Shown here: piece by piece, positions 1 to 64,000 of the stretch
Position numbering within the stretch: the first letter of the stretch is position 1
Layout of the letters: the number at the start of each line of letters is the position of its first letter
Source of the DNA: Ktedonobacteria bacterium
Lineage (GTDB): Bacteria > Chloroflexota > Ktedonobacteria > Ktedonobacterales > JACDGC01
Direction of reading: 5' to 3'
NCBI GenBank assembly: GCA_027459705.1
Contig: DAIDHM010000057.1
Coordinates: 22,106 to 86,105 of the forward strand
Length of the DNA: 64,000 nt
Translations under genes and position numbers: made by a program
Notes under the pieces: generated by a model
Told to the model about the DNA's origin: nothing
Seen by the model: the letters and a program-made list of their open reading frames with translations, nothing else
Database searches by the model: none

Positions 1-81
1 CACCTGACTACCCAGGAAGTCCTACTCCCATCGCTGACGCTTGTCCTCCTTCCTGCTCCCTGCTACAATGCGGGTCGAAGT

Positions 82-855
82 ATGCGAGAAGGGATGGGCA
101 CCGTAGATCTAATGCAAGATCGCCGTGAACCGCTTTTGGACCGTTTGCAAGATCGGTGGGATTTAGATCCGTCTTTTCGGGCGACAGTAAGTCTGGGAGT
201 AAGTGCTGCTGTCATCATTCTGCTGGTGGCCTGCGTCGTGTTGACGGCGTCTTCTACCGGTCGCATTATCGGCGCCCTCACGGGTGGAGGATCCTCCACT
301 ATCAACACGAATCCCAACGCCCAGGCAGCGCTCAATGGCAGTAATCCCATCTCGACCTTCACGGTTCCTCCGCCTACTCCTGGCGCTCCACCCAACTATA
401 CTGGGGCGCAGCCCATTCCGTCGTCAAATCAAGCCGTACCAACACCAACCGTGCCACCCACCCCGCTGCCTGTGCCTGGCCAGACACCTACAGCCACCGC
501 CCTGGCTACTGGGACGCCCACGACCACGGGCACCGTGACAACGACGCAATATCCCGCACCGACACAGAATCCCTATCCCTGGTTGGCCGGGAGTACAGCG
601 TATATGAGCTGGCAAACTGATGCTACTCAGGCCAATAAACAGGTCACCATTGCGCTGGATTTCAGCAACAATGGCCAAAATCAGGGATGCGCAAGCAATC
701 TCTCGACAAACCTGGACCAGGGTGGCGGTTTAAATAACTATAAATTCACGGTCCCCGGATGTTTCAAAGGCGGGAATCAGTTTACCGTCAATGCGATCTT
801 CACGATCCAGGGGTCGGCTCCAATGACTTATACGTTTGCGGCGAAAGGCCAATAA
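82..855 (+). CDS. Hypothetical membrane-anchored extracellular protein with Pro/Thr-rich linker
   Basis: 257 aa ORF; single N-terminal hydrophobic segment (AAVIILLVACVVLTAS), long P/T/S-rich stretch, then a globular C-terminus. Confidence 0.7.
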   Translation: MREGMGTVDLMQDRREPLLDRLQDRWDLDPSFRATVSLGVSAAVIILLVACVVLTASSTGRIIGALTGGGSSTINTNPNAQAALNGSNPISTFTVPPPTPGAPPNYTGAQPIPSSNQAVPTPTVPPTPLPVPGQTPTATALATGTPTTTGTVTTTQYPAPTQNPYPWLAGSTAYMSWQTDATQANKQVTIALDFSNNGQNQGCASNLSTNLDQGGGLNNYKFTVPGCFKGGNQFTVNAIFTIQGSAPMTYTFAAKGQ

Positions 856-954
856 GATGGCAACTTATCCGGTCTGATAGGCTGAGATAACGCGCTCGAT
901 GTTTCATAACCGGTTGCCCGATAATGGTAAGCGACAAGGGAGACGCGCGACGTG

Positions 955-974
955 CGGGCCGAGATATCGGCCCG
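955..974. other. Perfect GC-rich hairpin CGGGCCGA-gata-TCGGCCCG upstream of the methyltransferase gene
   Basis: 8-bp perfect inverted repeat with 4-nt loop, no T tract. Confidence 0.5.
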
Positions 975-1020
975 TGGGCGAGCGATTGCGTCGTCGGCCC
1001 ACCAACGGAGTTGTAATTGA

Positions 1021-2688
1021 ATGGATATCCACCCCCAGAAGCCCGCGGTGGCGGACGCGAACGATACGGATTGGTATGAGTTCGGTTTCTCTCGTGTCGA
1101 AGGCAGTCGGAAACGCGGTGTCTCATCAATGCCTATGCCCCATGCCCAGACTTTATTACGCTGGGCGGGCTATACGCCAAGTAATGACATTGGGGGGATG
1201 CTGGTGCTGGATACCGCGGTCGGGAGTGGCACGACTCTCCTCGCCGCCGCACAGGCGCTGGCGGCGCGCGCGCGCGTCCGACGCTGGGGGGCAGACCGTC
1301 TCGCCCAGGAAATTGAGCATGGGCTCTGGGGACTCGATCCTGATCCGATTGCCTGCCATGTAACGGAATTACGCCTACGGCGCCTCATCGCGCATCTCGC
1401 GCCCGATATGCCAGCCGCGCGTCGTAAGTCTATGCTCCTGCATATCCACCAGACCGATAGCCTCGTGCTCCCGGCCGACGCGCGTTTCCATCTGGTCATT
1501 ACGAATCCACCACTGGCGACAGCACGGGGTGTCATCATCAGTCACGCTGGCTTTGAATCCAAACACCCGCCACGTGACGTCTGGTTGCGATTCCTCGAAC
1601 AATCGATGCGCCTTGTCGGATGGAAAGGCGCGCTGGCAATCGTATTGCCGGAAGCCCTCTTGACAAAGCCAGCAGCCAGCTCTTTGCGCGAGGAATTGTT
1701 GAACGAATGGACCCTGGAGCGTATGGCCCATTTGACCGGTGTGTTTCGTTCAGGGCCTGGCGCGGTGTTGTTACTCGCGCGCCGCCACGCGCCCTCAGCA
1801 GATGCGCGCGTGCGCTGGGAGCGCATCGAACGATTGTCGTTCAAAGGTATCGCGGCAGAGCCCAATCGCCCTGTCACGATTGCCAGTCGGGGCACTCGCG
1901 CCGAGAAACGGCTCGAAGGTGAACTCATGCAAGCAGATCTGGCTCCTGCGCCGACCGGACCCTGGCACTATGCCCTTGGCGTCGAGGAGCGCGCGCTGCT
2001 CGAAAAACTCACCCAGCCGTATGGTACGCTCCAACGGCGATCCCTGGGAGATCTGGTCCTACTTTCACGTGGCGCGGAGACACTGAAGGATGCGCCGGAT
2101 CCCACGGAAAGTCCTACCACAACCGACGTGCCGATCATTCGCGCCATGGATGTCTCAGCCTATATGGCGCAAGCTGGCCGGTTCTCGTTGGCGCGGCATG
2201 CGTTCAAGGACGATGGCGCGCAGTGGCGTGGACCAAAGCTCCTCCTCCCACGCCAATCCGCAATGCCTCAGGTCGCCCTGGATGAGAGCGACGCGGTACC
2301 CTTGAGCGCGCTGATCACGGTGCGCCCACGCGCCGATGAACCCGCGCCGCACGATACACTGGCCTGGTTATTAGCGATGTTAAACTCGCAGGTTTTGCGC
2401 GCGGCCTTGGTCCTGACACAGACTGCCTATACGCTTGCCAGACCCACTATCGACCTGGATGCACTGCGGGCATTACCTATCGCCATGGCGCCTACGGAGG
2501 CGCGAAGTCGGATAGCGGGGTTGGCTCTGGAGCTCTCGCGTCATCGCGCAGAGTATGGCAACTCGCCTGATGACGCCTTGCAGTATCCGATTGGGCAACG
2601 TCTTGAAGCGATGATTGCCATAGAGGTCGCGACATTGTACCATCTGACTCCCTCCGATCTCGAGGTAGTGGCACGCTGGGGATCATGA
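1021..2688 (+). CDS. N6-adenine-type DNA methyltransferase (TaqI/Eco57I/HsdM-like), apparently solitary
   Basis: Motif I LVLDTAVGSGTTLL, motif IV VITNPPLA, C-terminal TRD-like region (LLAMLNSQVLRAALVLTQ...ARPTIDLDALRALPI). No restriction gene adjacent. Confidence 0.8.
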   Translation: MDIHPQKPAVADANDTDWYEFGFSRVEGSRKRGVSSMPMPHAQTLLRWAGYTPSNDIGGMLVLDTAVGSGTTLLAAAQALAARARVRRWGADRLAQEIEHGLWGLDPDPIACHVTELRLRRLIAHLAPDMPAARRKSMLLHIHQTDSLVLPADARFHLVITNPPLATARGVIISHAGFESKHPPRDVWLRFLEQSMRLVGWKGALAIVLPEALLTKPAASSLREELLNEWTLERMAHLTGVFRSGPGAVLLLARRHAPSADARVRWERIERLSFKGIAAEPNRPVTIASRGTRAEKRLEGELMQADLAPAPTGPWHYALGVEERALLEKLTQPYGTLQRRSLGDLVLLSRGAETLKDAPDPTESPTTTDVPIIRAMDVSAYMAQAGRFSLARHAFKDDGAQWRGPKLLLPRQSAMPQVALDESDAVPLSALITVRPRADEPAPHDTLAWLLAMLNSQVLRAALVLTQTAYTLARPTIDLDALRALPIAMAPTEARSRIAGLALELSRHRAEYGNSPDDALQYPIGQRLEAMIAIEVATLYHLTPSDLEVVARWGS

Positions 2689-3115
2689 ACGCTTATTCGG
2701 GTCCGGTCATAAGAGCCCATAATGGCTGAGGGTGCTGTTCGCGACCCGGTCGCACTCGCTCAAGACCGACCAGTGATCCGAGGTTTCACATGTATCCGGC
2801 GTATATCCCACAGAACCGATACACGTGACGGCCCGGCTGTTGCTTTTGTACAAACTGTGTGGGGTCCAGCGAAGAGCGGCACAAATCAAAACAATCATTC
2901 ATACAGGAATAGACTGCCTTCTTCCACGTAGTTCCGTACGCTATGGTCAGTTAGACTGCAACTTTTTTCAGCACATGCCATAAACGGTGAGGCCTCCCAC
3001 TGGTAATCCTATGGCACTTTCCCTCAGGCGCATGAAAATCTACAAGCGCGAGCGCCTATGAGATTTTGTATAATAGAGAGAACTAACAGCACTTAAGAAT
3101 ATGCAATGAGGGAAT

Positions 3116-3976
3116 ATGCGGCAGCCACCTATTGCTGGGATCATTGGATTGGGGATGCTGGGCGCATCGTTTGCTCTGGCGATCCAAGCAACTGGTATTT
3201 TTACGGAAGTATGGGGCTTTGATACATCACCCGCTATGCGTGATCGCGCGATGCAAGCGCAGGCGATTACAGTCGCTTGCCCAGATCTGGAGACGCTCCT
3301 CCGAGGCGTCGATGTCGTGGTTCTGGCGACCCCCGTGCGAGCGATCATCCAGATCCTGACCAGCAACGCAGCGAGCTTTCGCCCGGGGACGTTGGTGATG
3401 GACCTGGGCAGCACCAAAGCCCAGATCGTAGCGGCAATGGACGCGTTGCCGACCACCCTTGAGGCGATTGGCGGACATCCCATGACCGGACCCGTTTCCG
3501 CTCATCAGATCGACATCGGCGCTGACCTTTTTCGCGACCATCCTTTTGTCCTGACCCCGACAACTCTGACCCATCCAGAGGCCCTCACCTGGTGGCAACT
3601 TCTGCTGGAAAAAATCGGCGCGCGCGTCATCGTCATGGACGCCGCCGCCCATGACCGTGTCGTGGCGATCATCAGCCATCTGCCTCGCTTCCTGCCGATC
3701 GCGTTACTGGCACTGGCCGATCAAGATGTGGATCCCATGCCATTCGCCCTCGCGGCGGGGGGATTTCAAGAGAGCACGCGCAAGGTGACCGACAACATCG
3801 AGATGTGGCTGGATGTGGCTTTGACCAATCCGGTCGGTATCACCAACGCGATCGCTGCGCTCCAACAGGCCCTCGAGAACTTAGCGAGCACTATCGCGAG
3901 CGGTGACGCCGACGCGATTCGGGGGACGCTGACCCATGCGCAGCAGATATGGCTGACCCATTTTGGCGCGAAGTGA
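3116..3976 (+). CDS. tyrA: Prephenate dehydrogenase
   Basis: N-terminal Rossmann GIIGLGMLGASFALAI; GGHPMTGP; AHDRVVAIISHLPRFLPIALL typical of TyrA. Confidence 0.9.
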   Translation: MRQPPIAGIIGLGMLGASFALAIQATGIFTEVWGFDTSPAMRDRAMQAQAITVACPDLETLLRGVDVVVLATPVRAIIQILTSNAASFRPGTLVMDLGSTKAQIVAAMDALPTTLEAIGGHPMTGPVSAHQIDIGADLFRDHPFVLTPTTLTHPEALTWWQLLLEKIGARVIVMDAAAHDRVVAIISHLPRFLPIALLALADQDVDPMPFALAAGGFQESTRKVTDNIEMWLDVALTNPVGITNAIAALQQALENLASTIASGDADAIRGTLTHAQQIWLTHFGAK

Positions 3977-4038
3977 TCCCCGGCGCCGGGTGGCCCGGTT
4001 CCGTCGGGTGTTCAGCGCCACGACACGCAGGTTGGCAC

Positions 4039-5823
4039 CTACTCCTCAGCCTTGGTACCAACCGCCGGTTGACTTGCTGACCCGGCTTGATCTGGTGCCG
4101 CGAAGCCAGTAGCGGGTGCGAGAACCGCACGCTGACCGCGCAAGAAAGAGGCGATGGCCGCGATGAGACAGAGGCCCGCTGAGACATAAAAGACGGCATG
4201 CAGTCCCACCATGAAGGGATCAGAGATGAGATTCGGAAAGAACGAATGGCCCAGCAGCACCTGTTGATTGATCGCAGGAATCTGCTGGAGGACTGCTGGC
4301 GGCACCAACTGGCTGACGGGATTATATCCAAGGAATGCACCGAAGAGCGCCGCGGTGGGTGGCAGATGCGCGATCTGGGTGGCGGTGGAGGTTGGCACAC
4401 CATTAGCGGTCAGACCAGCATACAGCGTGGTAGGCAGGCTTGCGGCCAATCCTGCTGTGACGATGCTGAAGAAAACGCCGATGCTGACGAGCGACGCTCC
4501 ATTCTGAAAAGTAGCGCGCATCCCGGACGAGACGCCGCGCTGAGCCGCTGGTACGCTGCTCATGATCGCGCTCGTATTTGGCGAGGCGAAGAGTCCTGAA
4601 CCACAACCCAGGAGGAAGATCAGACCGCCAAAGACCGGGTAGGGGAAATTGGCGGGCAAGAACGTCAACCCGATGAATCCAACCCCCTGCACGACCATCC
4701 CGATCGTGGAGAAAGCCCGTGCTCCGAAACGATCCGAAAGATAGCCACTGATCGGTCCCATCAGGACAAACCCCACCAGTAGCGGCACCATATATATTCC
4801 AGCCCAGAGAGGAGTCTGCTCGAAACTATACCCATGTAATGGCAACCAGATACCTTGGAGCCAGATGATCAGCATGAATTGCAGGCCCCCTCGCGCTAAT
4901 GCCGCGAGGAATCCCGCAATGTTTCCAGCAGTGAACATACGAATTTTGAAGAGTTCTAGACGAAACATTGGATCGGCGACATGCATTTCAATCCATATGA
5001 AGAGACCGAGGAGTATGATCCCAACGAGGATCAAGCCCTGCACCAGCGGATTACCCCACCCCGTCGGCGCCGATCCATAGGGTTCGATGCCATAGGTGAT
5101 GCCGAGCAGAAACGTCGTAAGGCCTGCCGCAAAGGTTATGTTCCCCAGCCAATCGATACGCTGATGAGCCTGGATCGTGGCGGTCTCGCGCAACATGGCG
5201 TACGCCCAGATTGTCCCTATCAATCCGACTGGTACACTCACCAGGAATACCAGTCGCCAATTGATGGCGGCGAGGATTCCGCCGAGAATCAGCCCAAGAA
5301 ATTGACCAGCGATCGCGGCGATCTGGTTGATACCCAGCGCGCGTCCGCGTTGATCGGGAGGGAAGGCATCTGTCAGGATCGCCGCGCTATTGGAGAAGAG
5401 AAAACCCGCTCCGATGCCCTGAACAATTCTGAAACAGATGAGTTCAAGCGCGCCGGTATTGCCAGTGCCTGGTGTAAAGGCCAACAACGTGCTGCCAATA
5501 GTGAAAATGGCGAAACCGAGATTGTACAACCGGACCCGTCCAAACATATCCGAGATGCGCCCGAACGTCACCAGGAGGGTGGCGGTGACGACCATATATC
5601 CTAAGAGGATCCAGAGGAAATATCCACTCTCCCCTTGCGATAGGGGATTTATGCCAATGCCACGAAAGATGGCAGGGAGCGCGATCAGGACGATGCTGGC
5701 GTCAATACTCGCCATCAGTGCGCCCAGCGTCGTATTGATCAGGGCAATCCATTTGTAGTTGGGGCCAACCGCGCGCAAGCGTCGCGCTGGTGGCGTGCTG
5801 TTCACTGCAAGCTTTGGTGTCAT
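4039..5823 (-). CDS. MFS transporter, DHA2/EmrB-QacA-like drug exporter
   Basis: 594 aa, ~14 hydrophobic segments; LGALMASIDASIVLIALPAI signature. Confidence 0.9.
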   Translation of the reverse strand: MTPKLAVNSTPPARRLRAVGPNYKWIALINTTLGALMASIDASIVLIALPAIFRGIGINPLSQGESGYFLWILLGYMVVTATLLVTFGRISDMFGRVRLYNLGFAIFTIGSTLLAFTPGTGNTGALELICFRIVQGIGAGFLFSNSAAILTDAFPPDQRGRALGINQIAAIAGQFLGLILGGILAAINWRLVFLVSVPVGLIGTIWAYAMLRETATIQAHQRIDWLGNITFAAGLTTFLLGITYGIEPYGSAPTGWGNPLVQGLILVGIILLGLFIWIEMHVADPMFRLELFKIRMFTAGNIAGFLAALARGGLQFMLIIWLQGIWLPLHGYSFEQTPLWAGIYMVPLLVGFVLMGPISGYLSDRFGARAFSTIGMVVQGVGFIGLTFLPANFPYPVFGGLIFLLGCGSGLFASPNTSAIMSSVPAAQRGVSSGMRATFQNGASLVSIGVFFSIVTAGLAASLPTTLYAGLTANGVPTSTATQIAHLPPTAALFGAFLGYNPVSQLVPPAVLQQIPAINQQVLLGHSFFPNLISDPFMVGLHAVFYVSAGLCLIAAIASFLRGQRAVLAPATGFAAPDQAGSASQPAVGTKAEE

Positions 5824-6152
5824 GGTATCTTACTCCGGGGTGATCTCTTCGCGCTGGTTGGTGCATCGACGCCGACCATCCGCCTGATTGAACGCTCTTT
5901 CGCATACTCGAATGGATCGGAAGCAACATAGGGCCACCTGGTCGAACAGACCAGCGGAACTGATTATAGCAGTTTATTGACGTTTACGTCAACGTCATAT
6001 GAGTATCAGAGTGCGAGCATCCCTTATCAGCACGCTATATGTCGCCTTTATGGTCGAATCTCCCAATAGATGCTCCATGACCATTATTGACACCGCTTGT
6101 CACCCCAGGTTATGATATGGGGGCCATATTCAGCCATATTGGAGCAGAGATA

Positions 6153-6794
6153 ATGGGTCAAGTTCGCGTCGATCTCAATATTTCCCTCGATGGGTATATG
6201 ACCACCACCGACCAGACCCCCGAGGATCCGTTCGGCAAGGATTGGAGCCGGCTTGTCGCGGCTTACGTCGCGACAAAGACCTTCCGTGAACGCGTCCTTG
6301 GTCTCTCTGGCAAAGGCACCACCGGCCTTGACAATACCTACGCCACTGCATATTTCGAAGGTATTGGTGCGGAGATCATGGGTGCGGGTATGTTCGGATT
6401 GCACGCGCACCCTGGTGATTCAGACTGGCAGGGCTGGTGGGGTCCTAACCCACCCTTCGGCTACCCAGTGTTTGTGCTCACCCATGAGCAGCGACCAACC
6501 CTCACTATGGAGGGTGGCACCACATTTCACTTCGTCCAGACCCCTCCCAAAGAGACTCTTGCCGTCGCGCAGAAGGCCGCGGGCGATCTCGACGTCCGCA
6601 TCGGCGGCGGCGCCTCGGTGGTGCGAAGTTACCTGGCGGCTGGCCTCGTCGACCGTCTGCATGTGGGCACTGCGCCGATTCTGCTCGGCCGAGGTGAGCG
6701 ACTGTGGGAGGATCTCCGCGAGTTCGAGCAGGGCTATAAGGTTACCAGCAAGGTCGCCGCGAGCGGAACCATCCATGTGACTTTTCAACGTTAA
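6153..6794 (+). CDS. Dihydrofolate reductase family protein (RibD C-terminal domain)
   Basis: MGQVRVDLNISLDGYM start; FVLTHEQRPTLTMEGGTTFHFV; GGASVVRSYLAAGLVDRLHVGTAPILLGRGERLW. Confidence 0.88.
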   Translation: MGQVRVDLNISLDGYMTTTDQTPEDPFGKDWSRLVAAYVATKTFRERVLGLSGKGTTGLDNTYATAYFEGIGAEIMGAGMFGLHAHPGDSDWQGWWGPNPPFGYPVFVLTHEQRPTLTMEGGTTFHFVQTPPKETLAVAQKAAGDLDVRIGGGASVVRSYLAAGLVDRLHVGTAPILLGRGERLWEDLREFEQGYKVTSKVAASGTIHVTFQR

Positions 6795-6868
6795 ATCACC
6801 TGCATCATCCCCAACGACCTGCGAAACACGCGATTCTTCTGGCTTGAGATGGTTTGAGGATCCACAAT

Positions 6869-7744
6869 CTACGAGATCGTGGCTACGCTCGCGCGCTGGA
6901 TGATAGCTGCACTCGCGGCCCAGAGATGATCCTGTACCGTGCTGTCGCGACGGTAGGGTGATGGGGTAAGGGATTTGAGGCCTCGTCGATAGAAGCCGCT
7001 CGGGTATCCGTCAACGATGAGTCGTGTGATATCATTTGCTGCCACCCCTGGTGTGGTCGCCAGTAGGGGTGCCAGCACGTTGGTGATGCCGCGAAACCAG
7101 GGCGGCATATGATCGAAGAGATTGGTCGAGACTAAAAATGGGCCGTAGTTATAGCAGGCTAAGGTCGGATACATCCGCAACAATTTCAGCGTAAAAAGAT
7201 CATTGGCGACCGATTCATGCAATAGGGTATAGATGCCCTGATAGAACCGCTCACCATTGAGATTTCTCAGGTTCAATCGCATCGGAATAGTGCCACCGGC
7301 GGAGATCGTCACCACACGGAGGGCGTCACCATACTGGTCGACAAGCCGATTTGTCAACAAATAGCGTGCAAAATATTGCACGGCGAAGACGGTCTCCAGG
7401 CCTTCGGCGGTCAGGTTACGGCGTGGCATCATGACTCCTGCCGAGTGCACGATAGCATCGAGGCGTGGCACCTGCCGCGCCAGGTCATCCGCTAACTGTC
7501 CGACTGCGCGCATCAGCGCGAGGTCATAGCGCCAGAAGCGCACATCCACGCCTGGCACTGCCATCTTGATCGTCGCGACTGCGCTGGCGCCGCGCGCCGA
7601 ATCGCGCCCCACCAGAATGACCGCCGTGCCGTGCCGCGCTAATGCGAGCGCGGTCGCCAGACCGATACCACTGGTGCCGCCAGTAATGAGAATAGTTCCA
7701 GCAAACGTTGTTTTGTGCTCATGGCTCTGCGCCATCTTCTTCAT
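6869..7744 (-). CDS. Short-chain dehydrogenase/reductase
   Basis: ILITGGTSGIGLATALALARHG; DAIVHSAGVMMPRR. The usual YxxxK catalytic motif is not obvious. Confidence 0.8.
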   Translation of the reverse strand: MKKMAQSHEHKTTFAGTILITGGTSGIGLATALALARHGTAVILVGRDSARGASAVATIKMAVPGVDVRFWRYDLALMRAVGQLADDLARQVPRLDAIVHSAGVMMPRRNLTAEGLETVFAVQYFARYLLTNRLVDQYGDALRVVTISAGGTIPMRLNLRNLNGERFYQGIYTLLHESVANDLFTLKLLRMYPTLACYNYGPFLVSTNLFDHMPPWFRGITNVLAPLLATTPGVAANDITRLIVDGYPSGFYRRGLKSLTPSPYRRDSTVQDHLWAASAAIIQRASVATIS

Positions 7745-8122
7745 TCTCCGCAGCAGTGGTCAATGGGAGGCTACGATGTCGTGCATGGTACATACTCTTG
7801 CCCCGTGCAGTGGGTCGACACAACTGGATCTGGATCTCCATTCACCGCCTTGATCGCAGTGCAAGAAGCAGAGCGAAATTTGGCTTGCCGTCACCGTGCC
7901 CAAAGCGTGCATCCTCAAATGTGTTACCGACTTCAGTTGGACTTAGCGGGGTGATGTGCATTCCATGGCATTGGGATGAAAACCAGCAATACCCGATTGG
8001 AAGTATATGTAGTCATCTTGCCGGAACATCAGGAGCCTTTCAGGCTGGCTTAAATCGCCAGGCCATGCAGCAAATCTTCGAGCAGTGGTAACACTCCAAG
8101 TGCCGGTCCCTACGAGCAATTG

Positions 8123-8674
8123 CTAGCGATTAATCTCAATGAGGAGCACCCAGGCATCCAGAAGAGCGTGGAGATAGGAGAAGAGGACGCCAGGCACAAG
8201 CCAATATAGCCCGTTACTATTTCCTTGTACAAGTACCACCCCACTCACAATAAAGGGTATTGTCGATGCCTGAGTAAGTATAAAGATCTCAAGTCGTTGG
8301 GGCCAATATTTCAGCAGATATTGTCGCTCTGTTTTAAACAAGTAGATAATTTGTGAACTTGTCTGCGTTCCCCAATAGATTACCCCTATTCCCAGGGTCT
8401 CCCAACCAATGGTTGAAAGGGTTTGGCCAGGCACTAACAACAGCGTCGAAATGACAAACACAGCACCAAGAGCAATCAAGGCTTCAGCAGCACGCCTCGT
8501 CAAACCTTGAATTTGTAAGATTTTGGTGAGGTTGAGAGATACACTGACAAAGATGAGGCCCGATAATGTCGCTGATGCTCCCACCTGGGCAATGATGAAG
8601 TTATCCCAATTGGACACTCTACCAACTCCTTGAATAGTATTAAGCAAACGAGATCTAGTTGACTGTAAGGCCAA
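8123..8674 (-). CDS. Hypothetical integral membrane protein
   Basis: 183 aa with several TM segments; visibly AT-richer than neighbours. Confidence 0.65.
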   Translation of the reverse strand: MALQSTRSRLLNTIQGVGRVSNWDNFIIAQVGASATLSGLIFVSVSLNLTKILQIQGLTRRAAEALIALGAVFVISTLLLVPGQTLSTIGWETLGIGVIYWGTQTSSQIIYLFKTERQYLLKYWPQRLEIFILTQASTIPFIVSGVVLVQGNSNGLYWLVPGVLFSYLHALLDAWVLLIEINR

Positions 8675-8869
8675 GATTTGACGGACAGCCGTTACGTCAA
8701 ACGATTTTTAAGTACCAAGCGACTATGCGACGATCGTGTTCTGTGAGCTTGGCCTTCATCTCATTTGCTCACCACTCAACTGTAATGTGCGCATCATAGC
8801 ATACAGCTGGAAATTGAAGCAAGAGCGACGAAGGCCCAGGCCGCTACTGGCCTGGGCGCTTGGGGATTA

Positions 8870-8955
8870 TGGTGCCGAAGGGGGGATTCGAACCCCCACA
8901 CCCTCTCGAGTACTACGACCTGAACGTAGCGTGTCTGCCATTTCACCACTTCGGC
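8870..8955 (-). tRNA. tRNA-Leu (anticodon CAG)
   Basis: Reverse complement GCCGAAGTGGTGAAATGGCAGACACGCTACGTTCAGGTCGTAG...GGGGGTTCGAATCCCCCCTTCGGCACCA. 7-bp acceptor stem, long variable arm, encoded CCA. Confidence 0.95.
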
Positions 8956-9065
8956 GTGACGCAGCCATGTGCATGACTGCCCCTCTATAATACGTGATTT
9001 TGGGCCGATTGTCAAGCAACACGAGCACTATTCACTGCGTTTGCTGCACCCACGCCTGGCAACAC

Positions 9066-9455
9066 CTATGGCCCGGTAAGCAACTGGAGAATATCCAATA
9101 AATCAAAGGGCTTGTAGAGGATTTCTAACCCCAGGGTCTGCACGCTCGCGGGGATCTGCTGGCCACGGGCCAGGGTCGTCACAATGATGCGATGGCGTTG
9201 GGCCAGCGCGGGATCCTGCACGATCGCATCGATGACCTGGAATCCGTTCGCGGGCATGTAAAGATCCAAAAGCATGATCAAGGGATCTGGCGAATGCTGG
9301 AGACGGGCCAGAGCATCGTCGCCAGAAGTGACTTCTTCGACGGTATAGCCTTCATCTGTCAGCGCATCAAGGAGGAGTCGCCGATACGCGTCATCATCAT
9401 CGGCAATCACAACAGTAGGCACAACGGACCTCGCACACCCGAAATCTTCCGTCAT
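9066..9455 (-). CDS. Response regulator, receiver domain only
   Basis: VVIADDDDAYRRLL; LIMLLDLYMPANG; conserved K in LYKPFD. Confidence 0.88.
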   Translation of the reverse strand: MTEDFGCARSVVPTVVIADDDDAYRRLLLDALTDEGYTVEEVTSGDDALARLQHSPDPLIMLLDLYMPANGFQVIDAIVQDPALAQRHRIIVTTLARGQQIPASVQTLGLEILYKPFDLLDILQLLTGP

Positions 9456-9512
9456 GTGAAGGTATCGACTGTGCTTGCCACTTCCATAGGGCGTCCACGC
9501 TTGCCAGAGTGC

Positions 9513-10904
9513 TCAATGTTCGGCGACAGCGGATTGACTGACCGTCACGAGGTCCGATGATGCTGGCGCGGACGTGGGCAGTGTCAGAAAAAACGTCGAA
9601 CCTTCGCCAGGGATCCCACGACTCTCCACATTGATCTGGCCACCCATCGCGTGCATATTTGCCCGACAGATCGCCAGTCCCAGCCCCGATCCGGGAGTCT
9701 TGGCGCGTATATCACGATCCAGCCGCATGAAAGGCTCGAAGATCATCTCGGTTTCACCAGGTGGAATGCCCGCCCCGAAATCGCGTATCGCGATGCGTGT
9801 CTGCGCCGAGTCTGTCACCGCCGAGATCTTGATAGGACCATCCAGGGCCGAATATTTGACCGCGTTCGTCAACAGATTGATGATGACTTCCAACAGTCGT
9901 TCTGGATCGGCGCGGACCCAGACAGTTGGCTCGACCACAACGTGAAAGCGATCGGTCGCAATAGGCGCCCGCGCATCAAAGGTCAACGCCACGCTACGCA
10001 CCGCATCGTCAACGAGAGCGGCGACCTGGACCGCGGAAAGCTCGGTGGTGCGATCAGCTTCGCGGAGTCGCCGCACCGCCAGCAGCGAGCGAACCAGTTC
10101 AGTGAGATGTTCAGCGACTTCCGCGCCTTTATCCAGCATCGCCTGTTGTTGCTGATACGCTTCATGCTTCCCGAGGTCACGGGCAAGATCGATATATCCT
10201 TGCAGAGCCATAAGGGGTGAGCGCAACTCATGATTGATACTTGAAATGAAATGCTCGCGCAGCAATTCAAGATCCTTTTCATGGGCGTAGGCCTGGCGAG
10301 TATCCGCTAATTCTTCTTCCATACGGCGGATGAAGAATGCGCCCGCGAAGAGAATCAGCCCGGCACCGATCTGGACGATCAAGGGGATAGCCAACAGCAA
10401 CGTGTACCGCTGTCCGTTGAGCAGATGTTGGAGTTCAACCGATGGCGCCGTCACTTGATATGTGCCGATAGTAAAGGCAAAGGCACAGATCGCCGTCACC
10501 AGGACAACGAAAGCATTCTCCAGGATTCCGGCGAGAATGATAGGTACCACCAGAAGCGAGAGCATGACCAAAGTGGTCGTAGTCAAAGTTCCATGCACTG
10601 GCCCTTGAGCAATGACCAACGCCATAACACTCATCAGAGCGCCGCCGACGACGATGATGGTCGCCAGGCGCGGCAGGCGAAAAACGAGCGCCAGCGAGGC
10701 CGCCACAAAGGCGAGCAACGCGACGATCATCTGCAAAAGACTCAAGCCAGTGAAATTGATTGATGCGAGTGGCAATTGAATTAACACGAAGATCAAGAGA
10801 CCCGGGATCACTAATCGTAAAATCTGCAGTCGGCGGCGCGCGAGAATTTGAGCGATCTCGGGGCGAACATCCGTCGCTACCCCGCGCGCGAGCTGTGCCT
10901 TCAT
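9513..10904 (-). CDS. Membrane sensor histidine kinase
   Basis: N-terminal TM helices; H-box FISSINHELRSPLMALQGYI; N-box NLLTNAVKYS; G-boxes DFGAGIP and GSGLGLAIC. Confidence 0.93.
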   Translation of the reverse strand: MKAQLARGVATDVRPEIAQILARRRLQILRLVIPGLLIFVLIQLPLASINFTGLSLLQMIVALLAFVAASLALVFRLPRLATIIVVGGALMSVMALVIAQGPVHGTLTTTTLVMLSLLVVPIILAGILENAFVVLVTAICAFAFTIGTYQVTAPSVELQHLLNGQRYTLLLAIPLIVQIGAGLILFAGAFFIRRMEEELADTRQAYAHEKDLELLREHFISSINHELRSPLMALQGYIDLARDLGKHEAYQQQQAMLDKGAEVAEHLTELVRSLLAVRRLREADRTTELSAVQVAALVDDAVRSVALTFDARAPIATDRFHVVVEPTVWVRADPERLLEVIINLLTNAVKYSALDGPIKISAVTDSAQTRIAIRDFGAGIPPGETEMIFEPFMRLDRDIRAKTPGSGLGLAICRANMHAMGGQINVESRGIPGEGSTFFLTLPTSAPASSDLVTVSQSAVAEH

Positions 10905-11386
10905 AGCGACTCCTCAATGGAGAGCGGATCATCGACATAGGCGCGCATCGTCACGAGGCGATCCGCTGCTGACCGTCGCAACACCTGCGCAATCGCCTCG
11001 ATCAATTGCAGCGGGCGCACGGGTTTCTCCAGGTAAAGATCAGCGCCAGAATAGAGCCCGGTCATCCGGTCGCGGGGCATGGTGCGAGCGGTCAGCATGA
11101 TAATCGGCATGTGCGACGTAGCGGGATCACCGCGTAAGGCTCGTACAACCTGATATCCGTTCATCTGCGGCATGGAGACATCGACAATTGCCAGATCAGG
11201 CGCATGATCGATACACAGTGATAACCCTTCATCGCCATCGCTGGCCTCGTACACCTGATATTTTCCATAAAGACGCAACGCCGCGGCGACGACATCTCGC
11301 ACATATGGGTCATCATCGATCACGATGATAGATGCAGGCAATTGTGTCACGCTCGACCTCCATACCCTCAAGAGAGTTCTCGCCAT
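10901..11386 (-). CDS. Response regulator, receiver domain only
   Basis: IIVIDDDPYVRDVV; LAIVDVSMPQMNGYQVV; LEKPVRP. Overlaps the HK start by 4 nt. Confidence 0.9.
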   Translation of the reverse strand: MARTLLRVWRSSVTQLPASIIVIDDDPYVRDVVAAALRLYGKYQVYEASDGDEGLSLCIDHAPDLAIVDVSMPQMNGYQVVRALRGDPATSHMPIIMLTARTMPRDRMTGLYSGADLYLEKPVRPLQLIEAIAQVLRRSAADRLVTMRAYVDDPLSIEESL

Positions 11387-11595
11387 AGGCGGAGCGAGTT
11401 AGTCATATCGACGTTGTGTAGTGAAGTATAGCGTGAGGACCCTGGTATGTCAATTGGGTCACCACTACTCATACTGACCAAAGCGGCCCTCTTCTCCCTT
11501 GGCACGCATGGTATGATACGATGCGTAACGGAGCGTGAGCTATGCTTGCGCCATCCCCCAAGATCAAGCCAAAGAACGAGAGATAACAGGCTACC

Positions 11596-12867
11596 ATGGC
11601 AGAGTCACAATCAACCGATATCCTGATCGTCGGTGGCGGTCCCGCTGGCCTGGCGGCGGCGGAAGCCGCTGCGCGCTATGGCGCGCGCACCGTTGTCCTC
11701 GAACGCCAAAAAGAGATCGGGTATCCGGTGCATACGAGCGGAGGCACCTGGATCAGCGATATGCTTGCGCTGGGCGTTCCACCCCACCTCTACCACCCCA
11801 TACACCACATCACGTTTCTCTCCCCCCAAAACAGCGCCCGGTTTAGCTATCCTGATCCGGTCTGTGCGGTGCTGGATGTGCGAGGCCTCTATCAGCATAG
11901 CGCTGAGCGAGCGATTCGTCAGGGCGCGTCGATTCAACTGGCGGCGCCGGTCGAGGGTCCGATCATGGAGGATGGCCGGGTAGTGGGGGTGCGCGCGAAA
12001 AACGCGCTCAACGAATCGATCGAATGGCGCGCGGCCGTCACCCTCGACTGCTCGGGCTTCTCTTCTACCCTGGCGACTCGCGTCGGCCTCCATGGGGGCT
12101 ATAAACGATATGGTTATGGCGCTGAGTGGGACTTAGTGGCGCCCAATTATCCCGACGATGAATTGTACCTGATCATGGGGAGCCAGGTCGCGCCCGCCGG
12201 CTATGCCTGGGCATTTCCGCGTGGCAAGGGCCGGGTGCGGCTTGGCGTGGGGGTCATCCGTCCCGATGTGGATGAGGATGCCAGACAGTACTTGCATACC
12301 TTCACCGAGAGACTCCCCCAATTAGCGCCGGTCTTTACAGGCGCTTCGGCAGTCGAATATCACACCGGGCTTTTTCCCTCCGAAGGCGCTATGCCCCATT
12401 TCGTCATGGATGGCCTGATGACCGCCGGAGATTCCGCGGGTCAGGGTTCGACCCTGGTCGGCGAGGGTATACGTTTCGCCATGTATGCCGGACAGATGGC
12501 GGGCGAGACCGCGGCCACAGCCGTCAAAAAGGGTGATACCTCGGCAAAAGGACTGCGCGATTTCGAGCGCGCCTGGAAAGCTCGCTTCGGACGCAATCTC
12601 GATGTCGCACTGCTCATTAACCATCGTATTGCCGCCTACAGCGATCAGCAATGGGACGACAGCCTCAACCTGCTGAAGCGCCTCACCCCTGCCCAAGCCG
12701 CCGAAGCGGTCAGAGGTGACTTCAGCGCCAGGTTGCTTTTCGGTATTCTTCGCCGCAATCCAGTGCTCCTGCGTACCGGTTCGCGCGCCTTCGTCCAATC
12801 TATTCTGGAGCGCGCAGGTATCAATCAACCATTGTCCGATTCAGCAGCATTGCCCGAAACACCCTAG
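11596..12867 (+). CDS. Geranylgeranyl reductase-family FAD-dependent oxidoreductase
   Basis: DILIVGGGPAGLAAAEAAARYGARTVVLER; GDSAGQGSTLVGEGIRFAMYAGQMA. Confidence 0.88.
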   Translation: MAESQSTDILIVGGGPAGLAAAEAAARYGARTVVLERQKEIGYPVHTSGGTWISDMLALGVPPHLYHPIHHITFLSPQNSARFSYPDPVCAVLDVRGLYQHSAERAIRQGASIQLAAPVEGPIMEDGRVVGVRAKNALNESIEWRAAVTLDCSGFSSTLATRVGLHGGYKRYGYGAEWDLVAPNYPDDELYLIMGSQVAPAGYAWAFPRGKGRVRLGVGVIRPDVDEDARQYLHTFTERLPQLAPVFTGASAVEYHTGLFPSEGAMPHFVMDGLMTAGDSAGQGSTLVGEGIRFAMYAGQMAGETAATAVKKGDTSAKGLRDFERAWKARFGRNLDVALLINHRIAAYSDQQWDDSLNLLKRLTPAQAAEAVRGDFSARLLFGILRRNPVLLRTGSRAFVQSILERAGINQPLSDSAALPETP

Positions 12868-13018
12868 GCAACGGGGCGCGTGGGTCTGTGGCAATGCTGC
12901 ACAGCGGCGCGCATTCCTGCCGCGTGCGCAATCCAATGACTTGCGCAAGTTCACAGGCAATGGGCCGAGCGCTGCCGGCCCTTGCCACGAGGTCGAAGAT
13001 GGATGCGTGAGGTGGTGC

Positions 13019-13735
13019 ATGCCCGGCTCGAACGCGCGATGGCGCAACGTCGTACGGTTCCTCATTGGCTTGACCCTCCTGCTCTGCCTCAGCCTCGCCG
13101 CGTTCCAGGTAGCCGATCCGGCAGCGTTGCCACCCTTCCGGCAGATCTTCACCGCCGCATCGTCCACCCCAGCGCCACCAGGTGCTGCGCAGCGTATCGT
13201 CGACCGTGTTCCAACCTTCACCCAGGCCGACGAGTCGATTGGCTATGATGGGTTGGCGCAATATCAGCGCTACTGGGCCAGTGCTTGCAGCGCCGCTGTC
13301 AGCGCGGAGGTCTTGACCGCCTGGGGCGATCCCCACGCGACCATCGGGAGGATGATTGATATTCTGGGCGCGACGCTGTCACCAACAGCTGGCTTGATAG
13401 ATAGCGCGGGATTCGTGACAGTCGGACGCGCGGAAGGCTTTGCAGTCGCTGTACGCTCGCAAGCGTCGCTCACAGCGCTCATCCATATCGTGCGAGATCT
13501 TGGCTTTCCCGCTATCGTCGGTGTCCGTGCCTCGCTCGCCAGCGCGTATCCTGACCTCACGGCTGGTCACTTCCTGGTCGTCACTGGCAGCGATGCTCAG
13601 GGGTTCCAGATAGTCGACTCCTCGCTCTATTTCATTCACTACCTGACAGTCGCGGCATTCCAGACCCTCTGGAATAACGCGGATCGCCAGATCATCCTGT
13701 TTGTGCCACTCGGCACGCCATTGCCATCCCTCTGA
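13019..13735 (+). CDS. Secreted C39-like cysteine peptidase-family protein
   Basis: N-terminal signal/TM; RVPTFTQADESIGYDGLAQYQRYWASACSAAVSAEVL; GHFLVVTGSD (C...H pattern). Confidence 0.65.
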   Translation: MPGSNARWRNVVRFLIGLTLLLCLSLAAFQVADPAALPPFRQIFTAASSTPAPPGAAQRIVDRVPTFTQADESIGYDGLAQYQRYWASACSAAVSAEVLTAWGDPHATIGRMIDILGATLSPTAGLIDSAGFVTVGRAEGFAVAVRSQASLTALIHIVRDLGFPAIVGVRASLASAYPDLTAGHFLVVTGSDAQGFQIVDSSLYFIHYLTVAAFQTLWNNADRQIILFVPLGTPLPSL

Positions 13736-13769
13736 GTCATGGAATTGGCAAGAAAGGTTGTCACCCACC

Positions 13770-14378
13770 ATGCCACAATTGCTTTTAGCAACCAATAATC
13801 CCGGCAAGTTGGTCGAGATGCGTGAGCTGCTCGGCACCGTGCCATTCGATCTCGTGTCGCTGCAGGATGTCGGGATACACTTCACCGCCGACGAACCTTA
13901 CGAGACCTACCTGGAGAATGCCATCAATAAGGCGCAGACCTACGCTAATGTCTCGGGACTCCTGGCACTCGCCGATGATTCCGGGCTTGAGATTGACGCG
14001 ATGGGTGGAGAACCCGGAGTGCAATCGGCTCATTTTGGTGGTACGGATACCCCGTATCCCGAACGCTTCCCATTGATCGCGGCACGGCTAGCCGGGGTAG
14101 ATGCGGCGCACCACACGGCGCGTTACCGCTGTGTAATGGTCCTGGCTGAACCCGCCCCCGGGAAGAGGACGCGCCATGTCGAGGGCCTCTGTGAAGGCCA
14201 GATCATCGCGACACCCCGCGGCGCCAATGGATTTGGCTATGATCCGATCTTCCTGCTGCCCGACCAACAACGGACGATGGCAGAACTGAGTGCCGCGGAA
14301 AAAAATCAGATCAGTCACCGCGCCCTGGCCGCCCAGAAAATGGCTGAGATCCTCCGGCACTGGCCCGACCTGTGGTGA
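13770..14378 (+). CDS. rdgB: RdgB/HAM1 non-canonical purine NTP pyrophosphatase
   Basis: LLLATNNPGKLVEMRELL; ALADDSGLEIDAMGGEPGVQSAHF; GFGYDPIFLLP. Confidence 0.93.
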   Translation: MPQLLLATNNPGKLVEMRELLGTVPFDLVSLQDVGIHFTADEPYETYLENAINKAQTYANVSGLLALADDSGLEIDAMGGEPGVQSAHFGGTDTPYPERFPLIAARLAGVDAAHHTARYRCVMVLAEPAPGKRTRHVEGLCEGQIIATPRGANGFGYDPIFLLPDQQRTMAELSAAEKNQISHRALAAQKMAEILRHWPDLW

Positions 14379-14428
14379 CTCGCAGGAGGTAATGCCTTCC
14401 ACTGCTGTCTGCCGGGTCAGATTGCCCT

Positions 14429-15265
14429 TCATTCCGCGTTGACGGTCGAGTCGAGCCAGGTTGCGACGATCTGCGTGACGACCGCTTCACAACCATTGTA
14501 GAAATGGTCGCAATCTGGCACGATGACGACATCACAAGGCGCCGCAGCCCGGCGCTGAAACTCCTCGGTCGGATAGATGACCGGATCCTCCTGATCGCCA
14601 CGCAGGTATAATATGGGACACTGGATATGGGGTGCCGTGGCCAGCGTATCCGGAGTCAATTCGAGACGATCCAGAAAACTCGCCGCGCTGATTACATTCC
14701 ACCAACCTGCGAGCAACATCAACGATTGCCCCTGGCCTGCCGCGACGAGACGCCGGGCGTTCGCGGTGACCTCCGCCAGCTGGTCACCAGCCAATTGGCC
14801 AACGGCGCAGGCGCGCGGCACTGTCGCTGGACCACCAGCATGTGCCGAGAGCATGACCAAAGCTCGCGTCTCGGGGTGGCGCGCGGCGAATTGCGCGGCC
14901 AGCATGCCGCCATTACTGTGCCCAATCACGATAGGTTGCGCAAAACCACGCTGCCTGAGCCAGGCCGCCGCCGCGTCGTTATCTGCCATCCCCTCGGCGG
15001 CAGTCTGAAAAGCCGCCCCAACCAGTGCCCGGCTATTACGAATGCTGAGGATATCGTGGCCCCGCCGATTGAACGCCAGACAGGCAAATCCCAGTTCAGT
15101 GAGCGCAGGTGGCAAGAAGCGTGGCGCGCCGGTATAGAAATTCATCGTATTGCCATGAAACAGCAATACGGCCCCACGCGTTCGTCCGGCTGGCACATAC
15201 CAGGCACCATCGAGAGGCTCACTCCCAGTGGGTATGCTGACAAGCTCAGTCTGCATCGCCATCAA
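14429..15265 (-). CDS. Alpha/beta hydrolase
   Basis: GAVLLFHGNTMNFYTG; VIGHSNGGMLA; ILYLRGDQEDPVIYP. Confidence 0.85.
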   Translation of the reverse strand: MMAMQTELVSIPTGSEPLDGAWYVPAGRTRGAVLLFHGNTMNFYTGAPRFLPPALTELGFACLAFNRRGHDILSIRNSRALVGAAFQTAAEGMADNDAAAAWLRQRGFAQPIVIGHSNGGMLAAQFAARHPETRALVMLSAHAGGPATVPRACAVGQLAGDQLAEVTANARRLVAAGQGQSLMLLAGWWNVISAASFLDRLELTPDTLATAPHIQCPILYLRGDQEDPVIYPTEEFQRRAAAPCDVVIVPDCDHFYNGCEAVVTQIVATWLDSTVNAE

Positions 15266-15954
15266 TCTTCCACCAGCGCGACGGCCCGGACGGGCGATCC
15301 GGTCCCAGCGCGAAATTTGAGCGGGAAACCCATAAAGGTGAAGCGCTTCCCCACCACAGCACGTAAATTGGCCAGATTCTCATAATGTGTCATGCCGTGC
15401 GCCCGGCACATCATGTGGCAGGGATAGGTTTTGCTGACTGGATTATCCGGACTGGGGGTATCGACCCCAAAGGTTTTGATTCCATGTTCCACGAGCCAGT
15501 TGCTCGCGCTCTCATCCAGCCCCGGGTATTCCCAGGTGTACTCTGGCGTTCCACCAAAACGGTCCGCCGTCCCAGTATAGATAAGCAAAATGTCACCGCG
15601 CTGCACGTTGGCCCGCGCCACCTCAACCCCGCGATCCATGTCGAGGGCGGTGATGTACGCATGCGGGCCGCGATGCGAGACATCAATACAGGTCCCTGGC
15701 CCATAAAAGACTTCCAAAGACATCTGATCGATCGTTGGCGCTTCAGGTCGCGGATCCAGATGGCTGATCGCATCCACATGGGTCGGACCGTGGTCACAGA
15801 GCAAAACACCGCGAGATTGGAATGAAAAACCACCCTCGAAGTTTTGGGCGGTCTCGGCATGCGAAGCATGCTCCCAGATGACGGTCTTGAGATGCCCTTT
15901 ATAGACGGGCATCCCTTGATAGATCTCTTGTGAGAGATCAATGAGTTGAGGCAA
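15262..15954 (-). CDS. Cyclase family protein (kynurenine formamidase-like)
   Basis: LIDLSQEIYQGMPVYKGH; GPTHVDAISHLDP; RGDILLIYTGTADRFGG. A TTG start at 15954 is preceded by AAGGAGGG. Overlaps the hydrolase by 4 nt. Confidence 0.87.
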   Translation of the reverse strand: MPQLIDLSQEIYQGMPVYKGHLKTVIWEHASHAETAQNFEGGFSFQSRGVLLCDHGPTHVDAISHLDPRPEAPTIDQMSLEVFYGPGTCIDVSHRGPHAYITALDMDRGVEVARANVQRGDILLIYTGTADRFGGTPEYTWEYPGLDESASNWLVEHGIKTFGVDTPSPDNPVSKTYPCHMMCRAHGMTHYENLANLRAVVGKRFTFMGFPLKFRAGTGSPVRAVALVED

Positions 15955-16076
15955 CGCTATCCCTCCTTCAGCATGGTCGCCATGCGTCCACCATAACACA
16001 CGCTCCTGGGGCAACCAGCACGCGACTCCACCCAGCCAGATTGTAGAGGCATGTCACCCCAGGAGCGCTTCACGCT

Positions 16077-16517
16077 TCAATTGATGGCGGGACGCTCCTC
16101 GATCGGTAACGGGGAATCAGGATCCCAGGCAAAGAGTTCGATGAAATTCTGATCAGGATCGAACACGTACATTTGGATCACGCCATCGCCACGCGGCATA
16201 GGGCCCGCAAAGACCTCCACCCCATGCGCGCGCAGGTGGGTGATGGTCGCGGCGAGATCATCCACCTCCAGCGCCAGATGGTGGGCCAGGCCCAGACGTG
16301 CGCCGGAGCCATCCGCACCAAACCCGGACGTTGCGGTGGTGTCATCCTTGAGGATCAGGTGAAATTCGAAACCAAGTCCACGAAACCATCGACCCCGAAA
16401 TGTGAAGTTCCGCGGCCGTGGAACCTCCTGCAGGCCTAACACTTCCCCATAAAACCAGCCGGCACGATCCAGGTCGGTCACGATCAGCGCGCTATGATCC
16501 AGTTTCTTGATATGCAT
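16077..16517 (-). CDS. VOC family protein (glyoxalase/dioxygenase fold)
   Basis: LDHSALIVTDLDRAGWFYGEVLGL; HLALEVDDLAATITHLRAHGVEV; DPDQNFIELF. Confidence 0.9.
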   Translation of the reverse strand: MHIKKLDHSALIVTDLDRAGWFYGEVLGLQEVPRPRNFTFRGRWFRGLGFEFHLILKDDTTATSGFGADGSGARLGLAHHLALEVDDLAATITHLRAHGVEVFAGPMPRGDGVIQMYVFDPDQNFIELFAWDPDSPLPIEERPAIN

Positions 16518-16901
16518 GTTCGCCCCTCACCTGATTGACTGAAACGAGCAATCACACAGCGTCCGTGCGATTCCCCTGTGGCTTACGATACCATGCAGAC
16601 CACGCTCGCGGTATGTTGGTGGCAACGAAGTGCATGGTGGTGCATTGTCATCGGCGACAACAACACGGCCTGAGGAGCTTGCTCCCCTTTCTATTCATAC
16701 ACATGCTCCCTGTTGTGAACATAATCGCGCATTTGAGGGCAGGTTGTGCCCAATCGCCCCGAATCGAGATCGGTTTGAGTGTCGCGTCTGACATAGTAAA
16801 CAGTGGATCAGGAGATCGCGAGGACGCCGTAGTGGGCGCAATTGCTCCCATACCCCATGCCATCGGCCCCGGATCGTTCGCTCCTTGATAAGGAGAACAC
16901 T

Positions 16902-17975
16902 ATGCAAACCACCTTGCTTGAGCAACTCGCCCATCTACCCGCTAGTGATCTGCCAGTGTTGAGCGTTTATCTGGACGTACGTCCGCTCGGGTCGCTGCCC
17001 GGCGAGCGCGCGGATCTCGTGAAATTGCGAGGTCGGCTACACGCAATCGCTGAGTCGTACTGGCCGCGTAGTGTGGCGTATGACGAACTGCAGCGAGATG
17101 TTGCGCTACTGGAAGATGAGTTAACAGCGGATTTACCGAAGAATGCTGTCGGTGTGGCTTATTTCGTCGCGGGCCAACTTGATCTCTGCCTTTCGTACAT
17201 CGCGACCACACCTTTCGCGTTTGAGGTTGCCTATGCACCAACCTTCCATCTCTATCAACTCGCCAAGGTAGCGGAGCACACCCCTGCCACCGTCGTAGTG
17301 GTCGTGGATCGCGAGACGGCCCGACTTTTCGTTGCGAGACGTGGGGCATTGCGCGAGGTGGAAGATCTCACCGAAGAAGCACGTTCGATGCGGCAGATCC
17401 ATTTCTTCGCCGGAGTGGGGATCAAGCATTACGAACGACATTTTGACGAACACCGCCGTATCTTCGCTCGCGAAATCGCCGCGGAACTGGAGCGCCTCGC
17501 GCATGCGGAAGACGCTACCCAGATTATCCTGGCTGGTAACAGTGAGGCGATCCCCTGGTTACGCGCTGAGCTGTCTGCGGACCTGCGCCCAATCGTTCTC
17601 CCAGTCACGGTTCCGGTCGCGATCGACGAAATCCCAGCGGAAATCAATTCGCTCATCACGCCGATCTTGTCGGCTACCGCCGCGGACGCAGCTCGCGCAA
17701 TTGGAGATCGTGTGGTCGACGCACTACGCGCCCACGGATTGGGTATCGTCGGTCCCACCGCGGTCCGCGCCCTCTGTGAGCTGGGCCAGGTAGATACCTT
17801 AGTTCTGACGGAGGACGCGGCGATCGATCTCGAGACGCGCAATGACCTGGTACGCACCGCGCTGGCAACCCGTGCCAAAGTGGAGTTCATTGCTCCCCAT
17901 GCCGTGTTGAACCACCTGGGTGGCGTAGGCGCGTTGCTGCGATACCGCCAGGAGGCGCCGCTGTTGACCCGTTGA
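16902..17975 (+). CDS. Bacterial archaeo-eukaryotic release factor-like protein (baeRF/Vms1-like)
   Basis: VLSVYLDVRPLGS; TVVVVVDRETARLFVARRGAL; FDEHRRIFAREIAAELERLA; TQIILAGNSEAIPWLRAELS. SD AAGGAG upstream. Confidence 0.75.
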   Translation: MQTTLLEQLAHLPASDLPVLSVYLDVRPLGSLPGERADLVKLRGRLHAIAESYWPRSVAYDELQRDVALLEDELTADLPKNAVGVAYFVAGQLDLCLSYIATTPFAFEVAYAPTFHLYQLAKVAEHTPATVVVVVDRETARLFVARRGALREVEDLTEEARSMRQIHFFAGVGIKHYERHFDEHRRIFAREIAAELERLAHAEDATQIILAGNSEAIPWLRAELSADLRPIVLPVTVPVAIDEIPAEINSLITPILSATAADAARAIGDRVVDALRAHGLGIVGPTAVRALCELGQVDTLVLTEDAAIDLETRNDLVRTALATRAKVEFIAPHAVLNHLGGVGALLRYRQEAPLLTR

Positions 17976-18022
17976 AAGCTCGCGAACATCGAGGTTTCGC
18001 ACAGTTGAAAGGATGAACAAGT

Positions 18023-18697
18023 ATGGTTTCCAAGATGGCAACACAGACGGATAGCGACATTCAGTTGGATGTCATGGACGAGATTCGCTGGGACGCACGA
18101 CTCATGGCGACAGACATCGGCGTCGGTGTCAAGAATGGCGTCGTCTCGCTCAGCGGCTGGGTCGACTCATATCATAAGAAGATTGCCGCGGAAGAGGCGG
18201 CCTTCCGGGTCCGCGGAACATTGGCAGTTGCCAATGAGATCGACGTGCGCTTACCAAGTTCCGCTGAGCGTACGGATGCGGAATTAGCACAGACCGTCCT
18301 CAATGCCTTGAAATGGGATACTACTATCCCAACTGGCACGTTGGAAGTGACGGTCTCCAAAGGATGGGTGACTATTAAGGGCACGGTCGAGTATGGCTAC
18401 CTGAAAGTCGATGCTGACCGCGTCGTTCAGCGCATCGCGGGCGTCCGTGGTGTGACAAACCAGATCACCATCCGATCGACCTTGAAACCGATCGATATCA
18501 AGGAGCGAATCGAGAAAGCGCTCGTCCGCAATGCCCAGACGGATGCCCAAAGCATTACCGTCGAGACCAAAGAGCACCATGTCATCTTGCGCGGGACTGT
18601 ACGTTCGTACGCCGAAAAAATAGCGGCTGAACAGACTGCCTGGTCGGCGCCAGGTGTCAGAAGCATTGAGAACAACTTGATCATTCAGCCGTTCTGA
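18023..18697 (+). CDS. BON-domain protein (three tandem BON domains)
   Basis: Three repeats of the pattern ...VKNGVVSLSGWV.../...VSKGWVTIKGTV.../...ETKEHHVILRGTV... with V(x)NxI endings. Confidence 0.88.
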   Translation: MVSKMATQTDSDIQLDVMDEIRWDARLMATDIGVGVKNGVVSLSGWVDSYHKKIAAEEAAFRVRGTLAVANEIDVRLPSSAERTDAELAQTVLNALKWDTTIPTGTLEVTVSKGWVTIKGTVEYGYLKVDADRVVQRIAGVRGVTNQITIRSTLKPIDIKERIEKALVRNAQTDAQSITVETKEHHVILRGTVRSYAEKIAAEQTAWSAPGVRSIENNLIIQPF

Positions 18698-18720
18698 GGC
18701 ACGCGGAAAGGAAATTGAAC

Positions 18721-18948
18721 ATGGCCAAACAACCCGTGATGAGCAATCTCAGCTACGATCTGCTCACCGTCTTGCAGAATAAGCTTGAGGCGCTCGCTGC
18801 CTATGAAGTGTATCTGAAGGATTGCAAGGAGTCTGGTGAAGATTCCTGCCATCAATTGGTAGCAGACCTCAAGCACGATGATGAACTACACGTAGCAAAA
18901 CTGCGCGCGGAGCTAGAGCGATTGGTGCGAGAGGGCAAATTTCATTGA
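18721..18948 (+). CDS. Small conserved hypothetical protein, ferritin-like helical
   Basis: 75 aa; helical, E/D/H-rich (AYEVYLKDC...ADLKHDDELHVAKLRAELERL); co-directional with the BON gene, SD GGAAAGGAAA upstream. Confidence 0.65.
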   Translation: MAKQPVMSNLSYDLLTVLQNKLEALAAYEVYLKDCKESGEDSCHQLVADLKHDDELHVAKLRAELERLVREGKFH

Positions 18949-18980
18949 GTGAGCTCGCAACCAAGCTCGATGCTGGTATC

Positions 18981-19013
18981 AGCGGCCGTTACCCGTATTG
19001 GGTAACGGCCGCT
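18981..19013. terminator. Putative bidirectional terminator hairpin (14-bp perfect stem)
   Basis: AGCGGCCGTTACCC-gtatt-GGGTAACGGCCGCT between converging genes; no T tract. Confidence 0.65.
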
Positions 19014-19100
19014 GTTGCCCAGTGTCGCTAAGAACGGCATCCAGTGTGCAATATGGTTCTGAGAGCACATTGCTACGCCATGCATACGGGCGTGGCGCGT

Positions 19101-21092
19101 TTACAGTAAACGCAAAATCATGCATGCCAACTGCAGGTCGAGCAAATGTGTGATATCATCCAGGCGGGTTGACAGCAAATCTTCAATCTTGCGCAAACGG
19201 TAGCGCAAGGTATTGGGATGCAGCACTAACGCCAACGCCGCATCATGGATAGATTGGTTCGCTGTCAGATACGCTTCCAGGGCAGCCATAAGGATGCCAT
19301 CATGGGTCTCGTCATAGACCAATACGGCACGAAGCCGTCCCATCGCAAAGTCAAGCAGTTCGGACGCATTCTCGACCTGGAAGAGCAGGCGCATGACTCC
19401 AAGATCGGAATAGGTCAATGTCTTGTCACGGCCACCCAAGCGTCGAATGACACGGAGCGATCGTTCTGCCTCGGCATGTGAGGTGCGGATCTGATCGAGC
19501 GAGGGATAGATTTTACCCACCCCCACGGAGATGGTGAGATCAGGCAACATCTGGGCACACCGCGATCGCGCCGCGGCCACGACGCGTTCGGCCGAACGCG
19601 GAGCAGTGTTTGCCCCCGTCACCACGCCGGCGACGGGAATATCGCCAGAGGCATCGCCGACATTGGTGAGAATGAGCGCCAATTGATCATGTCGGCCAGC
19701 TACCAGCGCATGGGGCGAGGAACTTCGCGCGATACCTTGCAGTGCATCGAAGAACCGACGACGGAGCGCGTCGATATCCGCCTCAGAGAGCCGTTGTTGG
19801 CCTACATAATGGCCAAACTGATCAATATCAAAGACCAGTACCTGAAAGGGTCCGCGCAGGTCGTGCCCGAGATAGCGTCCACGATCGCGCATCTGATCGG
19901 CATCATCATAGCGTCCAGCAATGAGATCATCGGCAAAGCCATGGCGGACGCGGAGCTCAACCTCATGTGCCAGACGATCTTTGACGAGCTCCAGCGCCAG
20001 CACCGTAGCCCCATGCCCGAGCGCCCGCAGATGCAATGGGGGCGCGGGAAGCGCTGGCAGCAGGAGCGAAACATAGCCGAGAAGATGTTGGCCAGCGATG
20101 ATCGGGGCGACCGCGCGCGCTTCTGCGAGGCCAAGCCGGGGCATAGCGGGAAGTTCGAATGGCGCGCGCGCATCTTTATCCGTCATTTTGGCGGCGCGAG
20201 CGGCGAGGGCCTCGCGCGAGAGCGCGGCAAGTTCGCCTCCGGCGCCCATCTCGCCGGATTGCGCGAGCACATGGCCAAATTGATCCTGCACGACGACAGG
20301 GCTCTGCACAACGCGCGCGAGAGCCGCGGTAATGGCCGGAATGCCCTGATTGGTGAGGACCAACTGCGTGAGGGTAGTATGAATTTCAGCGGAGCGTTCG
20401 AGTAATCGGCGTTGCTCGTGCAATTCATCGGTCGTCTCTTCGAGCCGACCGATGGTCATTTGTTGCGCTTCCATGAGGCGGGCGATTTCAATGGCGATAC
20501 CGACCTGGGTAGCTGCAAGCATGAGCGCGTCAATTTCGATCTGGGTATAATGGCGCGGTTCCAACTGATAACAATTGAGGGTGCCAATATGACGACCATG
20601 ACAGGAGAGGGGCAAGACGATTAAGGAGCGGTAATGTTCCTGCCGCGCCAGCGCACGCCATCGTACAAATTCAGGATCCGTCTCGGTGTCTTCCACAATG
20701 ACGATCTTGCCAGAACGAAACGCCTGGCTGGATGGTGATTCGTTGAATTCCAGTTCCTGGAGGTAGACGGGGAAGTTGTGGTTGATGGCTTCGACATAAC
20801 TCTCTGAAAGGCCAGCCGACCCTTCGATCAAAAGCATCTGCGCGCGTTCCAGTAAAATCGCGCAGTAGTGGACCTGGAGCTTTTCGCGGATCGCAGCGGT
20901 CAGATCCCCCAGGGTTTCGTGTAGCGGACGAAAGCGTGCGAGCGTAGTAAAGATCTCACTGATCAGTAGTTGTTCGACTCCGCGCGATAAGACCGCCATG
21001 GGAATGCTTGTCTCGCGTTTGTACGGCAGAACCTCATTGTGCACCAAATCATCCTCCAATTCGTTGCCAGAACAGCATCGACGCTGTATCAA
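19101..21092 (-). CDS. PucR-family transcriptional regulator with GAF domain (CdaR-like)
   Basis: GAF-like N-terminus; C-terminal HTH_30 signature LTANQSIHDAALALVLHPNTLRYRLRKIEDLL. Start codon uncertain. Confidence 0.82.
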   Translation of the reverse strand: MIQRRCCSGNELEDDLVHNEVLPYKRETSIPMAVLSRGVEQLLISEIFTTLARFRPLHETLGDLTAAIREKLQVHYCAILLERAQMLLIEGSAGLSESYVEAINHNFPVYLQELEFNESPSSQAFRSGKIVIVEDTETDPEFVRWRALARQEHYRSLIVLPLSCHGRHIGTLNCYQLEPRHYTQIEIDALMLAATQVGIAIEIARLMEAQQMTIGRLEETTDELHEQRRLLERSAEIHTTLTQLVLTNQGIPAITAALARVVQSPVVVQDQFGHVLAQSGEMGAGGELAALSREALAARAAKMTDKDARAPFELPAMPRLGLAEARAVAPIIAGQHLLGYVSLLLPALPAPPLHLRALGHGATVLALELVKDRLAHEVELRVRHGFADDLIAGRYDDADQMRDRGRYLGHDLRGPFQVLVFDIDQFGHYVGQQRLSEADIDALRRRFFDALQGIARSSSPHALVAGRHDQLALILTNVGDASGDIPVAGVVTGANTAPRSAERVVAAARSRCAQMLPDLTISVGVGKIYPSLDQIRTSHAEAERSLRVIRRLGGRDKTLTYSDLGVMRLLFQVENASELLDFAMGRLRAVLVYDETHDGILMAALEAYLTANQSIHDAALALVLHPNTLRYRLRKIEDLLSTRLDDITHLLDLQLACMILRLL

Positions 21093-21690
21093 GCGACACT
21101 GAATCTACGAAAGATGGAGTTCACCGGAACACGATCCTGATCGATCCCGCCCGGGTTGCGGCCCGAGGGAACGATCAGCCGGGAAGATTATCAGCAATTG
21201 TACCCCAACATGACAATAATAGGAATATGGTTTCCGCTACCAAAATAAGAGGATTAAGCGGTACAAATACACATAAACCACCGTGATAGGGCGATTTCAT
21301 GAGATTTTTCTCATGTCAATAGCGCATATTCGTCGATATCGTCTGCCAGGTGTTGGACAACTATACTCTCCATGAGCGAAAACCCGAGCGGCATTTAAGG
21401 ATGAGAATCTATTTGCGTCCCAAAGGAAGGGTACTGCTATGACTTGGTGCACATATCGCGCGTTCCAGTGCTCGCCAATCCCCCGATATCACCTGGTTTT
21501 GGCCATGAGCGCCTGCGACCGCCGTATCTCGTGAAGCAGTCCAAAATTATCTGAGCATGCGCTATCTTGGCATCCTCGCAAGAATCTAGTATACTCATAT
21601 ATGCGGAGACTTGAGCGTGCATTGTAGCTCGCTCCCTGCTGTGAGTCACCCGTTGTGGCGTGAGGCCATAGGCGCAAAAGGAGGAGGCTG

Positions 21691-22557
21691 ATGCGCTGTT
21701 CCGGATGTGATAAACCACTGACCACCGGCGTCGTGGTTTGCCTCTATTGTGGCACACCGGTCCCTGAAGGCCTAGATTCCAGTCGTGTAGCTGTGGCAAC
21801 CGATCACCGTCCTGACCCAGTCCCGCTTTCCGGCGAAAACTGGCGGCAGACGAATGATCTGGCCAGTCCGTATCTGCGCGAAGTCACTTCGCTGACGCCG
21901 CCACCACCTCCCCTGTACCTGGGCACGCATTATGCCGAGACGACCTATCCAATTTCGGCCCCAAAGCGCAGTGGCGCGCGACGGTGGGTGCTCCTCGCCG
22001 TATTCATGGTTGTATTGATCGCGGGCGTGAGCGGAGCGTATCGTTTAGCCCTCGCCCGTGGCGTCGTGGGATCCGGGGTGAAATCAATTGGCGATGGGGC
22101 CGTCTCTGGCCAACCAGCGCCAGTCATCCATAATTACTGTGCGCCGACCCACAGCGATAGCAATCCATTACCGATCATTCAGAATGCGCAATTGACCGAC
22201 GGGGTACGCGATGTGCAGTCCGGCGATTACACGCCCATCGATCTTGCCACAACCTTTCAGGTCGGCAAATCGGCCTATATGACATTCGTTGTCGCGGCGA
22301 TTTCCACCAGCGGCACATTGAGCGCGTACTGGTGCCAGGCAAATGGTGCGGTGATCGCCTATCGCCAGATCATTGTCTCGCCCGCCCAGGCTGGGGACAA
22401 AGGGTATTTCAGCGTGAATAACATCGATCCCGCAAACGTCGGCAATGCCCACATCATCTTGTGGTGGCAGCCAGTCGCGGTCGATGGCACGATCCGCGAA
22501 ACCGCGATTCTCTCGTTACCCTTCACCATCGTCCCGTCCACGGCGACAAAACACTAA
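21691..22557 (+). CDS. Zinc-ribbon membrane protein, hypothetical
   Basis: CSGCDKPLTTGVVVCLYCG zinc ribbon, one TM helix, extracellular C-terminus. Confidence 0.7.
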   Translation: MRCSGCDKPLTTGVVVCLYCGTPVPEGLDSSRVAVATDHRPDPVPLSGENWRQTNDLASPYLREVTSLTPPPPPLYLGTHYAETTYPISAPKRSGARRWVLLAVFMVVLIAGVSGAYRLALARGVVGSGVKSIGDGAVSGQPAPVIHNYCAPTHSDSNPLPIIQNAQLTDGVRDVQSGDYTPIDLATTFQVGKSAYMTFVVAAISTSGTLSAYWCQANGAVIAYRQIIVSPAQAGDKGYFSVNNIDPANVGNAHIILWWQPVAVDGTIRETAILSLPFTIVPSTATKH

Positions 22558-22754
22558 TGGACAACTTACAGCCTGGGAGTGTGCGCATGTTTGCCGGAAC
22601 AATCCTGGCTGCATTGACCTCGAGCCGGCACGACACGCTGATCTTCCTGGGCCTCACTTCGGTTATCTTCGCGTCGTTTGGCTTTCTCATCATCGCCTTT
22701 CTCGTCAGCCGCGGCATGGAGAAAAGCGATGATCCTCATGCCAAAGTCGATTGA
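22557..22754 (+). CDS. Small single-TM protein
   Basis: Start overlaps the upstream stop (TAATG); MDNLQPGSVRMFAGTILAALTSSRHDTLIFLGLTSVIFASFGFLIIAFLVSRGMEKSDDPHAKVD. Confidence 0.5.
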   Translation: MDNLQPGSVRMFAGTILAALTSSRHDTLIFLGLTSVIFASFGFLIIAFLVSRGMEKSDDPHAKVD

Positions 22755-22807
22755 CCAGCAGGCAGAAAAGCCATACTCATTCTTGGTCCTCGGCTGTTGC
22801 TCCCATG

Positions 22808-24151
22808 TCAAGACGATGGTGATGATGAGGGCGGTTGCGGGACCTTATCTGCTCCCTGGAGTCGGCTACGCATATGGGGCAGAATGGCGCGCAATGCCAC
22901 CCCTTGGCCAACAAGAGTAAAAAGCACTACTCCATACACGATATCTGTAAGCAACGTACGCGCGGGAAAATTTGGCGCCAGGCTCAGCACAAGAACGAGA
23001 GAGAGCGCCCCGCGAAGTCCGGCGAGCAACAATATGGGCCGCCAGATACGCGGAATGCTGCGGCGTGGTGGCGGGAACATGCTGCTGAACGACAGGTGAT
23101 TTCCGCGCGATGCCACGCTCTGCTGTCGTGAAGCAGTGCCAAAATGCTGTACGGCCGTATTGACGATGGGGATACAGACGAACAGCATCACCGCGCGGCC
23201 CAATACCACACCAATAACTACCCAGATGATGGCTGGTAAAGCCGCGACGAATTGCGCCGCACCGATCTGAATTCCCAATACCAGAAAGAGCAACGAGTTA
23301 GCGACATAGCCGATAAATTGCCAGATCATATCTACGGCTGCTTGCGTCTGTTCAGAAAATGCGATACTTCGACCGACACTTGCCAACGTGAGCCCGGCAC
23401 AGACAACAGCCAATAACCCAGATGTTTGGAGCGCGGTGGCGAGTAAAAACGATCCGAATGCCACACCCACGGTCACGGTCATTTCGATCAGGTAGTCATC
23501 CACTACGCGCAGGCCTTGTGAAACAAGGTATCCAATGGTGATACCAAGCAATGGGCCACCAAATAGTTCCCATAAGCTACGTAAGGTTATCGTATTCATG
23601 GTAGGAAGAGCGATGCCAGCAGTCGGCACAAGCATAAGGATGACGAAAAATGCTACCGCGCCAACGCCATCATTAAACAGGCTCTCGCCTTCAATGATCG
23701 TCCGCAAGCGCGGCGTGATTTGCAATTGTCGGAAGAGCGAGAGTATGGCCACTGGATCCGTTGGTGAAACAATCGCACCTAAAAGTAATGCAAGGGGCCA
23801 ATTCAAGCCGGCGCCCCAATGACCAAAAGCTCCCACGATACCAAGCGAGATGAGCAAACCGGGCACAGCCAACAAGAAAATGGGGAACCAATCCGACCGT
23901 AGCCGTCGTGGATCCATGCTCCAGGCGCCTTCGAAGAGCAGCGCTGGTAAAAAAATGAAGAGCACGATATCTGGATCCAGCCCAATCCCCGGTAGAATCC
24001 GCAAGATGCCAAGGGTGAGCCCCGTGAGCACTAACACTAATGTATAGGGGAGCTGTAGGCGGCGGGCGAGCAGCGCAATCAAGAGCGTAATGATGAGCAA
24101 AATAAGGATGGTGCGGATTTCTGCGGAGGTTTGCATGGATAGTGGCTCCAC
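22808..24151 (-). CDS. Na+/H+ antiporter, CPA1 family
   Basis: Multiple TM segments; FLFLPALLFEGAWSMD-type motif, LLGAIVSPTDPVAI, EGESLFNDGVGAVAF. Confidence 0.92.
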   Translation of the reverse strand: MEPLSMQTSAEIRTILILLIITLLIALLARRLQLPYTLVLVLTGLTLGILRILPGIGLDPDIVLFIFLPALLFEGAWSMDPRRLRSDWFPIFLLAVPGLLISLGIVGAFGHWGAGLNWPLALLLGAIVSPTDPVAILSLFRQLQITPRLRTIIEGESLFNDGVGAVAFFVILMLVPTAGIALPTMNTITLRSLWELFGGPLLGITIGYLVSQGLRVVDDYLIEMTVTVGVAFGSFLLATALQTSGLLAVVCAGLTLASVGRSIAFSEQTQAAVDMIWQFIGYVANSLLFLVLGIQIGAAQFVAALPAIIWVVIGVVLGRAVMLFVCIPIVNTAVQHFGTASRQQSVASRGNHLSFSSMFPPPRRSIPRIWRPILLLAGLRGALSLVLVLSLAPNFPARTLLTDIVYGVVLFTLVGQGVALRAILPHMRSRLQGADKVPQPPSSSPSS

Positions 24152-24283
24152 TCTCGCGATAGTTTATCTGCATTGTCTGTGGTTAGGGTGAATCATCTCC
24201 ACCATCCAAGGTTTCCCCGCATGCCATCTTTGGCGTATCATCTATAGGACAATGGTGTCGTAGATGTTGCAAAGGAGATCACC

Positions 24284-26011
24284 ATGCTCGACCAGAAACC
24301 CTCTTACGAGAAGATCGATGCGGCTAGTGCATTATATGATAAGCGCGAACTCGTGCGCCTGGCAGACGCTCTCAGCGCGTGGGAGAGCACGGCCGTACAA
24401 CAGGCGAATCGCCGCCTCCCAGAAAAGCGCTCCCACTTCGCCACACAATCTGGCATCCCTGTACAGCGCGTCTATACCCCGCTGGATATCGCGGCTGACG
24501 ATCTGCAGCGCGATCTGGGACTTCCAGGCGAGTATCCATATACCCGGGGCGTACAGGCGACGATGTATCGCGCGAAGCCCTGGACGATGCGAATGTTCGC
24601 CGGATTTGGTACGGCGGAAGAGACCAACGCCCGTTTCAAATATTTATTGGAGCATGGTCAGACCGGCCTCTCGGTCGCCTTCGACATGCCCACACTCTAT
24701 GGCTATGACCATGACCACGAGTTGGCGCAGGGTGAATTCGGCAAGTGCGGCGTTGCTATCAGTTCGTTAGCGGATATGGAGATTCTCTTCGACGGTATCC
24801 CGATGGACCAGGTGACCACCTCGATGACGATCAACAGTCCGGCGGCGGTCATCTGGGCGATGTACATCGCCGCCGCTGAGAAGCGCGGCATTCCGATGGC
24901 GGCACTCGGTGGAACACTCCAGAATGACATCCTGAAAGAATATATTGCCCAAAAAGAATATCTCTTTCCACCAGAACCTTCCATGCGCCTGGTGGTCGAT
25001 ACAATCGAATTTGGCACACGAAACATGCCCCGCTGGAACACGATCTCGATCTCTGGCTACCATATTCGCGAGGCTGGCGCGACCGCCGTCCAGGAGTTGG
25101 CTTTTACCCTGGCGGATGGTCTGGAATATGTCGAGGCCGCCCTGGCGCGTGGGCTCGCCATTGATGCGTTCGCGCCTCGTCTCTCATTCTTCTTTGATGT
25201 CCACAATGATTTTTTCGAAGAAGTCGCAAAATTTCGGGCAGCCCGCCGCATCTGGGCGCGCGAGATGCGAGAGCACTATGGCGCTAAGGATGAACGCTCC
25301 TGGCTCTGCCGCATCCATGCCCAGACCGCGGGCGTCTCTCTGACAGCCCAGCAACCGGATAACAATGTCGTGCGCGTGGCGCTGCAAGCATTGGCGGCCG
25401 TCCTGGGTGGCACGAATTCGCTGCATACCAACTCCCTGGATGAGGCGCTAGCTCTGCCCACGGAACGCGCGGCCTTGATTGCCCTGCGTACCCAACAGAT
25501 CATCGCCCATGAGAGTGGGGTCACCAATACGGTGGATCCGCTGGGTGGATCGTACTTCGTTGAAGCGTTGACCGATGAGATGGATAGGCAGGCGACTGAC
25601 TATATCGCACGCATTCGCGCCCTTGGCGGTGTGGTGCCGTGTATTCGCAACGGCTTCTTTGGCCGCGAGATTGCCGAGGCATCATATCGCTTTCAGCAGG
25701 AAGTCGACAGTCACGATCGCATTATCGTTGGGGTCAATGACTATCTCGTCGATGACCCGACCCCAGTGCCGACGCTTTCCGTCGATATGGCAAAAGAACG
25801 TATCCACCTGCAAAGATTGACACAAGTGCGGGAAACTCGCGATAACGCCCGTGTCGGCGCCACACTGGCAGCCCTGCGCGCTGTCGCGCGTGGCACAGAA
25901 AACACGATGCCGGCCATCCTGGACGCCGTCCGCGCCTACGCGACCTTGGGTGAGATCATGGATGTTTTCCGCGAAGTCTTCGGCGATTACCTGGAAGCTC
26001 CCGTCTATTAG
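24284..26011 (+). CDS. Methylmalonyl-CoA mutase large subunit (no B12-binding domain)
   Basis: [56 protein letters not shown]; ends [20 protein letters not shown]. Confidence 0.93.
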
Positions 26012-26320
26012 ACGGATCAGTCCGCAATTGCGATAGTGTCCACCTGCACGCTGGCCACACCCTTATCGAGGATAGAAGTGGCCCGCGTACAGATGGTACC
26101 ACTTACGCACGGCGGTCGTCCCATGTTGCGGCCGTGCACTGATGATAGCGCACCCAAACGGCAATGCGCGCGTATCCACCAGGCGACCGTTTATCATCCA
26201 ATAGCAAGCCAACAACCTATCAGGCGATCCGGCATCTTTTCTTGACTATCATCATTTCGCGGCGTAGAATAAGACCGAGGATCACCATACAACGCAGTCA
26301 AGTGATATCTTTGCCATTCA

Positions 26321-26490
26321 CCCGCCTTGGTAGGTGAGGCGTCCGCGCGGAAACAAGCCGCTGATCAGAAACGTCGAGAGACGCCAACGGTCAGGCCAGG
26401 TCTCGCTGGAGTAAGGCGAAACCCGAAGCGGCTGAATCGATGCCATCGATTCTACGACACGCGGTGCCAAAGCTCGGACTTGGAGGGGGT
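26321..26490 (+). promoter_or_regulatory. M-box (ykoK leader) magnesium riboswitch
   Basis: Conserved blocks in order: GGTAGGTGAGGCGTCCGCGCGG, AAACGTCGAGAGACGCCAACGGTCAG, ACGCGGTGCCAAAGCTCGG. They match the M-box consensus (GUUAGGUGAGGCUCC...GACGCCAAUGGGUC...CAGUGCUAAAGCUC). Confidence 0.93.
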
Positions 26491-26883
26491 GCTCGGTCGC
26501 AATGGGATGCGTCGCTCATCTTTGCGCCGGTTTCGCCCTCTGGAGTATCCGACTCTGGGGGGCGTCGTCATGTTCGACCCGCTACCCGCCTCGATCCCGG
26601 TGTGGTGTACAAACATGGAGTGAATAAGACTTATGGACGCTGGCCCTAGTAGTCGTCGACAGATATTGTCGATTTGCTCACTGGGTATTCTGGCTCTCCC
26701 CACGTTTGGGAGCGCGATGTGCAATGCTCCGCCGGTCCAAGACCGACGCGTGTGACCCTTCTCGCGGCATTGAGGTGCCGCGCCCACCGGTCACCTACGC
26801 CGTCGGCGTCGGTGCACCCGAGCACATCCTCCTCCCCAGTCGCGTGGGCAAGCCGTCAGGAAACATTGGCTTGATGGAGGTGA

Positions 26884-28701
26884 GTGATGGCACAGGTCTA
26901 TCTTCCCGAGCGCTCCGAAGCGCAAGTGCGACCACCGCGTGGACCAATTCAAACCCGACGTCAGAACGACGCCACCCCAACGCAAGGACAGCGCCCTGGG
27001 TTTGCCGACGCCATAGTCATTATCGCGCTGATCGGCGCGGTCGCGCTATTGGTCACAGCTGCCAGTCGCTGGACCGCTGAGCAAAATCCCGCGATTCATA
27101 TCAGCCTGCAGCCTATTTATCTTCCCCTCTATGCCGGTTTATCATTACTCCGCATGATGTTGGCGTATCTCTTATCGCTGGCCTTCACGCTGATTTATGG
27201 CCACATCGCGGCAACCAATCGGACAGCGCGACGCTTTATGGTGCCAATTCTCGACATCTTGCAGAGCATCCCGATTCTCTCCTTTTTGCCTGGTGTCGTT
27301 CTGGCGCTCGTCGCGATATTTCCCCATTCCAATATCGGCATCGAAATGGCCGCGGTGATCCTGATCTTCACCAGTCAGGCCTGGAATATGACCTTCAGCT
27401 ATTATCATTCCGCGCGCACTTTGCCCGTCGAATTGCGCGAAGCTGCCATGGTTTATCGCCTCTCGCCTTGGCGCCGCTTCATCCGACTGGAGATCCCCTT
27501 CGCGATGATCGGGTTGGTCTGGAATAGTATGATGAGCTGGGCAGGTGGCTGGTTTTTTCTCATGGCTGCCGAGCAATTACAGCTGGGCAATCGGTCATTC
27601 CAGCTCCCTGGACTCGGGTCCTACCTCCAGATCGCGGCCAACGCGGGCAACGGTGGCGCATTGCTCCTGGGGCTATTTACCCTGGTCGTCCTGATCGTCC
27701 TATTGGATGTGGTCTTCTGGCGTCCCCTGGTCGCGTGGTCAGATAAATTTAAATTCGAGTCCGTACGGTCAACCGAAGCACCTGAATCGCCCATTCTGGA
27801 TCTATTGCGTCGCTCCACAATCATTGAATGGTTCAGCCTCCATGCAGCACAACCAGGCAGCGAGTGGATCAACCGCCAGATCGATCGGATCTTTCACAAC
27901 CAAAGCGCGAGCATGCCATCCGATGAATCCACTCCAGCGCCTATCACGTATAAGACCGTCATCGGATGGGGGATAGGCGGCATCATCGCCGTGTTAGCGA
28001 TGATCGGATGTTTGCTTGCTTTACACGCACTGGCCCAAATTTCGCTGCTCACCTGGGGCACACTCGGGGTGGATGGGTTCTTCACCCTCATGCGTACCGT
28101 GCTGGCGATGACCATTGCGGTGCTCTGGACCGTCCCGGTTGGGGTCAAGATCGGCATGAGTCCTACCTGGTCACGGCGCCTTCAGCCGATTGTTCAGGTC
28201 GTCGCGTCGATTCCGGCGACCGCGTTCTTTCCTGTTCTGCTGATTGTCCTTTTCAAATTACCCACGGGGGTTGGGATTAATATCGCGGCTATCGCGTTGA
28301 TGTTGTTGGGTACGCAATGGTATGTGCTCTTCAATGTGATCGCTGGCGCGATGTCGATTCCCTCAGATCTGCGCGAAGCCGCCGACATCTATCGAGTCAG
28401 CGGATGGCGACGCTGGCGAACACTCATCTTGCCCGCGATCTTTCCCTACCTGGTGACCGGACTCATCACAGCGAGTGGCGGTGCCTGGAATGCAAGTATC
28501 GTAGCGGAGGTGGTGCAATATAATGATAAAACGATCGCAACTCCCGGTCTCGGCTCCGCCATCGCGCAAGCCGCAGCCAATAACACCCCTAGCATCCTCC
28601 TCGCGAGCACATTGGTCATGGCCTTCATCGTCGTCTTCATCAATCGCATGGTGTGGCGACGTCTGTACCAGATTGCTGAGCGTAGGTATACGCTCGGCTA
28701 A
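26884..28701 (+). CDS. ABC transporter duplicated permease (COG4986-type), M-box controlled
   Basis: Two BPD_transp_1-type domains in one 605-aa protein (ELREAAMVYRLSPWRRFIRLEIP and DLREAADIYRVSGWRRWRTLILPAIFPYLVTG, EAA loops). Confidence 0.9.
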   Translation: MMAQVYLPERSEAQVRPPRGPIQTRRQNDATPTQGQRPGFADAIVIIALIGAVALLVTAASRWTAEQNPAIHISLQPIYLPLYAGLSLLRMMLAYLLSLAFTLIYGHIAATNRTARRFMVPILDILQSIPILSFLPGVVLALVAIFPHSNIGIEMAAVILIFTSQAWNMTFSYYHSARTLPVELREAAMVYRLSPWRRFIRLEIPFAMIGLVWNSMMSWAGGWFFLMAAEQLQLGNRSFQLPGLGSYLQIAANAGNGGALLLGLFTLVVLIVLLDVVFWRPLVAWSDKFKFESVRSTEAPESPILDLLRRSTIIEWFSLHAAQPGSEWINRQIDRIFHNQSASMPSDESTPAPITYKTVIGWGIGGIIAVLAMIGCLLALHALAQISLLTWGTLGVDGFFTLMRTVLAMTIAVLWTVPVGVKIGMSPTWSRRLQPIVQVVASIPATAFFPVLLIVLFKLPTGVGINIAAIALMLLGTQWYVLFNVIAGAMSIPSDLREAADIYRVSGWRRWRTLILPAIFPYLVTGLITASGGAWNASIVAEVVQYNDKTIATPGLGSAIAQAAANNTPSILLASTLVMAFIVVFINRMVWRRLYQIAERRYTLG

Positions 28702-28756
28702 CCAGCAATCTTGTGTTCTTCCAAAGCGATAATCTCAAAGAGATAGTGGTGAAGTC

Positions 28757-30169
28757 ATGAGCCTCTCATCCAAGGTGACAAAAATGCAACAACCAACTCA
28801 CTCGCCAGCAGTCCTGCTTGAAGCGACGCATGTTCGTAAGATGTATGGCGATGAAAAGCGCACCAAACACGGCGAAATCCAGGGAGTATTGGTCCTGGAC
28901 GATGTCTCGTTGCAGATCCGTGAGGGTGAATTTGTCGCGATCCTCGGGCCATCTGGTTCGGGGAAGTCGACCCTATTACGCATCCTCTCTGGCCTCATTC
29001 ATCCGACGGCTGGCACGGTACGCTATCGCGACGCACTGGTCATGGGCCCAGACCCTCATCTGGCTATTGTCTTCCAAACCTTCGCGCTCTTCCCCTGGTT
29101 GACTGTGTTGGAGAATGTGGAACTGGGATTGGAGGCACAGGACCTCACCAGGACGCAGCGCACCAAGCGCGCCCTCGCGGCGATCGATACGATTGGGCTG
29201 GATGGTTTTGAGGATGCCTACCCCAAAGAGCTGTCAGGTGGCATGCGCCAGCGGGTGGGGTTCGCCCGGGCCCTCGTCGTGGAACCCGAACTGCTCTTCA
29301 TGGATGAGCCATTTAGCGCGCTGGATGTCTTGACGGCGGAAAATCTGCGGACCGAACTCTTGCGCCTCTGGCGCGAAGGCCGCATTCCTACCAAAGCCAT
29401 ACTTATGGTGACCCATAATATCGAAGAAGCCGTCCAGATGGCGGATCGCCTGGTGGTCATGGGGCATGATCCCGGCTGCATCCGCGCCATTCTGAATGGT
29501 GTTCCGCTGGCGGATCGGCTGGCCAAAACGCCAGCACATGAGCATCTTGTTGATCTTGTTTATACGATTATCACCCAACCCGATGAAGATGCCGGGACGA
29601 TCATGGCGGCGCAAGATGGAAGAAAAGAACAGCCAGTTGGACCAACCGCTACACCAAAGCCATCTGGGCGTGGCTATCAATCATTACCACATATCAAAAT
29701 TGGCGCGGTAAACGGATTGGCAGAACGCGTACAACGCCATGATGGCCGTGAAGACCTGGCCGTGCTGGGGCGTGAATTACAGATGGAACTGGACGATATC
29801 CTGCCACTCGTTGAAGCTGTCGAGTTGTTGGGGTTCGGCGAGGCGATGGAAGGTGATCTGATTTTGACGGATGCCGGTCGCCGCCTGGCGGAAGGCGATG
29901 AGTTGCAAGATAAGGAGATCTTCCGCGAACAGGTCCTGAGCAACGTCGAATTGATACGCCAGATGAAAGAAGCCCTCGATCGCGCGGAAGACCACGAGAT
30001 CCAGGAGGATCAGATTCTTGAGCAACTGGAAGAGTATTTCAGTCCCGATGAGGCACGTCGCCAATTCGAGACGGCCGTGGACTGGGCACGCTATGCGGAA
30101 CTCTTCGCCTATGATGGGGCAAGCGGTCTCTTGTATCTGGAGGACGCCGCGCCAACCTCGACGCAGTAA
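28757..30169 (+). CDS. ABC transporter ATPase with AAA-associated C-terminal domain
   Basis: Walker A GPSGSGKST, signature LSGGMRQRVGFARAL, Walker B LLFMDEPFSALD; C-terminal ~150 aa similar to AAA_assoc_C. Confidence 0.92.
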   Translation: MSLSSKVTKMQQPTHSPAVLLEATHVRKMYGDEKRTKHGEIQGVLVLDDVSLQIREGEFVAILGPSGSGKSTLLRILSGLIHPTAGTVRYRDALVMGPDPHLAIVFQTFALFPWLTVLENVELGLEAQDLTRTQRTKRALAAIDTIGLDGFEDAYPKELSGGMRQRVGFARALVVEPELLFMDEPFSALDVLTAENLRTELLRLWREGRIPTKAILMVTHNIEEAVQMADRLVVMGHDPGCIRAILNGVPLADRLAKTPAHEHLVDLVYTIITQPDEDAGTIMAAQDGRKEQPVGPTATPKPSGRGYQSLPHIKIGAVNGLAERVQRHDGREDLAVLGRELQMELDDILPLVEAVELLGFGEAMEGDLILTDAGRRLAEGDELQDKEIFREQVLSNVELIRQMKEALDRAEDHEIQEDQILEQLEEYFSPDEARRQFETAVDWARYAELFAYDGASGLLYLEDAAPTSTQ

Positions 30170-30210
30170 GCCAGACGGCATTGTACACCGTATGTCCTAT
30201 GGGGTGTATG

Positions 30211-30269
30211 ATGTGGATGGCAGATGCACTGTGCCATTGTAGGTAACAATAGGAGTACACCATCCACAT
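30211..30269 (+). promoter_or_regulatory. Inverted repeat ATGTGGATGG/CCATCCACAT overlapping the start codon of the VTT/DedA gene
   Basis: Perfect 10-nt arms at 30211-30220 and 30260-30269; the right arm includes the AT of the ATG. Confidence 0.35.
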
Positions 30270-31032
30270 GCCGAATTCTGTGGTCCAGGCCGCGAACAGC
30301 TTGCCAGCGCCGGTCTTCATAGGGTTGGTTGCGGTCCTGCTCTTCGTCAGTACTGGCGGTATTCCTGTGCCGATCACCGCGACCCTATTGGTCGCTGGCG
30401 CATTGGCAACGGCGATGCCGCATGGATTATTGGTCTGGGTGGGGCTCCTCCTGGCCAGCGCCATCTCTTTGACAGTGCGTGACCTCAGCTATCTGTGGCT
30501 CAGTGGTTGGGGCGCGATGTGGTTGCGGCGTGGCACTCGTGGCATCGCCGAGCGGCGTGGATTCGCATGGCTGGGGGGCAATGCCGTATTGCGGCGCTGG
30601 CGACACTCCGCCACTCACTACACCAAGACGACAGTGCGCCAGGTCGATGCGCTCTGTCGCGAGTTATTGCAGCGTGGCTGGTTCGTGATCGCCCTGACAC
30701 GCTTCTCGCCTTTAGCAACGCCCCTCGACATTGCCGCGGGCGCGCTGCGCTATCCACCGTTGGCCTTTCTCAGCGGCATCCTCCCCGGGCGACTTGCCTA
30801 TGCCCTACTGCTGCTCGGCGCGGGTTCGTGGGCGGGCCAGGCATTCCAGCGCCACGACGCCTTGCTCGTCGTCAGTGCGGCGAGCACGCTGTTGGTTATC
30901 ATCATGCTATTACCAGCTCTGGTGCGGCGTTGGTTAACACGCCTCACCCGCGACCCATTGGGCGATCCATCTGGCAGCGGACCTGCAGCGAACCTTCCTC
31001 CCACCATCGCCGTCCGGCAGAATGCAGATTGA
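30268..31032 (+). CDS. DedA/VTT-domain membrane protein
   Basis: VALTRFSPLATPLDIAAGALRYPPLAFLSGILPGRLAYALLLLGAGSW resembles the VTT motif (R-x4-P...AG...M/F...G). Confidence 0.75.
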   Translation: MPNSVVQAANSLPAPVFIGLVAVLLFVSTGGIPVPITATLLVAGALATAMPHGLLVWVGLLLASAISLTVRDLSYLWLSGWGAMWLRRGTRGIAERRGFAWLGGNAVLRRWRHSATHYTKTTVRQVDALCRELLQRGWFVIALTRFSPLATPLDIAAGALRYPPLAFLSGILPGRLAYALLLLGAGSWAGQAFQRHDALLVVSAASTLLVIIMLLPALVRRWLTRLTRDPLGDPSGSGPAANLPPTIAVRQNAD

Positions 31033-31041
31033 AGGGCGGCC

Positions 31042-32349
31042 GTGCCACCCGCCATCGGAGTACCCAGAATGACCAGGCAGACCCAGCCCCAGACACCGCT
31101 CGGTGCTGCGTTGATCGCGGCAATTGCAGAGCGTGGCCCCATCACCTTCGCCGACTTTATGGAGATCGCTCTGTACCATCCCGAGGGGGGATATTATACG
31201 CAGGTGAAGTCTGCAGGTACAAGTGGCGCGCGTCAGGGCTGGGAAGGCGACTATCTGACGAGCACCGATCTACACCCACTCTTCGGAGCTGCCATTGGTC
31301 GACAACTGGCACAGATCTGGGACCTGCTGGGCAAACCCGATCCTTTCGTCGTGCTGGAAGATGGCGCAGGTCGCGGCCACCTGGCACGCGATATCCACGC
31401 GTGGACACTGGACCAAGACCAGGATGCGCCGCCAGGTTTTCAAGAAGCGTTGCGCTACCGGACGCGCGATGTACGCATTGGCGAGATCTCTTATCCCCTT
31501 GAGGATTGGCCGACAGCGAACGATGCGCCGGCTGACTTCCCACTTCCACCAACCACCCATCACCATCCAGCGGTCAGCATGGGGAAGAACAGCATGGAGC
31601 CTGCGCCTGCGGTCATCCTCTCCAATGAGCTCATCGATGCTTTTTCCGTACACCGCGTCGTGGTGCAAGATGGGATCTGGAGCGAGTTCTATGTTGATGT
31701 CGCACCGCTGGGCGATCAGCCAGGTCTGGTGCTCATCGCTGGACCGCTCTCTACACCGGCCCTCGGCGAATACCTGGAACGCTATGGTGTGCGGCTGGCG
31801 GCGTTGCCCGATGGCTGGCAAGGTGAAATCAACTTGCGCGCGGAGGCCTGGATGGCGGCGGTAGCGGCGCGATTGGCGTCTCGCGGCGTAGTGATCACGA
31901 TCGACTATGGCGACACAGCTCCAAAGCTTTACCACCATGCACGCCGACTGGGCACGCTGACAGCGTATCACCACCACCAGATCGCGACAGATCCGCTGGC
32001 GTTGGTCGGTGAGCAAGATTTGACCGCGCATGCCAACATGACTGCGCTGATCGCCACCGGCCGCCAGCATGGCTTGCGCTTGGCGGGATTGGTGACCCAG
32101 CGTGAGTTCTTATTCGCGCTAGGTCTGCGCGAAGATGCTGAGCGGCTGGGCGCGCGGACCTATCCCCTGGCGACGACCGCGCGAGCAACCGACGCTGGCC
32201 AGATAGAATATCTGCGCCTGGCCAGCCTGCGGCACCGCGTAGCAGCATTGCTTGATCCGGCTGGCATGGGCGGGTTCCGCGTCCTCATCCAGCAGCGCGG
32301 AATGCCTGGCGCGGGGCGTCGACTGCGTGGCCTGCAGCGAACGGTGTAG
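31042..32349 (+). CDS. SAM-dependent methyltransferase, MidA/NDUFAF7 family
   Basis: GPITFADFMEIALYHPEGGYYT; DYLTSTDLHPLFGAAIGRQLAQIW; ILSNELIDAFSVHRV. Confidence 0.9.
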   Translation: MPPAIGVPRMTRQTQPQTPLGAALIAAIAERGPITFADFMEIALYHPEGGYYTQVKSAGTSGARQGWEGDYLTSTDLHPLFGAAIGRQLAQIWDLLGKPDPFVVLEDGAGRGHLARDIHAWTLDQDQDAPPGFQEALRYRTRDVRIGEISYPLEDWPTANDAPADFPLPPTTHHHPAVSMGKNSMEPAPAVILSNELIDAFSVHRVVVQDGIWSEFYVDVAPLGDQPGLVLIAGPLSTPALGEYLERYGVRLAALPDGWQGEINLRAEAWMAAVAARLASRGVVITIDYGDTAPKLYHHARRLGTLTAYHHHQIATDPLALVGEQDLTAHANMTALIATGRQHGLRLAGLVTQREFLFALGLREDAERLGARTYPLATTARATDAGQIEYLRLASLRHRVAALLDPAGMGGFRVLIQQRGMPGAGRRLRGLQRTV

Positions 32350-32895
32350 ACATACTGTGAGATCTTGCATTTTGCAAAAGACTTCAGAAATCTCGTGGAT
32401 TGCGCCGAATCTCACGTTGATAGGTTGTTCAGGTTTGCGTGGCTGGCTCTTTGGCAGAGTCGTATGTTGGATATGGATAGGCGAGTTGTTCCCCCCGCTG
32501 TGCGACGTGGAAGATTGATGGTGTCAACCACGTCCCTGCCCTCTCACTCGCCTTTCTCTCCTCTGTTACTGGCCCCTGGACAGACGCTCAGCATCATGCC
32601 CTGAGGATTGATCGAGAAGTTCGCGCGGTGTAATGCGGTGCAACTTCAGCGCCGCTATTGACAACGCCCGTCGTACCCCCAATTGGCTACCCTTTGCGCT
32701 ACCGTCGGATGAATCTTCTTGATTTGCACAAAACATCGCGGCAAACCTCTTGCATAATACGGCTATCCATGGTAAGCTTGTGTCTGTTCCCTGAATAGGG
32801 CGTCATGTGACGCGAGCGTTTGGCCCAGTCGCGGGCAGTGCACACTCTGTCATGTGGTTTCATCCCGAAGCATGTCACGGACATGGAGGTCGTTG

Positions 32896-33306
32896 ATGCG
32901 CAGGTTTCCAGCACTTTTCAGTCGTGTACGGACGCGCACCCGTGAGGCGGTCATCTTTGAAGATGATACGTTGACCGCGTCGATGTATAAAATGCTCTTA
33001 GAACGCGAAGGATTCGCCGCCAAGATTTACGACGACAATGAGGCATGCCGCCGCGAGGTGCGGGCACATCATCCCGACCTGCTCATCTGTGATGTCATGA
33101 ATGATGGGGGCGCCAGTGGACTCAACCTCATCGAGTCCATTTGCGAAGATCTCGGTGACCAGGTTCCTGCCGTCATTGTCGCTACCGCGCTGCAAACCCA
33201 TCAGATCCGCAATCACCCGGCATTGCGGCGTGTGCGGAACCTGCGCACCATGATGAAGCCATTCGATATCGATGTTATGCTCAACACCATCACCCAGTTG
33301 CTCTGA
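32896..33306 (+). CDS. Response regulator-like receiver domain protein
   Basis: AVIFEDDTLTASMYKMLLEREGF; LLICDVMNDGGASGLNLI; MMKPFDI; SD GGAGG before ATG at 32896. Confidence 0.8.
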   Translation: MRRFPALFSRVRTRTREAVIFEDDTLTASMYKMLLEREGFAAKIYDDNEACRREVRAHHPDLLICDVMNDGGASGLNLIESICEDLGDQVPAVIVATALQTHQIRNHPALRRVRNLRTMMKPFDIDVMLNTITQLL

Positions 33307-33337
33307 CGACTCATGGGCCGCCCCATCGCTGCAGTGA

Positions 33338-33886
33338 CTACGCGCGACTGGCAAGCGTACTCCCACCAGTGCGTGCCTCCAGCGCGCGTGCGAGGATGAA
33401 GATGAGATCCGAGCAGCGATTGAGGTAACGGACCACCTCACTATTGGTGATGGTTCCCTCATGCAGCAGCTTCACTGCCAGGCGCTCGGCGCGCCGCACA
33501 ATTGTCCGAGCGAGATCCAGGGCCGCCCCATCTGGGGAATCGCCAGGGATGACAAATTTATTCGGGATCTCGACGCGTTGCTGAAGGTCGGTTTCGGTTT
33601 CTTCGAGCCAACGAACATGTTCAGCGGTCACACGAAAGCCTACCGCAGCCTGATGTTCTGGTGGGGTGGCGAGTTCCGCCATCAGGATATAGAGATCACG
33701 TTGCAAATGCAGAATCACCTCGCGCGCATGTGGATCTTGCGTCAAGGCCCGCGCCAACCCCAGTGCGGATGTCGCTTCATCTACGGTCCCAAAGGTATCA
33801 GGTCGCGGATCAAACTTCGGGACTCGTTGATCGCCCAGCAATCCAGTATAGCCATCATCCCCGGTGCCTGTGGTCACTTTCGCCAT
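33338..33886 (-). CDS. Cob(I)yrinic acid a,c-diamide adenosyltransferase (PduO type)
   Basis: KVTTGTGDDGYTGLLGDQRVPKFDPRPDTFGTVDEATSALGLAR; RTIVRRAERLAV; RYLNRCSDLIFILAR. Confidence 0.93.
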   Translation of the reverse strand: MAKVTTGTGDDGYTGLLGDQRVPKFDPRPDTFGTVDEATSALGLARALTQDPHAREVILHLQRDLYILMAELATPPEHQAAVGFRVTAEHVRWLEETETDLQQRVEIPNKFVIPGDSPDGAALDLARTIVRRAERLAVKLLHEGTITNSEVVRYLNRCSDLIFILARALEARTGGSTLASRA

Positions 33887-34084
33887 CGTCTCGCCTCATT
33901 TCAGTAGAGTGGGTGTGGTGCATTTTGTAGGGCCTTATCATCGTACCATGTGCTGACTATGCCCATGTCTTCATTCCTCTAGCTATCGCCGCTGGCTGAT
34001 GGATTCTGATGGATGATCCATCAACATGACGGCCAACAATAATTTGACAAATTGGCTGGCTATCAGGTATACTGAATGTCGTGC

Positions 34085-34156
<72 letters not shown>

Positions 34157-34164
34157 CCTTCACA

Positions 34165-34196
34165 AAGCCGCTCAGTGAGCGGCTTCATGTTTTTTA
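34165..34196 (+). terminator. Rho-independent terminator downstream of tRNA-Lys
   Basis: AAGCCGCTC-agt-GAGCGGCTT followed by catgTTTTTTa. Confidence 0.88.
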
Positions 34197-35089
34197 TCTC
34201 CTTGTTCTTTCCCTCCCAAAAATACAGTTTTGACAGCTACTGGAAATTCCTTTGTTCATGTGCTTGCTTAATTGTATTCTCAAGCTTTGTTTCAACGCAA
34301 GAGAGAAATGCGCTCTCCAGGGCTTTCCGCAGTGTGAGATCGATGACACGGCATTGCTCTAGTTACGCGCTGTATCTTTCTACGTATCCGCCGAGAAAAT
34401 CACAGGCGGGGCGATAAGAGTCCAAGGAATTCGACTCACCGTCCTTACTAGTGAACTGAGGATGGTTATTTTTCATTGCGACCCCTATCATATCAGCCGC
34501 TTCCTTCCCTCATCTTTGGCTGCAGTGAGACGCGATCATCTGAAACAGCAGAGAACCCGGATGCAGGGTAATTTTTAGATGAGCTGTCCTAGGCTACACC
34601 TTATCTGTTCCACATTAACTGTCCATAGTAGTTCTGCATCCATGGCGATCTCTCCCCAAAAGGCTAGTCTTAACACAACAGCGCGATCTGGATCGTGATT
34701 TGCGCAACCATGGGCATGGGCGTCCTAATGTTCGCCAGCTTCCGGATCGCGTTCGCGCATAGGTCGGCTTACCATCAACAACCTGTGATTTACACGCGAA
34801 ACTGTTGTCCATCATCAGGAAGGGGTGGTGGATGGTAACCATGCCATTGACCAACAACTATGAGATATTCCAGCGTTTAACCGCGAGACGATTGAGCTCT
34901 TCGCTCGCGCCACAATGACGCGGTAAGGCTCTGTCTCTACAGATAAAGACAATGCCATTTAACAAAAACCTTTTGTACAGCCAGGAACATGCGTAGGTAC
35001 CGCTTTCGCGTCTGAATGCCGCTCCTGAAAAGCATCAGCGGCGTTCTGAAGATGTGAGGCCCTAGCAACCAGGAAGTAATGAGGACAGC

Positions 35090-35952
35090 GTGTCGGAACC
35101 TGATGATAGCGAAACCTCTCCGTCTATTCCTGATCTCACCTTACAGGAACGCGCTGAAGTGCGGCGGCGGACCGCAATCAGCGCTGCAGTAGTCCATGAA
35201 TCGGTGCGGCTCGAAGGCGAGCGCGAGTTAGGTCGCTTTCCACTCGCTCTCGCCTGGTCTGGGATAGCCGCCGGATTCTCTATGGGTTTCTCGATGATTG
35301 TCGAAGGGCTCATCCAAAGTATGCTCCCCTCAAGTAACTGGCGTCCTTTAGTAAGCAGCTTTGGCTATACGACGGGATTTCTGATTGTCGTACTTGGTCG
35401 TCAACAGTTGTTTACTGAAAATACTCTCACTCCGATTTTACCTTTTTTTCCCACCCAAACGGGTTAACATTGCGACGTGTGGCATTGCTGTGGAGCATCG
35501 TCCTGGTGACGAATGTTATCGGAGCTGTACTTGTCGCATTGGTCATCGCCAAAACAACCATCTTCACTCCTGCGGAAATGGCCGCCTTTGCCAGATTAGC
35601 CAAATACGGCATCTCCGGAGATTTTTGGACGACGACAATCCGGGGAATCTTCGCGGGTTGGCTTATCGCACTCATGGTTTGGTTGATGCCAGCTGCTGAC
35701 GCGGCGCGGGTCCATATCATTCTCATCCTGACCTACATCGTGGCACTCGGAGGATTCGATCATATTATTGCTGGTTCCGTTGATGTCGCCTATCTGGCCT
35801 GGATGGGTGGCACAAGCTGGGGCATGTTTTGGGGCAAGTTCTTTCTCCCGACGCTCATCGGTAATATCCTGGGAGGTACGGCACTGGTTGCTTTTCTAAA
35901 CTACGCACAGGTTGCCGCTGAAACGGTTATGGATCGACTTTCAGGCGTGTAA
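35090..35952 (+). pseudogene. Formate/nitrite transporter (FNT) family gene split by a frameshift (ORFs 35090-35467 and 35470-35952)
   Basis: N-half ...GFSMGFSMIVEG...QLFTENTLTPILPFF and C-half LRRVALLWSIVLVTNVIGAVLVA...GFDHIIAGSVD...GNILGGT together make one FNT protein. Frames join by a -1 shift inside T7 at 35443-35449. GTG start. Confidence 0.8.
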
Positions 35953-36042
35953 CCGCATCCTGGCAAAAAAGTTGCAATCCCAATTATCGAGGCATAACCT
36001 GATCATCACCAGGTATCTGCCAAATTCGCGAAGGAGGCACCG

Positions 36043-36417
36043 ATGAACCATCCATCGATCAGTAAAAACACGCCAGCAAAAGATATGGAAACTAACCAGC
36101 CTGCTGTCCCTGCAAGTGAAGATCTGAAAAAAAGTCATAAACCTCAGAAAACCACTGATCCAGACCCACCAGTGGCGAAAGGTCGCACCGCTGATCCCAA
36201 TAACCAGCAGCCCGCGGAAGAAAATCCCGATCACGCCACTGCTGGTTCTGAAGAATCGGATCCCAATCAACCAGGAATCAAGATCCGGTCCGCCACTGAA
36301 GGTGTGACATCAATAGGTGGGCCAAGTTCTGAAGAATCCGGTATTATTGGGCCAAGCAAACAACCATCAAAAACAGGGAAAGCACCGCTCAATCCATCAC
36401 GTGCTGACTCAAAGTAA
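36043..36417 (+). CDS. Small hydrophilic, low-complexity (probably disordered) hypothetical protein
   Basis: 124 aa, rich in P/S/E/K/D; AAGGAGG upstream of ATG. Confidence 0.6.
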   Translation: MNHPSISKNTPAKDMETNQPAVPASEDLKKSHKPQKTTDPDPPVAKGRTADPNNQQPAEENPDHATAGSEESDPNQPGIKIRSATEGVTSIGGPSSEESGIIGPSKQPSKTGKAPLNPSRADSK

Positions 36418-36657
36418 TTGCCTTCCCCTTATCATCGACGATTGCGGACCACCAATCCGCAGGAACGCCTCAATGCAGAGATCCGCCGTCGTGAACAGGT
36501 CATTCGCATCTTTCCCTCAGAAGCCTCCGCCATCCGGTTGATCGGCGCGTACTTGATGGAGTATGATGATCAATGGACGACCGGTCGGAGGTATCTGGAC
36601 ATGGCACCCTATTGGGCCTGGAAACGCGCCCATCCCGTCCAACCTCCCCTCTTCTAA
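36418..36657 (+). pseudogene. IS256-family transposase C-terminal remnant
   Basis: LRTTNPQERLNAEIRRREQVIRIFPSEASAIRLIGAYLMEYDDQWTTGRRYLDMAPYWAWKR is the typical IS256/Mutator transposase C-terminus; N-terminal two-thirds absent. Confidence 0.88.
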
Positions 36658-36804
36658 GCCGTCTCCCTTATCTAGCTGCTGATCTTGGGTAAAGTACAGA
36701 CCTTTCCGGTCGTGGCCTAAATCTGTTAGTACATAATACAATTTAAATGTCTTCGATATGGTATTATTGTATCATGCAGTCTAAGCGTAAGAGGAATTAA
36801 TCAT

Positions 36805-39219
36805 ATGATGAAATTATTGAGTCAGTTTTCACGTTTACGAAAATGGTTCATTGGAACCAAAAGCAATAGGTCAGATGGTTTTCTGGCCCATAAACGACCC
36901 ATCAGTACAACCAGAAACCACAATTCCTGGTATAGTGAGTCTTCATCTTTCCAAATGTCGAAAGATATTAATTCCGACATTAGTAAGCGCACAACAATTC
37001 CTTTATTTGCTGTTGTAAGGCCACAAACTGCTTCATATCATGAGCAATTAAGTTCAACCCATAAATCAATGGCAGTTGACTCCCGGTTACAAACGACACT
37101 GCGCCGCCACAGAATCATCATTGCGCTAGTTTTTGTCCTCCTATCTACTACATTCGCCAGTGCTGGATTTGCGGTACAAGGACTAATTGAATATCATAGG
37201 TTGAAAAATGACGCGCAAGACGCACTGGTAGCAATCAACCATATTACCGTTGATCTGGGTATTTCTCAGTCCACCTTTTCACATCACCCTATTACCTTTG
37301 CACAGCTTATGCACATTCACAGCGATCTTCATAATGCCAAGTTAGACATAGATGATTTACATCATCATTTATTAATGCCAGATATTCCTTTGCAATTAGC
37401 TTTACGCAATAGTAGGATTGCGTCTATTGCACAAAGCGCGTTGTTGCTGAGTGATATCGGACATGATGCCCTGAACATTGCGGACGAATGGGCAGATAGT
37501 GTTGTACAAGCTTACAATGCATTGGTAAGTAGCCCTTTACTGGGTGGAAATAGCAGTGGGGATGTAGTCACGACAAATATGATAGCGGATGTTGAGAATG
37601 CAATTGTGCAGACTAGCATGCCTCTCGCTCAGATCGAAGCCATCGTCCATGCTACTCCTCCGCCCATGTTGTTTGCAGCCCTCTCTCTTACACAACAATT
37701 GAAAGTCGCGCCTTTCCTCAACATCATCCCCATTTTGCCAGGGTTTTTAGAGCAGCTTAAGGAATTTTTACCGGTTGCTGGACCAATTCTGGGTATTGGG
37801 ACACCAGCGAATTATTTAATTATTACCTTGGATCCCTCAGAATTGCGCGCTAGCGGTGGATTTCAAGGGAACTATGGCATACTGAGTGTCCAAGGTGCTC
37901 AACTTGGAAACTTTAGTTTGCGCGATATTGATCTTGTAGATAAATCAAAAATCTCTCATTGTGGACCTCCCCCATTCACTCCCCCAAAAATCTATAGCTG
38001 GTGGCCCTTTTGCCCATTTGGAACACGCGATGCTAACCTTTCTCCCGATTTTCCAACATCGGCGCAGCTTACCTTATCAGAGTTTCAAGACCTTGGGGGC
38101 AATGTCCAAACTGATACACAAGGCCACATTACTACGAGCAATATCCCAATGACTGCAATGATTGCCATTCAACCTAGTATTATTGAGCAATTATTACGAA
38201 TAACCGGTCCAATTTACGTTGGTGATCCATATTATGAGATGGTAACTGCAAATAATTTGCAATCTCTGATTCATTATTATCAACTTACGAATGCCGGACG
38301 TGCAGTTGGTACACAAGCAAATAATGGAAATACGCTATCAGATGCTACGAAACGATTCACGGCTTTACTAGGACGTGCACTGATCGAACAAGTCCGGACA
38401 TTGACCTGGGAACAAGTTCGGGCCTATTTTGAAGATCTTCGTAGTGACCTGTCGACAAAAGCCATCCAGATCTATTTTACAAATTCTTTCGCTGAGCAAT
38501 ATATCTTGCGGATAGGTGCTGGTGCTCCTATCTATCGTGGGAACGATGATGCATTTTCGATGAATATCTCTAACATAGGTGGTAACAAGGGAAACATGTA
38601 TTATGGGGTCAAGTATTATGATGTCATCCAGTTGAATGCACAAGGAGGCGCGACTCATCACTTACTTATTTACTCAACTTGGAGCATCCCGGCAATAATA
38701 AATGGGACCGACAAAGGCAAACTCTATCCTATTCTATATAATGCTGACTCTGTAGATAACTATGGCTTATTTCTACGACTCTACGACCGATTTTATTTGG
38801 CTAGATCTGTGATACTTACCCCTACAGCAGGATTTGATGAGAAAGGCTTGATCACAAACTCATTGGCAACTACTCATTCTGATATAACTGGTAGAGCTAT
38901 GATCGGTGGTGAGTATAAAATAATGGGAGATCCTTTTACGCACCCAGTATTGTGGAATGTACCAATTATATCGCTGACCTGGCAAGCTCCGAATATTTAT
39001 CTACCTGGCAAAGTTTACACACTCTATGAAGAGAGGCAATCTGGGCTTACTGAAGAGGTAAGTATCACTATCCTGCCACCAAATGGGTGTGGAGGCCCGA
39101 GCTTTCCATTTCATTATAATGGACCATTGAAGAGTACCCTTGTAATTTCTCTTCCAACTTCAAAATGCAGTTCAATCGGTGGGTACTCGCATTCCGCACT
39201 TTCCTCCCCAGCGAAATAG
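36805..39219 (+). CDS. DUF4012 domain-containing membrane protein
   Basis: N-terminal TM; NYLIITLDPSELRASGGFQGNYGILSVQGAQLGNFSLRDI signature. Gene is visibly AT-richer than the surrounding sequence. Confidence 0.88.
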   Translation: MMKLLSQFSRLRKWFIGTKSNRSDGFLAHKRPISTTRNHNSWYSESSSFQMSKDINSDISKRTTIPLFAVVRPQTASYHEQLSSTHKSMAVDSRLQTTLRRHRIIIALVFVLLSTTFASAGFAVQGLIEYHRLKNDAQDALVAINHITVDLGISQSTFSHHPITFAQLMHIHSDLHNAKLDIDDLHHHLLMPDIPLQLALRNSRIASIAQSALLLSDIGHDALNIADEWADSVVQAYNALVSSPLLGGNSSGDVVTTNMIADVENAIVQTSMPLAQIEAIVHATPPPMLFAALSLTQQLKVAPFLNIIPILPGFLEQLKEFLPVAGPILGIGTPANYLIITLDPSELRASGGFQGNYGILSVQGAQLGNFSLRDIDLVDKSKISHCGPPPFTPPKIYSWWPFCPFGTRDANLSPDFPTSAQLTLSEFQDLGGNVQTDTQGHITTSNIPMTAMIAIQPSIIEQLLRITGPIYVGDPYYEMVTANNLQSLIHYYQLTNAGRAVGTQANNGNTLSDATKRFTALLGRALIEQVRTLTWEQVRAYFEDLRSDLSTKAIQIYFTNSFAEQYILRIGAGAPIYRGNDDAFSMNISNIGGNKGNMYYGVKYYDVIQLNAQGGATHHLLIYSTWSIPAIINGTDKGKLYPILYNADSVDNYGLFLRLYDRFYLARSVILTPTAGFDEKGLITNSLATTHSDITGRAMIGGEYKIMGDPFTHPVLWNVPIISLTWQAPNIYLPGKVYTLYEERQSGLTEEVSITILPPNGCGGPSFPFHYNGPLKSTLVISLPTSKCSSIGGYSHSALSSPAK

Positions 39220-39281
39220 CAATGTTCATAAGCAGATCTAAGTAGGAGTAAGATAAGACAATGCAAATCGGTTAATCGCAG

Positions 39282-39410
39282 GATATCGGGATAGTAGAGC
39301 GGTTGGTAGGTATATACTTATTGGAAATGGACGAAGAGTGGCAAACCGGACGACATGGACATCGACCCGGAAAGCCTTGACCTTTCCACCAAGCAGGGGG
39401 TAGAGTAGCT
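39282..39410 (+). pseudogene. Second IS256-family transposase C-terminal remnant (frameshifted)
   Basis: Frame at 39282: DIGIVERLVGIYLLEMDEEWQTGR, then in another frame DMDIDPESLDLSTKQGVE*. Same family region as 36418-36657. Not in the supplied ORF track. Confidence 0.75.
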
Positions 39411-39438
39411 CAGCAAGGCTACTCTACCCCCTGCTTGG
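39389..39438. terminator. Perfect 21-bp hairpin, terminator-like
   Basis: CCAAGCAGGGGGTAGAGTAGC-tcagcaag-GCTACTCTACCCCCTGCTTGG; no T tract; overlaps the end of the IS256 remnant. Confidence 0.6.
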
Positions 39439-39645
39439 CCCTCGTGCCTCATCGCTTGCTTCGCATTTACCCACTACCTGGGACATATACCGTGGGGGAT
39501 TCCGATCATGCTATAACATTGAGAGTGCTTAGGCACACAAAGAAAATTGATCGATGGGATTTCCGTTTACGCGCGGGTGCCGGGGAATCTCTTTCCAGAC
39601 ATCCAAATAGATTACCCGCGCGGTGAGAGACCGAGAGGATTGCTC

Positions 39646-40509
39646 ATGCTGGACGAGGAACAGCGCGATACGGATGCGCGGGCCGCACGGATACCATTGG
39701 CGGACTTTGATCCGACCGATGCGCGGGTGCGGTCGCGGTTGGCCGCGCGGACACCTGGTGGTGGGTATGCTGTCCCCGATACGGACCTGGTGCGTGCTAT
39801 CCGGGGCTACAACGCATTGGGTGACCGGGCGCGCCGCGATACACTCTTCACGATGCTGTTGGACCGCTGTAAACCGATGTTTCGTAAAATGGCCCAGGGA
39901 TTGGCACACCGCCCTGAGTGGCGTGAGGACGCGATTGCTGACATGACGGTGCAACTGTGGCGCGAGGTGCAGGATCCTAAGGAGACCTTCATGTTGCAGA
40001 ACTTCGGGTACTATCTGAAGTGTCTCTGCGCCGACAACTTCAACCGGCTCTTGCGCCGCGAGGGCTATGGCTATCGTACGAATGAGCAGGGGCAAGTGGC
40101 GGGTCGACCAGAACACGTTCCTGCCGCACTCATAGATTCCATCGATCGTACGCCGCGCAGCGATGAGCAAGAGAGTGTCGTTGAAACTATCGCTGACCCA
40201 ACGAACCCCCATGATCTGCGTTTGGCCGCCTTAGAGGCACGGCGTATTCTGGCATCCCTGCCCGATCCGCTCGATCGACGCATCGTCTACCTGCGGGTGT
40301 TTCAAAATCTGCAATGGGAAGAAATTGCCCAACTCTGCGGCAAGACCGAACGGACCATGCGGACGCGTTATGAACGAGCGCGTCGTCTTCTGCAATCAAC
40401 ACTGGCCTCATCAGAAAATGAGCCAGAAGACCACGGTGGTGCGGTTGGACTGGCCGAACCACCAACCAAGCCAATCAGACGCGCCAGGGCGCGCGAAAGA
40501 GGACTGTGA
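39646..40509 (+). CDS. Sigma-70 family (ECF-like) RNA polymerase sigma factor
   Basis: Region 2-like block around EDAIADMTVQLWREVQD; region 4: LPDPLDRRIVYLRVFQNLQWEEIAQLCGKTERTMRTRYERARRLL. Confidence 0.82.
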   Translation: MLDEEQRDTDARAARIPLADFDPTDARVRSRLAARTPGGGYAVPDTDLVRAIRGYNALGDRARRDTLFTMLLDRCKPMFRKMAQGLAHRPEWREDAIADMTVQLWREVQDPKETFMLQNFGYYLKCLCADNFNRLLRREGYGYRTNEQGQVAGRPEHVPAALIDSIDRTPRSDEQESVVETIADPTNPHDLRLAALEARRILASLPDPLDRRIVYLRVFQNLQWEEIAQLCGKTERTMRTRYERARRLLQSTLASSENEPEDHGGAVGLAEPPTKPIRRARARERGL

Positions 40510-40510
40510 G

Positions 40511-41068
40511 ATGCGACAGAACGCGAAGTTGATGGCGGAATTGCCACGCCAACTCCAGATGCGCCTGGCTATGGCGATGGACATCGGCGACCAGGCAGCA
40601 GTGCGCCAGGCGATGCTGGAATATCCGAACCTGGGCGATGCCATCGCGAGCTTCGTCCTTAGCCTGCAGATTCTCGAGGATCCCCCAACCGAAGATACCG
40701 CCCTGGATATCGCTGTCGAGCGCGGTATAGCACGCGGCTTAGCACGCATGGATTTGACACGCGCATTCAAAACGGCGGGGGTAACGAAACCACAGGTAGC
40801 GCGACATATGCGACTGGGTGTGGATGTGTTGAACCAGATCTTCGAGGGACGCATTACATTGGCCTCAATCCCAGAGCTGTTCTTCACGCGCTTGGCTAAC
40901 GCCTTACAATTGGCGGTAGAAGATGTCCAACAGGCCGTCGCAAGGAGCTTCGATGCTCCCCAAAAACCTGCTTTTCGGCGCGGCGATACGCCAGGCCACA
41001 TTCAGGACTTCGCCGACGCGATCCGCCATAGCGCCAACATGACCGATGCCGAACGAGCCGAGTGGTAA
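40511..41068 (+). CDS. Hypothetical HTH (XRE-like) protein paired with the sigma factor
   Basis: Starts 1 nt after the sigma-factor stop; FKTAGVTKPQVARHMRLGVDVLNQIFEGRITLASIPELFFTRLANAL resembles an XRE-type HTH. Confidence 0.65.
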   Translation: MRQNAKLMAELPRQLQMRLAMAMDIGDQAAVRQAMLEYPNLGDAIASFVLSLQILEDPPTEDTALDIAVERGIARGLARMDLTRAFKTAGVTKPQVARHMRLGVDVLNQIFEGRITLASIPELFFTRLANALQLAVEDVQQAVARSFDAPQKPAFRRGDTPGHIQDFADAIRHSANMTDAERAEW

Positions 41069-41266
41069 CATATTGTGTCTCAAATATCGCGCAATGGATG
41101 GGGGGCAATTAATACCTTATGTGCGCCGCCAGGGTTTGATATAATCTCAGTGTGGCTATGCGCCAGGTAGAGCGCTGCGACACCCTGCGAAAAACGCTTG
41201 GCAACTTTCCTTCTGCCAGGCTTTGTCGCTTGGTGCAGAATGTACCTCCCATAAAGATAAAAGAAG

Positions 41267-42427
41267 TTGAGGTCAATGATGGATTTCACGCTCACCGACG
41301 AGCAAATTGCGATCCGCGCCACCAGTCGCGCTTTTGCCGAAGAGGTGATCAAGCCGATTGCCCAGGAGATCGACGCCCGTTCCGAGTTTCCGCTGGCGGT
41401 GATCCGCGAGATGGGCAAACTGGGATTGTTGGGATTGCCGATTCCGGAAGAGTATGGTGGGGCTGGCGCCGATTTCCTGGCGTATTGCCTCGCGCTCGAA
41501 GAGATTGCGCGCGGCGACGCTGCCGTGGCCATTACGATGGAGGCCCATACTTCATTGGGCGCTACGCCGTTCTGGCTCTTTGGCACGGAGGATCAGAAGC
41601 AGCACTATTTGGTGCCACTGGCACGTGGTGAACAACTCTGGGCCTTTGGGTTGACAGAACCAGGGGCCGGCTCAGACTCTGGTGGCACTCAGACTCACGC
41701 TGAATTGGAAGGCGATCATTGGGTCATCAGCGGATCAAAAATGTTTATCACCAATGCCGGGACACCGATCAGCGGCGGCGTCACCGTGACGGCGGTGACC
41801 GGTCGCCGCTCCGATGGTCACCCCGAAATCACTAACCTGATCGTTCCTCAGGGAACCCCTGGTTATGTCGTCGGTCCCGCGCTGAAGAAGATGGGCTGGA
41901 AGGCATCGGATACCCGACCCCTGAATTTTGACCAGTGCCGCATCCCCGCGACGAGCATCCTCGGCCAACGCGGTAGCGGATTCCGCCAGTTCATGCGCAT
42001 CCTCGATGCTGGCCGCGTGGCAATTGCCGCGCTCAGCGTGGGGTTAGCCCAAGCGTGCCTGGACGAATCGCTGAAATATGCTCGCGAGCGTCAGCAGTTT
42101 GGGCGGCCCATCGGCGAATTTCAGGCCATCCAGTTCAAGCTGGCCGATATGGCGATGGAAATTGAGCTATCGCGATTGATGTATTACAAAGCCGCCTGGC
42201 TGATGATGCGCGACGAGCCCTACACGCAAGAAGCGTCAATGGCCAAGCTCTTTGCTTCAGAGACCTCAAAACGCGCCGCGGACCAGGCTGTGCAGATTCA
42301 TGGCGGCTATGGCTTTATGGACGATTATCCTGTCTCGCGCTATTTCCGCAACGTCAAGGTCAATGAGATTGGCGAGGGCACCAGTGAGGTCCAGCGCATG
42401 CTCATCGCGAAATCCCTCCTTCGCTGA
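41267..42427 (+). CDS. Acyl-CoA dehydrogenase
   Basis: GLPIPEEYGGAGADFLAYCLALEEIARGDAAVA; LTEPGAGSD; QIHGGYGFMDDYPVSRYFRNVKVNEIGEGTSEVQRMLIAK. Start uncertain by 1-2 codons. Confidence 0.95.
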   Translation: MRSMMDFTLTDEQIAIRATSRAFAEEVIKPIAQEIDARSEFPLAVIREMGKLGLLGLPIPEEYGGAGADFLAYCLALEEIARGDAAVAITMEAHTSLGATPFWLFGTEDQKQHYLVPLARGEQLWAFGLTEPGAGSDSGGTQTHAELEGDHWVISGSKMFITNAGTPISGGVTVTAVTGRRSDGHPEITNLIVPQGTPGYVVGPALKKMGWKASDTRPLNFDQCRIPATSILGQRGSGFRQFMRILDAGRVAIAALSVGLAQACLDESLKYARERQQFGRPIGEFQAIQFKLADMAMEIELSRLMYYKAAWLMMRDEPYTQEASMAKLFASETSKRAADQAVQIHGGYGFMDDYPVSRYFRNVKVNEIGEGTSEVQRMLIAKSLLR

Positions 42428-42460
42428 ACCTGATACGGCGTTGTCACCCATTGCTGGGAA

Positions 42461-42495
42461 GCGCACGATGTCGCGGATAACGCGACATCGTGCGC
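42461..42495. terminator. Putative bidirectional terminator hairpin (15-bp perfect stem)
   Basis: GCGCACGATGTCGCG-gataa-CGCGACATCGTGCGC between converging genes; no T tract. Confidence 0.65.
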
Positions 42496-42563
42496 AAAGG
42501 TATAGCGGACTTCCACGGATGGGTTACAACGCACTGCCACTGCATATAGTGCCACTATGGCAC

Positions 42564-43043
42564 TCAGGTATTGGCATTCTCCAGCGCGCGCGCCGCGGCG
42601 TTGTGACGATGCTGAGCATGCGAAGCTGCTATATTCGTAGCCAGGCAGACGAGCAGATAAAAGAAAATATTCAGCATATCGGCGCCTTTTTTCAAGGAGA
42701 GCGTATAGGTTGGCGATACGAGGAAGAAGTCTAACAGCAACGTCCCCAGCAGTGACGCTAGCAACCCCGGCGTGCCGCCGACCGTCAGCGCCACTGCGAT
42801 GACTCCCAGCAGAATCAAGGCGCCGCGAAAAGTAAAGCCTGGCACGAGATGTACAATTCCAACCGTTAGCGCAATCGCGACGATCTGGATCAGTGAGGCA
42901 AAAGCAAGAGTAGTTAGCGGATGGCGGACCTGTTTGGGCATCCAGAGTGGGATGATCGTATTCTCTTCTAGCCAGCGGGTGAAAGTTGTCCAGACAGTAT
43001 ATGTCTCCGACTCAGACATAAATCCTCCATTAGCGCCTGGCAA
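42564..43043 (-). CDS. DUF4118-domain membrane protein (KdpD-like TM domain only)
   Basis: GALILLGVIAVALTVGGTPGLLASLLGTLLLDFFLVSPTYTLSL matches the KdpD/DUF4118 4-TM module; no kinase domain. Confidence 0.78.
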   Translation of the reverse strand: MPGANGGFMSESETYTVWTTFTRWLEENTIIPLWMPKQVRHPLTTLAFASLIQIVAIALTVGIVHLVPGFTFRGALILLGVIAVALTVGGTPGLLASLLGTLLLDFFLVSPTYTLSLKKGADMLNIFFYLLVCLATNIAASHAQHRHNAAARALENANT

Positions 43044-43179
43044 CCACTGCCATCCGCATATGAGATCAATCCACTACTATCATCTTGTGGTGCTCCGGGG
43101 TGGCGCTCAGAGCAAAGTCCACATTTGCCTGTGGATACAGCGAACATGCATAGCCATCGCCATACAACCATTCGCTGAA

Positions 43180-44001
43180 TCAGGTCAATAGGATACCACC
43201 ATCGACACTGAGCGTCGCGCCGGTGATATAGCTCGCGGCGTCGCTTACCAGAAAAACAGCGGCGCGGGCGACATCATCCGCCGTACCGAGGCGACCCATC
43301 GGAATGCGCGCCAGGAAGGCGGGATCATGCATATCAACGAGCGTAGCGCCATCAGCTTGCACGATGTCGACCGCATTGGCACGCGTTCCAGGCGTATCAA
43401 TCTCACCCGGCGCGATAACGTTCACAGTGATGCCGTATCGCGCCCATTCTAATGCCAGCGATCGCGCCAACATCCGCACGCCAGCTTTGGCAGCATCGTA
43501 ATGCGCCAGATTGCCAGAGGGTCGCGTGGAACTGGTCGATCCAATCATGAGTATGCGGCCACCCTGGCCATGGGTCATCATCTGACGCGCGGCAGCCTGC
43601 GAGGTGAAAAACGCTCCCTTGAGGGTAACGTCCTGGGTCCGATCCCAGATTGCCTCATCCACAGCGAGCGCGGCGGCAAAGGGATAAATCCCGGCATTAG
43701 CGACGCAGATATCCAGTCGTCCATATAAAGTTGCCGCCGCTTCGATGGTGGCCCGCAGTGACGGGAGATCCGCAACATCCGCAACCATTGCCATCACTCG
43801 ACGCCCAGTGCGCGTGGCGATAGCCTGTGCGGTCGCTTGCGCCGCCTCACCATCGCTATCGAGGAGAGCAACGTCCGCCCCGGCCTCGGCGAAACGCGCC
43901 GTGATTGCCGCGCCGATGCCACGCGCGCCACCAGTGACCAATGCCGCGCGGCCGGTGAGCGTGAATAGCGTTGCCAGCGCTGACAGCGTTGGTTCGCTCA
44001 T
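43180..44001 (-). CDS. SDR-family oxidoreductase
   Basis: ALVTGGARGIGAAITARFAEAGADVALLD; NAGIYPF; HYDAAKAGVRMLARSLALEWARYGITVNVIAPGEIDTPG; DAASYITGATLSVDGG. Confidence 0.95.
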   Translation of the reverse strand: MSEPTLSALATLFTLTGRAALVTGGARGIGAAITARFAEAGADVALLDSDGEAAQATAQAIATRTGRRVMAMVADVADLPSLRATIEAAATLYGRLDICVANAGIYPFAAALAVDEAIWDRTQDVTLKGAFFTSQAAARQMMTHGQGGRILMIGSTSSTRPSGNLAHYDAAKAGVRMLARSLALEWARYGITVNVIAPGEIDTPGTRANAVDIVQADGATLVDMHDPAFLARIPMGRLGTADDVARAAVFLVSDAASYITGATLSVDGGILLT

Positions 44002-47000
44002 AATGCCCCCAATCGCGCGGCGATCTCTTGCAGACGTCGCAAACTACGGTGATCCTGAACGCGCTCCAGCACAGGTCGCGCGCTGGCCAGATAGCGTGCG
44101 TCATCCGACTGATCCGCCAATACGAGCCACATACGCGCGGCATACAGGGTCAGGTGATGCGTTTCCGCAGCGCTGATCGCCGCCGCCAGATTGGCGTTAT
44201 CGCGATCATACAGTGCGGTAGCCACCGCACAGGCGCGATCGGCGATGTCCACCGCCATGCGCGCATCGCCTGCTCTGGCGATAATCTCCGGTCGTACAGC
44301 AATGCCATACTCATTCAGATACATCATCGCTATCAGGATCATCATACCTTGCCACTCATTTAAAGACTGCGAAAGGTCACCCAGGTCGTTGTCACGGAAG
44401 GCTGTGGCTAACTTCTGTACTGCTTCAATGGACCCCATGACTCGCCGCAATGTTGCAAGGGAAGCATCGATCCGTGGTCGATCCTCACGTGCCAGGGCGA
44501 CGAGCAAGAGCATGAGATAGCAATCACCGAGATTAATCGCGATGCTCGGATCGAACCTCGTTTGATCAACCACAGACTCGATCAAGGGCACAAACTGTTC
44601 CAATACATCCCAGTCGCCGCTGTAATAGGCCGCGAACATCGCCATACTAACGGGCGGTATGAGAAAAATTGGCGATTGCTCTGGTCGCAACATGCCTAAA
44701 GCGCGTCGCGCGGTCGCGATGACCTCCGGGTAATCCCCAACGACGAAATGCACCGCGCCCAATGTGCTAAACGCGTCAAACCGCTCACGGGCTGAGATTT
44801 GAGAAAGGCTCAGGCGCAACTCAATGAGCGGATAGATCTCCGTGACCATGCCATTTGACATATAAACGAGCGTGATAGCATCAAGTGCTTCGCTGACGAT
44901 ATGTTCTTTGTGCTGATCGGTGTAATACTCGATCAATGCCAGAATGGGCGGAACTTCCGCAAGCAATTGCTTTGGCGGAAGCGCGGTTTTATTGGCCAGA
45001 TAGCCCAATCGCGTGATCAGGAGTTGGTGGCGTTCCTCGGTCAGATCTGCACTTGTAGCGAGTTCGAGTGCGGCGGTGATCTCCGCCAGAACTTGCTCGC
45101 GCGCTGGGCTCAGTTCGGGCATAATGAAGGTGCGCCACAGGCATGATGTCATCTTGCGCGTTAAGCGAACCCCTATCGCAGGCTCACTCGCCAGATCGGC
45201 TTGCCATTGGGTAAAAGCCGTGCGATAGGCGCTATAGGCAGTGTCGCCGCCGGGTAACGCATCGCCGTATTCTTCGTTGATCACCACATGCAGATCTGGG
45301 TCGGCCAGCGCCAATGCATCGCGGTAATGTTGGGAGGCTTCGGCAAAGGCCCCCGTGTATCCTGCTCGAGCGCCAGCTTTGCGGAGCGCCGTGATGGCAT
45401 GATCGATCGGAAAGGGCAGCGCGGCGGGGATGGCGGATTGGCGGGAAAGCAGCACTGCCTCGCGATAATGAAAGGCGATAAGTTCGATTGGTGGGTCATC
45501 CGTCACCTCCAGCCAACTTGCCAGCGCGCTATGCAGTTTGATACGCTCCTGACGCGCCAACAAACCATAGGCCACATCGCGGATCAAGATATGGCGAAAA
45601 TTATAACGACCGGCTTCCGGTTGAATCAGCAGATCGCGCGCGACAAGGTGATCCAGCGCTGTGACAATCGCCGCAAAGGAAGCGTCAGGCAGCAATGCCG
45701 CGATCAATCGGGGGTGCACTACGCGACTGGCGACCGCCGCGACCTGGATCACCGCACGAGACAAACCATCAAGGCGGTCCAACCGTGCCAGGACCGCTTC
45801 ATGTACGGTATCAGGCAAAGTGATGGTGGTACTGGCATCGACACCTCGCTCGGCCAGGCCATGCGCAATCTCCAGCGCGAAAAATGGATTGCCGCCGGAC
45901 TGTTCGGCGATACGCGTGAGCGATGCGGCCGGCCATTCCGGCAGGACCATCGCCAGGAGCGTCGTCGTCTGCGTGGTGGTGAGAGGCTGGAGCGCGAGCA
46001 TAACGCTATTCTGTCGCCCACCTCCCCAGTTCGGTCGGCGATCGAGCAATTCTGGTCGACTGAGTGCCAGGATCAGGATCGGCGTGTCTTTGCAGTGCAT
46101 CGTCAGATAATCGAGCAGATCAAGCAACGTCTCACTGGCCCAGTGGATATCCTCGAAAATGAGCACTAATGGTGCCTGGCGGGCACCTGCTTCTAGCAAG
46201 AGCCGCCAGGCACTGAACGCCGCTTCACGTTCCTGAGCGATCTCGCTTTCTCCTCCCAGCGTCGCGCGGATCAGTAACGCCAGTGTCTTCGCCTCGTCGA
46301 CGGGATAACCGCTACGCTCCAGGGCCGCTGCAATCACTGGTGCGGTCGCGGTTCCACCAAGTAAGCTGTCGATCATTCCTTGAAGCGGGAGAAACGAAAG
46401 GACCTGGCCATAGGGTAGGCAACGTGCCACTGCGGTCTGAAACTCCACAGCGGGATCGATCTGGCTAAGAAATTCTTCGAGGATGCGCGTCTTACCTATC
46501 CCCGCTGGCGCGACCAGCGTCAGGAGGTGTGGGCGGCGTTCTTCCAGGACGCGGGCCTGAAGCAGGGCTAATTGAGCGAGGTCGGCTTTGCGTCCAACGA
46601 TGGGCAATCGTTCCCGCAAACGCTGTTCACGAGGCCCACTGACAGGGTAGACTTTGAGTGGCAGAGGTTTGCCCTTCGCTTCGATTCGCCGTGGTTCATC
46701 GAAAAGGAACCCGTAACGCGCTGCCAGATAGCTGCGTTCTCCCCCCAACACTTCTCCGGGCAGCGCATGCTGCTCGATCCGCGCGGCGACATTGACTGCA
46801 TCCCCCGTGATCAGGAAATCACCACCGGAAATATCACTTGTCGCGACCACCTCACCGGTATTGACTCCTACCCGCAGTTGCATGTGCACCACACCCGTAC
46901 CATTCAACGCGGGATCGGCGGCGACAGCGTTGCGCAGAGCCAACGCGGCGGCGATGGCGCGCTCAGCATCATCGCCGTGCGCGACGGGGAGGCCAAAAAT

Positions 47001-47186
47001 CGCCATCACCGCGTCGCCAATGAATTTTTCCAGCGTGCCGCCATGGTCCGAGACAGCCTGTCGCGCGTGCGCATAATATCGCCCCATGATGGCCCGCATG
47101 TCTTCGGGGTCCAATGCGTCACCAAGCTCGGTTGATCCGGCGACATCCGCGAAGAGGATCGTCACCAGTTTCCGTTCTTCGGCCAT
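43998..47186 (-). CDS. Adenylate/guanylate cyclase with AAA ATPase and TPR-like C-terminus
   Basis: Class III cyclase KLVTILFADVAGSTELGDALDPEDMRAIMGRYY; Walker A VAPAGIGKTRILEEF; long helical C-terminus. Confidence 0.92.
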   Translation of the reverse strand: MAEERKLVTILFADVAGSTELGDALDPEDMRAIMGRYYAHARQAVSDHGGTLEKFIGDAVMAIFGLPVAHGDDAERAIAAALALRNAVAADPALNGTGVVHMQLRVGVNTGEVVATSDISGGDFLITGDAVNVAARIEQHALPGEVLGGERSYLAARYGFLFDEPRRIEAKGKPLPLKVYPVSGPREQRLRERLPIVGRKADLAQLALLQARVLEERRPHLLTLVAPAGIGKTRILEEFLSQIDPAVEFQTAVARCLPYGQVLSFLPLQGMIDSLLGGTATAPVIAAALERSGYPVDEAKTLALLIRATLGGESEIAQEREAAFSAWRLLLEAGARQAPLVLIFEDIHWASETLLDLLDYLTMHCKDTPILILALSRPELLDRRPNWGGGRQNSVMLALQPLTTTQTTTLLAMVLPEWPAASLTRIAEQSGGNPFFALEIAHGLAERGVDASTTITLPDTVHEAVLARLDRLDGLSRAVIQVAAVASRVVHPRLIAALLPDASFAAIVTALDHLVARDLLIQPEAGRYNFRHILIRDVAYGLLARQERIKLHSALASWLEVTDDPPIELIAFHYREAVLLSRQSAIPAALPFPIDHAITALRKAGARAGYTGAFAEASQHYRDALALADPDLHVVINEEYGDALPGGDTAYSAYRTAFTQWQADLASEPAIGVRLTRKMTSCLWRTFIMPELSPAREQVLAEITAALELATSADLTEERHQLLITRLGYLANKTALPPKQLLAEVPPILALIEYYTDQHKEHIVSEALDAITLVYMSNGMVTEIYPLIELRLSLSQISARERFDAFSTLGAVHFVVGDYPEVIATARRALGMLRPEQSPIFLIPPVSMAMFAAYYSGDWDVLEQFVPLIESVVDQTRFDPSIAINLGDCYLMLLLVALAREDRPRIDASLATLRRVMGSIEAVQKLATAFRDNDLGDLSQSLNEWQGMMILIAMMYLNEYGIAVRPEIIARAGDARMAVDIADRACAVATALYDRDNANLAAAISAAETHHLTLYAARMWLVLADQSDDARYLASARPVLERVQDHRSLRRLQEIAARLGAL

Positions 47187-47265
47187 CCCAGACTCCTTTG
47201 CGTCTTACCCCGTGTGACAAGCTCTGGGGCGCACTGCTCAGACTGATCACAGAGGGGTCAAGTCG

Positions 47266-48669
47266 TCATGCCTGGCCAACGGGCGTGGGCAGCACCTGAG
47301 GCACTGCGGGTAATTGTACGACGAAGGTCGATCCTTCGCCAGGTCGACCACTACTCTCGATCCAGATCGTGCCCCCCATGGACTGCGCGTATACTCGACA
47401 AAGATACAGACCAAGGCCGGTGCCAGGAACATTTGACGCCAGGTCACGCGGTAGGCGTGCAAAGCGATTGAAGAGTAGCGCCGCCTCGCGCGGGGCAATT
47501 CCTGGTCCATGATCGCGTACCGCGATGCGAACCAGATCGGACTGCCCATCGCGGCTCTGGAATGACTGCGCCGTGACCTCGATTGGCGCATTGGCGGGTG
47601 AATATTTGACGGCGTTGGAGAGCAGGTTTGTCAGAATCTGCTGGAGACGCATGGTATCTCCAAGAACCATCAACGTCGGCGCGATAGCCACAAAGATCTC
47701 GCGCTCAGCCGCCTGCCCGCCTTGCGGTTCAATCAGCGAGAGCGCGGCGTCAAAGACTGACCGCACATTGATCGGGTCGCGTGCCACCGGGGCTGTCTCA
47801 TCAATGCGCCGCACTTCGAGGAGGCTCGAGAGCAGCGTCAGGAGCCGCTGACTAGAGCGCGTGGCACGCTCCAGGGTTTGCATCGTGACTGGTTGTGGCA
47901 GGGTGGGAAGCGCTTCGTGCAGAAATGCGACCGTGCTATGCACTGTCATGATCGGCGTGCGCAGCTCATGATTGACATGGGTAATGAACTGATCTTTGAG
48001 ATCATCGAGTTGTTTGGCTTGCTCGTACGCTAAGGCGAGCGACTGGAGCGTCAATTGATTGTTGCGCGAGAGGGCGATCATACACGCTGCGACCGCCCAT
48101 TGATAAGTGCTGGCAACGACAATCATCAGTGGCACCGTGCTCGTTGCCAGTGCCGCAGAATCTCCAATGTAAGGCTTGATGAGCAGCGATATGGTCGTTA
48201 TTGTCACAATGATCGCAGCGGCGACGATCTCGCGAATGCCCGCCAACATACCGATCAAGACGGTAATCGTGGAGAGTGAGACAATCTGAATGAGACTTAA
48301 TGAAGTGATTCCGCCCCAGGCTGCGACAATCACAGTCGCAAGAATTCCCAGCGAAGCCGCGCCGCCCGTGGTCAACGTCGCCAGTTGCAGTTGATCGCGT
48401 TGGAGCCATCGCCATGCCATGAAGAAAGCGCCGCAGAGCATCAAGGTAACCAGAATATTTATGCTCGTTGTGGCACTTTGCTTGTTATTCTGATTGAAGA
48501 TGCCAATCGCCAGCGCGATCACCGCGACAAAGGCGGTGATACCGGTGAGGATCGTCCCGGCCGGCGCCAGTACAGAGAGAATCCTGCGTTGCCGTTCGCG
48601 CTCGTAGCGTTCAAAGGTCGTCAAGGTTTCCGGTCCGGCATCAGCCATCCGCGTCATCTTCTCCATCAA
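47266..48669 (-). CDS. Membrane sensor histidine kinase
   Basis: H-box FITHVNHELRTPIMTVHSTV; NLLSNAVKYSPANAPIEV; DHGPGIAP; GTGLGLYLCR. Confidence 0.93.
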   Translation of the reverse strand: MMEKMTRMADAGPETLTTFERYERERQRRILSVLAPAGTILTGITAFVAVIALAIGIFNQNNKQSATTSINILVTLMLCGAFFMAWRWLQRDQLQLATLTTGGAASLGILATVIVAAWGGITSLSLIQIVSLSTITVLIGMLAGIREIVAAAIIVTITTISLLIKPYIGDSAALATSTVPLMIVVASTYQWAVAACMIALSRNNQLTLQSLALAYEQAKQLDDLKDQFITHVNHELRTPIMTVHSTVAFLHEALPTLPQPVTMQTLERATRSSQRLLTLLSSLLEVRRIDETAPVARDPINVRSVFDAALSLIEPQGGQAAEREIFVAIAPTLMVLGDTMRLQQILTNLLSNAVKYSPANAPIEVTAQSFQSRDGQSDLVRIAVRDHGPGIAPREAALLFNRFARLPRDLASNVPGTGLGLYLCRVYAQSMGGTIWIESSGRPGEGSTFVVQLPAVPQVLPTPVGQA

Positions 48670-49099
48670 CGAATTTAGCCAGACGTCGCGCCCTCGCTTC
48701 TGCCGAGATCGCCATCACTTCACGAATCGCGGCGATAAGCTCTTGAGGGGCCACGGGTTTCACCAGGTAGCGATCAGCGCCTGAATAATACCCACTCTGT
48801 TGTTGTTCGAAACGCGCGAGTGCCGTCAGCATGATCAATGGAATGCCCGCCGTCTCTGGGTCACCGCGTAGCACGCGCATGAGTTGAAATCCATCCAATC
48901 CAGGCATGACGGCATCGATAACGATGCAATCAGGCGCGGCTTCCACCGCCAGCACAAGGCCAGTCGTACCATCAGCGGCTTCAATGATGGTAAATCCTGC
49001 GAGATGCGCGAGCGCGAGCGCGAGAATCTGGCGCAGATCCTCGTTATCTTCGACGAGGAGAATGCGCCAGGGCCTCAATGGTACGTTTTGCGACTCCAC
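48641..49099 (-). CDS. Response regulator, receiver domain only
   Basis: ILLVEDNEDLRQILALAL; CIVIDAVMPGLDGFQLMRVLRGDPETAGIPLIMLTA; LVKPVAPQE. Confidence 0.92.
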   Translation of the reverse strand: MESQNVPLRPWRILLVEDNEDLRQILALALAHLAGFTIIEAADGTTGLVLAVEAAPDCIVIDAVMPGLDGFQLMRVLRGDPETAGIPLIMLTALARFEQQQSGYYSGADRYLVKPVAPQELIAAIREVMAISAEARARRLAKFVDGEDDADG

Positions 49100-49165
49100 C
49101 CTACTGTCCCTTTGCCTCGACTCACCAGCATATTATTCAATATGCTGGTGGGCGAGAGGTAATAT

Positions 49166-50542
49166 TCATTCAGCGCGGCGCGTGACAACACGCATCGCGA
49201 AAGCCCGTTCTGGCTCTGGGAAGGGATTCACGACCCGTTTGAGTGTGTAATCTTCTGGAGCCAGACGCAGCGTCCATTGATGCAAAATAGTCGCAAGCAC
49301 TGTCATAATCATTGTCTCCACGACCCCAACACCCATGCATGCATGTCCGCCTTGCCCAAATGGTACATACATACCCGAATTGCTAACCTGTCCTTTGAGA
49401 TCCTCGCTTGGACCATCCAGAAATCGTTCTGGTTTGAAGGCGAAGGGGTCAGGATAGATCTCCGGGAGAAAGTGACAGACTGTGCCAGTGACGAGTAAGA
49501 CATCGCCAACATCGAAATGATAGCCTGAGAAGGTGAAGGGTTCTTTGACGATCCGAGGGGTAGCCAGCGCGATTGGGTTGATTCGGAATGATTCGCGCAT
49601 CGCGGCGCGCAGGTAGCGCATCTGCGAAAGGCGGCTGAAGTCCTGTGGGCCATCAGACCAGAAGGCATCGATCTCTGGTTGCGCCCTGGCTAATGCTTCA
49701 GGGTGTTTCAACAAATCATAGAGCGCGAAGGAGATAGCAGGCGCGCCATAGAGCAAGGTATTGCTATACGCCATCTGGGCATTGGCGATGAGATCAGCGT
49801 CGTCCAACGGTACGCCGCTGTGGTCAGTCATCCCCAATAACAGATCGACAAAGTCGGCCGGGCGATCATCACCGACAGGGTGGGCACGATGGTCGGCGAT
49901 AATCGCGTGCATCGTAGCGTTCATGCGCTGGCGAGCAAACTGATAATGGGGCATATAAGCCATGAAAGTGGGATACGATCCGAGGCCAGTGCCAACTGAG
50001 AAACGCGCGAAGGTAATGGCGGGGTCGAGTAGTCCGCCAACGGGCCGTCCCAGCATCGCCATGCCGACCGCATTTCCAGAAAGTCGGTGCATTGCCGCCG
50101 GGACACGCATGGTACGCCCTTCGCGCCAATCGGCGACCTCATCCCGCAGGGTGCTCAGCATGGCGGGCACATAGCGCTCTTGGGCGCTCCGTGAGAACGC
50201 TTGCGCCATCCCCTGTCGCAGATGTTTGTGACGTGCGCCGTTCGTAGCGATGGGGTAATTCTTCGCGTGGAGTTCCTTGGCCACATGGCGATAGGCTGGT
50301 TGATGATCGAGATAGTGTTCACCCTCACGAACAAGCCAGCGATTAGCTTCTGGACCCGCCAGCACATGATAATGACGTGTTGGGGCGCGGACCTGAAAGG
50401 CGGGTCCAAGCGCTAAATAATTCTTGAGGAAAAAGCTCAATGGGTCACTCACCAGTTCGGGCATATTCTGGATGAGCGGCAAACCTGGCACCATGGGTGG
50501 ACGATGTCGTGTGGTTAGGGATAATGCTACCGGTGCAACCAT
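49166..50542 (-). CDS. Cytochrome P450
   Basis: Heme-binding FGQGGHACMG; ExxR region ALRESFRINP (AAMRESFRINPIALATPRIV); FKPERFLDG. Confidence 0.95.
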   Translation of the reverse strand: MVAPVALSLTTRHRPPMVPGLPLIQNMPELVSDPLSFFLKNYLALGPAFQVRAPTRHYHVLAGPEANRWLVREGEHYLDHQPAYRHVAKELHAKNYPIATNGARHKHLRQGMAQAFSRSAQERYVPAMLSTLRDEVADWREGRTMRVPAAMHRLSGNAVGMAMLGRPVGGLLDPAITFARFSVGTGLGSYPTFMAYMPHYQFARQRMNATMHAIIADHRAHPVGDDRPADFVDLLLGMTDHSGVPLDDADLIANAQMAYSNTLLYGAPAISFALYDLLKHPEALARAQPEIDAFWSDGPQDFSRLSQMRYLRAAMRESFRINPIALATPRIVKEPFTFSGYHFDVGDVLLVTGTVCHFLPEIYPDPFAFKPERFLDGPSEDLKGQVSNSGMYVPFGQGGHACMGVGVVETMIMTVLATILHQWTLRLAPEDYTLKRVVNPFPEPERAFAMRVVTRRAE

Positions 50543-50812
50543 GTTGTCCTCCGTGCGCTGAACGCCTTAGAGCAAAAAGCCAGCAAACTTGTACTTAAGA
50601 TACTCGATTGCCCGACTATTTGACAAGAGATTTTCGCGACATCAGGACTCATAGGATATTTTCTTATCAATTTGGTATCACCACACCGTTTATCAACAGA
50701 GGGGCGATGTCACACTCAGGATGCTCGGATGCTCGGATGCCCACATCCACTGAGAACCGCGCGACCGCCACGCGAAGTCGCAATATCGCTACACGATTGG
50801 GCTGCAGTATCG

Positions 50813-51373
50813 TCAGGATAGGACTGAATGGGGGGCGGGCGCATTCATCTTACCGATCGGACACATGGCGCGATAAGCGCAAGCACGGCACACCGTCGCG
50901 TCCTGACGTTGCACGATCGGCCCTTGCGCTTCGTGAGCCCGAATGGTGTCGATGCGTTGATGCACAAGATCACGCAAGGCAGGGGTCATGGGCAAGGCCA
51001 GGTCGCGATCCTGGTAGCGCAGGAGGGCGACGCTTGTCGCGACTCCGAGCGCCTCATCCACCACCAATGCCTGGGCCGCCAACGTCAACGCATCTTCGCG
51101 GCTGATGGCGGCCGGTGCAAGTCCAACGCGCAGTGTGACGATGCGCACTGCGCCATCTGCCGCGCGTTCAATGAAGTCTGGTTGCGCGGCGAGTGCCAGG
51201 GCATGCGCGACCAATGGCCCCCCAGAGCCAACACCGGTCGCAGAAGAATAGAGCATCTGGGGGGCGGTGGGGTCCGTGCCCTTGGGAAGAGTGTCGTTCG
51301 CAGCCAAGACGATGAGCGCTACTATGGCGACGAACGCAATGCCCAGGACCGCGCCGATGAGATCCGTCGTCAT
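50813..51373 (-). CDS. C-terminal half of a split membrane-anchored Cas4-like PD-(D/E)XK Fe-S protein
   Basis: N-terminal TM (LIGAVLGIAFVAIVALIVLA); QPDFIERAADGAVRIVTLRVG; DALTLAAQALVVDEALG; C-terminal ATVCRACAYRAMCP cysteine cluster. Confidence 0.65.
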   Translation of the reverse strand: MTTDLIGAVLGIAFVAIVALIVLAANDTLPKGTDPTAPQMLYSSATGVGSGGPLVAHALALAAQPDFIERAADGAVRIVTLRVGLAPAAISREDALTLAAQALVVDEALGVATSVALLRYQDRDLALPMTPALRDLVHQRIDTIRAHEAQGPIVQRQDATVCRACAYRAMCPIGKMNAPAPHSVLS

Positions 51374-51765
51374 CGGCCCTGTGTCACGGCGAAGACCATG
51401 CCCGCGGCCACGAGGCCTATCACGATGGCAGCGATAGCGATGACGAGATGGAGCAGGCTGTGTGGCGCGCCAGCTGGGCGGATGGGTTGGGCGACCGGCA
51501 CAGCCACGCCAGGTGTCACTCGCGCTTCAGCTCGCTCGCGCAGATGCTGAAGGAGTTGATACTCTGGCAGATCCTGCGTTCCAGGACCATAGACCGCCGT
51601 CAGCAACTCCATCCGATGCATGATCGTCGCGACATCAGCACTGGCCAATGGATGTTGGCGATCGTACCACCACGCCAGGGGGCAAACTTCATAACGCCCC
51701 ACCTCGCGCGCATCCATGATGCGTTCCTGGGGCATCGGTTGGCGAAAGTCAAGTGTCATTGGCAT
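51370..51765 (-). CDS. N-terminal half of a split membrane-anchored Cas4-like protein
   Basis: MDAREVGRYEVCPLAWWYDRQHP resembles the Cas4/PD-(D/E)XK N-terminal Cys motif; C-terminal TM (LLHLVIAIAAIVIGLVAAGMVFAV); 4-nt overlap with the next gene. AGGGAGG upstream of ATG at 51765. Confidence 0.62.
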   Translation of the reverse strand: MPMTLDFRQPMPQERIMDAREVGRYEVCPLAWWYDRQHPLASADVATIMHRMELLTAVYGPGTQDLPEYQLLQHLRERAEARVTPGVAVPVAQPIRPAGAPHSLLHLVIAIAAIVIGLVAAGMVFAVTQGR

Positions 51766-51802
51766 CTCAGCCCTCCCTGGCCATCTGCATACCGTGATCA
51801 TC

Positions 51803-53494
51803 TCAGGCGGTTGGCGTCCAATTGCCTTTCAGCCCAAGATCGTCCGCGATACCCCGCATGGCCTCGATCACAAACGTGATGTGGTCATCGAGTTCGACCC
51901 CTAACGCTGACGCACCATTGATGATGTCGTCGCGGTTGATGCTGCGCGCAAAGGCTTTGTCGCGCATCTTCTTGCGGATCGATGGTGTCTCTAATGCCAT
52001 AATACTCCGGTCAGGACGGACCAGTGCAGCCGCTGTCACCAACCCGGTGATCTCATCACAGGCCACGAGTGTCCTGGCGAGACGATCCTCGCGCGGCAAT
52101 TGGTTGACATCATTGTGCGCCAGGATGGCCTGTATGATACGCGGATCATAGCCGCCATCGCGCAACCAACCTGCAGCGATCTGGGTATGTTCATGCAGAT
52201 CGGGATATTCTTCATAATCGCAATCATGCAACAGTCCAGTGATCGCGAAGATCTCTTCGTCTTCATCAAATTTGCGAGCGTAGGCGCGCATCGCGGCTTC
52301 TACAGAGAGCATATGTTTGCGCAAGCTATCTTGCTGCACATGCGCCTGCATGAGGGCCAACGCATCAGCCCGTGTAGGGTGAGAATCCATCATCGTTGGT
52401 TGTTCCTCCAAAGTTAGGTGGGTTGTATCAGGTGTAGGGCGACTGGGTGATGCCATGTGGTTCGGTATCTGATCAGCACTAGGGGTGAGACGAAATACAA
52501 TCCCTAATCCGGGATCTGCTGGCAACGTCAGTTCCCCTTCGCTGATATGGACACCCGTGCAGGGATCATCATCAACCAGGAGACTGCCATCAAGATCCAG
52601 CATATCCACCAGAGGCGCGAGGTGCGCCGCCGCTGTGATACCCAGCGAACTCTCGATCATACAGCCCAGCATGATCCGCATGCCCAGCGATCGGGCAACA
52701 TGGATCATCCGTATGGCCTCGGTGAGACCACCGCATTTCGCCAGCTTGATGTTAATGCCATCGACAGCGCCCGCCAGTCGCGCGACATCCGCTACGTCGA
52801 CACAATCTTCATCAGCGAAGATGGGTATTGGACTCCGCTCGCGCAGTAAGCGTAGACCAGCAACATTTCCTGGTGGAATCGGTTGTTCGATCATCTCGAT
52901 GTGATAGGGCGCTAGTGCCTCGATCATCTGCAGTGCGGTCTTCACTGTCCATCCCGCATTCGCATCGACACGTAAGGTGGCATTGCTGACCTCACGGATG
53001 GCGCGGATAATCGCGAGATCATCTGGTGTCCCTAACTTGATTTTGAGGATAGGATATTGGGCCGCCGCCGCCTTGCGCGCCATCTCATCAGGAGTGGCGA
53101 GGCCGATAGTAAATGATGTAGGGGGGAGATGCTGAGCACTCAAGCCCAGGAGTCGATACACTGGCGCTCCAAACATTTTGCCTGCGAGATCGTATAGGGC
53201 CATATCTATCGCCGCCCGCAGACTGCCGTGGTGCGGCAGGGCGCGCGCCATTCGCTCGGCTATTGCCACGGTAGCGTAGGGATCCTCACCAAGCAAAGGG
53301 ATATAGGTCTCCAATGCCGCCAGGGAGGTCGCAATGGTCTCACCAAAGAAGGCGCGTGGGGCAGCCTCGCCGAATCCCACATAATCGTTATGGTGCACGC
53401 GAATCAAGAGATTTGTCGCGATCTGCTGTACCCCGCGAGAGATGCGAAAGGGGGTAGTGAGGTGAAGGGTGAATGGTTGCGCGTCGACTTGCAT
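51803..53494 (-). CDS. Enolase-superfamily epimerase (dipeptide epimerase/o-succinylbenzoate synthase-like) fused to an HD-domain hydrolase
   Basis: LKIKLGTPDD, LRVDANAGW, IEQPIPPGN, IFADEDC, INIKLAKCGGLTEAI (enolase superfamily); C-terminal LRKHMLSVEAAMRAYAR...GLLHDCDYEEYPDLHEHTQIAA (HD). Confidence 0.88.
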   Translation of the reverse strand: MQVDAQPFTLHLTTPFRISRGVQQIATNLLIRVHHNDYVGFGEAAPRAFFGETIATSLAALETYIPLLGEDPYATVAIAERMARALPHHGSLRAAIDMALYDLAGKMFGAPVYRLLGLSAQHLPPTSFTIGLATPDEMARKAAAAQYPILKIKLGTPDDLAIIRAIREVSNATLRVDANAGWTVKTALQMIEALAPYHIEMIEQPIPPGNVAGLRLLRERSPIPIFADEDCVDVADVARLAGAVDGINIKLAKCGGLTEAIRMIHVARSLGMRIMLGCMIESSLGITAAAHLAPLVDMLDLDGSLLVDDDPCTGVHISEGELTLPADPGLGIVFRLTPSADQIPNHMASPSRPTPDTTHLTLEEQPTMMDSHPTRADALALMQAHVQQDSLRKHMLSVEAAMRAYARKFDEDEEIFAITGLLHDCDYEEYPDLHEHTQIAAGWLRDGGYDPRIIQAILAHNDVNQLPREDRLARTLVACDEITGLVTAAALVRPDRSIMALETPSIRKKMRDKAFARSINRDDIINGASALGVELDDHITFVIEAMRGIADDLGLKGNWTPTA

Positions 53495-53690
53495 GATACA
53501 GCTCCGAGCCTCAAGAAATCGTTTGAGATAGCATACCACGTCTCCCGCGAATTTAGAGGAGTTGGGCCAAAAGCGCAGGGAGAAGTTGTCTGGATGGTGT
53601 AGGACTTGCATAGAAGCAAATCATGCCAGGAACACCAGACAAGGTCGTGTCATACCAGTGGAGCGATAGACCAACGGGGATGGGGAGTGG

Positions 53691-54182
53691 GTGCACATGG
53701 TCATGACAACGTGTGAGCAGGACAACAGCACACAGCAGCCAAAACAATTTGCCGACAGCGAGATCATGGAGAGAGTAGAGGCGCCGACAATACTGCTTGC
53801 ATCTACTACACAACCATTGACGACAGCTATGGCGCTCATGTACGTGCATGAGCCGAGCAATGCATGGATGCAGTCCTCACCCATCATCGACCGAGGCGCT
53901 ACGTCACCCTATCTCTACGATGACCCTACCGAGATACTCAGGCCGCCCCCGCCCCCGCCAGATATGTTGCATGAGCCCAAAATCGCCTACGATCACCCCC
54001 AACGGGTAGCGGCACTGCTGGCCATGAGCGTGGGCCTTTTGCTCCTCATCGCCCTCTGCCACCTCATTTTTCCCTGGTCTGCTGCGTTGCCGCATTCCCT
54101 GGGTAATGAGGCACCAGCATCGCCCCCAGCGTATCAAGTCATGCGGATGCTCCATCATCCTATCGGCCCCGCCCACCCGTAG
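53691..54182 (+). CDS. Hypothetical single-TM protein
   Basis: 163 aa, TM helix AALLAMSVGLLLLIALCHLIFPW; overlaps weaker antisense ORFs. Confidence 0.45.
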   Translation: MHMVMTTCEQDNSTQQPKQFADSEIMERVEAPTILLASTTQPLTTAMALMYVHEPSNAWMQSSPIIDRGATSPYLYDDPTEILRPPPPPPDMLHEPKIAYDHPQRVAALLAMSVGLLLLIALCHLIFPWSAALPHSLGNEAPASPPAYQVMRMLHHPIGPAHP

Positions 54183-54301
54183 GGTGCTAATCGGCAATAT
54201 GGAGTGTGAATACGCGATCAGGGGAGCCCCACCTTCTGCTACCAGAGAGCGCACCCTAGGACTGTCAGTCGCTTCATCCATAACGGCCAGGCAGACAATT
54301 G

Positions 54302-57300
54302 TTACTCAGCAACGGCTAAAACGCCGTTCATCCCGGAAGTAGCCAATGCACGCTCCCCGCTATGCACCGTTCCCGTGCCGAGCAGATCTTCCAGCGCGAA
54401 TTGCAATTCCGGACAGTGGCGGACATGCTGGTCCTGAGGGATGATCACAGCGTAGTCCGTGCCATCTGGCACCAGCTGCACCCAGAGTTCGTAGGTGTCA
54501 GGCCCAGGAAATCGCTGGATTGTGCGCATGACATCTTGCGCTTTGACAATATCTCGGGGGGCATTCGTGCTACGTGGGATCATAATGCGCAGATGGAAAG
54601 TCTGGCGTGGCTCCGCTTCGCCTTCCGGTACAATGATCTCTTCAGCGCGTTCGACAATCAGTTTGATATCATCATCGCGGACCTCAATCTTGCCCGTAAT
54701 AAAGAGCCGTGCCTCATCGCGCCACAGCGCGGCGGTCTCTTCGTAGGTCCGTGGGAAGACTGTAACTTCCATGCTCCCTTCGAGATCCTCGAAGGTCGCA
54801 ATCACCATCGTCGTCCCACGCTTCGTGATGATGCGGCGCGCCGTTACGACGCGCCCGCCGAGGGTGACCTGTTGACCCGCCCATTCATCACTCAGGAACG
54901 GGATCAACGTCGTCACACGCGCTTTGATAAGACCTTCGAGATGTGCCAGCGGGTGCAGGGTGAGATAAAAACCCAGCAGTTCTTTCTCCCAGGCAAGAAT
55001 CTCATCTTGGGATGGCTCGGGCGCCTGTGGCAACTCAAATTGGGCGATGCCCCCATCATCGACATTGCCAAAGAGACTGACCTGGCCACTCTTGCGCATC
55101 TTTTGTTGCTGCAATCCCAGGGCCAGCGCGCGATCCACGCCCGCCAGGAGCCGACCGCGCGCTCCGTTGGCTTGCGCATCCAAAGCTCCGGCCTTGATCA
55201 AACACTCAATCGCCGATCGGGTGACGGCTTTGGCGTCAATCCGCGCGCAGAGGTCGGCGAGATTCTTATACGGACCACCCCTCGACCGTTCCGCTATCAA
55301 CTCATCGATAGGTCGGCTGCCCAGATTCTTGATGGCCAGGAGGCCGAAACGAATGCCCGCTGTATCTCCCACGCGTTCAACCCGGAATCCTGAGACGCTC
55401 GCATTGATATCTGGTGGCAGCACCGGGACGCCCATACGCCGACACTCGGCGATCGCCCCGAGCACTTTTTTCGTATCGCTGGATTCCGTGGTAAGGGTTG
55501 CCGCCATGAATTCTGCCGTATAATTCGCTTTCAAATACGCCGTCTGATACGCCACCCAGGCATACGCGCAAGCATGCGCTTTATTGAAACCATAGCCGGA
55601 GAACGGTTCGATCAACTCATACAGCGCATTGGCAGTCTTCTCTTCAATGCCATTATGGACACAGCCCTTGAGGAATTTCTCTTTATACTTGATCATCTCC
55701 TCAATTTTCTTCTTACCCATCGCCTTACGGAAGGTATCAACCTCTAACCATGAGAAACCGGCGAGATGCTTGGCGATGAGGAGGACCTGATCTTGGTAGA
55801 CAATGACACCGTAGGATTCTTTGAGGAATGGCTCCAGACTGGGATGCAGATACGTAATAGCGATCTCGCCATGCTTGGCTTTAATGAACGTTGGAATCGA
55901 GTCCATTGGCCCCGGCCGGTAGAGCGCAACCATCGCGGTCAAATCCTCGACACAGCTCGGTTTGAGTTCCTGCAGATAGCGGCGCATTGCGCCAGATTCG
56001 AACTGGAAGACGCCGGTGGTATCGCCCGTTCCGAGCAACGAGAAGGCTTTCTCCGCATCTGGCCCTGTGGTTGGCAGACGATCGAGATCGATGTCAATAC
56101 CGAACGTCTCTTTAATGAACCTTTGGGTATCGACCAGGATGGTCAAATTTGAGAGGCCCAGAAAATCCATTTTGAGCAGGCCCAGTGCTTCAATATGCGA
56201 TTGCTCGTATTGCGCGATCAACCAGGATTTGGGATCTTTAGGATCGCGTAACTGCAGAGGGACATACTCGACCAAAGGATCGCGCGCGATAACCACCGCA
56301 GCGGCATGCACGCCAGTCGACCGCACCGATCCTTCAACGGTCCTGGCCATATCATAGACCTTTTTCACATTGACATCCTGCTGATAGAGCTGTTGCAATT
56401 CTTTATTTCCGTCAATCGCCGATTGCAGCGTGACTTTTGGACCAGTAGGAATAAGGCGCGCGACCCGATCCGCATCACCCTGCAGTTCCAGCACACGACC
56501 CACATCGCGTACGGCGGCTTTGGCGGCCATTGTACCAAAAGTAACCAACTGGGCGACTTTATCTGCGCCATATTTGGCGGCGACATATCGAATGACTTCC
56601 TCACGACGGTCATCGGGGAAGTCCATATCAATATCCGGCATCGACTTACGCTCGGGATTCAGGAAACGTTCAAACAGCAGATCGTACAGCATGGGGTCGA
56701 CGTTGGTAATCCCCAGGCAATAACTCACCAGGCTCCCAGCGGCCGATCCGCGCGCCAGACAGCGGATTCCGCGCGCGCGCGCGTAGTTGGTATAGTCCCA
56801 GACGATCAGGAAATAGGAGGTGAAGCCTTTGCTATTGATCACTTCCAATTCGTAATCTAGCTTCTGCTGTACGCGCTCAGAAACCGTACCAAAACGCTCG
56901 ATCACGCCCTTATCGACCAGATGGCGCAGGTAGACCTGCTGATTGGGAAACTCCGTTGGTATCGGATAATCCGGCAGCTTGGCTTCGCCGAAAGGGATAT
57001 GCACATTGCAACGTTCCGCAATGACCATGGTATTGCGCAATGCTTCCGGCACATGGCTGAACAGGCTTTCCATCTCAGCAGCGCTCTTCAGATAATATTC
57101 CTTGCTGTCGAAGCGCATGCGTTTGGCATCATGCAACGTCTTGCCGGTCTGGATGCAGAGTAAGACATCCTGGCTATCCGCGTCGCTCGCGTCTACATAA
57201 TGCAGATCATTGGTGGCGACCAGCGGCATACCACTCTCGCGTTGCAGATCGTAGAGCATCTTGTTCAGTCGCAGTTGATCATCATTATCAGCATGGTGAT

Positions 57301-57844
57301 CTTGAATCTCGATATAAAAGCGATCAGCAAAAACCTGGCGATACCAATCGAGACTGGCACGAGCGCCATTCATATCGCCTTTGAGCAGTAAGCGCGGAAT
57401 TTCGCCAGAAAGACACGAAGAGGTAGCAATGATACCCTCGCTACACTCGGCGAGCATCGCTTTGTCGATGCGCGGACGAATGTAGTAGCCTTTCGTATGC
57501 GCGAGGGTCGTCAGTTTGAGGAGGTTGCGATACCCTACATCGTTTTCCGCCAGCAACAGCAGATGCCAATAATCATATTGGCCACCGGGTTTCTCGCCAA
57601 TCGCGTTGAAGGCAAGATAGGCTTCGACACCAATGATCGGCTTGATACCTGCATCTTGCGCCGCCTGATAGAACTCAATGGCTCCGTACATCGCGCCATG
57701 ATCCGTCAATGCCAGCGACTGCATCCCGAGTTTCTTTGCCTGCTGGGCTAACTGGTGAATGCGTGAATGGCCGTCCAACAGCGAATACTCGCTGTGCACA
57801 TGCAGATGCGTGAATTCGCTACCCACTGTTGCCGTCTCCCTCAA
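54302..57844 (-). CDS. dnaE: DNA polymerase III subunit alpha
   Basis: PHP N-terminus FTHLHVHSEYSLLDG; PDIDMDFPDDRREEVIRYVAAKYG; YQDQVLLIAKHLAGFSWLEVDTFRKAMGKK; C-terminal OB fold. Confidence 0.97.
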   Translation of the reverse strand: MRETATVGSEFTHLHVHSEYSLLDGHSRIHQLAQQAKKLGMQSLALTDHGAMYGAIEFYQAAQDAGIKPIIGVEAYLAFNAIGEKPGGQYDYWHLLLLAENDVGYRNLLKLTTLAHTKGYYIRPRIDKAMLAECSEGIIATSSCLSGEIPRLLLKGDMNGARASLDWYRQVFADRFYIEIQDHHADNDDQLRLNKMLYDLQRESGMPLVATNDLHYVDASDADSQDVLLCIQTGKTLHDAKRMRFDSKEYYLKSAAEMESLFSHVPEALRNTMVIAERCNVHIPFGEAKLPDYPIPTEFPNQQVYLRHLVDKGVIERFGTVSERVQQKLDYELEVINSKGFTSYFLIVWDYTNYARARGIRCLARGSAAGSLVSYCLGITNVDPMLYDLLFERFLNPERKSMPDIDMDFPDDRREEVIRYVAAKYGADKVAQLVTFGTMAAKAAVRDVGRVLELQGDADRVARLIPTGPKVTLQSAIDGNKELQQLYQQDVNVKKVYDMARTVEGSVRSTGVHAAAVVIARDPLVEYVPLQLRDPKDPKSWLIAQYEQSHIEALGLLKMDFLGLSNLTILVDTQRFIKETFGIDIDLDRLPTTGPDAEKAFSLLGTGDTTGVFQFESGAMRRYLQELKPSCVEDLTAMVALYRPGPMDSIPTFIKAKHGEIAITYLHPSLEPFLKESYGVIVYQDQVLLIAKHLAGFSWLEVDTFRKAMGKKKIEEMIKYKEKFLKGCVHNGIEEKTANALYELIEPFSGYGFNKAHACAYAWVAYQTAYLKANYTAEFMAATLTTESSDTKKVLGAIAECRRMGVPVLPPDINASVSGFRVERVGDTAGIRFGLLAIKNLGSRPIDELIAERSRGGPYKNLADLCARIDAKAVTRSAIECLIKAGALDAQANGARGRLLAGVDRALALGLQQQKMRKSGQVSLFGNVDDGGIAQFELPQAPEPSQDEILAWEKELLGFYLTLHPLAHLEGLIKARVTTLIPFLSDEWAGQQVTLGGRVVTARRIITKRGTTMVIATFEDLEGSMEVTVFPRTYEETAALWRDEARLFITGKIEVRDDDIKLIVERAEEIIVPEGEAEPRQTFHLRIMIPRSTNAPRDIVKAQDVMRTIQRFPGPDTYELWVQLVPDGTDYAVIIPQDQHVRHCPELQFALEDLLGTGTVHSGERALATSGMNGVLAVAE

Positions 57845-57979
57845 TCCCGATCGCTACCCGTTGCCTTTGTCAGCGTATCATCCGAGATTGCATCCTCACA
57901 AGGCAAGAGGACCATGAGGGTGCCCCACGTTCCCATTGAAGCTGGAAACACCATGACCGATCCGTGGCCAGAACACACC

Positions 57980-58369
57980 TCAAGGATCGACGATGATGGT
58001 TGCGGCCATGCCAGGATGGATCGTGCAGGTGATACCAAAGGTACCAGCAACAGGGAACGTTATCGTCTGTGATTGACCAGCAGTGAGGATCAACCCAGCA
58101 GTTGAGTTCAATGGTGGTGGCGCACCGGTACTTGGAGTAAAATTACCCCCCGTTCCAGTCAAGAGGACGTGGTAACCGCCAGAACTGCTGGGATCATCGA
58201 AGATGACATTCTGCCCTGCACGTATCTCGATCACCGTTGGGCCTGTGAAATCTGACGATCCGAGCGTCAGGGTGTGGTTCGGCACGGTCGTGCCACAGGC
58301 GGTCAGCATCAGCCACCAACCACAACCGAAGAATATGAGCAATCGCCTCAAATGCGCACCTCGTTTCAT
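57980..58369 (-). CDS. Cupredoxin-domain lipoprotein
   Basis: Lipobox LMLTACGTT; VIEIRAGQNVIFDD...GTFGITCTIHPGMAATIIV (Cys-His-Met copper-site pattern). Confidence 0.78.
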   Translation of the reverse strand: MKRGAHLRRLLIFFGCGWWLMLTACGTTVPNHTLTLGSSDFTGPTVIEIRAGQNVIFDDPSSSGGYHVLLTGTGGNFTPSTGAPPPLNSTAGLILTAGQSQTITFPVAGTFGITCTIHPGMAATIIVDP

Positions 58370-58588
58370 GCTCGCCGCAGTCTCATTTCCCGAGTGGCGC
58401 AACTATACCAAAACAACCTCTCGAATCAGTCACAACATTCTGTTAAATCCACAAAAAATTGAAGAGCCCGGTAGATATCACTATGCTGGTGGAGAGACTC
58501 TGCTTCAATTTGACAGAATGCATGCGAGAACGCATGTACTGAGGCGGTGTGCGGTAGGCACGGACATGTGGTGGTGAGTGCCAATCAA

Positions 58589-59182
58589 TCAAACAATCGT
58601 GCTGATCGGCCCAAGATGTAATAAGATCGGCTCCGGAAGGTCGCGTAAGGTTATGCGCACCATTCGCCACCAATCAACCCCACTACCCAGGGGTGGAGCG
58701 AGGACCAATAATTGGATGGGCTGGCGATCTATCATTAAAAATAGATCGCTCGGCAAAGTGGCGACGCGGACGTGAAAACCTTGAGCTTGCAAATAATCAC
58801 GAGGCGCGGGAAGCATTTCGGTCGGCGCGATGAGAATCACTTCAGCATCGCTGGGTAATGCACACGTAGCCCTGATTTCTGCAAGCCGCTGGTCTAACAG
58901 AGTCGTCTCGACGCTATGATCACGCAGACAAGCCGATTCCCAGATTGTCCCCGATGCGGGGGCCATCGCGAGCGCGTCCAATACAAAACTGGAGGTAGTA
59001 CGCATCTGTTCCAGCATATCTTGCACTGTGCGCTCGATACGGCTCAACAAATCGCGTTGCTCATCCGTAAGATTCTCGCTATCGCTATCACGCACCAGCG
59101 CGGCGATCGTGAGAATAACCGTCAAACGTCCACGCAGATCGTGGAAATATTGACGGGTTTGGTTGAACGCGTTGGATGCCAT
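58589..59182 (-). CDS. HisKA-like (DHp) domain protein lacking an ATPase domain, with receiver-like C-terminus
   Basis: TRQYFHDLRGRLTVILTIAALV H-box-like; no N/G boxes; C-terminal half AEVILIAPTEMLPAPRDYLQAQGFHVRVATL... resembles a degenerate receiver. Confidence 0.6.
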   Translation of the reverse strand: MASNAFNQTRQYFHDLRGRLTVILTIAALVRDSDSENLTDEQRDLLSRIERTVQDMLEQMRTTSSFVLDALAMAPASGTIWESACLRDHSVETTLLDQRLAEIRATCALPSDAEVILIAPTEMLPAPRDYLQAQGFHVRVATLPSDLFLMIDRQPIQLLVLAPPLGSGVDWWRMVRITLRDLPEPILLHLGPISTIV

Positions 59183-59190
59183 GGTCTAAC

Positions 59191-59940
59191 CTATTTTCCC
59201 GACACTGCTGCGGCTTGCGGCATGACCCCAAGTCGATAGCCCAACCGACGCTCGGTGACGATATAGTGTGGGTGATCGGGATCATCCTCGACCTTTTTGC
59301 GTAATCTTCGAATGTGTACCCGCAACACATCAGGATAGGCGGTCTCGTCGCGAGACCAGACCCGCGCCAGCAATGCCTCAATGGTCATGACGCGAGGAGC
59401 GTTATTGATCAACTGAAACATGATGCGCGATTCAGTGGGCGTCAACAAGGTCCGCTCGAAGGTATCACTGCCAGCTGCAGTCCGTTTCTCAATCCAGTGG
59501 CGCGAGAAATTGATTCGCAACGTGTCATCGACAATCATCTCTGCATGGGAATCTTCGGCAGATCCATTGTAACGACGCATAACGCGCACAATACGTGCAA
59601 TCAGTTCACGTTTCCCGTACGGCTTGGTGATGTAATCGTCGGCAAACTGTTCCAATGCCATGACAATAAAATCTTCATGGGTTTCATTGGTCAGCACGAT
59701 GATAGGAATATCCGCGTACCGTTTGATCGCCTTGCAGACATCGAATCCCGGGATATCAGGAAGGCCGAGATCGATGATCGCGAGGTCTGGCAATTGCTGG
59801 CTGAGAAATTCAATCGCCGCTTTGCCCTTATCCAGTGCGACTACTGTAAACCCCTGTTGTTCCAATACCTGGCGAACTTCTTGCCTGATAAGGATGTCAT
59901 CTTCCACAATGAGGATGCGTCGACCTTGTGCAATTTCCAT
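59191..59940 (-). CDS. OmpR/PhoB-family response regulator
   Basis: ILIVEDDILIRQEV; LAIIDLGLPDIPGFDVCKAI; winged helix LTPTESRIMFQLINNAPRVMTIEALLARVWS...LRVHIRRLRKKVEDDPDHPHYIVTERRLGYRL. Confidence 0.95.
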   Translation of the reverse strand: MEIAQGRRILIVEDDILIRQEVRQVLEQQGFTVVALDKGKAAIEFLSQQLPDLAIIDLGLPDIPGFDVCKAIKRYADIPIIVLTNETHEDFIVMALEQFADDYITKPYGKRELIARIVRVMRRYNGSAEDSHAEMIVDDTLRINFSRHWIEKRTAAGSDTFERTLLTPTESRIMFQLINNAPRVMTIEALLARVWSRDETAYPDVLRVHIRRLRKKVEDDPDHPHYIVTERRLGYRLGVMPQAAAVSGK

Positions 59941-60040
59941 GCTCACCCTCCTGCACAACAGGGGACATCATACTGCTGTATGATGCCTGATCCTCTGCGT
60001 GACCGTACGTATTCGTAGACCTTTTGTAGTGTACATCATA

Positions 60041-60406
60041 TCATGCCGTCTGCGCGACATATTGTCGAACTACACTGACTACTTCGGCTAGCCGAAATGG
60101 CTTAAGGATGTATGCATCCGCTCCAGCCGCTCGCGCCCGTTCCAGTTCAACGGGATGGTTGCTTGCTGTCATGATGATAATCGGAGGATAAGCACCGTGC
60201 GCCCGCAATTGTTTCAGAACGGTCAGCCCATCAATTTCAGGCAACCGCAAGTCAAGTAACAGGACATCGGGCTTCTCTGTCTCCACCATACGCAAAGCGA
60301 CTGTGCCATTCTCCGCCTGAATGACCTCGAATCCAGCGCGTTGCAGTCCGATCATCAGGATTTCACGGGTATCAGGGATATCATCTGCGATCAATACACG
60401 TGCCAT
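60041..60406 (-). CDS. Response regulator, receiver domain only
   Basis: RVLIADDIPDTREILMIGLQRAGFEVIQAENG; VLLLDLRLPEIDGLTVLKQL; ILKPFRLAE. Confidence 0.92.
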   Translation of the reverse strand: MARVLIADDIPDTREILMIGLQRAGFEVIQAENGTVALRMVETEKPDVLLLDLRLPEIDGLTVLKQLRAHGAYPPIIIMTASNHPVELERARAAGADAYILKPFRLAEVVSVVRQYVAQTA

Positions 60407-60751
60407 GGATACCCCCCAACATGATTGCTTTTTTATTATTGTATCACACAAGTATAGTCTCATCGGCTGCACTCAGCTTAATCCATGCTCTCACGATGGC
60501 GGCTTGACCCAGTGCGCCATCGGCAGCAAGCGGAGTTGCGGCTCAGCGACGCAATTTCTCTCTCATCAGTTGTAGTGTCGATGTACGCATGAGTTCGCCA
60601 CCTTGGTTTCCCTGAATGTGGCACGGCACCATCCATTCTGCCAGCGAATAGGCCACCAGCCAATCCAGCCAAGTCGACTCTGGCAGATATATCCCTCAAA
60701 ACATGGAGTGGATCGACCTTATGGACGATCCACTCCATGACACACTAAACC

Positions 60752-61198
60752 TCATGCCAGACGGGTCACTATCACCCCTGGAGGAAACGAGAGGGAATCG
60801 CTGTTGCCAGACCAGAATAGATTCTTCAAGATTTCGCCGCAGGCAAAGAGCAGATGATTGTTGGCCGCCAACACATCTCCTACCATATCCGCCTCCTGGA
60901 GGCGATTGAACCAATTCGGCAGGTCAGAATCCGACGCGGGACGAATGCGGAAGATCGACATACGCAACGGAGGACGATCGGCGGGGACAAATATCCGCAA
61001 CTCAGGAATTCCCAGGATGAGATCCAAGCGATAAAAGACCCCATAATGTTCGCGTGAGGTTTGAAACATCGTACAACTCGGTTCACCACCCGCATCGTCC
61101 ACATCGGAAATCCTGCTCATGGCGTCATCCTCACCATCATCCTCTAAAACCACGCCCAGGGGGGCGAGAACTTCCGCAAGCAACGCATCGAGATCCAT
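60752..61198 (-). CDS. Hypothetical protein
   Basis: 148 aa ORF with normal composition; GGAGCAC-type RBS upstream; no recognised domain. Confidence 0.6.
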   Translation of the reverse strand: MDLDALLAEVLAPLGVVLEDDGEDDAMSRISDVDDAGGEPSCTMFQTSREHYGVFYRLDLILGIPELRIFVPADRPPLRMSIFRIRPASDSDLPNWFNRLQEADMVGDVLAANNHLLFACGEILKNLFWSGNSDSLSFPPGVIVTRLA

Positions 61199-61420
61199 AA
61201 TAAGTGCTCCTTTAGGTGGTTCCGGGTGGAATCTATTCCTCTCCGGTCTGGCGCTTCATTCTGCACTTATCGGCAGTGATCTGCTATTCTTTTAGGGTGG
61301 CTTCGCGATGGTAGGCCGATTGGCCCGAAAGTCCTGGATAACAGGCAGGCTTTTGACAGTCACGAAACCAGGTGATACTCTGCTCGCACGGAATGCAAGG
61401 GTGGGTATGAGGAGTACATC

Positions 61421-62215
61421 ATGACAGCGATCTGTATCGCGAATAATAAAGGCGGTGTGGGCAAGACTACCACGGTCGTCAATCTCGCCGCGGGTCTGGC
61501 CCGACTAGGCCATTCTGTCCTGGTTGTGGACGCCGACGGACAGAGTAACGCGACCTATGCGCTGACAGGCTCAGTACATCCGACGCCGTCACTCTACGAC
61601 CTGCTTATGGACACGGCGAAGTTCGATCAGGCACTCTGGACAACCAATGAGGAGCATATCTGGCTCATTCCGGGTGATGGACGATTGCAAAACATCGATG
61701 TGGAACTAGCCGCGAAACCTGGACGCGAATGGCGTCTTACCCGGGCACTGAACGGCCAGAGCTTCGATTATATTCTCATCGATACGCCCCCATCTTTGGG
61801 CGTGGTGACACAAAACGCCCTGGTAGCCGCCCAGCATGTCATTGTTCCAGTCGCCCTCTCGGAATTCTCGTTGATCGGGATGGATAAATTACTGAGCACC
61901 ATCGATGAACTCAGCGATCAACTGGATATCGACGACCTGGATCTGCTTGGAATTGTTGTCACTTTCTATGAGGAGAATCGCCTCGGACGCGAAACGTTCG
62001 GCGTCCTGGAAAAGAAATTTGAAGGGCAACTCTTCGAGACGCACATCCCCAAACACAATAAAATTGAAGAGGCGCATCGCCGTAATGAGAGTGTCCTCAC
62101 CTTCGCCCCAACAAGTCCCGGTGGCCTGGCTTATGCCGAATTAGCACGCGAGGTGAAGAAACGCGCGACCTCAACCGGTGAGGCTTACTCCAGGCGCCGC
62201 GTCGCCCGCGGCTGA
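61421..62215 (+). CDS. ParA/Soj-family ATPase
   Basis: Deviant Walker A NNKGGVGKTTTVVNLAAGLARLGHSVLVVDADGQSNATYAL; ILIDTPPSLGVVTQNAL. Confidence 0.93.
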   Translation: MTAICIANNKGGVGKTTTVVNLAAGLARLGHSVLVVDADGQSNATYALTGSVHPTPSLYDLLMDTAKFDQALWTTNEEHIWLIPGDGRLQNIDVELAAKPGREWRLTRALNGQSFDYILIDTPPSLGVVTQNALVAAQHVIVPVALSEFSLIGMDKLLSTIDELSDQLDIDDLDLLGIVVTFYEENRLGRETFGVLEKKFEGQLFETHIPKHNKIEEAHRRNESVLTFAPTSPGGLAYAELAREVKKRATSTGEAYSRRRVARG

Positions 62216-62232
62216 AGCGGATCGAGTGCAGA

Positions 62233-62877
62233 ATGAGCGACGACGAATGCGCGACACCGCCATTGGCGCGCTTGTTGCGAGCGCTTGCCGATGAAGTGGC
62301 GCGGGACCCCGACCTCGCGGCGCGGGTCATGCGGGCCGCCGACCCCGAAGCGTTGCGATTGCTTGCTCCGCCAGCGACCGCTTCTGTTCCGTTAAGCAAA
62401 CAGATGGCCAACACGGATACCCTGCTCGCCACAGCATTACCTGGTTCCGACCTCTCACCCCTGGTACCCGATGAGGCTGCTGCCCCAGCATTGCCCGGAG
62501 ATGATCATGCACCATCAGGAACCACTCCGCGGCGAACCCGCTTGCCCCGCACGGGATCGCGCTTCGGGACACCGACCATCCCGGGCCGGGGCACCGAGCT
62601 TGGGCAGGGAGTGCCAGATCCCTTTGCTCTGTGGGCGGAGCGCGGAGAAGACGGGCTACGGGTCGTGTTGGATGGATTGCGCGCTGGAACTCTGCGCGCC
62701 ATCATTCGCGCCCACCAATTGGATCCTCAGGGCAAAATGCCCGCTAATGCGCCTGAACAACGCATGCGCGCACTGATCCTCAGTGCCAGTCGGCCAACCA
62801 GGGATGACGCCAGATCAGCCGCGGACCATCCGACATCTGGCACGCGGCGTAACCACACACGCCCCAAAGAAGGATGA
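62233..62877 (+). CDS. Hypothetical protein co-transcribed with ParA
   Basis: Starts 17 nt after parA; helical N-terminal region, Pro/Arg-rich middle, conserved-looking C-terminal helical block (DPFALWAERGEDGLRVVLDGLRAGTLRAIIRAHQLDP). Confidence 0.65.
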   Translation: MSDDECATPPLARLLRALADEVARDPDLAARVMRAADPEALRLLAPPATASVPLSKQMANTDTLLATALPGSDLSPLVPDEAAAPALPGDDHAPSGTTPRRTRLPRTGSRFGTPTIPGRGTELGQGVPDPFALWAERGEDGLRVVLDGLRAGTLRAIIRAHQLDPQGKMPANAPEQRMRALILSASRPTRDDARSAADHPTSGTRRNHTRPKEG

Positions 62878-62905
62878 TGAGGATGGCGAAGTGGAGGATA
62901 ATGGG

Positions 62906-63151
62906 CTATTCAGTAGCCGAGACGGAACTCTGGGCGAGCAGGGCGCGAGCGTAGGCTTCTGCCACTGTTTCTCCATCATAATAGCCAGCTTCGATCATGA
63001 CACGATAGCGACACTTCCAGCGTTTGGCTGCGGCGGGGGTCAAACGATACAGCACCCAGCCAGGGACGGCATCGTCGAGCGCGACACGTAACCCTACCTC
63101 ATCGGTAGGCAAATGACAAGCTACCAAAGCATTCGTAATCTCGGGGTTCAT
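62906..63151 (-). CDS. Small hypothetical protein
   Basis: MNPEITNALVACHLPTDEVGLRVALDDAVPGWVLYRLTPAAAKRWKCRYRVMIEAGYYDGETVAEAYARALLAQ; plausible globular composition. Confidence 0.5.
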   Translation of the reverse strand: MNPEITNALVACHLPTDEVGLRVALDDAVPGWVLYRLTPAAAKRWKCRYRVMIEAGYYDGETVAEAYARALLAQSSVSATE

Positions 63152-63200
63152 CACGTCACACATGCCGTCAAGCACCACCATCCTCCAGCCCAAAACAGGT

Positions 63201-63229
63201 GCCACGCGCCATGCGCCGTGGCGCGTGCC
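63201..63229 (-). terminator. Hairpin 3' of greA, terminator-like
   Basis: CACGCGCCA-tgcgccg-TGGCGCGTG just downstream of the greA stop; no T tract. Confidence 0.5.
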
Positions 63230-63246
63230 CCGATGAGCCAGGAGAC

Positions 63247-63735
63247 TCAGAGAATATCCAGCACATGATAGACAATCAGACCATTGGGGGTCTGCACGTT
63301 GACAATCTCGCCTTTTTTCTTCCCGAGCAATTCCTTGCCAACTGGCGATTCGGTCGAGATAAAATTGCGTTTCGGATCGGCTTCATGCGTGCTGACAATC
63401 GTGAATTCACGCTCTGCACCGGTATCATCTCGTTTTACCCGGACGCGAGTCCCGATCTGCACGGTCTGGGCGCCGGAGGTGAATTCGAGGGTACCAGAGT
63501 TATTGAGAAGCATCGTCAGTTCCAGGATTTCTCCTTCGGTTCGCGCTTGCTCATTTTTCGCATGCTCATAGGCGCTACTCTCACTGACGTCGCCGGCTTC
63601 CTTCGCTTCATGAATATCTTCAGCGATCTGCGGCCGCTGCACTTCGAGGAGGTACCGCAGACGCTCTTCTAGCTTGGCGCGACCCTCGGCGGTCAGCAAA
63701 GGGCGTTGTCCATCTTGCGAACCATTATTGGCCAT
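63247..63735 (-). CDS. greA: Transcription elongation factor GreA
   Basis: LTAEGRAKLEERLRYLLEVQRPQIAEDIHEAKEAGDVSESSAYEHAKNEQARTEGEILELTMLL; DPKRNFISTESPVGKELLGKKKGEIV. Confidence 0.96.
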   Translation of the reverse strand: MANNGSQDGQRPLLTAEGRAKLEERLRYLLEVQRPQIAEDIHEAKEAGDVSESSAYEHAKNEQARTEGEILELTMLLNNSGTLEFTSGAQTVQIGTRVRVKRDDTGAEREFTIVSTHEADPKRNFISTESPVGKELLGKKKGEIVNVQTPNGLIVYHVLDIL

Positions 63736-64000
63736 ATCAGGCTGCTCCTTAGTTTCACTGCCGCGCCCGGCACATCGCGCACCACATCAATGCGGATCGA
63801 TATCCGTTCAGGGCCGGGTTCCCGCACCACTGTTCGCCATGTGCGAACAAGACGCCGCCCGTGGTCCTTTTGCAGGAGGCACGCGCGGCACGATCGCTTG
63901 GATCAGCGGGCAATCGCGAAAGTCTATGAGGAGTGCACCCACACGCATGTGGGGAACATGTGCACATTCTTGTGGGATAGCCGCCCGGCATCGGTTTCCT

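Follow-up and report, generated by a model that had tools for sequence, protein, structure and literature searches.

Two overlapping genes in a bacterium of the Ktedonobacteria (assembly GCA_027459705.1), here called A and B, probably encode a two-subunit, membrane-tethered version of the Cas4 fold that is dead as a nuclease in this organism and would most likely act as an iron-sulfur (Fe-S) DNA-binding or scaffold complex. The pair was found in a stretch of 64,000 nucleotides (contig DAIDHM010000057.1, positions 22,106 to 86,105 of the forward strand), which is referred to as the window. Homology to Cas4, the split into two genes, the signals of membrane topology and the co-occurrence of A and B are established at the level of the sequences.

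The Gene Pair and Its Similarity to Cas4

The two open reading frames (ORFs) and their upstream neighbour have the following features in the window:

51370..51765, minus strand: gene A, 131 aa, with a Cas4-type cysteine motif at the N-terminus, a remnant of motif I and a C-terminal transmembrane (TM) helix; predicted topology N-in/C-out
about 51682-51684, minus strand: first cysteine of gene A (in YEVCPLAWWY)
51370..51373, minus strand: overlap of the A stop and the B start, ATGA, 4 nt
50813..51373, minus strand: gene B, 186 aa, with an N-terminal TM helix, a degraded RecB-like core and a C-terminal CxxCx5C; predicted topology N-out/C-in
51128..51178, minus strand: former catalytic core of B, with D66 retained (QPDF) and E-x-K replaced by T80-L-R82, as judged from the alignment
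50861..50890, minus strand: C162, C165 and C171 of B (CRACAYRAMC), invariant in all inspected relatives
51803..52423, minus strand: HDIG (HD) phosphohydrolase domain directly upstream of A, 37 nt from the A start
51803-53611, minus strand: 602-aa ORF with an N-terminal enolase-superfamily (dipeptide epimerase-like) domain and the C-terminal HDIG domain

An earlier interpretation, made by a model from the letters and a list of ORFs (the sequence-only reading), had placed both genes at these coordinates on this strand with a 4-nt overlap, and both ORFs were found as described. A Shine-Dalgarno-like GGGAGG precedes the ATG of gene A at 51765, and the junction of A and B reads ...GGCCGATGACG... 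with the ATGA overlap. Besides the motif in A, QPDFIERAADG, IVTLRVG and CRACAYRAMC were recognised in B. The top 19-residue hydropathy window of A reaches 2.9 and stops 6 residues short of the C-terminus, and that of B reaches 3.1 and begins at residue 5. Motifs and hydropathy therefore agree with the cysteine motif previously proposed for A and with TM helices at the end of A and the start of B.

A profile of joined A and B, taken from the other classes of the phylum, matched canonical Cas4 of the same order with a probability of 99.65% and an E-value of 4.8e-25. The match was a single alignment of 188 columns that takes in Cys1 and motif I (GxxxH) at one end and the C-terminal cysteines at the other, and the main insertion of joined A and B relative to Cas4 consisted of two helices that separate motif I from the motif II Asp. 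The distance from Cys1 to E-x-K was 73–86 residues in ordinary Cas4 versus 135–203 in the split proteins measured. The halves found on a Bacillus subtilis plasmid tile one 180-position Cas4 model, with A covering positions 1–44 and B positions 61–179, and the A proteins of relatives match the N-terminal part of Cas4 profiles. It had been suggested that A and B make up one Cas4-like domain divided at the membrane region, and this is supported by the joined profile and the PADLOC tiling; the profile comparison with Cas4 that had been proposed as a check recovered the similarity when a profile of joined relatives was used.

Window B by itself matched the NCBIfam Cas4 model TIGR00372 with an E-value of 2.7e-6 and PADLOC Cas4 models with E-values from 7e-9 (Cas4c) to 3e-6, with scores below the curated cut-offs (27.4 bits vs 65 for TIGR00372, 19.0 vs 22.7 for PF01930). 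Because of the E-values of 2.7e-6 and 7e-9 and because B is conserved together with A across most genomes of the order, its similarity to Cas4 is judged to exceed chance despite these scores. The B protein of a relative (L067) lies above both cut-offs (72.2 vs 65 for TIGR00372, 35.1 vs 22.7 for PF01930), and one non-Ktedonobacterial B lies above that of PF01930 (42.7 vs 22.7).

The AlphaFold model of a natural fusion of A and B (mean pLDDT 80.6) consists of two long helices followed by a RecB-like core, and window B was modelled alone with a mean pLDDT of 75.5. For both models the best PDB matches in Foldseek were Cas4 structures (probability 1.00), in agreement with a RecB-like Cas4 fold. The four Fe-S cysteines of Cas4, one N-terminal and three C-terminal, are present across A and B, and because of the fold match they would be expected to converge on one cluster; model confidence near the C-terminal cysteines was moderate only.

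Predicted Membrane Topology

Lysine and arginine residues are more numerous before the helix in 56 of 61 A proteins and after the helix in 61 of 62 B proteins, so that under the positive-inside rule the domains of both are predicted to be cytoplasmic. Hydropathy and this bias agree with the attachment of both halves to the membrane that the sequence-only reading had put forward, in the sense of a predicted topology. A median of 2 residues lies beyond the helix window of A and a median of 4 ahead of the helix of B, which would place the cut between the genes within a hairpin of helices, in its short loop outside the cytoplasm. A break in this outer loop should cost little, and this would explain the interchange of split and fused forms. 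In the window, the C-terminal helix of A and the N-terminal helix of B form part of a split membrane Cas4 design, in which the two proteins complete one Cas4 domain.

Distribution and Genomic Context

With window B alone as query, a search of the GTDB collection gave no matches, and an alignment of relatives worked as query. Of the 399 Chloroflexota genomes sampled, a profile of the pair matches 139, in about 120 cases at E < 1e-17. Among 47 genomes of Ktedonobacterales, B was identified in 34 and A in 31, and named relatives include Thermogemmatispora, Dictyobacter, Ktedonosporobacter and Tengunoibacter. A tree calculated without the catalytic columns separated Ktedonobacterales from the rest in two clean groups (support 99/95), and inheritance of the pair appears to be mostly vertical and chromosomal.

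In at least 26 of the 31 loci from Ktedonobacterales, A is preceded by an HDIG-domain gene. At several loci of the order a dipeptide-epimerase-like gene lies upstream of the HDIG gene, and the window keeps the order epimerase, HD, A, B. The epimerase-like and HDIG domains are encoded by separate ORFs of 364 and 191 aa in one relative (G004, locus L063), and long joined frames were also seen in two other genomes (G006 and G019). Downstream of the pair, an ArgZ-like ornithine cyclodeaminase is often found in Ktedonobacterales. Elsewhere the pair is accompanied by nadK and recN in one group and by frr-uppS-cdsA-rseP in another (named by eye from the sequence). The neighbours vary between classes and none of them pins down the role, and they point to a housekeeping setting more than to a defence island. 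Cas3 was considered for the HD domain, and the weak match (E 0.003) was put down to generic HD similarity.

No CRISPR-like repeat array was found within the window, as had been noted before. The genome contains two CRISPR adaptation modules on other contigs (L094 and L095), in each of which a single-chain Cas4 with intact motifs lies beside Cas1 and Cas2 (identified by eye from the sequence). The window pair adjoins neither cas1 and cas2 nor a CRISPR array, and a role as a component of CRISPR adaptation was ruled out for it, since the two cas modules have an ordinary Cas4 of their own.

Spread beyond Chloroflexota is based on plasmid records only. The same split design occurs on plasmids of Paludisphaera (L215) and Singulisphaera (L225), both Planctomycetota, and of Bacillus subtilis (L216). 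Both planctomycete pairs overlap by 4 nt, with DNA methyltransferase genes nearby, and a helicase gene lies upstream of the pair in B. subtilis. A search of phage records for the pair gave no match. Of the two halves, the records inspected describe only B as Cas4-like and label A 'hypothetical protein'.

The ancestral form of the pair, still present in most Chloroflexota, has full nuclease motifs and would probably cut or trim DNA on the cytoplasmic side of the membrane. It might serve against invaders, degrading DNA as it enters at the membrane during phage infection, conjugation or transformation, and not in repair or housekeeping. The tether with its predicted cytoplasmic domain, the intact motifs and the plasmid copies beside DNA methyltransferases in Planctomycetes are consistent with such a role, which is nevertheless unlikely in view of the mostly vertical, chromosomal inheritance in two clean clades, of housekeeping neighbours such as nadK-recN or frr-uppS-cdsA-rseP (named by eye), and of the loci, at which no defence-island context was seen.

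Loss of the Nuclease Site

Catalytic positions were compared in an alignment of 66 rows, 33 from Ktedonobacterales and 33 from outside the order. Outside the order, the motif I His and the E, K and Q residues are present in 33 of 33 rows and D in 32 of 33, the remaining row having E. Within Ktedonobacterales, the motif D or E has been lost in 14 of 33 rows, and motif I is usually gone too. None of the 66 rows lacks any of the cysteines C2–C4, and C1 is present in every one of the 64 rows that have an A sequence. Parsimony on the tree without catalytic columns required 8 changes, one of which is a conservative D-to-E exchange, and points to about seven independent inactivations within Ktedonobacterales.

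In the window pair, D is kept, E is exchanged for T, K for R, Q for T and Y for Q, and the motif I His is also gone, so that the motif II Asp is the sole survivor of the catalytic D, E-x-K and QxxxY. The T-L-R that had been reported in place of E-x-K is thus real in the alignment, and the suspicion of a degraded, probably dead nuclease site was strengthened, as further catalytic positions proved to be lost. The family of the window (f1; G000, G001 and G004 in the alignment) has gone furthest: E, K, Q and Y have all been replaced, and D is found only in the window, two relatives having A and S at the motif II Asp. Whether E-x-K was lost across the whole clade had also been asked; this was ruled out, since most relatives are intact and the window represents one of about seven losses. 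Alanine mutants of Cas4 catalytic motifs were almost inactive (PMC4176176), and on account of these mutants and the losses in the same motifs the window pair is very probably not a nuclease.

A further explanation would be decay, in which the pair of the window is a remnant on its way to loss that has already lost its function in the family, and its degraded motifs carry no new one. The whole pair is absent from 11 of 11 genomes of family f3 and from three of the six f1 genomes (G002, G003 and G005), and is therefore dispensable there; f1 has lost nearly all catalytic positions, and its branches are long. Decay is nonetheless improbable, as two f1 genera keep both frames open and a third keeps that of B, and as the gene order of the operon, HD included, is preserved. 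The f1 branches total about 4 changes per site, at which an average site would stay unchanged with a probability of about 0.02 each, and the cysteines and both helices persist despite this. Between B of G000 and G001, third codon positions differ most (0.59 vs 0.42 and 0.33 at first and second positions), as purifying selection predicts. The pair looks dispensable, yet selected where it is present.

PD-(D/E)XK enzymes tolerate migrated catalytic residues, and the window protein retains the motif II Asp (D66), so that the pair could still be an active nuclease with a rearranged site in which non-canonical residues serve as the other ligands. This is very unlikely, because the two f1 relatives with A or S instead of this Asp also lack E, K, Q and Y.

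Two Separate Chains

Organisation of the genes was inspected at 33 loci in Ktedonobacterales and 39 elsewhere in Chloroflexota, and A and B adjoin in most of them. In Ktedonobacterales, A and B are separate ORFs in 28 loci, with the B start between -13 and +153 nt relative to the A end and a 4-nt overlap in five loci. Outside the order, A lies upstream of B on the same strand in 33 of 39 loci, usually overlapping or within about 60 nt, and an unrelated ORF lies between the two in three genomes (L146, L168 and L171). Six genomes have a lone B, and in all six A was detected elsewhere (E 2e-17 to 1e-29), in one of them on the same contig at a distance of 887 kb and in the others on separate contigs. 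Genomes without B were also without A (5 of 5 tested). A and B are distinct chains that occur together; as they are unlinked in six genomes, the split is not due to a frameshift or an assembly error. The single polypeptide of Cas4 is thus replaced by two ORFs in the window and in most relatives.

A and B form one ORF in three loci only, those of Dictyobacter aurantiacus, D. arantiisoli and one metagenome-assembled genome (MAG). A survey for relatives with a single fused gene and a TM insert had been proposed, and these fusions, which look secondary, are what it yielded. Of the gene fission claimed by the sequence-only reading, the split itself was confirmed, and the idea of a local event was given up, since the design is ancient and phylum-wide; a local fission artefact or a sequencing error is ruled out in the same way. 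The 4-nt overlap in five Ktedonobacterales loci and the in-frame fusions in three might suggest that the split is only apparent, a single gene being read through programmed frameshifting or stop read-through. For the family this is refuted by the six genomes in which A and B are on different contigs or 887 kb from each other, and with an unrelated ORF between them in three others and gaps that reach 153 nt in Ktedonobacterales it is extremely improbable for the window.

Proposed Function

In the two-subunit membrane Cas4 that is favoured here, each chain would cross the membrane once and the two helices would pair as a hairpin. The cytoplasmic parts of A and B would assemble one RecB-like domain, in which one cysteine of A and three of B are expected to hold an Fe-S cluster. 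Since the nuclease site is gone in the family of the window, the pair most likely survives there as an Fe-S-stapled DNA-binding or scaffold complex. It may bind DNA or a partner without cutting, perhaps together with the adjacent HDIG hydrolase. For AddAB, the Fe-S cluster was reported to be required for DNA-end binding (PMC4176176). A wider and rather speculative reading would be that two-subunit membrane Cas4 enzymes of at least three phyla process DNA at the inner surface of the membrane, and that Ktedonobacterales have repeatedly converted them to a dead Fe-S sensor of DNA ends working with an HDIG hydrolase.

Relation to Known Cas4 Proteins and Meaning

The top fold and profile matches were to Cas4 (TIGR00372 and PF01930 DUF83; Pcal_0546, PDB 4R5Q; SSO0001, PDB 4IC1; type I-C Cas4, PDB 8D3L), and the order of elements (Cys1, motif I, D, E-x-K, QxxxY, CxxCx5C) is the same in relatives of the pair. 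In contrast to Cas4, the pair consists of two genes, has a membrane hairpin between motifs I and II and lacks a CRISPR link, and in the window E-x-K and QxxxY are missing as well. The proper name for the window protein is a Cas4-like, probably catalytically dead pair and not a Cas4 nuclease. The iron-staple nuclease domains of AddB/AdnA and Dna2, also among the Foldseek matches, are likewise RecB-like, with one Fe-S cysteine in the N-terminal part and three in the C-terminal part, but belong to single large helicase-nuclease chains without membrane helices.

Solo-Cas4 proteins outside cas loci were described as mainly vertically inherited and as monophyletic in many Chloroflexi (Hudaiberdiev et al. 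2017, PMC5704561), and these Chloroflexi proteins may include B halves. According to the main text of that survey, all Cas4 carry the catalytic motifs and four cysteines, and its conclusion is that all look active; isolated B proteins and the dead members agree with neither statement. A split or membrane anchoring of Cas4 is not mentioned in this main text. The nucleocapsid protein of TTV1, cited there as Cas4-derived, inactivated and reused, is an inactivated homologue like the window pair, but a soluble viral component and not a membrane pair.

Cas4 has been known as a soluble nuclease, either of CRISPR adaptation or solo. No description of a membrane or split Cas4 was found in the open-access literature, and the two-gene version with a membrane hairpin is apparently undescribed there. 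The design is conserved through one whole phylum, and two further phyla have it on plasmids. Because in the records inspected only B is annotated as Cas4-like and A as 'hypothetical', database entries for Cas4 from organisms with the pair may be half-proteins. Members with an intact, a partly dead or a fully dead site, all with the same cysteines, form a natural series, in which the role of the Fe-S cluster can be tested apart from the cutting of DNA. This is of relevance because the effect of losing the cluster differs among Cas4 proteins, and published mutants disagree on its role (PMC4176176).
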